This document shows, one piece after another, positions 1 through 35,417 of a stretch of DNA of 35,417 bases (positions are counted from its first letter, which is position 1; each line of letters starts with the position of its first letter). The notes below the pieces were generated by a model. It was not told where the DNA came from and made no database searches. It saw nothing but the letters and a program-made list of their open reading frames with translations. The stretch covers positions 1 through 35,417 of the forward strand of contig JAGLSU010000038.1 of assembly GCA_023135935.1 (NCBI GenBank), given 5' to 3'. Position numbers and translations under genes: made by a program. This DNA is from Planctomycetota bacterium (GTDB lineage Bacteria; Planctomycetota; Phycisphaerae; Sedimentisphaerales; Anaerobacaceae).

Positions 1-361
1 GCATCCCGCGATTCAAACTCATCGCATCCGCACCCGCAGCCAAATTACGATACGCCTCCTTAAACATCGCCTCAGTCAATACCGTCGCCGTCGTCGTTCC
101 GTCACCGGCTATCTTCGATGTCTTACTCGCCGCCTCTTTCACCAAACTTGCGCCGAGGTTCTCTGTCTTATCAATAAAATCTATCTCTTCTGCGACTGTC
201 ACGCCATCCTTCGTAACTGTCGGGCCGCCCCAACCCTTATCGATTATCGCGCATCTGCCGCGAGGACCAAGCGTCGACCGCACTGCCTCCGACAACTTCT
301 CTACCCCGCTCAATAACTTCGCCCGCGCTTCATTCTCGAATGTCAAATCCTTCACTGCCAT
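1..361 (-). CDS. groEL: Chaperonin GroEL, N-terminal part (gene runs off the left edge)
   Basis: Reverse strand from ATG at 361 translates to [99 protein letters not shown]..., with the GroEL signatures [15 protein letters not shown] and [10 protein letters not shown]. Confidence 0.97.
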
Positions 362-606
362 AATCGTCTCCTATTATCAAAAACTTCTATATCCGTTTTC
401 TCTATTCGTACATTACTCCACTTATCTCCTCATATAGAGCAAATACAATACCAGCCAACCGCATCAATTACCACTTTTTTAACCTTCCTTCCCTAATATG
501 CCGTCACATAACAACTTAACCATAAATCAATTCCAAACTTTTCGCCCCTGTTACCCCGTCCCGCACCTGCCAAATTCGCTTCAACACGCCAACTTGGCAG
601 ATAACG

Positions 607-645
607 CCCATGTTCTGAGCGACTATGCTAAGTCGAAGGGACCAT
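607..645. repeat. REP-like palindromic intergenic element (candidate)
   Basis: cccatgttctgagcgactatgctaagtcgaagggaccat; core inverted repeat CGACT-atgcta-AGTCG (620-635). Resembles dispersed TTCTGAGC...GTCGAAGGG-type elements I recall from environmental genomes (recollection, not checked). Confidence 0.4.
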
Positions 646-734
646 ATTACTAATTGCAACCCCCGTCTAAGCCGATATAATTCCAAGTAGCGTTTAAGCA
701 CCGATTAATTAGCCGTTTATATTAGGAATCGAAT

Positions 735-2063
735 ATGAACATGCTCAAAGAACTCATCCGCTTCATCAGAGCCGACATCTGGCGAATCCGCCTCAAAACA
801 TACCCCAAAAAAAAATCATTCTTCATAAAACAACTGCGAATCATCCTTCTCGCGATTCGCGGCTACAAAGAAGACAAATGTAAGTTCCGTGCCTCCGCGC
901 TCACATTCTACTCACTGCTGTCAATCGTTCCCGTCATAGCCATGATATTCGGAATCGCCAAAGGTTTCGGAATGGAAAAGCTTGTCGAAAAACAACTCCT
1001 CGAAAAAATGCAGGGTCAGGAAGAAGTCATCACGAAAATCATTAACTTCTCCCAGTCACTACTCGAAAATACTAAAGGCGGATTCATCGCCGGCATCGGC
1101 GTCATCATACTCTTCTGGTCCGTCATGAAAGTACTCGGCAACATCGAAACTGCTTTCAACGTCATCTGGGGTGTAAAACGTCCGCGCCATTTAGGAAGAA
1201 AATTCAGCGACTACCTCTCAATGGTACTCGTCTGCCCCATACTGCTCGTAGTCTCCGGCTCAATGACAGCCGTCTTCTCTTCCCAAATAAAAATCCTCAT
1301 ACACAAAATCCCGTTCTTCACCTCTGTACTCGGAGCAATCATACTGCCCTCACTGAAACTTCTTCCATATTGCAGCCTATGGATAATGTTCACTTTCATA
1401 TTCATCTTCATGCCGAACACAAAAGTTAAATTCAAATCCGGACTGCTCGCCGGAATCATTGCCGGCACAATCTTTCAGCTCGTCCAGTGGGGCTATATAA
1501 ACTTCCAAATCGGTGCAGCCAAGTATGGCGCAATCTACGGTTCTTTCGCTGCACTGCCACTGTTCCTAATGTGGCTGCAAATCAGTTGGCTTGTCGTCCT
1601 CTTCGGTGCCGAACTATCCTTCGCCCACCAAAACGTCGACACATACGAATTCGAACAGGACTGCCTCGCCATTAGTCACTCTCACAAAAAGCTGCTCTCA
1701 CTGCTCGTCACCCACTTGCTCATTAAAAACTTCTGTATAGGTGAAAAACCTTCCGATGCCGACCAAATCTCACACGCCCTCGAAATACCAATCCGCCTTG
1801 TAAGACAAATCCTCTTCGAACTAAACCGTGCCGGCATCGTCTCTCAAGCCGAAAAAGATGATAGCAAGGACCTTGCCTACCAACCCGCCCGCGACGTCGA
1901 TACCCTCACAGTTAAATCCGTCCTCGACTCCCTCGATAATGCAGGCCTAGCCGATATCCCAGTAACCGAATCCAACGAACTGAAAAAACTCTTGAGCTGC
2001 CTGAAATCCTTCAGCCAAACCCTACAAAAATCCCCGAACAATATCCTTTTGAAGAATATATAA
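735..2063 (+). CDS. YihY/BrkB family inner membrane protein with C-terminal winged-helix-like extension
   Basis: RASALTFYSLLSIVPVIAMIFGIAKGFG and YGAIYGSFAALPLFLMWLQISWLVVLFGAELSFAHQN are typical of the YihY family; several TM segments; C-terminus DADQISHALEIPIRLVRQILFELNRAGIV resembles an Rrf2/MarR-like HTH. Confidence 0.92.
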   Translation: MNMLKELIRFIRADIWRIRLKTYPKKKSFFIKQLRIILLAIRGYKEDKCKFRASALTFYSLLSIVPVIAMIFGIAKGFGMEKLVEKQLLEKMQGQEEVITKIINFSQSLLENTKGGFIAGIGVIILFWSVMKVLGNIETAFNVIWGVKRPRHLGRKFSDYLSMVLVCPILLVVSGSMTAVFSSQIKILIHKIPFFTSVLGAIILPSLKLLPYCSLWIMFTFIFIFMPNTKVKFKSGLLAGIIAGTIFQLVQWGYINFQIGAAKYGAIYGSFAALPLFLMWLQISWLVVLFGAELSFAHQNVDTYEFEQDCLAISHSHKKLLSLLVTHLLIKNFCIGEKPSDADQISHALEIPIRLVRQILFELNRAGIVSQAEKDDSKDLAYQPARDVDTLTVKSVLDSLDNAGLADIPVTESNELKKLLSCLKSFSQTLQKSPNNILLKNI

Positions 2064-2211
2064 TTATCCGTCATCCAAGTCCCCGCGTTTAACTTTGCAA
2101 AGCACAAATTCTTAATTCCTTCGAAGGAGCAGTCTAATTCCGAATTTGCCCGTTCTTCTCGGAAAGTTGTGGGAACCACAAAACATACTACTAAAAGATA
2201 TCTGACCTTTG

Positions 2212-2242
2212 CCTGCCTCGCCATAGCTTTAGCGACGGCGGG
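2212..2242. repeat. REP-like stem-loop
   Basis: CCTGCCTCGC-CATAGCTTTA-GCGA(C)GGCGGG forms a near-perfect stem (one G.U wobble, one bulged C) in non-coding DNA. Confidence 0.45.
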
Positions 2243-2288
2243 TCATTTCGACCGACTTGTGGTTACCGTTTCCGTTTTTTATGTTTAG

Positions 2289-2318
2289 CCCCCAGTTCTA
2301 TACTGGGGGTTGCTTTTG
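2289..2318 (+). terminator. Putative rho-independent terminator downstream of the YihY-family gene
   Basis: CCCCCAGT-tctat-ACTGGGGG (2289-2309) followed by ttgctttt. Confidence 0.6.
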
Positions 2319-2463
2319 ATCTGGCCATCGAATGGTAACACCCACCAAATCCATTTTATTACCCCTTGCAATCACACACAATACAGCTATAATTTATCCA
2401 ACACCAACGGGGCCACAACCGGAGAAAGGGTATTGAAATAAAAAATAGTTTCGGGGATTAGCA

Positions 2464-3018
2464 ATGCAACGTGAAACCAAAAAGTTATTGAAAAGTATAG
2501 GTAACCTCATCGGTTGGAATTTAACCGATTTCGCCGTCGATACTTTCAACCTTCTTACTTTGAATATACCGAAGACAATGATGGAAAAACGTGTGCAGAG
2601 AGAAATAGCTGAGAGGTTGTACCCTAATTTGATGACAATGTCGCCAGAGATGCAGCTATGGGATTTGCTGCGGGTGGGCATGTCTGAAGAGGAAGCAGGT
2701 AGGTGGTTAGGGTTACCTGAGACGGTTGCGTTAGAAGATAGAGACAGTAACGAAATCACTTGGTGTTATAGCAGTAAGGGACTTCATTGTGGTGTAGTTA
2801 TCTTTGGTAACAAGAAAGTAACATATTTTGCATATCGCACAAATGATGGTCATACCGTAAAGAGCCATCCATATGTGGGTTCATCAGACAATAAAATCTT
2901 CCATCGGCATGACGAGGTTTGTGTTGATGAGATATCATCAGAGAATTTTGTTGGATATGAGACAAGGAAAGCCGCCATGGAAGATGGCTATAAACCGTGT
3001 GAAAAATGCAAACCATGA
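2464..3018 (+). CDS. Hypothetical protein with C-terminal Ada-like metal-binding motif
   Basis: 184-aa ORF; C-terminus FHRHDEVCVDEISSENFVGYETRKAAMEDGYKPCEKCKP matches the pattern FHRxxC...I...N.V.F.SREEA...GYxPCxxCxP. Confidence 0.75.
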   Translation: MQRETKKLLKSIGNLIGWNLTDFAVDTFNLLTLNIPKTMMEKRVQREIAERLYPNLMTMSPEMQLWDLLRVGMSEEEAGRWLGLPETVALEDRDSNEITWCYSSKGLHCGVVIFGNKKVTYFAYRTNDGHTVKSHPYVGSSDNKIFHRHDEVCVDEISSENFVGYETRKAAMEDGYKPCEKCKP

Positions 3019-3277
3019 TGCTGCTCATTGTTCCATGTACGGTGATGGGAAGTCTTGTAGGATGGGCAATTTTTGCCCATGCGGATTTTTATGTCTTACG
3101 TCTTTGGTCTTATATCCTTTGTCTGTGGCCAACTCCTTCACTCCCTAAAAACCCTCTCTTCTCTTCCTCCACACACACTTCCTCACCCCCTCATCACGAA
3201 TCAAAAACGCGATACCTCGCATTAACAGGTACCTTGCATTCCGATGTAGTGGCAGATCTCTCCTTTGGTCTTACGTC

Positions 3278-3352
3278 TTTTGTGCTTTGGTAATTAGTAT
3301 TTGTTTAGAATTTAGGGTTTAGCATTTAGAGTTTCAGAACTACTCGCAACCC
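3278..3352. repeat. 75-bp dispersed direct repeat, copy 1
   Basis: ttttgtgctttggtaattagtatttgtttagaatttagggtttagcatttagagtttcagaactactcgcaaccc; differs from 5866-5940 at 3 positions. Confidence 0.9.
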
Positions 3353-3380
3353 GCAACTCGCAACCCGTAACCCGCAACCC
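3346..3380. repeat. Heptanucleotide tandem repeat (GCAACCC)x5, degenerate
   Basis: GCAACCC GCAACTC GCAACCC GTAACCC GCAACCC read directly. Confidence 0.9.
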
Positions 3381-3387
3381 GTTCCCC

Positions 3388-3708
3388 CTATTCCTCCAAC
3401 TCCTTGATAGTCAAAACAGTCAGCCATTTCTGTCCGTCTTTTTCCGCCACTGTCCCTTTCACCTCGACCTTCAAGTCGATATAGTCACTCAGTTCATCTC
3501 CCTTTTCGTCAAGCACAACCTCATAAGTTATATCTTCTGTCACAAGCGACACCCCTATGATATAATCGTTCGCATCTGTCTTGACATTAACTACACCCTG
3601 CACCGTAACCGTCCGAACTTCCCCTTCTTTCTGGGAAGCCGCACCCGAACAAAGCATCATCATTCCAACCAACACCAAAACGCCCGCCGCTTTTTTTATC
3701 GTTACCAT
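3388..3708 (-). CDS. Small secreted protein, possible OB-fold
   Basis: 106-aa ORF with signal peptide-like N-terminus (MVTIKKAAGVLVLVGMMMLCSGAAS) and beta-rich remainder; ends just before the downstream repeat. Confidence 0.7.
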   Translation of the reverse strand: MVTIKKAAGVLVLVGMMMLCSGAASQKEGEVRTVTVQGVVNVKTDANDYIIGVSLVTEDITYEVVLDEKGDELSDYIDLKVEVKGTVAEKDGQKWLTVLTIKELEE

Positions 3709-3738
3709 ATTCGTGCCTTCTCTTCTTCATCCATATCG

Positions 3739-5757
3739 CTATTTACGCTCAAAAGGTTTTTTGATTCGTTCCTCTACCCACTCCCGGCTAATCACAATTC
3801 CGTATTGGTCGTGTCGTACCCAGTATCCCTCTTTCTTGTGTTTCAATGCGGTCTTGTACCTTAACAAAGCAATATTACGCCGACCAAGCAAATCCAGAAC
3901 ATGTCCCTCCCACACCATCGAAACAAAATAATCATTTGAACCTTTTTTTGACGCCCCTCGGGACCTTTGGAAAGCTTCCAATCCTTCTTTGTAGTAATTA
4001 CCGTCATACAAAATCATCCCTAATTTAAACCAGCTATTACGGTCTGACAATTTCCCTTCCGTGGCTTCTTTAAATAATTTCAAAGCGGCCTTCCCAACTT
4101 TCGTCCAGCCCGTCCGCTTAATTTTATCGATAGTCAACGTACTATTTGACGTAGGCCGAGGCGAACTCAACAATGGCAGAACCCCGTTAGGGTCCAATCG
4201 TACTTCTTTCAAAGCTGCTTTGCTTTCAAATTCTACAACGCTTACATCCAAAAGCCGCTCCGTAAACTTCTCCTGCATGCTGCCGTCTTCAAAATAAGCG
4301 GCTAATGGAACCGGCATCCTCAAATCGCCGATACGTTCCACCTCTACCTTACTCCTGTACCCCTCACCTTCCTTCTCGCAGCTTTTGGAAGAAATTTTGT
4401 ACGATAGGTATCGGTTACTGTTGACCCATTGTTCGAAAAACCATCCCAAATCTTGACCAGCTTCTTCTTCACAAATGGTTTGAAATTCAGAAACGCCTAA
4501 CCTTCGTCCGGCAAATTCCTTTAAACATCGCTGATAAACTCTGCTAAAGACTTCCTTTCCCAAAACACAATCCAAAGCACTGATAACACTGGAGCTCTTT
4601 CCGTGTTGAACAACATTGTTAAAATCGAATCTAATCTTCGAACGCTGCTCAGCAGTTATATTTATCGTGGTATCAAAACCGGCACGCACTCCTTTAATAT
4701 AACTATCTGCGAAACCCCGATGTTTCGTTGTGCCCGGATTCCTTGCTCGAGTATATTCTCTGTCTGCGTATATCCCCAGACCAAGCATCAGCCAATCAAA
4801 TGAATCTGCTGGGTCACTACTTAACATGTGCTCACCGCAATATTGATGACCGATTTCATGTGCCGTAATCCATCGCCAGTGACGCTCGTCTTTTTTCTCC
4901 ATCTGCTCCATCGCATGGATTGCCACGATACTCGTAGCCACCGGGTATCCGCCTGTTGTAGGAAAATCTGACCCGGGAATAATCGTTAGACTTGAATGAG
5001 GATAGAATCCGAAACGTTCACGATAGTAATTTACTACGTCAACTGCTGTACTCATAACCAGTTGCGCACATTTCTCTCCCTTAGGGCTATATAAACATCG
5101 AATAGTTACATCGCCCGCATTCGCTTCGAGGGATTTAAAATCTTTACCAATGAACAAACCGAAGGAACGAACTCCATTCGCGCGATAGTAACCTGTTCTT
5201 TTATCTAATACGCCGCTTGCACCTATCAGGTATTCGGGTGATGCTTTTACCTTGACCTCAAAATCATCATGCGTTTCAAAACCCCACCACAAACGTGGAT
5301 ACCAGCCGGTAATCGGCTCTCGATTTATATTTACAAGCGAGGTATTCTGAAAACTAAAACTTATCTCAAGAATTCCCTCGTCACCACACTCGACTTTTTC
5401 TGGCAACTCTATAACAAAACTTTCAATCCCAGAGTCTTCCTTGCCGCTGCCCAATACTGCTACGGCCTTGCCCTTACTTGTGATTTCCATACTCGCAGCC
5501 GAAGACCATAATATCGCTACACGACATATTGGCCGAGATGTCATATTCTTAAAACGAATTACCTCCTTACCTTCCGCACGACCCACAACGGTATCAATTG
5601 TATACTCAATCTTGTAATGTGCTTTTGGGGGATTCTTTGGCACCCAATAACTCCCTGTTGCCGTAGTTGCGTTACCTGTTCCCCACAACACCACAAAAAA
5701 TAAAGCTACCGAAAGAAATCTTGCGAATCTATGTCCCATCATCTTTTTTGTCCTCAC
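3739..5757 (-). CDS. M1-like metallopeptidase (gluzincin) domain protein, secreted, with C-terminal TPR-like region
   Basis: Signal peptide; GGYPVATSIVAIH...WRWITAHEIGHQYCGEHM contains HExxH; downstream EQWVNSNRYLSYKI as in M1-like proteins; C-terminal TPR-like helices. Confidence 0.85.
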   Translation of the reverse strand: MRTKKMMGHRFARFLSVALFFVVLWGTGNATTATGSYWVPKNPPKAHYKIEYTIDTVVGRAEGKEVIRFKNMTSRPICRVAILWSSAASMEITSKGKAVAVLGSGKEDSGIESFVIELPEKVECGDEGILEISFSFQNTSLVNINREPITGWYPRLWWGFETHDDFEVKVKASPEYLIGASGVLDKRTGYYRANGVRSFGLFIGKDFKSLEANAGDVTIRCLYSPKGEKCAQLVMSTAVDVVNYYRERFGFYPHSSLTIIPGSDFPTTGGYPVATSIVAIHAMEQMEKKDERHWRWITAHEIGHQYCGEHMLSSDPADSFDWLMLGLGIYADREYTRARNPGTTKHRGFADSYIKGVRAGFDTTINITAEQRSKIRFDFNNVVQHGKSSSVISALDCVLGKEVFSRVYQRCLKEFAGRRLGVSEFQTICEEEAGQDLGWFFEQWVNSNRYLSYKISSKSCEKEGEGYRSKVEVERIGDLRMPVPLAAYFEDGSMQEKFTERLLDVSVVEFESKAALKEVRLDPNGVLPLLSSPRPTSNSTLTIDKIKRTGWTKVGKAALKLFKEATEGKLSDRNSWFKLGMILYDGNYYKEGLEAFQRSRGASKKGSNDYFVSMVWEGHVLDLLGRRNIALLRYKTALKHKKEGYWVRHDQYGIVISREWVEERIKKPFERK

Positions 5758-5865
5758 TGGAATAATAAAAGTCGACCTGCAGAACGCAAAATAACCAATA
5801 ACACAAAAAATGTCAAATATCCGCCTTTAGCCGCATTTGCTTTTTTGCCTCTTATCTGTTTTGAA

Positions 5866-5940
5866 TTTTGTGCTTTGGTAATTAGTATTTGTTTAGAATT
5901 TAGAGTTTAGCATTTAGAGTTTCAGAACTCCCCGCAACCC
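5866..5940. repeat. 75-bp dispersed direct repeat, copy 2
   Basis: ttttgtgctttggtaattagtatttgtttagaatttagagtttagcatttagagtttcagaactccccgcaaccc; offset 2588 bp from copy 1, 72/75 identical. Confidence 0.9.
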
Positions 5941-5946
5941 GAACCA

Positions 5947-6342
5947 CTAATTACCAAACTCCATTGTTTTCTTAACATCATCACTTACCGAATTATGTAT
6001 CGGGCAATTTCCCGCTGCCTTACGCAATATCTCCATCTGCTCATCACTATATTTTTTCGGAAAAACTATCGTAGTATCAATTCCTCCCACCATCGGCTTA
6101 TCACGCATCACGAACTTCAGCGACACTTTCACTTCCGTCCCCGTAATATCGAATCCGTTTTTCTGCGCTGCCGCGTCCATCGTCATAGCCACACAACTGG
6201 CATACGAAGCGCCGAACAAATCCTTCGGACTAAAATTCTCACTGCTGCATTTCGGCGAGTCTATTACGATACTATTTTTACCTTCAATCTTCGCCTCCGC
6301 ATGCATCCCGCCTTTGTAACTAAGTACTAACTCGTCCGCCAT
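5947..6342 (-). CDS. OsmC family protein
   Basis: MADELVLSYKGGMHAEAKIEGKNSIVIDSPKCSSENFSPKDLFGASYASCVAMTMDAAAQKNGFDITGTEVKVSLKF...NCPIHNSV has the two conserved Cys contexts of OsmC/Ohr. Internal Met at 6342 is the likely start (the ORF track extends to 6387). Confidence 0.93.
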   Translation of the reverse strand: MADELVLSYKGGMHAEAKIEGKNSIVIDSPKCSSENFSPKDLFGASYASCVAMTMDAAAQKNGFDITGTEVKVSLKFVMRDKPMVGGIDTTIVFPKKYSDEQMEILRKAAGNCPIHNSVSDDVKKTMEFGN

Positions 6343-6433
6343 TTCATTTACCCTTTCTTTTTCTAAATTTTTTCTACTGCTTCCCATTTGAATTTTACGT
6401 TTCGAATCATTCGCGCAAGTACCTTTTTAAAAA

Positions 6434-6522
6434 CTACCCCAAGGCGCCCGAAAGTGACCGCGTTTTGACCTTTTTTAACCCTAAATTGACCGAAAGCGCC
6501 CGCATTTTGACCGACTTTGACC
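6434..6522. promoter_or_regulatory. Phased hexamer array (TTGACC-like boxes at alternating 10/11-bp spacing)
   Basis: Hexamers at 6434 ctaccc, 6444 gcgccc, 6454 gtgacc, 6465 ttgacc, 6475 ttaacc, 6486 ttgacc, 6496 gcgccc, 6507 ttgacc, 6517 ttgacc; spacings 10,10,11,10,11,10,11,10. Lies upstream of osmC (-). Confidence 0.6.
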
Positions 6523-6611
6523 GCACTTTTTCTAAAACTTGCGCGTTTTGTCTTACCTATCTTAATATTCCGGCGTCTATCCTGAACACTGAATGTTATT
6601 TTTAGTCTTTA

Positions 6612-6650
6612 ATCTGTTTTAAATTTTGCACTGTGGTTTTAGCTTTTTAC
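6612..6650. repeat. AT-rich dispersed repeat, related to 23457-23505
   Basis: aatctgttttaaattttgcactgtggttttagctttttacctttaacttttt aligns with gaattttaaaatgtggtttttagtttttgcttttaacttttt near 23460. Confidence 0.55.
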
Positions 6651-6652
6651 CT

Positions 6653-7366
6653 TTAACTTTTTCGCTTTTTCCCCACTTCAACTCGACGCAAATACAACGG
6701 CTGCAAACTCAACGCGTCTTCGAATTCACCCCGCTGAGCCTTCTCCCAACCCAATAAATGCACATTTTTCGCACTCGGCCACCAATATTTCTCATCAAAA
6801 AACCCTATCCCCTCACATTTGAAATCCTTCTTATAATAAACCAATCCCTCACCTAACAGCTTTATATGCCGTTCCTTACAACCGAACCTCTCAACAAATT
6901 CAGCACTGTTCATCAAGCAGTCATCTAAAATTTTCACCAATTTCCCATCTCTATTTTCATACACTGCCGTAAAAAACTGACTCCGCTTCGCATCCAAAAT
7001 CACCCCTATCAGCTCAGCATCACCGTTTTCACCACCAAAACCATTGATATTTGCTGCTACAACATCCAGACTATCAACCGCCACTATCTTGCAATCACCC
7101 GCCAGCGACATAATTTTTCCCATAGTTACAGCTATTCGCAATCCCGTAAAACTTCCAGGACCAACCGAAACATAAACTTGTTTGACCTGCTCTGCTTTGT
7201 ATCCGAATTGACAAAGCAGCTCATTCGCAGCAGGAAAAATCTCCGCACTATGCCGCAATTTCCCCGAAAATAGCCTTTCAGTGAGGATTTTTGCACCCTC
7301 AGCCACAGCCACAGAACCAGTTCGGCCGGACGTTTCTACTGCCAATATCAATGTTTTTTCACTCAT
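6653..7366 (-). CDS. tsaB: tRNA threonylcarbamoyladenosine biosynthesis protein TsaB
   Basis: LAVETSGRTGSVAVAEG, VSVGPGSFTGLRIAVTMGK, VDSLDVVAAN, ILDAKRSQFFTAVY are TsaB signatures. Confidence 0.95.
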   Translation of the reverse strand: MSEKTLILAVETSGRTGSVAVAEGAKILTERLFSGKLRHSAEIFPAANELLCQFGYKAEQVKQVYVSVGPGSFTGLRIAVTMGKIMSLAGDCKIVAVDSLDVVAANINGFGGENGDAELIGVILDAKRSQFFTAVYENRDGKLVKILDDCLMNSAEFVERFGCKERHIKLLGEGLVYYKKDFKCEGIGFFDEKYWWPSAKNVHLLGWEKAQRGEFEDALSLQPLYLRRVEVGKKRKS

Positions 7367-7671
7367 TTGCTAAATTTCACTTTCACCATCTTTTTTTGCG
7401 CCAAAAAATTTTCTTCCATATTTACCACAGATTAGTTAAACTTTCCATCTTTTAACCAGTTGACTAGATTAAACTTAGATATTATCGGCCGAGCAGTCGA
7501 AATACGATTTTTCTCTTGCAAAAAAGACTGTTTTTTTATAGACTGAACTATCATAGGTTTAGGCCTATTTTAGTCCGGAGGTTGAGTAGTGTTGTTAAGT
7601 TGGGGAAGCTTTTAGCTTTGTAGTCTTCGGTTTTCGAAGAAGGTGTTTTTATAGTAAGGAGGTAGGTGATT

Positions 7672-10590
7672 TTGAACACGGTTGGATGTATCTCTAAATC
7701 TTTGCCTAAGAATACTATGTTGATACTTTTAGCATCGGTTATATTCTTAACGGCAATGTCGGGTTCAGTGTTAGCCAAAGCTGCTAACTCTGAAAAGCAA
7801 AAAGTAATTAGTGGCGTAGCTCAAAACTACATCAAAGCTGGTGTCAGACAATATGAGCGAGGCTACTATGCTGCCGCGGAACAATCATTCCTCAGAGCTT
7901 TGGATTACCAGGAATACTTGGCAGACCGTGAGAAGCTAAATAGTCTCTTAGCAAAAGCTCACGCTGCTGTAGTGGAAAGAAAACGTATCCTGGATAATAT
8001 CCGCTCGGCTAGCCAGGCGATTCAACAAAATGAATTAAGAAAAGCTAAGGGACATCTTCAAGCCATAGAAGGCAGCGGCCTTTTGACAGAGCAGGAGAAA
8101 AGTAAGGTCGCGCTGGGGCTTGCGAAAATAAACGAACAAATCAAGCTCTTACCGCCAGTCTCGCTGGAACCAGAAGAGGTCTCTGCAGCTATTTCTCTTG
8201 AAGAGGAACTGCTTGGCCTTATAGTTGAAAAGGCACAGGCAGTCCCACGGCAAACGGTTCATGTTTCGAACAAACCTGTAGCAATTGCACCCCAACCGGT
8301 AACTGAAGAACCTGGATATCTCAGAGAAGTTAATCGCAGAAGAAGCATACTGCAAAGTCATACCCGGGCAATTGTTGTCGATGCGACAAATAAAGCCCAG
8401 CAGTATCTGAGTCAGGATAAATTCAGCGAGGCCAAAAAAGCGGTTGAAACTGCTGAAGAAACCGTGAATAAAAACAGAACTGACCTCGGAGAAGAACTTT
8501 ACAAGCAATATACCAGCCAGTTAGCACAACTGACTGACACGATAGTTCAAAAACAAAATAGTAGAACTCAGCAGTTGCAGAAACAGAAACGTACAGAGGC
8601 GATAGAAACACAGCACCGCTACAGAGAGCAAATGGAAGCTGATAGAGGCAAGAGAATGGCTGAGTTGATGCAAAACGCAATCGCTTTCCAGAAGAAACAG
8701 CGATATGAAAATGCCCTTGGCCAGTTAGAAAGCTTGCTTGCGATAGATGCCCAGAGCCGGGATGCACTGGAGTTGAGAGAAGATGCGCTAATACTAAAAC
8801 AAACTTTGGAAGATACGATTAATTTCCGCAGGCAATTGGAAGTTCAAAGAGAGTCAGATAGGGAAAGGGTTGAAATTTTAATCAGAACAGATGAAACGGG
8901 CATCCCTTATGCTGATGAACTAAAGTATGCCAAGAATTGGCGTGAGATTATTGCAAGCCCGTTCCGTAAACCCGAAGGAGCAATTGGTCAGGACGCAGCT
9001 AGTCTGGCCGCCTATAAACAAATGGATGAAATCGTTGACCTTGCAGAGTTGACACCAGAGATGCCTCTGAGCGAAGCAATAGACGTGATGAAGAATTCTG
9101 TCGACCCGTCATTGAAGGTATTCGTTAATTGGCGTGATTTATATGACAATGCCGACATCGACCAGACTACACCTATAAATATGGATGAAATATCTTCGAT
9201 TCCACTTCGCGCAGCGCTAAAGCTTTTATTGGAAGCTGTTTCAGGTGGATTTGCGGAACTTGGCTATATTATTGAAGATGGCGTGATTACCATAGCTACG
9301 GTAGATTCACTTCCGAGCGAAATGCAAACATTGGTCTATGACGTTACAGATTTGATTGGCAAACCGGCAGATTTCTTTGAACAGAGTCCTACCGGTGGTG
9401 GTGGTGGTCAAAGTGGAGGTAGTGTCGGAGGTGGTTTCCAAAGTGATGGTGGAAGCCGACAAAGGACACCGGAACAACTCCTGGCCGAAGCACTTATTCG
9501 TGCTGAGAATCTGCTCTTACTTATCCAAGAGACCATTAATCCGGATAGCTGGTATGAAGCTGGCGGAGATGGTTCAATAACAATTTATGAAAATAAAAAG
9601 CTCGTAGTTCGTCAGAGCCGTGAGGTTCACGCTAAAATTGACGAATTGTTTAATGAAATGCGAAAGTCGCTTGGCCATCAGGTTTCTATAGAAGCCAGAT
9701 TCTTATTGGTGGGCGAAAATTTCCTTGAGGATATAGGACTTGACATAGATATCAGATATAATGTTGGTGGCAAGTTCGGTGTCATAGGGATAGAGCAAGG
9801 TTCCGCTGAAACTACCCTTATGAGACAAACATCTATTCCGGGTAGTCTGGGAGCCACTCCGGGTGCACTAGCAAACGAAGTGCTTTCGGCGATGAACATG
9901 AGTGGCACTTATGGAAACATGCTTCTTAATGACCTTCAGGTTGACTTTTTACTCAGAGCTACGGAGGCCCATTCTGATTCAACAGCTGTAACTGCACCGA
10001 AAGTCAGTGTCTTAAGTGGAGAATCGGCGGCATTGAGGGTACAGAAGATTTTCGGGTATCCCAGCGATATCCAGATTAATACAAGAGAAATTGGCGGCAC
10101 TGATAATACTAACACCTTCTTTACTATAAACTACCAGGAAAACTGGGTCACAACGGGTTCAATTCTTAATATTACTCCGACTATTATGCCGGATAAGAAG
10201 CATGTACTATTAAGTGTAGTTGCTGAATTGCAGGATTTCCTTGGCTTTAGGAGTCAAACTATTAATCTTGGTTTGTTTGGTGGTTCGGTTCCTGGAGCTG
10301 GCGCTAGTTTCAATGTAGATTTTCCTGAAACGGAAGTTTCAAGAGTTCAAACTCGCGTGTGTGTACCCGATGGCGGCACATTGTTGCTGGGTGGCCAGAA
10401 GATGACCATTGAGGTTGAAAAAGAATCTGGTGTTCCGGTATTGAGCAAACTGCCCATTATTGGGAGATTGTTTAGTAACCGCGGCAGGATTAGGGACCAC
10501 AGGGTATTGTTGATACTGGTTAAACCGACCATTATTTTGCAGGCAGAGGCAGAAGCTAAGGCGATTGCTTCAGTAGAGAATGATTTTTAA
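7672..10590 (+). CDS. Secretin (type II/III secretion or type IV pilus-like GspD/PilQ superfamily) with N-terminal repeat/coiled-coil region
   Basis: C-terminal secretin motifs FSVDFPETEVSRVQTRVCVPDGGTLLLGGQK and GVPVLSKLPIIGRLFSN; signal-like N-terminus; Gly-rich linker. ORF track starts at GTG 7666, but AAGGAGG at 7656-7662 favours TTG at 7672. Confidence 0.9.
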   Translation: MNTVGCISKSLPKNTMLILLASVIFLTAMSGSVLAKAANSEKQKVISGVAQNYIKAGVRQYERGYYAAAEQSFLRALDYQEYLADREKLNSLLAKAHAAVVERKRILDNIRSASQAIQQNELRKAKGHLQAIEGSGLLTEQEKSKVALGLAKINEQIKLLPPVSLEPEEVSAAISLEEELLGLIVEKAQAVPRQTVHVSNKPVAIAPQPVTEEPGYLREVNRRRSILQSHTRAIVVDATNKAQQYLSQDKFSEAKKAVETAEETVNKNRTDLGEELYKQYTSQLAQLTDTIVQKQNSRTQQLQKQKRTEAIETQHRYREQMEADRGKRMAELMQNAIAFQKKQRYENALGQLESLLAIDAQSRDALELREDALILKQTLEDTINFRRQLEVQRESDRERVEILIRTDETGIPYADELKYAKNWREIIASPFRKPEGAIGQDAASLAAYKQMDEIVDLAELTPEMPLSEAIDVMKNSVDPSLKVFVNWRDLYDNADIDQTTPINMDEISSIPLRAALKLLLEAVSGGFAELGYIIEDGVITIATVDSLPSEMQTLVYDVTDLIGKPADFFEQSPTGGGGGQSGGSVGGGFQSDGGSRQRTPEQLLAEALIRAENLLLLIQETINPDSWYEAGGDGSITIYENKKLVVRQSREVHAKIDELFNEMRKSLGHQVSIEARFLLVGENFLEDIGLDIDIRYNVGGKFGVIGIEQGSAETTLMRQTSIPGSLGATPGALANEVLSAMNMSGTYGNMLLNDLQVDFLLRATEAHSDSTAVTAPKVSVLSGESAALRVQKIFGYPSDIQINTREIGGTDNTNTFFTINYQENWVTTGSILNITPTIMPDKKHVLLSVVAELQDFLGFRSQTINLGLFGGSVPGAGASFNVDFPETEVSRVQTRVCVPDGGTLLLGGQKMTIEVEKESGVPVLSKLPIIGRLFSNRGRIRDHRVLLILVKPTIILQAEAEAKAIASVENDF

Positions 10591-10733
10591 GTAAAAAAGC
10601 GGGAAAAATATAAAATCAATGGAACAGGGATGTGTTTTTGCGCATCTTAAATAGTGGTCTTTGTAAGTGTCATTGCAACATGTGATGATTACGCGATAAG
10701 TTAAAAAAACGCTTTATTTCGGAGGAGCAGAAA

Positions 10734-13700
10734 GTGAAGCGGCAGTTTCTAAATAGTTTATTGATTTTGTTGTTCGTAGCTGGTCTTGCAAGTGCGGACG
10801 TGTATTATGTTCCGGATCATTATCCTACGATTCAAAGGGCTATCGACAACGTTGGTGACGGAAATGAGGTTGTAGTTAGAGACGGCATCTGGAGCGGTTC
10901 GGGTAACTTCAATCTGGACTTCAATGGAGTAAACGCAATTACTGTTCGCAGTGAAAACGGTCCAGCCAATTGTATAATCGACTGCAAAAGCTGGGGTCGT
11001 GCATTCTTCTTTTTCAACGGCGAGGGTAGCGATTTAGTTATAAAAGGTTTTACAATTAAAAACGGCTTAGCTAACGGTGGGGCTGCCAGCGAAACCCATG
11101 TAAATGGAGCCGGTGACCCTGTCACATTCTATAGAGATGGCGGCGCCATTTACTGTACGGCGGGTTCATCACCTACGATATCTAACTGTATAATACAGGA
11201 ATCAAGCGCTTTTTGGTATGGTGGTGGTTTGGCGTGTATGGATGGGGCTCAACCGGAGTTAATAAATTGTCTGTTTACGAATAATTATGCCGGAGATATG
11301 GGCGGTGCCATATACTGTGGTGACTCCGGTCCTAGTTTCGAATTATGTACAATCACTAATAATGGTGCGGGTATTAATTATTTGAACCCGGATGCAGGTT
11401 TATATGGACCAAGAAGCGGAATTGCCTGTGATGGTACTGACCCTGATATTAAAAACTCGATTATATGGGAGCCGCTTTTTTGGGATGCTGTTGCGAATCT
11501 CTGGCGCGATGGTGATGATTTGTATGGGGCCACTGCTACTTATTCCTGTATTGAAGACGGTATCGGCGGCGAGGCGACTAACACAGCCCTCGACCCGCTG
11601 TTTAGAGAAGGTGCGCATGGTATTTACTATCTGGCACAGACTCAGGCAGGAAACCCGGCAGATAGCCCTTGTATAGATACAGGCGACGGTACAATAAGAG
11701 GATATGACGGATATTTGTTGGGGCAGGTCACAACGAGTACATCACCCGTCTTTCAACCTGACTGGGCTGTTGTTGATATGGGATTCCACTACCCTGCATA
11801 TGACGGAGTTACACCGTTACCAACTTATTGGCTGTGGATTACGGTTATAGGTAATGGGACAATAAGCGCTACTCCGGGTGCTGTCAATCCCGGCGGTGGT
11901 TTTCTCTTGCCCCTCCCGACTCTTGGTACAAATGTCTCGCTGACTGCTGCACCTGCTACGGGCTATAGAGTTAAGAGTTGGACGGGTACTGATGATGACC
12001 CAAATACAACAAATAACAATAGCGCATTTATGGATACTAATAAAACGGTCACTGTCGAGTTTGAACTTGATTTGCCGAAAATTCTCTATGTTGGTGCTGA
12101 CGGTCAATATTCGACGATTCAGCATGCTATAGATGCTGCTCATGAAGGTGATACTATACAAATTGCCCCTGCCAATGAGCCATATATGACTTCTGAAGGT
12201 TTTTATATTAACAAAAATCTTATCATAACAAGTGCCAACCCCGATGACCCATGCTGTGTTGCCTCTACGATTATAGAAAAAGCACCCACTTGGGGAGGTA
12301 CAGCCTTTACATTTGATAATGTAAATCAAAATACTGTTTTAAGCGGTCTTACCATCAGGAAATTTTCAGGTACGGCAATAGATGGGCGTGACTCCAAAAT
12401 GCCTGAAAGGCCTAACGGAGAACCAGGAGGCAGTATCTTTGGTGGCGCGATACAATGCTTCGATGCATCGCCAATTATCCAAAACTGTGTAATCTATGAC
12501 TGCAATGTTATCGGTGGTGACGGTGGTCAAGGTGCCGGTGGTACCGCTGAACATCCGGATGGTTATGACGGCGGATGGCCAGGTTATGCCTATGGTGGTG
12601 CAATAGCTGTCTGGAGTGGCAGCAGTCCTACAATTATAAATACTACCTTTGATAATTGCATTGTTTTCGGTGGTAACGGTGGTGATGGCGGTGACGGTAA
12701 AGGTGACCCACAAAACGGTCATGGTGGACGAGCGGGTGGATGGACATATAACGAAAATAGTTACTGGTACTTGGTTGGCGGCGGATTTTGGGAATATGGC
12801 TATAGTGCAGAGGTAGGTTGCTGGAACGGTTACTATGACAATTATACCAAATACAGCGGTCTTGGCGGAGCGATATATGTCGGCCTGAATGCCTCTATTG
12901 ACATTAGGGATTCTAGTTTTATTAATTGTCAGACTATAGGTGGCCAAACCGGTATTGGCGGTCAGAATAAACCGTCCAATGCGATAGATGAACCAAGTCT
13001 TCGTTGGAGAATAGACAATTTCGGCGGTGCCATACATTTTGCCGGTAACAACACGGGAACAATTGAGAACTGTATGTTTATAAATAATACTGCCAACTCC
13101 GATACCGCTCCGGAAGGTTCCACTGACTCCTTTGTAGGTTATGGCGGTGCCATAGATTTTGAAGATAATGCGAATATTATTATAAAGAACTGTACGTTCA
13201 TGGGTAATGACTCTTCGATTGGTGGGGCGATACATGGTACATGGTCGGACCCGAATATTGTCGATTGTAACTTTATAGATAACTCAGCATATCACGGTGG
13301 CGGTGCACTTTTCGTTGGTGGCACTGTCGATATACAGCGCAGTAACTTCAGCGGTAATCAAGCTTATCTGGCGGCTGCACAAGGCGGCGGTATATGCAGC
13401 CTTGGTGCTAACGCTGTGATTCAAGATTGCAACGTCAGTAACAATAGTGCAACAGGTTCAGGTGGTGGAATATACATTTCCAGCAAAGACATTTTTGAGG
13501 AAACCATCGCTGCCGAAGGAGCTATGGTAATTAAAAACTGTCTGATAACCCAAAATGTCTCTGGTAGGGACGGCGGAGGTATTTCTGCCAATTGGTCTTC
13601 GGAACCGAATATTATCAATTGTACGATTGCAAACAATACCGTTACTGGAATAGGATTCGCAAACAATTATGGCGGTGGTCTATACGCTTCCTATGACAGC

Positions 13701-16700
13701 GATGTTAAGGTCATTGATACGATTATCTGGGGCAATATTGCCGCTATCGGTCCGCAGATTGGAGTCACCAGCGGTGACCCAATTGCTCCGCAACCTTCGG
13801 CGGTGGAAATTGCCTATAGTGACATTGGACCACGATATACGAATATTCTTCTGAGCTCAGCTGAGGGTGGTTCGCAACAAAGTAGTAGCCCAATGCTCGT
13901 CGATGGCCAAGCCATTTATGACCAGTTTGACGCTGGTCAGGACACAGTGAGAGTTATTGTCAGTCTACTCGAACCGGTTGAGATGAGAGAAGAGACTGAT
14001 TGGCAGTCGCCGGAATCGGTTGGTGCGCTAAGGGCAGAAATAGCCAGTCGCCAATCATCAGCTCTGTGTGGCCTTACGTCCGCTGAGTTTACTTTGCGGC
14101 ATCAGTATAAGAACCAGGCAGGTTTTTCTGGCGAGGTTACGATTGAAGGTCTTAACGAGCTGCTTAATAATTCTTCGGTGGCGTATATTGAACCTGTCAG
14201 GTATATGGAACCGATGCTGGCACAGGCGATTCCTTTAGCTAATGCATTAGATGTGCGTGATACTTATAGTGGCCAAGGCATAGCCGTTGCCATAGTTGAT
14301 ACTGGTGTTGACTATACCCATCCGAGGCTTGGTGGCGGTGGTTTTCCAAATGCCAAGGTTATTGGTGGTTACGATTTTGGCAATGGTGATGCCGACCCCA
14401 GACCGCCCACTTTTGGATTTTTGGCGGCTCACGGCACCGCTTGTGCCGGTATAGTCGCCGGAGATTTGGGTACAGTTGGCGATTACATCGGAGGCGTTGC
14501 CAATAGCGCAAAAATATACGCTCTAAAAGCTACTACTGATGATGATCCTCTGCAGCTTTTGGGCTCTGACGATACGCTTGCCGCATGGAACTGGTGTATA
14601 ACCCACCGTGACGACGACCCGGACAATCCGATAAAGATAATAAGTAACAGTTGGGGAGGGGATATTCCGTTCGCCGATCCAGCAGTAGCCGATGCCGTCT
14701 CTCCAGCACACACTGCTGCGGCTGAAACGGCTGTGGCACTTGGTATTACAATATTGGCTTCCTCAGGTAATGATGGATTTGCCGGAGATGGCATATCGTG
14801 GCCTGCTGCGATGTCGAACGTAATTTCCGTTGGAGCGGTGTATGATACAACTGACGCAGTAACGGAATATTCAAATACGGCTGATAACCTGGATATTCTG
14901 GCGCCTGCTGACCCGATGTACACTACCGATATCGTCGGCGCAGGTGGTTCCGACCCTGGTGATTATACTCCTGATTTCGGCGGGACATCTTCGGCCTGTC
15001 CTTTCGCGGCCGGTAGCGTCGCTAGTCTGCAGTCTGCGGCATTTGCCGAAACGGGAAGTTACCTTACCTCTGAGCAAGTCAGATTTTTGTTGACTGTCAG
15101 TGGTGACCCTGTTACCGACGCCAAAGTTGCTATAACCAAGCCGCGGGTTAACCTGGGTGCAGCAGTCAGCTATCTTACTGATAATTTTATTACTGCTGTT
15201 GGTCCAATCTATGTTGAAGAGGGTTCCACACTCATCGGATTTGATGCAAATGGCGATACCTGGGACCCCAGTATTAACAGCAATAATATCAGTGACGACC
15301 CGTTATTTAAAATAGGCCTTCTGGGCAGTTACTATTTGAGTCAAATCAGTGCCGGTCAGCTAATTAACAGCAACTGTGTTGATGCTGGCAGTAATTTGGC
15401 TCTTGCGCTCGGGTTTAGCAGCGAGTATACGACCCGTACCGATGAAAAGACTGATGAAGATATTATCGATATGGGATACCACTATCCGCTTAGCTATAAA
15501 TTAGAGTCTTGCAGTGTATGTGATTTGTTCGGAGATGGGAACATCGACTTTGGTGATATAGCGGAACTTTCATCCTACTGGCTCAGTGAGGATTGTTCGC
15601 CTGGCAATCAGTGGTGCGAAGGTGCCGACCTTAACTTTGATACCGAAGTTAGTTTCGGAGATTTTGCTATACTTTCGAATTGCTGGCGTGTCGAAGATAC
15701 AACTGCCCCAGCGTCTGACCCTGCTGAGTGGGAAGTGCAGCCTTATTCAACATCCGATACATCGATTAGTATGACTGCTAAGACAGTTGTTGATGGATGG
15801 GGGGATATTGTGTACTTCTTCGAATGTGTCTCTGGCGGTTGCAGTGACAGTGGATGGACATACGATAGGACTTATATCGATACCGGTCTTGCAACTGATG
15901 ACGAATATGGCTATAGAGTAAGGGCTTCTGACTTTAGTTATGATAACCTTACCGACCCCGGTAATCCGTTTGATGTTGATGACCCGAATGACACTGATAT
16001 CGGCAACAAGACCGGATGGTCCGAGACCAAATATGTAATAGCGGGCGGTCCTGTTCCAGATACCACGGCACCGACACCTAATCCGATGCAGTGGGCTACA
16101 GGCGGCGAACCTGGTTCTGACAGTCCAACATCGATTATTATGACAGCGGCTACGGCTACGGATGATTCCGGTGGAGCGGTGGAGTATTATTTCCAGTGTG
16201 TATCCGGTGGTGGTAACGATAGCGGCTGGATAACTGGTACGACTTATGCAGATGGAGGTCTTACAACCGGTGTTGAATATGGTTATAGGGTTAAAGCCAG
16301 AGATGATAGTTTCAATGAAACTGCTGTGTCTTCTACAGGTCTTGCTACTCCTAGACAGGCGTTTAATATTTCATCGGCTTTACAGTTGACCCTAACTATA
16401 GGAGGCGGAAAATTTAACTGGTATCATCGAATAACAGTAGATGCTTTACCTGATGATGGAAGCGGTATGCCGTTGTACTATCGATTTGTTGATGTGAGTT
16501 TTGGTACTTTCAGCAGCGCTTGGTCGATAGACCCGGTAGCGGCCGGTAGTGCTATAACATATGATGCACTGGTTAAACTTAACTCGTATACAGGCCAGGA
16601 ATGTACCTGGCGTGTGGATATTAGTCATAATGCAGACGGCAGTGATTCGACGAGTTCGACAACGGTGACAATATTGGAAAATCAAAATGACGGTACATAC

Positions 16701-16706
16701 CCGTAA
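10734..16706 (+). CDS. Very large secreted mosaic protein: parallel beta-helix repeats, InlB-like repeat, inserted pro-subtilase (S8), dockerin-like domain, two Fn3-like repeats
   Basis: Signal peptide; repeated GGAIY/GGGI..NC.I..N beta-helix rungs; AIVDTGVDYTHP, AAHGTACAGIVAG, ASSGNDG, GGTSSACPFAAG (S8 Asp/His/Asn/Ser); CDLFGDGNIDFGDIAELSSYWL...GADLNFDTEVSFGDFAILSNCW (dockerin-like); two DTTAP...GWxxxxxYxDxGLxxxxEYGYRVxAxD repeats. Confidence 0.93.
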   Translation: MKRQFLNSLLILLFVAGLASADVYYVPDHYPTIQRAIDNVGDGNEVVVRDGIWSGSGNFNLDFNGVNAITVRSENGPANCIIDCKSWGRAFFFFNGEGSDLVIKGFTIKNGLANGGAASETHVNGAGDPVTFYRDGGAIYCTAGSSPTISNCIIQESSAFWYGGGLACMDGAQPELINCLFTNNYAGDMGGAIYCGDSGPSFELCTITNNGAGINYLNPDAGLYGPRSGIACDGTDPDIKNSIIWEPLFWDAVANLWRDGDDLYGATATYSCIEDGIGGEATNTALDPLFREGAHGIYYLAQTQAGNPADSPCIDTGDGTIRGYDGYLLGQVTTSTSPVFQPDWAVVDMGFHYPAYDGVTPLPTYWLWITVIGNGTISATPGAVNPGGGFLLPLPTLGTNVSLTAAPATGYRVKSWTGTDDDPNTTNNNSAFMDTNKTVTVEFELDLPKILYVGADGQYSTIQHAIDAAHEGDTIQIAPANEPYMTSEGFYINKNLIITSANPDDPCCVASTIIEKAPTWGGTAFTFDNVNQNTVLSGLTIRKFSGTAIDGRDSKMPERPNGEPGGSIFGGAIQCFDASPIIQNCVIYDCNVIGGDGGQGAGGTAEHPDGYDGGWPGYAYGGAIAVWSGSSPTIINTTFDNCIVFGGNGGDGGDGKGDPQNGHGGRAGGWTYNENSYWYLVGGGFWEYGYSAEVGCWNGYYDNYTKYSGLGGAIYVGLNASIDIRDSSFINCQTIGGQTGIGGQNKPSNAIDEPSLRWRIDNFGGAIHFAGNNTGTIENCMFINNTANSDTAPEGSTDSFVGYGGAIDFEDNANIIIKNCTFMGNDSSIGGAIHGTWSDPNIVDCNFIDNSAYHGGGALFVGGTVDIQRSNFSGNQAYLAAAQGGGICSLGANAVIQDCNVSNNSATGSGGGIYISSKDIFEETIAAEGAMVIKNCLITQNVSGRDGGGISANWSSEPNIINCTIANNTVTGIGFANNYGGGLYASYDSDVKVIDTIIWGNIAAIGPQIGVTSGDPIAPQPSAVEIAYSDIGPRYTNILLSSAEGGSQQSSSPMLVDGQAIYDQFDAGQDTVRVIVSLLEPVEMREETDWQSPESVGALRAEIASRQSSALCGLTSAEFTLRHQYKNQAGFSGEVTIEGLNELLNNSSVAYIEPVRYMEPMLAQAIPLANALDVRDTYSGQGIAVAIVDTGVDYTHPRLGGGGFPNAKVIGGYDFGNGDADPRPPTFGFLAAHGTACAGIVAGDLGTVGDYIGGVANSAKIYALKATTDDDPLQLLGSDDTLAAWNWCITHRDDDPDNPIKIISNSWGGDIPFADPAVADAVSPAHTAAAETAVALGITILASSGNDGFAGDGISWPAAMSNVISVGAVYDTTDAVTEYSNTADNLDILAPADPMYTTDIVGAGGSDPGDYTPDFGGTSSACPFAAGSVASLQSAAFAETGSYLTSEQVRFLLTVSGDPVTDAKVAITKPRVNLGAAVSYLTDNFITAVGPIYVEEGSTLIGFDANGDTWDPSINSNNISDDPLFKIGLLGSYYLSQISAGQLINSNCVDAGSNLALALGFSSEYTTRTDEKTDEDIIDMGYHYPLSYKLESCSVCDLFGDGNIDFGDIAELSSYWLSEDCSPGNQWCEGADLNFDTEVSFGDFAILSNCWRVEDTTAPASDPAEWEVQPYSTSDTSISMTAKTVVDGWGDIVYFFECVSGGCSDSGWTYDRTYIDTGLATDDEYGYRVRASDFSYDNLTDPGNPFDVDDPNDTDIGNKTGWSETKYVIAGGPVPDTTAPTPNPMQWATGGEPGSDSPTSIIMTAATATDDSGGAVEYYFQCVSGGGNDSGWITGTTYADGGLTTGVEYGYRVKARDDSFNETAVSSTGLATPRQAFNISSALQLTLTIGGGKFNWYHRITVDALPDDGSGMPLYYRFVDVSFGTFSSAWSIDPVAAGSAITYDALVKLNSYTGQECTWRVDISHNADGSDSTSSTTVTILENQNDGTYP

Positions 16707-16731
16707 TAAAAATAACGGCCCAGTAATTTAA

Positions 16732-16762
16732 GCCCCGGTTATTTTAACCGGGGCTTTTTTTT
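16732..16762 (+). terminator. Rho-independent terminator of the mosaic gene
   Basis: GCCCCGGTT-atttt-AACCGGGGC followed by eight T; overlaps the aroC 3' side. Confidence 0.92.
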
Positions 16763-16764
16763 AT

Positions 16765-18087
16765 CTACTTGTCTTTAATCGCCTGGTAACCGTAATGAGC
16801 TATGAGGTGGTCGAGTATTACCATTGCGGTATAGTTTTCGGCAACGGGCCAAATGCGACCGGTAATCGTCGGGTCACGTCTGGTGATAGCTTCGAGGTCT
16901 TTGTTTTCCAGAGTATATTTATCAATCGTCTTCTGTGGTCTGTCAATTGTAGGTGTCGGCTTAACGGTCAGTCTGACAACGATTGGTTGACCGGTAGATA
17001 AACCGCCCGTAATTCCACCGGCATGGTTCGAATCGAAAACGACCTTGCCATTCTCGGAATGCATCTGGTCATTGGATTCGTAACCTGTCATATTCTTTAC
17101 AGCAAACCCTGCACCGACTTCTACGCCCTTGACCGCACCTATGCCGAGCATCCTGCCAAGTTCGGCATCGAGCTTATAGAACACCGGCTCGCCCAAACCT
17201 GCGGGAACACCGGTCACAACCACTTCGACTATGCCACCGGATGAATCACCTGTTTTAGTAATCTTGTTACAGGCTTCAACCATCGCGTCAGCTGCGTCGA
17301 TATCAGGACAATTCACTATCGGATGAACACCGTATTTATCCTTTATCTCTTCAGCGGAGGCCTTAGGTGCCTTGTCGCGAATAGCGTCGATTTCATTTTC
17401 GACCTCGGCAAGAACTTTAATTTTCTCCAGAAAACGCATATCCATATTGATACGGTTCTTTACATAAATTTCCTGATAAAACGGGTCGAGGTCATTACGC
17501 ATCTTTTTATAATCTTCGGTGTACTTAAGCGTTTTTTCATGATCGATATCGGGACAGCTTACACCGGCAATCTCTTTGATATATGAGAATACTTCGATGC
17601 CGCATTTTTTCAAAATCTTCTTGGCGACATATCCCGCAGCCACGATAGTGGAAGTATATCTTCCGCTGAATATTCCTGCACCGATGGCATCATCATCCGG
17701 GCCGTATTTCATAAAGGAAGCATAAGACGCGTGTCCCGGACGAGGTGTGCGGTTGGTGTCCTGATATTGCTTTATATGGATGAAGTGACGGTCCAGATTC
17801 GGAATTAAAATCGTCAGTGGCGTTCCGTTGGTATGGTTTTTGTTACCGGCGCCTTCGACAGTGTCAGCGGCATTGAGACCTGTGTAAATAATCGGCAGGT
17901 CCGGTTCTTTTCGCGGACTGGAAAGCTCATCGGCACCCGGCTTCCTGAGAAGCATATCGCCGTATATTTCCTGCTCGCTCAATAACATTCCCGGTGGATG
18001 ACCGTGTATGACAGCCGTTAAACCATCCTGATAAGAACCGCCCGCGACGGTTACCTGAAAAATACGTCCCATGTGACAACCAATCAT
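16765..18087 (-). CDS. aroC: Divergent chorismate synthase homologue
   Basis: RPGHASYASFMKYG, GVPAGLGEPVFYKLDAELGRMLGIGAVKGVEVGAGF, SNHAGGITGGLSTGQPIVVRLTVKPTPTI match AroC, but the FGESHG motif reads AGGSYQDG. M6 (18072) is an alternative start. Confidence 0.88.
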   Translation of the reverse strand: MIGCHMGRIFQVTVAGGSYQDGLTAVIHGHPPGMLLSEQEIYGDMLLRKPGADELSSPRKEPDLPIIYTGLNAADTVEGAGNKNHTNGTPLTILIPNLDRHFIHIKQYQDTNRTPRPGHASYASFMKYGPDDDAIGAGIFSGRYTSTIVAAGYVAKKILKKCGIEVFSYIKEIAGVSCPDIDHEKTLKYTEDYKKMRNDLDPFYQEIYVKNRINMDMRFLEKIKVLAEVENEIDAIRDKAPKASAEEIKDKYGVHPIVNCPDIDAADAMVEACNKITKTGDSSGGIVEVVVTGVPAGLGEPVFYKLDAELGRMLGIGAVKGVEVGAGFAVKNMTGYESNDQMHSENGKVVFDSNHAGGITGGLSTGQPIVVRLTVKPTPTIDRPQKTIDKYTLENKDLEAITRRDPTITGRIWPVAENYTAMVILDHLIAHYGYQAIKDK

Positions 18088-18145
18088 TCAGTTTCTCCTA
18101 AAAATCTTAATGAGTTTTTGGTTATTGATATCTTTAAATATACAC

Positions 18146-19408
18146 TTATTTTGAAAAAACTTCAAACTTTTCCCAGAAGTCAGGAAAGGACTTTGCCACG
18201 CACATTTCATTTTCGATGTATTGGTTGCCTGTGACCAGTCCGGCTATGGCGAAACTCATCGCAATCCTATGGTCATTGTGGGGGTCTATGTTAGCACCGT
18301 GTATTTGTTTGCTGCCCTCTATGATAAGTGAATTTTCATCGCATTTAGCAGAAACGCCCATTTTCTTAAGTTGCGAAGCCATTACCGCCAGTCTGTCGCA
18401 TTCTTTGTGTCGCAGATGCCCTATGTTTGTGAGTTTGCTTGTACCTTCCGCAAATGCGGCGGCTATTGCCAGTGGTGGTACCAGGTCCGGCAGATTACTC
18501 ATGTCCTGTTCGATTGCGTGCATATTGCTTCCTTCAACACAGATTCGGTCATCTGCTTCGGAAACTTTGCAGCCCATCTTTTCAATGAGTGTCAAAAACC
18601 CCTTGTCTCCCTGTTTTGTGTTGGGATTTAGACCTTTCACAGTAACTTTGGTTTTGCAAATTGCAGCGGCCAGAAAAAAAAACGAAGCGCTGCTGTAGTC
18701 ACCTTCTATCTTTATTTCTCGTGCGGTATATTTTTCATCGTTTGGAATAATTATTTGTTTGTAATTATTGTTCACGGCCTTTACACCGAATTCAGCCATC
18801 ATTTGCAAACTGATATCAAAATAAGGTCTTTCTGTCATTGTGTCGATGCACGTTAAGGTCACTTTGTTATCTGCATAAGGTGAAGATGTAGTAATTGAGC
18901 TGAAATACTGAGATGTTTTCTGGCCTTTTATTTGTGCGTCACCACCTTTTATTCCACCGCCATAAACTTTGATTGGCGGGAAACCTTCCTGTTCGAGATA
19001 TTCTATTTTACAGCCTAATTGCCGCATGCCGTTTACTACTTCCGAAATAGGCCTTTCGGTAATTCTTTCGGCGCCGGTGATAATTACAGGTTTACAGGAC
19101 AGACACGCAGCCGAAGTCAGAAAATTCATACCAACACCGGATTCACCTACGTTTAGTTCTTCAGAGACGGGACTATATTTTCCGTCTGTACCGTACACAA
19201 CTATCTTGTTGTTATCGTGTTCGATTTTTACTCCGAGTCTTTTAAGGCATTCAATGACATTTAACTGGTCTTGTCCGAATAGCGGATTTTGAATAATACT
19301 TTTGCCTTCTGCTAAGGAACTTATAATCAAAGCGCGTAAGGTGTATGCTTTGGCCGGAGGAGCCTCAATTATGACGTCGGTATTGCAGATTTTGTCCACG
19401 GTTTTCAT
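18146..19408 (-). CDS. aroA: 3-phosphoshikimate 1-carboxyvinyltransferase (EPSP synthase) homologue
   Basis: LPDLVPPLAIAAAFAEGTSKLTNIGHLRHKECDRLAVMASQLKKMG, DPHNDHRIAMSFAIAGL, CVAKSFPDFWEKF and TERPYFDISLQMMAEFG are EPSPS motifs; the LGNAGTAMRPL loop is replaced by VGESGVGMNFL. Confidence 0.93.
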   Translation of the reverse strand: MKTVDKICNTDVIIEAPPAKAYTLRALIISSLAEGKSIIQNPLFGQDQLNVIECLKRLGVKIEHDNNKIVVYGTDGKYSPVSEELNVGESGVGMNFLTSAACLSCKPVIITGAERITERPISEVVNGMRQLGCKIEYLEQEGFPPIKVYGGGIKGGDAQIKGQKTSQYFSSITTSSPYADNKVTLTCIDTMTERPYFDISLQMMAEFGVKAVNNNYKQIIIPNDEKYTAREIKIEGDYSSASFFFLAAAICKTKVTVKGLNPNTKQGDKGFLTLIEKMGCKVSEADDRICVEGSNMHAIEQDMSNLPDLVPPLAIAAAFAEGTSKLTNIGHLRHKECDRLAVMASQLKKMGVSAKCDENSLIIEGSKQIHGANIDPHNDHRIAMSFAIAGLVTGNQYIENEMCVAKSFPDFWEKFEVFSK

Positions 19409-19527
19409 ATATTCTCTTCGTTATCCGGAATTCATTGTTAGTGTCGTTCAATGCGCGCAATGTCATTTAAGATATGCCTTTTTACCAGAAATGGCGAAAA
19501 ATTGAAAGCAGTTTTTGAATTGTTGGA

Positions 19528-21267
19528 CTATTCGGAGATGTCTTCTTTGAGCCAATCAGCTGTTTGATTGTTGTAGCTCAAGAGGATTTGCAGGTCATTG
19601 ACGTCGATTGTACCGTTGGTGTTGATGTCACCAAGCAGGTAGCCGTCGGATGAGTTACTGCTGGACGTTAGATTCTTGAACATAATCTCGAAATCGAGTT
19701 CGTTGACAATGCCGTCTGCGTTAAGGTCGTACCAGCCGATATCCTTATCGTTCTGCTTTTCGCTGACGTTCCATGCCGCTGCATACGCCTGAGTCGCCAC
19801 CATTTTATTCGGGTCATCGGTATCACTGTAGACAACGGTAATTTCGTAATCAGTATAGTTCGGGTCAGCCTGACAATAAACATGCTCGACATTGTCAATA
19901 CTGCTGTCACTGTAATCGAGCAGATAATCATTGTTCGGGTCATTAGCATCGACTGCCCAAACTTCAAGTCGTAAATTGGCATCCTTTTCGGGTATCGCCT
20001 CGAATGGATAAACATTGCTATAGTGCTTGTTCCAAACAGTTGTAGCGATGATGAGTTTGTCTGCAGGATTTTGCAGAACAATCTTATAGGATTTTTCCAA
20101 TCCTTCATTTTTCTCCAGTTGGTTCAGGTTCCAGCCGGTTTGTGACATATCTGCTTGTTTGGCAATTAAATGTTTATAAGCACCAACCGCATTCAATGCT
20201 CCGGCCCCCTGAATATAATCGAGCGGCACCTGGTGGTCGTCGTCTTTCGATAATTTACCCTTGTGCCAGTAAGCAAGCTTTGTCGCTGAATTCATCAGGA
20301 TAGCTTTCATTACACAGTTACCGCTATTCGGGTCAACAGCCGCACTTAAATTGGGGTCTTGCTTTGCTTTCTGTCTCAGTAATCCGATTGTTCCTGCAAC
20401 TATCGGTGTTGAAAAGCTTGACCAGTTACCGGCTGGTTCATATTGATTGGGTTCATTAACATCGGCGGCGAGACAATTTCCGACTGTGACAATATCCGGT
20501 TTGCATCTGCCGTCTGCGGTCGGTCCGATACTTGAGTGTTCAGGATATGCCAACGAAAAATTCGCCAACGCAACTGTGAGGTCTTCCGTGTTTACAGAAT
20601 TGATAACACCGACACCGATGACGTTCGAACCTGCGCCCGGATAGAGAGTTGGGTCGTAGGTATTTGAGCCGTTGCCTATGCCAGCTACAATAACAAGACC
20701 GTGCTGTTCGGCAAGTGACTCAAAACCGCGAGTCCACCAATCCTCGAATTGATTACCGATACTTGTAGTAACAACATCTGCCTCAGGCGGCGTGTTGGAA
20801 AAAACGTTATTGATTAGGAAATGCCAGAATTCATAAATGTCAGCTTCGCCTTCGGCAGCGACACCTTGATAATTGAATTGACCCAACTGAGAATCGCTGG
20901 CGTTGGGGTCTTCACCGAGCAGTATCGAACAGATAGCTGTTGAGTGAGGTGAAACGCCTGCCGGTAGTTCACCCTGGTCATAAAAACTCAATTCTTTACC
21001 ATTGAAACAATTATGCTCAACGCTCGGCCGGTAATCGTTTTGTGGTTCACCGTCGGTGTAAGTGATGCTCCTGCAAATAACGGCGAATTTGACACCGGAA
21101 CCGGTCAGGGTTGGGTCTAACTGCTTTAAGGCGTAAATTCCGGCTTGATTCAGACCTTGCGGCTGCATCGTTAGCTCGGATTCCGCAGCAGCTATTGCCG
21201 GCGCATAAAGCGCCATCACCCAAGCCAGTATGCTGATACTAAGCATTTTGTTGGCATTATATGCCAT
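19528..21267 (-). CDS. Secreted S8 subtilase-like protein with C-terminal dockerin-like domain; catalytic Asp apparently missing
   Basis: GVSPHSTAICSILLGED (His), IVAGIGNGSN (oxyanion Asn), NWSSFSTPIVAGTIGLL (Ser); Asp position reads FAVICRSIT; C-terminus IGWYDLNADGIVNELDFEIMF...YLLGDINTNGTIDVNDLQILL is a two-EF-hand dockerin-like module. Confidence 0.85.
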   Translation of the reverse strand: MAYNANKMLSISILAWVMALYAPAIAAAESELTMQPQGLNQAGIYALKQLDPTLTGSGVKFAVICRSITYTDGEPQNDYRPSVEHNCFNGKELSFYDQGELPAGVSPHSTAICSILLGEDPNASDSQLGQFNYQGVAAEGEADIYEFWHFLINNVFSNTPPEADVVTTSIGNQFEDWWTRGFESLAEQHGLVIVAGIGNGSNTYDPTLYPGAGSNVIGVGVINSVNTEDLTVALANFSLAYPEHSSIGPTADGRCKPDIVTVGNCLAADVNEPNQYEPAGNWSSFSTPIVAGTIGLLRQKAKQDPNLSAAVDPNSGNCVMKAILMNSATKLAYWHKGKLSKDDDHQVPLDYIQGAGALNAVGAYKHLIAKQADMSQTGWNLNQLEKNEGLEKSYKIVLQNPADKLIIATTVWNKHYSNVYPFEAIPEKDANLRLEVWAVDANDPNNDYLLDYSDSSIDNVEHVYCQADPNYTDYEITVVYSDTDDPNKMVATQAYAAAWNVSEKQNDKDIGWYDLNADGIVNELDFEIMFKNLTSSSNSSDGYLLGDINTNGTIDVNDLQILLSYNNQTADWLKEDISE

Positions 21268-21555
21268 TCAGTTACTCCAGAAATGGCGGCAAAACCAAAA
21301 AAATCGAAAGATTTTCTCCCCTGACTATAAAAAAGCCTGATTTTAAGCCTGCCACCGCTAACTCCTTACAATATACTACCATAAAATGGCTTTGTTTTCA
21401 AGTTAAATTGCCCGCTTAATACCTCAAAAACCGCATTATCAGTAGAGAAAACCCTATTTTTGAAAACTTAATTTAGAAATCTTGCCTTTATCAACCGCGA
21501 ATGCTATACTCAGTCCGGTATTTCGGCTGTATTTGGCTAAGGGTTTGCCGTAATT

Positions 21556-22083
21556 ATGAAAGTAATTTTGGATTCCGGACAGATTGAGCAGGTTCTCGAC
21601 GAATTAGCTGGTCGTATTATTTCCGAAAATCCAGACCAATCAGAACTGGTAGTTATAGGCATTCGCAGCAGGGGGGAGATTCTCGCACAACGACTCTCAG
21701 AACAATTATCGAAAAAACTTGGCAAAGATGTTCTGTGCGGAACTTTGGACATTACACTTTACCGTGACGACCTCAATTCGCCGCAGGGCTCCGCTCAACC
21801 ACAGGTTAGAACCACTGAAATCGGTTTTGATGTAAGTGACAAAATAATCGTTCTGGTGGATGATGTTTTATATACCGGCCGCTCGGTACGTGCGGCATTG
21901 GATGCACTTATAGATTTAGGAAGACCAAAAGCGATTAAACTGGCGGTTCTCGTAGATAGAGCCGGTAGAGAGTTTCCGATACAAGCCGATTACGCAGGTT
22001 ACAAAACAGATGTCGCGCCGGGTGAGTTGGTGCAGGTTAACCTTATCGAATCGGATGGCAAGGATGAAGTGGTTATCGAGTAG
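21556..22083 (+). CDS. pyrR: Bifunctional pyrimidine regulator / uracil phosphoribosyltransferase PyrR
   Basis: VVIGIRSRGEILAQRL, DITLYRDDL, IIVLVDDVLYTGRSVRAALDAL, LAVLVDRAGREFPIQADYAG. Confidence 0.96.
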   Translation: MKVILDSGQIEQVLDELAGRIISENPDQSELVVIGIRSRGEILAQRLSEQLSKKLGKDVLCGTLDITLYRDDLNSPQGSAQPQVRTTEIGFDVSDKIIVLVDDVLYTGRSVRAALDALIDLGRPKAIKLAVLVDRAGREFPIQADYAGYKTDVAPGELVQVNLIESDGKDEVVIE

Positions 22084-22109
22084 TAATTAATACTGCCAGA
22101 TAAACTGTT

Positions 22110-23075
22110 ATGGCGTCAAAAACAAAACAATTCGAATGGAATCACAAGCACTTGCTTGGCCTGCGTGATTTAAGTGCTGAAGAAATCACTTATATTCTTG
22201 ATACGGCGCAGGGCTTCGAACAAATAAGCAAACGTGCAGTCAAAAAAGCACCGGCTTTACGCGGCAAATTAGTGGTCAATATGTTCTTCGAAGATAGCAC
22301 GCGAACGCGCAACAGCTTTACCTTAGCCGCAAGCCGATTAAGCGCCGACCTCATAGAGTTCACCAAAAAATCCAGCTCAGTCAGCAAAGGTGAAACACTC
22401 TTAGATACTGCCAGAAATCTGGAGGCGATGGGAATCGATATAGTTGTGATTCGTCACGGTGCAGGTGGGGCACCAAAGCTTTTAAGCAAAAATATAAACG
22501 CATGTGTAATAAATGCCGGCGATGGGTTCTGTGAACATCCGACACAGGCGCTTTTAGATGTTTATACCATTCGCAAGGCAAAGGGGTCTCTCAAAGGTCT
22601 AAAGGTGGCAATCGTTGGTGACATAGCGCACTCTCGTGTTGCCCGCAGTAATATGTGGGCTATGACGAAACTCGGTGCCGAAGTTATTTTTGTCGGTCCG
22701 CCAACCCTTATGCCGGGCGAAGTGGACCGCCTTCCTGTTACTGTCAGCTACTCACTCGATGAAGTAATAGAAAAAGTAGATGTGGTAAATGTGCTTCGGA
22801 TTCAGTTCGAACGCCTCGGAGGAAATCCTTTCCCCTCGGTGCGGGAATATTCGCATTATTTCGGATTGACGGTAGAACGCATGAAAAAAGCCAAGCCCGA
22901 CATTCTCGTTATGCACCCCGGACCAATCAACAGAGGCCTGGAAATAGAAAGCGAAGTAGCCGATGGCCCGAACAGCGTTATCTTAGAGCAGGTTACTAAC
23001 GGTGTAGCGGTAAGAATGGCCGTGCTGTTCCTGGTAAATCAAGCCGCCGCCGCACAAAAAAACTTAAAACTTTAA
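22110..23075 (+). CDS. pyrB: Aspartate carbamoyltransferase catalytic subunit
   Basis: [81 protein letters not shown]. Confidence 0.98.
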
Positions 23076-23115
23076 ACGGGAAATGCAAAACCAAAATTCA
23101 AAATTTAAAACCGAA
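23065..23115. repeat. AT-rich repeat overlapping the start of the four-helix-bundle gene (inverted relative to 23457-23505)
   Basis: Reverse complement ttcggttttaaattttgaattttggttttgc resembles 5855-5880 (tctgttttgaattttgtgctttggt) and 6612-6642 (tctgttttaaattttgcactgtggtttt). Confidence 0.45.
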
Positions 23116-23454
23116 TTAAAACATAGGGCGTATCAATATTCTATTAAAATGATAGAGTTCTTAGATACTTTGCCAAAAGATATGTCTACGAACGTTATTG
23201 CAAAGCAACTATTGAGGTCGGCTACTTCTGTAGGAGCAAATGTTGTTGAAGCTAAAGGTGCTAGTTCTAAACGGGATTTTACCAACTTTTTTAGTTATTC
23301 TCTTAAATCTGCAAACGAAAGTTTGTACTGGCTTGGCTTGCTGAGGGACGCTAAAAAAATGAATAATGCTCAGTTACAGTATCTTTTGGATGAGACTAAA
23401 GAATTAGCAAATATTCTTGGTTCAAGTATTTTGACTCTCAAAGGGAAGAGATAA
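23083..23454 (+). CDS. Four-helix-bundle protein (23S rRNA intervening-sequence / IVP-like family)
   Basis: ELKHRAYQYSIKMIEFLDTLPK...IAKQLLRSATSVGANVVEAKGASSKRDFTNFFSYSLKSANESLYWLGLLRDA...LLDETKELANILGSSILTLK is the family pattern (LLRSATSVGANxxEA, SLKSANEtxYWL). Confidence 0.92.
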   Translation: MQNQNSKFKTELKHRAYQYSIKMIEFLDTLPKDMSTNVIAKQLLRSATSVGANVVEAKGASSKRDFTNFFSYSLKSANESLYWLGLLRDAKKMNNAQLQYLLDETKELANILGSSILTLKGKR

Positions 23455-23456
23455 GC

Positions 23457-23505
23457 TTTGAATTTTAAAATGTGGTTTTTAGTTTTTGCTTTTAACTTTT
23501 TAGTT
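23457..23505. repeat. AT-rich dispersed repeat downstream of the four-helix-bundle gene
   Basis: tttgaattttaaaatgtggtttttagtttttgcttttaactttttagtttg; similar to 6612-6650. Confidence 0.55.
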
Positions 23506-23510
23506 TGAAT

Positions 23511-24797
23511 ATGGCTAAAGAACTTTTAATAAAAAACGGACATGTGATAGACCCAGCCAACGGCATCGACAAAAAGTGCGATGTACTTGTAGTCGATGGC
23601 CAAATAGCAGACCTTGGCAAGGTCGGTAAATCTGTCGCCGATACCATCGACGCTGCCGATAAACTGGTGGTCCCGGGCTTAATTGATATACATGTTCATT
23701 TTCGCGAACCAGGCGATGAAGAAGAAGAAACTATAGCCAGCGGTTCGGCAGCAGCGGTCGCCGCGGGTTTCACTTCGGTTGTGTGTATGCCGAATACCAC
23801 TCCGCCAATCGAAAATGAAACCGATGTCGAATACATTCACCGCAAAGGAAGGCAAGCAAGACAAACCCATGTATATACCATGGGTGCTATAACAAAAAAT
23901 AGAGAAGGTGTCGAACTTTCCGAGATGGGATTTATGGCCGAAGCCGGTGCCGTTGGTTTTACCGATGATGGTAACGGTGTCCAGGACCCCGCTGTTATGC
24001 TTCGCGCCATGAAGTATGCAACCATGCTTGATGTCGTCATATCTCAGCATTGTCAGGATAATAGTTTTGCCGGCAGCGGTGTGATGAATGCCAGCTACTA
24101 TTCGAGCATTCTTGGTCTGCCCGGAATAGACAAACTTGCCGAAGAGGCAATGTTGTGGCGCGATATCCAACTCGTCAAAAAGACGAACGCTCGTTATCAC
24201 GCTCAGCACATATCAACAGCCGAAGCCGTCGAACTGATAAGGACTGCGAAAAAGCAATCTCTTCCGATTACCTGCGAAGTAACACCGCATCATTTACTCT
24301 TGAACGAACAATGTTGTGCCGAATATGATACTAATTACAAAGTTAATCCCCCGTTGCGTACGGAAAAAGATATTGAAGCTTTAAAACAGGCAATTGCCGA
24401 TGGGCTCGTCGATGCCTTAGTGACCGACCATGCGCCGCACCTGCAAAGCGAAAAGGAACTCGAATTTTTGGCGGCTCCTTTCGGTATAGCCGGTTTGGAA
24501 TGCGCCTTGGGACTTTATGTTAAAGCCCTGATTGAACCGGGTATTTTAGACTGGGCCGGACTTATAAAATTAATGACAGAAAAACCAGCCAATATAATTG
24601 GTATTGATAAAGGTACACTGGGTAAAGGCAGACAGGCCGATATTACTATCATCGACCCGGACGCCGAGTACAAAATTGATATAAATAAATTCCGCTCAAA
24701 AAGCAAAAACTGTCCCTATCACGGCTGGACAGTAAAAGGCAAAGTCGAAAAGACTATTGTTGGCGGAGAAGTAAGGTTTTCGGCAGGTGGTGATTAG
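23511..24797 (+). CDS. pyrC: Dihydroorotase
   Basis: VVPGLIDIHVHFREPGDEEEETIASGSAAAVAAGFTSVVCMPNTTPPI, CEVTPHHLLL, ALVTDHAPH, GKGRQADITIIDP. Start at ATG 23511 is more likely than 23505. Confidence 0.97.
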   Translation: MAKELLIKNGHVIDPANGIDKKCDVLVVDGQIADLGKVGKSVADTIDAADKLVVPGLIDIHVHFREPGDEEEETIASGSAAAVAAGFTSVVCMPNTTPPIENETDVEYIHRKGRQARQTHVYTMGAITKNREGVELSEMGFMAEAGAVGFTDDGNGVQDPAVMLRAMKYATMLDVVISQHCQDNSFAGSGVMNASYYSSILGLPGIDKLAEEAMLWRDIQLVKKTNARYHAQHISTAEAVELIRTAKKQSLPITCEVTPHHLLLNEQCCAEYDTNYKVNPPLRTEKDIEALKQAIADGLVDALVTDHAPHLQSEKELEFLAAPFGIAGLECALGLYVKALIEPGILDWAGLIKLMTEKPANIIGIDKGTLGKGRQADITIIDPDAEYKIDINKFRSKSKNCPYHGWTVKGKVEKTIVGGEVRFSAGGD

Positions 24798-24801
24798 GTA
24801 G

Positions 24802-25281
24802 ATGCCGGTTATAGTCGACGGTTATAATCTGCTAAGAGCAATTCAAAAGGCACACGAGCAGTTCGAATCAGTCAGTGACGTTCAATTATGCCGTATCTTA
24901 GGCAGATACCTAAAGTCAGTTGGCGAAAAGGGCGAAATTATATTTGATGGTATCGGTCCGCCTGATAAAACTGGATTCGATAATATCAGCAATTTAGAAG
25001 TGTTTTTTGTTGGCTTTAACACTGATGCTGATTCGGTCATTGAAGACAAGATAAAAGCCAATACCGCACCTAAGAGATTGGCAGTTGTAAGCAGCGACAG
25101 ACGCATTCGCAGCGCTGCCCAGAAAAGAAAAGCAACATCGTTAAAATCAGACGTTTTTTGGGATAGACTGCAAAAGCAGCTAAGTCGTAAAAGGACAATT
25201 AAGGAACCAAAAGCCAAAAGAGCAGGGCTAACCGAAAGCGAAACCGAACAATGGCTTAAGATTTTTGGTATCGAACAGTAA
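24802..25281 (+). CDS. NYN (YacP-like) domain protein, putative RNase
   Basis: MPVIVDGYNLLRAI, IIFDGIGPP, VFFVGFNTDADSVIEDKI, VVSSDRRIRSAAQKRKAT match the YacP-like NYN pattern. Confidence 0.85.
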   Translation: MPVIVDGYNLLRAIQKAHEQFESVSDVQLCRILGRYLKSVGEKGEIIFDGIGPPDKTGFDNISNLEVFFVGFNTDADSVIEDKIKANTAPKRLAVVSSDRRIRSAAQKRKATSLKSDVFWDRLQKQLSRKRTIKEPKAKRAGLTESETEQWLKIFGIEQ

Positions 25282-25298
25282 AAAGCGAGATTGAAAAT

Positions 25299-28013
25299 AT
25301 GCGTGGTTCTAAAAGAACTGAAAAATCGTTCGTCAGGATTATAGCTTTTATAGCTGTCTGTCTTTTTATTGCGGGCACTGCTCATGCTGCTCGTAGGCAT
25401 AAAGTACTTATTCTTAATTCTTACCATAAAGGGCACCCTTGGGCTGATAACATTGTCGAGGCGATACAAACCGAGTTTAACAACTCAGAGTTAAACATCG
25501 AACCTGTCTATGAGTATATGGATATGAAACGATACCGCGCCAAAATTGTCTTCCCTCATCTTAGAACGTCGTACAAATTAAGATATCACAGAGGTGAGTT
25601 TGATGTGATTATCGTTTCAAACGGGGGTGCTATCGACTTTCTTTTTGAAAACTATTCATTTTTGTTCCCGAAGACACCAATTGTTTTTTGTGGTATTGAA
25701 AGGGGAAATGTTCCGACCATTTTGAAAAGGCTGAAGGGTACTAAGGGTATTACAGGTGTTGTCGAGGAGGTGGATGTAAAAGGCACCGCGGATTTAGCTT
25801 TGCGTTTGCACCCTCGAGCTAAGCGAATTGTCATAGTCGCTGACCATATAAACCCGAGCCATATACTTTTTGAACAATTACGAGAGTTAAAAAACCAGGT
25901 TAAAGTGCCTGTTGAGTTTGTTCAAACCGCCAATGTGGGTTCTTCCGCTAGGGTAAAAGAGATGCTCAGTAAGTTGCCCGGTGATTCCGTGATTCTTCTT
26001 TCATCTTCTTCTAATCTTCGATTTGGCATTTCAACGATAGCGGAAAATGTCGGCAGGATTACCGGAAACTGTGATTTGCCTGTCTATACGTTTTGGGATG
26101 ATAGAATCACCAACGGTGTAATAGGCGGTGTGGTGATAAGCGGGCAAATGCATGGCAAGACCGTTGCGCAAATGGCTTTGAGAATTATAAAAGGCGAATC
26201 AGCCAACTCCATCCCTGTTGTTACTAAAAGTCCAAATGCTATTATTGTAGATTATGACCAGATGAAGCGATTTGGAATTTCACGCTCATTGCTTCCCAAG
26301 GGGACTGTGATTCTTAATGAATCGCAATCTTTCTATTACCGATACAAGACACATATCTGGGTAGTGATAGTAATTATCACAGTTCTGGCGGTAATGAACA
26401 CGATTCTTGTAGTCAATATGATACGCCGCAAACGTGCCGAGGAAGCTTTGCAGGATGAACGCAATTTATTGCGCACTATAGTAGATGCCCTGCCGCATTA
26501 CGTCTATACCAAAGATACCAAAGGCAGATTTACCCTTTGTAATGTTGCACTTTTCCGCTCACTGGGAGCGAAAAAGATGGACGAGGTCATCGGACACACG
26601 GACTTCGATTTTTTCCCCGAGGAGCAAGCGAAACAGTATTGTGCGGATGAACAACAGGTTATCCAGTCAGGAGAACCTCTAATCAACAAAGAAGAACCTT
26701 ACCGGGAACAAGCGGGCGAGAAGAAATGGGGTTTGACTACCAAAGTTCCTTTGCGTGATAGCCATGGAGAGTTAGTTGGTATTGTGGGTGTTGGCCGGGA
26801 TATTACCGATCGCAAGCGGTCCGAGCAGAAATTAAAAGAGTCGGAGGCAAGATACAGGGCGCTATTTGAAAAAAGTGCGGAGGGTATAGTTGTTGCCGAC
26901 ATTGAGACCAGGGACTTTGTATATGTTAATCCGGCAATATGTGAAATGTTGGACTATACAGAAAAAGAATTATTGGAAAAGGGTTTGACGGGTATCCATC
27001 CGGAAGATGCTTTGGAGCACGTGTTTTCTGAATTTACGGCACAGGCGAAGGGAGAAAAAACTTTATCGGAAGATGTTCCATGTTTAAAAAAAGACGGAAC
27101 AGTAATATTTGTCAATGTCAATACAACCAGAATTGTAATAGATGGAAAAAAATGTAACGTCGGATTCTTCACAGATATTACCGAGCGTAAAAAAACCGAA
27201 GAGCAACTGCAAAAAGTCAGCGATGAACTGGAAGCAAGAGTTGAGCAGCGCACCGCCGACCTTGCCAAAGCGAATATAGATTTACGTAGCGAAATCAGCG
27301 AGCGTCAAAAAGTGGAAGAACAGCTTTTGGTGTATCAGGAACAGTTACGTTCATTGGCTTCGGAACTATCGTTATCTGAAGAACAACTGCGGCGAAAAAT
27401 GGCAATTAACATTCATGACAATATTAGTCAGAACCTTGCCATTTCCAAAATGAAGCTGGAATCATTGGCTAACTTCTCGTCTTCTTCCGAAGTTACTAAA
27501 ACTTTAAACGAAATTCACGACTTAATTGCACAGACAATCAACAGTACCCGTTCTTTAACATTCGAGCTAAGTCCTCCCGTGTTATATGAACTGGGTTTTG
27601 AAGCCGCTATGGAATGGCTCGTGCGGCAAATGAGAGAACGTCATGGCATTGCCGCAGAGTTTGAGGACGACGGCGAACCGAAAGAAATGAAAGATAATGT
27701 TCGTGTGCTTTTGTTCCAGGCGGTACGTGAATTATTGGTCAATGTTGCCAAGCACGCAAAAGCTAAAAAGGTGACAGTTTCATCCCGAAGTGTGAATGGG
27801 AATATAAAGGTTTGCATTGAGGATGACGGCGTCGGATTTGACCCGAGCAAGGTTGATTCTGAGCTTTATAAAACGAGAGGCGGATTTGGTTTGTTTAGCA
27901 TACGAGAGCGATTGGGTTATATGGGTGGCAATATCAATATTGAATCAAAGGAAGGCGAAGGCACCCGTATTACTCTTGAGATGCTGATTGGCCGTAAAAA
28001 CGGCGGAGTGTAG
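25299..28013 (+). CDS. Sensor histidine kinase: periplasmic ABC substrate-binding-like sensor, TM, two PAS domains, HisKA_3-type/HATPase
   Basis: Signal peptide; KVLILNSYHKGHPWADNIVEAIQTEF and FGISTIAENVGRI...DDRITNGVIGGVVISG resemble an ABC_sub_bind-like fold; TM near IWVVIVIITVLAVMNTILVV; PAS motifs; IHDNISQNLAISKMKLESL (H box); FQAVRELLVNVAKHAKA and EDDGVGFDPSK (ATPase). Confidence 0.92.
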   Translation: MRGSKRTEKSFVRIIAFIAVCLFIAGTAHAARRHKVLILNSYHKGHPWADNIVEAIQTEFNNSELNIEPVYEYMDMKRYRAKIVFPHLRTSYKLRYHRGEFDVIIVSNGGAIDFLFENYSFLFPKTPIVFCGIERGNVPTILKRLKGTKGITGVVEEVDVKGTADLALRLHPRAKRIVIVADHINPSHILFEQLRELKNQVKVPVEFVQTANVGSSARVKEMLSKLPGDSVILLSSSSNLRFGISTIAENVGRITGNCDLPVYTFWDDRITNGVIGGVVISGQMHGKTVAQMALRIIKGESANSIPVVTKSPNAIIVDYDQMKRFGISRSLLPKGTVILNESQSFYYRYKTHIWVVIVIITVLAVMNTILVVNMIRRKRAEEALQDERNLLRTIVDALPHYVYTKDTKGRFTLCNVALFRSLGAKKMDEVIGHTDFDFFPEEQAKQYCADEQQVIQSGEPLINKEEPYREQAGEKKWGLTTKVPLRDSHGELVGIVGVGRDITDRKRSEQKLKESEARYRALFEKSAEGIVVADIETRDFVYVNPAICEMLDYTEKELLEKGLTGIHPEDALEHVFSEFTAQAKGEKTLSEDVPCLKKDGTVIFVNVNTTRIVIDGKKCNVGFFTDITERKKTEEQLQKVSDELEARVEQRTADLAKANIDLRSEISERQKVEEQLLVYQEQLRSLASELSLSEEQLRRKMAINIHDNISQNLAISKMKLESLANFSSSSEVTKTLNEIHDLIAQTINSTRSLTFELSPPVLYELGFEAAMEWLVRQMRERHGIAAEFEDDGEPKEMKDNVRVLLFQAVRELLVNVAKHAKAKKVTVSSRSVNGNIKVCIEDDGVGFDPSKVDSELYKTRGGFGLFSIRERLGYMGGNINIESKEGEGTRITLEMLIGRKNGGV

Positions 28014-28018
28014 AGCAA

Positions 28019-28672
28019 ATGAAGATAAAAATTATATTAGTTGACGACCATAAAATAACCCGGCAGGGACTTCACTCGTTGCTTGACGAGCAAAAGAATA
28101 TGGAAGTTATAGCCGAAGCAGAAGATGGACGCGAAGCTGTATGTAAGGTACGCGAATTGTCTCCGGATGTGGTCGTTATGGATGTCAGCATGCCAGGCCT
28201 AAATGGCATGGAAGCGACTCGTCAAATTGTCAAAGAATTTCCTAATATCAAGGTTATCGCTCTTTCGATGCATTCCGATATGTTGTATGTATCAGAGATG
28301 CTCAAAAGCGGAGCCTCGGGGTATCTGCTGAAAGACTGTGCTTTTGACGAATTGGCACGGGCGATAAACACTGTCGCCGTCGGTAAAACTTACTTAAGTC
28401 CAGCAATATCCGGAGTTGTCGTTGATGACTATTTGCACCGTCTGACAAAAGCTGATATTGCAGATGCCGATGTCCTCACGGATAGAGAGCGCGAAGTTCT
28501 CCAGCTTATGGCAGAAGGGAAATCTACGAAGCAAATTGCCTTGCAGCTCCATATCAGCGTCAAGACCGTAGAAACACATCGCCGCCAGATAATGAACAAA
28601 CTGGACATTCACACAGTCGCGGAGCTTACTAAGTATGCTATCCGTAAAGGACTTACGTCTCTTGAACCATAG
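28019..28672 (+). CDS. NarL/FixJ-type response regulator
   Basis: IILVDDHKITRQGLHSLL, VVVMDVSMPGLNGMEATRQI receiver; LTDREREVLQLMAEGKSTKQIALQLHISVKTVETHRRQIMNKLDIHTVAELTKYAIRKGL LuxR HTH. Confidence 0.97.
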   Translation: MKIKIILVDDHKITRQGLHSLLDEQKNMEVIAEAEDGREAVCKVRELSPDVVVMDVSMPGLNGMEATRQIVKEFPNIKVIALSMHSDMLYVSEMLKSGASGYLLKDCAFDELARAINTVAVGKTYLSPAISGVVVDDYLHRLTKADIADADVLTDREREVLQLMAEGKSTKQIALQLHISVKTVETHRRQIMNKLDIHTVAELTKYAIRKGLTSLEP

Positions 28673-28882
28673 TTCATAATAGCGTTTTTTGTCGCTATAT
28701 GTGTTTTTTGCCTCTCAGGTTTTTCTACCCCCAAAATCAGGAATGTCCCGATTACATGTTCACGCCAATAATCTTAGAATAAGTATATTATATTAGCCTC
28801 CAGTGTGGAGAATTCCGGATTTAAGAGGGAGCTATCTTCCTAAAAAAATTGAATTTACGGAGGAGGATATTCTTCCTAACCG

Positions 28883-28979
28883 AAAAAAGGAGTAACAACG
28901 GAGTAGTACTCTATTAGCGTTATTGGGTGTGGATGTTGGTGGAGTGCTTTCAAAAGGGTTGCTCCTTTTTATTTTTTTG
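28883..28979 (+). ncRNA. Candidate structured non-coding transcript end (long-range stem ending in T-run)
   Basis: AAAAAGGAGTAAC (28884-28896) pairs with GTTGCTCCTTTTT (28958-28970) over 13 bp with one G.U, followed by attttttt; no convincing ORF. Confidence 0.25.
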
Positions 28980-29042
28980 TATTTTCAGCGAGTTATATTT
29001 TTCGCTTTTACTTTTAGTGTTACTATTGAATGAATGCATAAA

Positions 29043-29074
29043 AAAACAGGCAAGTCAAAAGACTTGCCTGTTTT
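29043..29074. terminator. Bidirectional rho-independent terminator
   Basis: AAAACAGGCAAGTC-aaaa-GACTTGCCTGTTTT, perfect 14-bp stem downstream of the LamG gene. Confidence 0.92.
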
Positions 29075-29107
29075 GCTAATAAGCAATTTACCTTAACCAG
29101 CCAGATA

Positions 29108-29869
29108 TTAATCTTTGGCTTTTTCATCTTCCTTTTTGGCTGGCTCTTCCTCTTTTTTCTCGGTTGTCTCTTCCTTTGCTTCTTCTACTTTCGCGGGAGT
29201 TGCCAGGGCTTTGATGTCTTCGGCTGTTTGAGCATCGTCGTATATGCGGACGTCATCGATAAGACCCTTGAAGAAACGTCTTGCGTCAGGGTCACTCGTT
29301 TTATAATGTGCACCAATGCAGACAACATTGGAACCGAAGTTCTGGATAAATCCTTTGCCGGGCATATTAGCATCCAATACACCATCTGTATACATCTTGT
29401 ATGTTTCTCCGTCATATGTAGCAGCTACATGGTGCCATTGACCGTCGCTCACATTCTTTGTGCCTGCGGCTTTACTTTCGGCTGGTTGAGTATTCATACA
29501 TTGAAATATAGCTGTATTGTCTGCTCCACCCATTAGTCTCCAGTTATAAGCTTTGGTTACGATAGAGTTATACTTGCCCAATGCCGTGGTCTTTATCCAC
29601 GCTGCTACTGTAATGCTGCGGGTGATGTAACCGGCATCGTCATTGCCAATGTAAACGTAATCGTCAACGCCGTCCAGACTCAGTACCTGTCCTCTGTTGG
29701 GGTCGGTAACTATCTTGGCGCCACCGGTAGGCGTGCCAACAGCAGTACCTGTTCCGCTGTTAGTAAAATCGTCCTCAAATTCGTAATGGGCCAACAGGTC
29801 TGCTGATGCGATGCCAACCAAACCCAATACTAAAATGGTGACGGTCAGGTAAGATAATTTTCTGTACAT
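29108..29869 (-). CDS. Secreted LamG/concanavalin A-like domain protein with Lys/Glu-rich C-terminal tail
   Basis: Signal peptide; LLAHYEFEDDFTNSGTG..., ITVAAWIKTTALGKYNSIVTKAYNW, DGQWHHVAATYDGETYKMYTDGVLD, FFKGLIDDVRIYDDAQTAEDIKAL; tail EEAKEETTEKKEEEPAKKEDEKAKD. Confidence 0.95.
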   Translation of the reverse strand: MYRKLSYLTVTILVLGLVGIASADLLAHYEFEDDFTNSGTGTAVGTPTGGAKIVTDPNRGQVLSLDGVDDYVYIGNDDAGYITRSITVAAWIKTTALGKYNSIVTKAYNWRLMGGADNTAIFQCMNTQPAESKAAGTKNVSDGQWHHVAATYDGETYKMYTDGVLDANMPGKGFIQNFGSNVVCIGAHYKTSDPDARRFFKGLIDDVRIYDDAQTAEDIKALATPAKVEEAKEETTEKKEEEPAKKEDEKAKD

Positions 29870-30250
29870 GATATTTCTCCTCTACCAAAAAATTAGAACT
29901 ATAACTGCGATTACTCTTTGCTTTGACCTATGCGTCAAGGCGAAAGAACCACGTAAACCCCATTTATATCCGTTTATTTGTATTCATGTCAAGAAAAATC
30001 CACCTCCAATTTGAACCCGACCAACGAAAGAACCGCTTGGATTCTGCCAAATTTTGCATTGCTTATAGCGGCAAAAAGTTGTATAAATGAGCCTTCTAAT
30101 GTGCCGGATATCAAGGGTGACGGTGAAATAACGAACCTTTCGAAGATTGGGCGCATAGAATCTATAATGTTGTTTGGGGGCCTGCTGCAAAAAACAGGCC
30201 TGTAAGCTTAACTTGTTTTTGGTCTTTGAGTTATGGAAAGTGGAGAAAAT

Positions 30251-33200
30251 ATGAATCGCAAAATGGTCACAATTGACGGTAATACAGCTGCTGCACATGT
30301 TGCTCACGCTACGAACGAAGTTATTGCAATATATCCCATTACACCGAGTTCTGCTATGGGTGAAATCGCAGATGCAAAGTCCGCCAAAGGCGAAACGAAT
30401 ATCTGGGGAACAATTCCTTCGATTACGGAAATGCAGTCAGAAGCCGGTGCCGCAGGTGCCGTACATGGCGCATTGGCCACTGGTGCTTTAACGACAACCT
30501 TTACCGCTTCGCAGGGGCTTTTGTTGATGATTCCAAATATGTATAAAATAGCAGGAGAACTGCTGCCGACAGCTTTTAATGTTTCGGCACGTTCACTCGC
30601 TTGCCAGGCACTTTCGATTTTTGGTGACCACTCGGATGTTATGGCTTGTCGACAAACCGGTTTTGCTCTGCTTTGTTCGAGTAGCATTCAGGAAGTTATG
30701 GACTTGGGACTGATTGCGCAGCAATCGACACTGGCTTCGCGGGTGCCTTTCATCCATTTCTTTGACGGCTTCAGAACCAGCCACGAGGTACAAAAGGTTG
30801 AGGAACTGACCCAGGATGATATGCGTGCAGTTATTGACGATAAGCTCATCGCTCAAATTAAAGCCAGAGCATTGTCACCGGACAACCCAATGATTAGCGG
30901 TACCGCCCAGAACCCAGATGTCTATTTCCAGGGCAGAGAAACAGTCAATAAATACTATTTGGCTGCACCGAAAATTGTACAGGACACTATGGATAAATTT
31001 GCCAAACAGGTCGGACGAAGCTATCACTTGTTTGATTACGAAGGACCAGCCGATGCAGAAAAAATCATCATCATTATGGGCTCCGGTGCCGATACCGTTC
31101 ACGAAACAGCAGAATATCTGAATTCCAAGGGTGAAAAAGTCGGCGTTGTAAAAGTGCGACTCTTCCGTCCTTTCAGCACAAAACATTTCATAGAAGCATT
31201 ACCTAAGACTGTAAAGAAAATCGCCGTTCTCGATAGAACCAAAGAACCAGGTTCGCTGGGTGAGCCCTTATACCTTGATATCAGAACTTCCATTGGTGAA
31301 GCCATGGCTGAAGGGTTGGTAGCTTTCGATAAATATCCAGTTATTGTTGGCGGACGGTACGGATTGGGCTCAAAGGAATTCACGCCCGCTATGGTCAAAG
31401 CCGTTTTTGATAACCTCGATGCGGCAAAACCAAAAAATGGTTTTACCGTTGGAATAATTGACGATGTGACAAATACAAGCCTGGATGTCGACCAGACTTT
31501 CGAAGTTTCCGACGAAGGAATTTACTCTGCTATGTTCTATGGCCTCGGCTCTGATGGTACGGTTGGTGCAAACAAAAACTCCATTAAAATTATCGGCGAA
31601 CAAACCGACAATTATGCGCAGGGCTATTTCGTATACGATTCAAAAAAAGCCGGTGCCGTTACGATATCTCATCTGAGATTCGGAAAGCAAATTATCAGAA
31701 GACCTTACCTGATAGCCAAAGCCGATTTCGTCGCATGTCACAACCCAAGCTTCCTTGAAAAATTCGATATGCTCTCGTCGGCACGTGATGGCGCAACTTT
31801 CCTGCTCACCAGCAGTCACAGCAAAGACGAAGTCTGGGACACACTCCCGCAGGAAGTGCAAAAGCAGATGATTGAAAAGAAGCTGAAGTTCTATGCCATC
31901 GACGCGAATTCGATTGCTGAGGAACTTGGTCTGGGAGCAAGAATCAATGTAATTATGCAGACCGCCTTTTTCAAAATAAGCAATGTCATCCCGCCCGATA
32001 CAGCCGTCAAAGCAATAAAAGATGCTATCAAGAAAACTTACGGCAAAAAGGGTGAAAAAATTGTCGAAATGAACAACGCTGCTGTCGATGCCGCCCTCGA
32101 TAAAATTTACGAGGTACAAGTTGGCGACAAGGTGACCAGTACAATAAAAATGCCGCCGGTAGTCCCAGACGATGCACCTGATTTCGTAAAGCAAGTCACT
32201 GCGGAAATGATGGCACGTCGCGGCGATGAAATTCCCGTTAGCAAAATGCCGGACGACGGAAAATATCTCACCGGCACGACCCAGTTCGAAAAACGCAATA
32301 TCGGTGTCAGCATACCACAATGGGACCCCCAGGTTTGTATTCAGTGTGGCAGGTGTTCACTGGTTTGCCCGCACGCCACTATAAGAATCAAGGACTACAG
32401 CCCCGAAGTTCTTAAAAACGCTCCGGCCGCTTTCAAAAGCGCCGATGCAAAGGGTAAAGAATTTGAAGGCATGAAATTTACCGTTCAGGTAGCACCCGAA
32501 GACTGCACCGGCTGTGGAGCTTGCGTGCTTACTTGTCCCGCACTGGAAAAAGACGAGAATAAACAGCCGACAGGTCGAAAAGCAATCAATATGGTACATC
32601 AGGAACCAATTCGTGAGCAGGAACGCGAAAATTACAACTTCTTCCTCTCGATTCCTAATACCGACCGAAAACTTTTCAAAGCCGATACTGTAAAGGGAAG
32701 CCAGTTGATACAATCGTTGTTTGAATATTCCGGAGCCTGTGCTGGCTGTGGAGAAACAGCATGCGTAAAACTGCTTACTCAACTCTTCGGTGACAGGGCC
32801 TTTATCGGAAATGCTACCGGATGCTCATCCATTTATGGCGGCAACCTACCGACAACTCCGTATACGAAACGCGAAGACGGCAGGGGCCCGACATGGAGTA
32901 ACAGCCTGTTCGAAGACAATGCCGAATTCGCAATGGGAATGCGGCTGACAATTGATAAATCCAAAGAGTTTGCGACCGAATTACTGGACAAAGTCGCAAA
33001 AGCGGGCTGTGTCGATGCTAAGTTAGCCGAAGAAATCAAAACAGTGACAATTGCCAACGACCCTGCTCAGGAAACCATCGAACAACAAAGAACTCGAGTA
33101 GATAAACTCAAAGAACAATGCCAAAAGAGCAAGTGCTCCGATTGCGAGCAACTTCTAACAGTTGCGGATTATCTGGTTCGAAAATCCGTTTGGGCTCTTG

Positions 33201-33838
33201 GCGGTGACGGATGGGCATATGATATTGGTTATGGCGGACTTGACCATGTCCTCGCAAGCGGCGTTGACATCAATGTTCTTGTCCTCGATACGGAAGTCTA
33301 TTCCAATACAGGCGGACAGATGTCAAAGTCTACCCCCAGGGCTGCCGTTGCTAAGTTTGCCGCAGCGGGAAAACTAAGACCGAAAAAAGACCTCGGACTT
33401 TTAGCCATGACTTACGGCAATATTTATGTCGCGAAAGTTGCGATGGGTGCGAACCCCAATCAAATTGTAAAGGCATTCGTTGAAGCAGAAGCATATCCGG
33501 GACCTTCGCTTATAATTGCTTATACTCATTGCATCGCACACGGTATCAATATGACCGCTGGTTACGATGAACAAAAAAGAGCTGTCGATTGTGGACATTG
33601 GCCGCTGTACCGATTCGACCCGAGACTGAAAGAACAGGGCACCAATCCCTTACAGCTTGACTCCAAACCTCCGACACTTGACTTTGAAGAATATGCTTAT
33701 GGTGAAAATCGTTATCGTACACTAAAGCAATCGAAGCCTGAAGTCGCAAAAAAATTAATGAAGCTTGCAAGTGAAGATGTGGCACATAAGTTTGCTTTGA
33801 TGGAGCAACTCGCGAATTTGAAATGTGAAAAAGAATAA
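30251..33838 (+). CDS. nifJ: Pyruvate:ferredoxin (flavodoxin) oxidoreductase
   Basis: MVTIDGNTAAAHVAHATNEVIAIYPITPSSAMGE..., two 4Fe-4S motifs (CIQCGRCSLVCPHATIR, CTGCGACVLTCP), GACAGCGETACVKLLTQLFGDR TPP region, LDTEVYSNTGGQMSKSTPR. ATG at 30251 is the likely start; the ORF track begins at 30233. Confidence 0.98.
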   Translation: MNRKMVTIDGNTAAAHVAHATNEVIAIYPITPSSAMGEIADAKSAKGETNIWGTIPSITEMQSEAGAAGAVHGALATGALTTTFTASQGLLLMIPNMYKIAGELLPTAFNVSARSLACQALSIFGDHSDVMACRQTGFALLCSSSIQEVMDLGLIAQQSTLASRVPFIHFFDGFRTSHEVQKVEELTQDDMRAVIDDKLIAQIKARALSPDNPMISGTAQNPDVYFQGRETVNKYYLAAPKIVQDTMDKFAKQVGRSYHLFDYEGPADAEKIIIIMGSGADTVHETAEYLNSKGEKVGVVKVRLFRPFSTKHFIEALPKTVKKIAVLDRTKEPGSLGEPLYLDIRTSIGEAMAEGLVAFDKYPVIVGGRYGLGSKEFTPAMVKAVFDNLDAAKPKNGFTVGIIDDVTNTSLDVDQTFEVSDEGIYSAMFYGLGSDGTVGANKNSIKIIGEQTDNYAQGYFVYDSKKAGAVTISHLRFGKQIIRRPYLIAKADFVACHNPSFLEKFDMLSSARDGATFLLTSSHSKDEVWDTLPQEVQKQMIEKKLKFYAIDANSIAEELGLGARINVIMQTAFFKISNVIPPDTAVKAIKDAIKKTYGKKGEKIVEMNNAAVDAALDKIYEVQVGDKVTSTIKMPPVVPDDAPDFVKQVTAEMMARRGDEIPVSKMPDDGKYLTGTTQFEKRNIGVSIPQWDPQVCIQCGRCSLVCPHATIRIKDYSPEVLKNAPAAFKSADAKGKEFEGMKFTVQVAPEDCTGCGACVLTCPALEKDENKQPTGRKAINMVHQEPIREQERENYNFFLSIPNTDRKLFKADTVKGSQLIQSLFEYSGACAGCGETACVKLLTQLFGDRAFIGNATGCSSIYGGNLPTTPYTKREDGRGPTWSNSLFEDNAEFAMGMRLTIDKSKEFATELLDKVAKAGCVDAKLAEEIKTVTIANDPAQETIEQQRTRVDKLKEQCQKSKCSDCEQLLTVADYLVRKSVWALGGDGWAYDIGYGGLDHVLASGVDINVLVLDTEVYSNTGGQMSKSTPRAAVAKFAAAGKLRPKKDLGLLAMTYGNIYVAKVAMGANPNQIVKAFVEAEAYPGPSLIIAYTHCIAHGINMTAGYDEQKRAVDCGHWPLYRFDPRLKEQGTNPLQLDSKPPTLDFEEYAYGENRYRTLKQSKPEVAKKLMKLASEDVAHKFALMEQLANLKCEKE

Positions 33839-33862
33839 TTGATTAACTTTTGGAAGACTAAA

Positions 33863-34681
33863 ATGATTAATCGTTTTTTTAGTGTAATATGTTGCTTGGC
33901 AATTGTGACCCTTTTTGTTATTACAGGTTGTCAACAGCAACATAAACCGGAGCCCGTGGTCTACGAACCGTTATTTGACCCAAATTTTATTGTACCGAAT
34001 TATGCATTCCGTGCGATGAAAGCAACCGGTGGTCTTCAGGCATGGGCAGATACCAAAGAAATAAAACTTGATTCCGTGGTTACTTTCTACAAACCGGACC
34101 GAAGTTTCTACCTGACAGAACATCATTACGAAATTCATCCTTGGCAAAATTCCATCCGCATTTTAAATATAGAACCGCAGGGCCAATTCCTTTGGCAGTT
34201 GTCCGATGGTAGCTTTACTGTATTTAAAGATGGCCGGCAAATCGATACGGGACCTGTTGTGCTCCGTGGCCAGAACTTTGCCGAGATGATGTTCAATATG
34301 ATAACAGCACCCATACGATTTTTAGATGACTCGGTTGAATTTACTCCCAGTTATACTCCCATCAGAATCGAAGGTCTATGGTACTATCCAATCGAGCGAA
34401 GCTATCGAATTATACAGCCGAGCCCCGATGATATCGATGTTGAACCAAAACCTATTGAGCCCCACTGGTCCGAAGTGATTTTCTATCAGAGCAAGCCGAA
34501 TTCCTTGGTCGATATGCTGTGGTTCGCGGGCATTGAAGGGGAGAAGTTTTTGACGGTTCGTGCCTATGACTATCACAAGCCTGAAGGCAAAGACATACTG
34601 GTCCCGGCAAAGGTGGAAATATTTAGAACGGATGACAAAGGGACTTTGCAGGAACTGATGGTCACCGTAGATTTCTATTAA
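33863..34681 (+). CDS. Hypothetical lipoprotein
   Basis: MINRFFSVICCLAIVTLFVITGCQQQHKPEP has a lipobox (ITGC). Start at ATG 33863 rather than TTG 33839 preferred. Confidence 0.8.
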   Translation: MINRFFSVICCLAIVTLFVITGCQQQHKPEPVVYEPLFDPNFIVPNYAFRAMKATGGLQAWADTKEIKLDSVVTFYKPDRSFYLTEHHYEIHPWQNSIRILNIEPQGQFLWQLSDGSFTVFKDGRQIDTGPVVLRGQNFAEMMFNMITAPIRFLDDSVEFTPSYTPIRIEGLWYYPIERSYRIIQPSPDDIDVEPKPIEPHWSEVIFYQSKPNSLVDMLWFAGIEGEKFLTVRAYDYHKPEGKDILVPAKVEIFRTDDKGTLQELMVTVDFY

Positions 34682-34996
34682 CGGATACTCGGTCTAATCC
34701 TCTACTTTGCGGACGTAGAATCAATATTTCCCCAAAAAAATCATTCCTATTAGAGTTTTATCTTACATAAAATCAAAAATTTGACGCAGAAAGCAATATT
34801 TTCTGTAATAAAGTCGTAACTATTTTAAACACAATTAGTTAACTTAAATATGTATCCTGCCCACACCGCTAACACCGTAACTTTTACCTATACTGATAGT
34901 CTGACTATTATAGGGCCTAAATAGACAAACAGTTACGAACAAATGCCGGATTTGGACAGTATAGAAATCGTTGGGTTTTTTTGTAGGAGGCAAAAG

Positions 34997-35029
34997 GTGA
35001 TTTTAAACTGGGCGGATAGGCCTGATTAA
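34997..35029 (+). other. Candidate 10-codon leader ORF with strong Shine-Dalgarno
   Basis: GTAGGAGGcaaaag-GTG ATT TTA AAC TGG GCG GAT AGG CCT GAT TAA. Confidence 0.25.
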
Positions 35030-35317
35030 AGGTTGTAACTGACAGTCTTACATGCAGTTATGACATATAGGAAATTAGAAACATCTCTTGTTGCTTCAAT
35101 GCTTGCAAACTGCCAATCGTAAGATGACAGCGCCCTTTGGTGTATACCGGCAAATAGTATTTAATTTCTTTGTGATATTGGCTTTACCGTTGTTAAAAAA
35201 AGTTAAGCGAAGATAGTGTTAAACCGATAAAATTCATCAAGTAGAAAGGTAATTTAAGCGTTTTTCTTTATTTTTGGAAAAGTGTGAGGGGCGGCGCACT
35301 TATTGGGCTGTTTGCTT

Positions 35318-35417
35318 ATGGAGAAACTACGGACGGCAGCAATTGTGTGTATCTTGTCGGCTCTGACTGTCTGTCTGGCAGGTTGTGGCGATAAGTTTTT
35401 TGACCCAACGCAGGTAG
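35318..35417 (+). CDS. N-terminus of a lipoprotein (runs off right edge); possibly a polysaccharide export-type protein
   Basis: MEKLRTAAIVCILSALTVCLAGCGDKFFDPTQV..., lipobox LAGC. The export-protein suggestion rests only on a remembered DKFFDPTQ-type N-terminus. Confidence 0.65.
   Translation, partial: MEKLRTAAIVCILSALTVCLAGCGDKFFDPTQV

Follow-up and report, generated by a model that had tools for sequence, protein, structure and literature searches.

A dispersed intergenic repeat of planctomycete genomes with inverted ends and a helically phased interior

Introduction

BOX elements of Streptococcus pneumoniae have the layout boxA-boxBn-boxC, in which fixed ends enclose a variable number of internal units. 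In integron attC and Xer (pdif) modules, the site is linked to one gene and the neighbor on the other side is variable. Binding motifs of DNA gyrase are periodic in their arms only, around a non-periodic center of ~36 bp. The E. coli gyrase motif spans 130 bp and shows a phased 10-bp variation in G/C content, which was read as bendability (PMC6379681). For the BrickBuilt repeat of Porphyromonas gingivalis, tetranucleotide target duplications and empty sites have been documented (PMC4596501).

Most bacterial repeats are recognised through the conservation of their sequence. Here we describe an element that resembles known modular intergenic repeats in its build, and in which features of shape persist instead. 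It was found in a contig of a Planctomycetota bacterium (JAGLSU010000038.1, assembly GCA_023135935.1), the whole 35,417-nt stretch of which is called the window. Our literature searches yielded no report of this element, and no described family in Rfam or in the phage and plasmid collections matches it.

Results

A phased array of hexamers within a larger element

A preliminary description of this DNA had listed nine hexamers, and direct reading of the window finds all nine, starting at 6434, 6444, 6454, 6465, 6475, 6486, 6496, 6507 and 6517 (Table 1). No genuine ORF covers the array region, as had also been stated. Autocorrelation of positions 6428-6530 gives peaks at lags 10/11 (0.48/0.47), 21 (0.49) and 42 (0.59) over a background of ~0.2, and none of 500 shuffles reaches the A/T spectral power at 10.5 bp observed across the element. 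Both measures uphold the 10.5-bp phasing, and with it the proposal that the boxes lie on the same face of the helix. At the level of the boxes, a chain of eight hexamers at 10/11 spacing with at most two mismatches is matched in 3 of 300 dinucleotide shuffles, and a chain of four with at most one mismatch in 7 of 300; because some shuffles equal the array, this evidence by itself is only moderate. That modest significance and the presence of other short tandem repeats in the nearby intergenic DNA would suit a chance pattern in low-complexity sequence. We give this explanation a negligible probability, as it is refuted by the spectral test and by dispersed homologous copies, which retain the ends and the lengths in the same and in other genera.

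Table 1. Coordinates of the element and its neighboring genes in the window
Feature	Position	Strand	Basis or remark
Helically phased array of nine hexamers	6434..6522	(-)	Minus-strand units GGTCAA / GGGCGC / GGTCAC / GGGTAG
Element core, GCGCAAG to CTTGCGC, 132 bp, holding the nine hexamers	6413..6544	(-)	One of 28 aligned copies
Right end motif TTCGAATCATTCGCGCAAG, in inverse orientation to the left end	6401..6419	(+)	Alignment of copies
Left end TTAAGATAGGTAAGACAAAAC/GCGCAAG	6538..6565	(-)	GCGCAAG itself at 6538-6544
tsaB, conserved gene facing the left end of the element	6653..7366	(-)	TIGR03725 above cut-off
OsmC/Ohr-family gene on the variable right side	5947..6387	(-)	PF02566 above cut-off; likely start 6342 or 6387

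The nine boxes are part of a larger element bounded by inverted end motifs, and what the array represents is the inside of a single copy of a non-coding repeat, dispersed between genes in a few related Phycisphaerae-type planctomycete MAGs. In the aligned copies, the left end reads TTCGMAYCARWTGCGCAAG and is followed by T-rich DNA, after which comes an array of 10-11-bp units (CGGTCAAA, GGGGCAAAAT, CGGGCGCTTT, GGGGTAATTTA and others); the right end, TACCCC-CTTGCGCGAAYTGTTCGAA, is an imperfect inverse of the left one. The inverted ends measure 19-21 bp in most copies, with TTCGMAYCAAAYGCGCAAG at the left and its imperfect inverse at the right, and GCGCAAG at the left end is common to all copies. 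Each interior unit of ~10.5 bp has an A/T-rich half and a G/C-rich half, which thus alternate once per helical turn. The total length is ~130-170 bp, and the element as a whole is not a palindrome. The G-phased lead-in that precedes GCGCAAG recurs in other copies of the same genome and takes a longer form in two related species, G015 and G048.

Several features of the surroundings were also seen. Elsewhere in the window, intergenic 7/14-bp tandem repeats (GTTTAGAATTTAGA, CGCAACC) occupy 3303-3381 and 5891-5927, and short tandem repeats seem to be abundant between the genes of this genome. A second repeat module, GCGCAAGGGGCGCGTTG-TTTTAAA-CAACG..GTTAAKATRGGYAAGACA-, which also has a GCGCAAG end, abuts or precedes several copies (L058:1959-2024, L100:7092, L113:19756 and L110:19076). 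A hairpin starts at the right end motif in L018, L025, L034, L124 and several copies of G048 and G015; its stems differ between copies, and the arms (7-12 bp) match within each copy. Perfect stems in the right flank average 2.8, compared to 0.6 in shuffles. We rejected the hairpin as a general feature, as only part of the copies carry it and the signal is partly due to shared flanking repeats. At L015, a stretch that looks like the 3' portion of a gene for tRNA-Met (CATAACCCGGAGGTCGCAGGTTCGAATC) adjoins the element in the left flank; ARAGORN calls no tRNA in it.

Copies in the same genome differ in length by helical turns

The genome that contains the window (G000) is a 1.93-Mb planctomycete MAG of 158 contigs, which is 84% complete. 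Searching it with the minus strand of the array region revealed 20 other places at E < 1e-9, with identities of 69-87% over 55-154 bp, and ~22 copies were recovered. All analysed copies are intergenic and occur in both orientations, independent of the direction of the neighboring genes. Their core lengths from GCGCAAG to CTTGCGC fall into classes of 110-111, 120, 130-132 and 150-151 bp, in steps of about one helical turn, compared to 120-123 and 132-134 bp in G015 and 131-132 bp in G048. The clustering of core lengths at 10.5 bp is strong over all copies (R = 0.91) and over distinct lengths (R = 0.84). The A/T power at 10.5 bp exceeds that of all 500 shuffles in 25 of the 28 aligned copies; the signal is not clear in the divergent copies L142 and L176. 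The gain or loss of 10.5-bp units could suffice to quantise the lengths, and thus yield the phase, within one genome; the relatives are therefore the better test.

Three other readings of the element were set aside. The G-tracts that might suggest a G-quadruplex are specific to G000 and absent from the G015 and G048 interiors. As for a structured RNA, the whole window has no Rfam match at the gathering threshold. Against a phage or plasmid origin, none of 50,697 phage or 72,556 plasmid records contains similar DNA, and the single end-motif match in a viral contig sits in unrelated coding-like sequence.

Ends and helical phase are conserved between species, interior sequences are not

Among 85,462 species genomes, an exact search with TTCGNAYCAAAYGCGCAAGTT hit 18 stretches, every one of them in a Planctomycetota MAG. 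The nearest relatives compared belong to other genera, G015 and G048 being two species of a second genus in the same family. A strict end pattern matched 19 times in G000 and twice in G048, with no match for the reversed-pattern control. A relaxed pattern that demands both ends around a free interior gave 13 matches in G000, nine in G015 and seven in G048 among 398 genomes of the class; beyond these three species it gave two single matches, and the reversed-pattern controls were nearly empty. Single pattern matches in G120 and G348, outside the family, and in G096, inside it, were treated as chance. By BLAST with species consensus sequences, G048 has 24 such places and G015 has 27.

Between the congeneric G048 and G015, essentially the ends alone align and the interiors are unrelated; nor do the interiors of G000 and G048 align. 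Within a species, by contrast, the interiors of the better G048 and G015 copies are 83-97% similar. G000 and G048 have almost the same A/T phase, counted from the left end, over most of the element (128-161 and 115-149 degrees, respectively), and the periodicity keeps its full amplitude through the middle in both; in G015 the phase differs (~40-115 degrees) and is weaker. In other genera the units are non-identical and the phase is nonetheless kept. The GGTCAA box (TTGACC on the other strand) occurs zero to four times per copy in G000 and is present in one of the 15 relatives' copies examined, being absent from the other 14. Hence the helical phase is conserved between species and the TTGACC box is not, which tells against the earlier notion of a regulator that recognises TTGACC. 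The 21-bp periodicity of the earlier description is real. A simple decaying tandem repeat would not account for a phase that outlives a complete turnover of sequence between species.

The inverted ends, the 22-27 intergenic places per genome and the species-specific interior similarity could also mark a MITE-like non-autonomous element with an interior minisatellite, in which a transposase would act on the inverted ends and the phasing and length steps would be by-products of a 10.5/21-bp repeat homogenised within each species. In CSMAG_1306, the left-end motif stands in tandem at 21-bp steps, and the best precedent is BrickBuilt, a MITE with 23-nt tandem repeats (PMC4596501). However, across 39 copies no target-site duplication of k = 4-8 rises above random pairing, no autonomous copy was seen, and a search for the Y1/RAYT transposase family (PF01797) found none in G000. 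The end motifs were found solely around these elements or at class-b sites, the transposase search being limited to the Y1 family. The phase kept by non-identical units in other genera, too, runs counter to a by-product of homogenisation. We regard this explanation as possible but rather unlikely, and the gene context described below bears on it further. A REP/RAYT system was rejected, since Y1 (TnpA-REP) is absent from the 84%-complete genome and the element is not palindromic.

Other Planctomycetota MAGs carry the 21-mer TTCGCATCAAACGCGCAAGTT in a different context that is itself conserved, ACTTANCC..(about 25)..AATTTTCGCATCAAACGCGCAAGTTNCTCCAATTNTAGAGG (L161, L164, L168, L169, L173, L174, L175 and L177; weaker in L162 and L172). 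At L168, L173 and L174 the 21-mer precedes a portal-like gene by no more than ~200 bp, with ordinary chromosomal genes alongside, and at L173 and L174 capsid-like genes follow the portal-like gene.

Strong curvature is predicted for the element

We computed the curvature of 39 copies from four genomes by a wedge model with assumed wedge angles; the values are computed predictions. The predicted end-to-end ratio is 0.16-0.80, compared to 0.89-0.95 in shuffles, and the predicted bend is ~90-178 degrees, up to almost a U shape. Phase, total length in helical steps and predicted strong curvature are kept despite the complete change of interior sequence. A protein may sense the bend or phase instead of the box sequence, in line with the nucleoid-type protein that the preliminary description had offered as an option.

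One possibility is that the element is bound by, or wrapped around, a nucleoid protein or one that acts on topology (DNA gyrase, an HU/IHF-like or an SMC-type protein) and forms a topological boundary between transcription units, comparable to the BIMEs of E. coli. The 131-132-bp length and the 10-bp phased G/C content resemble the 130-bp gyrase motif of E. coli (PMC6379681), and the copies are intergenic, with orientations independent of gene direction. Yet the gyrase motif has a non-periodic center, whereas the A/T periodicity of G000 and G048 is continuous through the middle, which led us to reject a strong gyrase site. Cores of 110 and 150 bp also occur, and the inverted, sequence-specific ends and the synteny break described below would be left unexplained. 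A topology site is accordingly an unlikely reading.

The left end faces conserved genes and the right side borders variable DNA

In the window, the left end of the element faces tsaB and the right side an OsmC/Ohr-family gene, whose protein matches two NCBIfam subfamily models below their cut-offs. In G048, too, an element oriented in this way follows the tsaB orthologue, and the right-hand neighbor of that element is a DNA-methylase-like (methyltransferase-like) gene. The OsmC family (PF02566) is found in 34 of 89 genomes of the planctomycete family and is absent from G015 and G048; a search with the OsmC protein across other species gave no match. The element therefore belongs with tsaB and not with osmC, contrary to the association first proposed. 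A cooperative array of TTGACC operators for a transcription factor controlling osmC, suggested by four exact boxes just upstream of the OsmC-family gene, becomes very improbable and is largely refuted: elements stand beside many unrelated genes in both orientations, the boxes vary within the genome and are almost absent in relatives even as the spacing is conserved, and the neighbor conserved across genera is tsaB.

When loci were paired across species by their flanking genes, 11 pairs were left-left and none was right-right. Among the left-anchored genes are tsaB, larE, lpxB, miaB, a gene for a menA-like prenyltransferase and, in three species, ftsW/SEDS. On the left side, 25 of 33 gene adjacencies (76%) are conserved. 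On the right, no orthologue is shared over 20 kb in four of five G048-G015 pairs, and in the fifth synteny resumes after 2.6-4.6 kb. If the 76% conservation applied, five right-side breaks out of five would have a chance of ~0.0008; the sample is small, the synteny data comprising five same-genus pairs and eight distinct gene loci, and some flanks carry other repeats. The element thus has its left end beside a conserved gene, whereas the DNA adjoining its right side varies from species to species and constitutes a synteny break. At loci such as tsaB, ftsW, lpxB and miaB, different species have the element in the same place and direction, which would not be expected of recently spread copies of a MITE-like element; anchoring by the left end only would also be unexplained by random insertion.

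In addition, we observed short conserved gene blocks, one example comprising two genes of 202 and 343 aa, that have elements on both sides whose left ends point towards the block (L271, L277 and also L110:16336-18989); the arrangement resembles a bracketed cassette.

Discussion

In the reading we tentatively favor, the element is pre-bent and a protein draws its two ends together into a loop, making it a boundary or attachment site between core and variable DNA. DNA shape would be the property under selection. A protein or protein pair would bind the two inverted ends, which are candidate protein sites, and the pre-bent interior, ~12.5 turns long in the common class, would let these ends meet in a small loop. 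The core could then lengthen or shorten only by full helical turns, since any other change would rotate the ends away from each other's face. The asymmetric setting, with a core gene on the left and variable DNA on the right, suggests that the complex probably acts at the core/variable junction in recombination, in attachment or as a boundary rather than as an operator of a neighboring gene. No recombinase or transposase partner of the element was found. A more specific and quite doubtful version would make the element a chromosomal attachment site of a new class, pre-bent and of fixed phase, whose left end keeps the core gene while foreign or rearranged DNA joins at the right; if true, it would represent a gene-acquisition port selected for its shape and not its sequence.

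The interior sequence turns over between congeneric species while the phase, the length in helical steps and the predicted curvature persist, and the element therefore allows selection for DNA shape to be studied in a natural experiment. Because it is placed asymmetrically where core and variable DNA meet, a role in genome plasticity can be tested directly. Repeat finders based on sequence would miss the element from one species to the next.

Compared to integron attC and pdif modules, the likeness is one of arrangement only: the anchored genes here belong to the core genome, and we recognised neither an attC nor a dif consensus. Similar to BIME/REP sequences, which are intergenic repeats bound by gyrase (PMC6379681), the element is dispersed between genes; it differs in that REP palindromes and a RAYT transposase are absent and the periodicity is unbroken at the center. 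BOX elements are likewise modular intergenic repeats with fixed ends and a varying number of internal units, but each of their units far exceeds a helical turn in length, and no sequence relation was seen. BrickBuilt is similar in having ~19 copies between the genes of each genome, short inverted ends in a leader and a tail, an internal array of direct repeats with a variable number of units and locations shared between strains (PMC4596501). However, its units are 23 nt long and its ends are short (12-nt) and IS5-like, whereas the units here are ~10.5 bp and often non-identical. The planctomycete element further differs from BrickBuilt in that no target duplication was seen, the phase is conserved without the sequence, and one end is anchored to conserved genes.

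Follow-up and report, generated by a model that had tools for sequence, protein, structure and literature searches.

The window, a stretch of 35,417 nucleotides from a planctomycete contig, contains on its minus strand an open-reading frame of 440 amino acids, which is assigned to chorismate synthase (AroC) by both family model and fold (Table 1). The enzyme is called here Tyr-type, after the tyrosine found at the place of the GESHG histidine of ordinary, His-type enzymes. The segment singled out in an earlier sequence-only reading, positions 18015–18072, is the 5′ end of this gene and encodes residues 6–24.

Table 1. Features of the locus; positions are those of the window, except in the last row, which refers to locus L011
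Feature	Position	Strand	Evidence and remarks
Tyr-type chorismate synthase (aroC)	16765..18087	-	440 aa, ATG start; AGGAG just 5′ of the start codon
Tyr19 codon, at the GESHG His (N. crassa His17, E. coli His19)	18031..18033	-	Tyr 118/118, His 87/87
His104 codon, invariant extra His, 3-residue insertion before RPGHA	17776..17778	-	118/118 Tyr-type; gap in 87/87 His-type
His119 codon, RPGHA His kept (N. crassa His106, S. pneumoniae His110)	17731..17733	-	alignment; role from PMC3509576
Insertion of about 62 aa, helical, about residues 186–247, long Tyr branch only	17347..17532	-	alignment; predicted models
Ser141 codon, active-site serine kept	17665..17667	-	conserved in all three groups of the alignment
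Arg404-Asp405 codons, Arg for His beside the kept catalytic Asp (N. crassa Asp367)	16873..16878	-	alignment
aroA (EPSP synthase), directly upstream, makes the chorismate synthase substrate	18146..19408	-	TIGR01356, 420 bits versus cut-off 287
Secreted-looking protein, 1990 aa	10734-16706	+	reads as beta-helix-like repeats, then a subtilisin-like part
Separate subtilase with type I dockerin domain	19528-21267	-	Pfam
Pyrimidine cluster	21556-25281	+	reads as pyrR, pyrB, dihydroorotase-like amidohydrolase (the last by Pfam)
Gene row of L011 (relative in genome G031)	1456-3063, 3060-3965, 3-1316	all -

An aroA gene directly upstream on the same strand is found in 29 of the 54 related loci that have enough flanking sequence, and these include quite different aroA lineages, with bit scores of about 200 versus about 650. 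In two loci without aroA, L049 (2214-3107, 6313-6825) and L066 (6313-7203), the Tyr-form gene has purC and purE as neighbours, which correspond to SAICAR synthetase and AIR carboxylase. Locus L011 contains aroA, an aroK-aroC fusion and a Tyr-type aroC in a row; in several further relatives from the order, too, the His-type open-reading frames span 535–600 amino acids. Elsewhere in the window, the pyrimidine cluster lies on the strand opposite to aroA-aroC, and the dockerins are cellulosome-like, in a planctomycete.

The window protein matches PF01264 with 316 bits (cut-off 27 bits) over model positions 1–327 of 327, the equivalog TIGR00033 with 316.6 bits (cut-off 212.2) and NF003793 with 325.6 (cut-off 321). 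The closest solved structures are all chorismate synthases; the predicted model aligns with 20 chorismate synthase entries with Z of 24–27 over 239–323 residues, the next unrelated chain having a Z of 5.2, and a Foldseek search of the model likewise supports the chorismate synthase fold. The mean pLDDT of the two AlphaFold2 models is 68 and 71. The active-site loops (about residues 98–142 and 326–364) have values below 50, probably due to overly similar sequences in the input alignment, and are weak for placing Tyr19, His104 and Arg404, while the helices of the insert region (residues 183–252) score mostly 79–94 in both models. Patterns corresponding to PROSITE signatures 1 and 3 match none of the 111 Tyr-type sequences tested.

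The N-terminus aligns without gaps with the A. baumannii enzyme (PDB code 4lj2), where GESHG stands against GGSYQ, and with E. coli AroC, so that the histidine of GESHG corresponds to Tyr19, in agreement with the sequence-only reading. Its other motif assignments also stand: GRSSARET is changed to GIFSGRYT and RHDP to RRDP, while RPGHA, AGGITGG and KPTPTI are retained. The insertion of about 60 residues that it had placed ahead of NCPD is real, and two further insertions are present, one of about 10 residues (about 73–82) and one of 3 residues (about 101–104).

The GESHG and RPGHA histidines of chorismate synthase have been described as invariant, and mechanisms have been built on both. The RPGHA histidine is positioned at the flavin N1/C2=O and protonates the reduced flavin, and the catalytic aspartate primes the flavin N5 (PMC3509576). 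His17 lies next to the EPSP phosphate, whose departure it could assist (PMC7144000). The earlier description of His17 as the acid near the flavin had thus swapped the two roles, the flavin-side residue being the RPGHA histidine (PMC7144000, PMC3509576). As His17 is placed at the phosphate by the literature, the group missing from the window enzyme is the phosphate-side acid and not the flavin-side one. The flavin-side His119 of RPGHA, the N5-side Asp405 of RxDP and the relay serines Ser18 and Ser141 are all invariant; Ser141 corresponds to N. crassa Ser127. The phosphate-side histidine typical of the family is a tyrosine, and for this reason the protein is classed as belonging to a variant subfamily rather than as a standard chorismate synthase. 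With an active-site histidine replaced by tyrosine, the textbook mechanism cannot apply unchanged.

A scan with one genome per species gave 65 loci of the long form, nearly all at 73–86% identity, and GGSYQ[DE]G is present in every one that includes the N-terminus. The records are labelled as Planctomycetota, Fibrobacterota, Armatimonadota, Omnitrophota, Elusimicrobia, Lentisphaerota, Auribacterota and others, although labels of metagenomes may be wrong. Two long Tyr-type genes per genome are present in G500, G593 and G465. Searches of phylum samples revealed a second, shorter Tyr type, with GESY and no insert; among its members, L251-L255 contain their own insertion of about 15 residues immediately after GESY (GESYSGGFRKNPAVPPELYGG). 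Searches of viral contigs gave no relatives of the Tyr-type enzyme. The Tyr type is a real variant subfamily of a known enzyme, and no description of it was found in the literature searched.

An alignment of 205 distinct sequences comprises 118 of the Tyr type and 87 of the His type, with tyrosine at position 19 in all of the former and histidine in all of the latter. The occurrence of the tyrosine in 118 of 118 sequences from several phyla excludes chance or sequencing error. The window comes from a draft metagenome assembly of 158 contigs, which might suggest an artefact of annotation, assembly or alignment, with the true GESHG elsewhere or the sequence itself wrong. Against this stand the gapless N-terminus and the recurrence of the same residues in genomes that are complete on a single contig, as well as in more than 100 independent assemblies; the probability of an artefact is negligible, and it was rejected together with the idea of a different register. 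Neither of the two observations named beforehand as speaking against the reading, another register or a tyrosine common among verified enzymes, was made.

Tyr19 is perfectly coupled to His104, which every one of the 118 Tyr-type sequences has and for which all 87 His-type ones show a gap. Arg404, next to the catalytic aspartate, which is found in all sequences, occurs in 118 of 118 versus 0 of 87, and is flanked by two threonines (TRRD.T in the Tyr type versus GRHD.C). The His104 loop of ordinary enzymes is not histidine-free, since roughly one in three His-type enzymes carries a histidine at another place in it. The change from RHDP to RRDP alone was dropped as diagnostic since the residue following the arginine varies in His-type enzymes too (Ser, Gly, Ala), and the uniqueness of GIFSGRYT was weakened by the FSGR of a few His-type enzymes (HFSGRLT in L014, L129 and L269). 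Consequently, only Tyr19, His104, Arg404 and the two flanking threonines mark the clade. Ser18, His119, Ser141, Arg143 and Asp405 are kept in the Tyr type, and Arg48, Arg116 and Arg403 are invariant in both types. Loss of the GRSSARET residues Arg, Ser and Glu is a further change, confined to the long branch.

Phylogenetic analysis was based on a maximum-likelihood tree of 85 sequences and a quick tree of 121 rows. In the former, the Tyr-type sequences form a single clade (support 100/99, with a bootstrap value of 100) nested among His-type AroC, and the Tyr form is therefore a conserved clade, a point on which the sequence-only reading had proposed such a tree. The long and short forms make up one clade each and are sister groups; nearest to them is a His-type group that includes planctomycete sequences. 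The AroC of E. coli and the B. subtilis-like enzymes branch outside. The tree was rooted at the mid-point, where the program warned of long branches. The change from histidine to tyrosine is most likely the derived state, as every characterised chorismate synthase known to us has histidine at the GESHG position, with the direction left open should the root fall on the stem of the Tyr clade itself. Since all Tyr types go back to one event, the coupling of Tyr19, His104 and Arg404 reflects joint inheritance and not repeated co-evolution, and having one origin it is not independent evidence for their joint function.

The Tyr type might be a crippled or slow chorismate synthase, for which His17 is dispensable and no other donor compensates, fixed by a founder through drift and spread by gene transfer. 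Alanine at His17 of the N. crassa enzyme is said to cause a loss of the same order as about 20-fold. Replacement of its flavin-side active-site histidine by alanine likewise decreases activity only about 20-fold (PMC3509576), a modest cost that agrees with such a view. However, none of the 118 sequences departs from Tyr19, His104 and Arg404, the long branch maintains 82–83% mean column identity across phyla, and ordinary AroC has been displaced on more than one occasion, one case being a genus whose species differ in AroC type (G046 versus G050/G054). A crippled enzyme is accordingly very unlikely.

The displacement is most apparent in the Planctomycetota sample, for which completeness of at least 90% was requested and to which the window's own draft was added (14 of the 15 Tyr-form genomes are at least 90% complete). 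His-type AroC is absent from 13 of these 15 genomes versus 8 of the 378 others, with a p value of 3e-17 that is overstated because the tests ignore the non-independence of the genomes. The samples labelled Fibrobacterota, Armatimonadota, Elusimicrobiota and Lentisphaerota show the same direction. A canonical AroC elsewhere in the window's own genome, for which the sequence-only reading had suggested a search, was not found in the 158 contigs (84% complete). Family searches detected prephenate dehydratase in all 31 Tyr-only genomes, the window's own included, and the TrpE/PabB family in 30 of them. The exception is the window's own 1.93 Mb draft, 84% complete, which has no TrpE/PabB-family match though prephenate dehydratase is present, reflecting either a missing contig or auxotrophy for tryptophan/folate. 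The replacement pattern, the aroA context and the presence of chorismate-using enzymes together indicate that the Tyr form is the chorismate synthase of the cell. Both types are present in some genomes, on a single contig in G044, as adjacent genes in G031 and, within the Fibrobacterota sample, in 6 of 17 genomes with the Tyr form; the two types may therefore not be strictly equivalent, and a division of labour is possible there.

Such co-occurrence would also fit a paralogue, that is, an AroC-derived lyase with its phosphate side re-tuned to a different allylic phosphate, which was the other option offered by the sequence-only reading. The residue that changed is indeed the substrate-side one, and in a few loci (L049, L066) the neighbours are purine and not aro genes. 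Yet most Tyr-form genomes have no other AroC while possessing prephenate dehydratase and TrpE/PabB, aroA is directly upstream in more than half of the loci with sufficient flank, the protein scores above the chorismate synthase equivalog cut-offs, and Arg48, Arg116 and Arg403 do not differ between the two types. Being usually the sole AroC of chorismate-using genomes, nested within AroC and often placed directly behind aroA, the Tyr form is unlikely to be such a paralogue. The first option of that reading, a lineage-specific AroC with a different proton donor, gains support in both lineage and function, the different donor being a possibility.

The window gene very probably encodes a functional chorismate synthase of a derived subfamily, in which the phosphate end has been rebuilt and which displaces ordinary AroC in most of its carriers. 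Its reaction would be the reduced-FMN-dependent conversion of EPSP into chorismate and phosphate. As the residues of the flavin chemistry are all kept, flavin activation is expected to be ordinary, with His119 protonating the flavin and Asp405 and the two serines running the proton relay at N5, and the phosphate end would be the rebuilt part. The phosphate-assisting histidine appears to have become Tyr19 in a single lineage of the family, which presumably also acquired Arg404 and, in the inserted loop, His104. In the most likely arrangement, Tyr19 does no more than hydrogen-bond the phosphate, and the charge or proton comes from Arg404 and/or His104. That the catalytic acid has moved, His104 and Arg404 taking over from His17 in assisting the departure of the EPSP phosphate, is put forward tentatively, as a possibility that we hold to be somewhat doubtful. 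If it is true, there is a second active site, wired differently, for the same non-redox flavin reaction.

Chorismate synthase is essential for the synthesis of aromatic amino acids and is a drug target. A widespread natural lineage that lacks one histidine and apparently displaces the ordinary enzyme is a ready-made test of the role of this histidine, and bears on whether the leaving phosphate must be protonated. Inhibitors built around the GESHG histidine may not bind Tyr-type enzymes, and annotation is corrected in that the family signature patterns miss them.

The window enzyme has the same fold as His-type AroC (E. coli b2329, N. crassa, S. pneumoniae 1QXO) and matches the family over its whole length. 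Like these enzymes it keeps Ser18, His119, Ser141, Arg143, Arg403 and Asp405, and its gene adjoins aroA, but it differs in the tyrosine for the GESHG histidine, the arginine for the RHDP histidine, the extra invariant His104, three insertions and GIFSGRYT for GRSSARET. With the short Tyr-type enzymes (GESYG; L193-L198, L227-L233, L251-L255) it has in common the tyrosine at the His17 position, His104 and TRRD[PA], while the short form lacks the 62-residue insert and keeps GESY and GR[AS]SGRET. The AroK-AroC fusion of related Planctomycetota (L011) belongs to the same family and pathway step as the window enzyme, but it is of the His type and is fused to a shikimate kinase domain.
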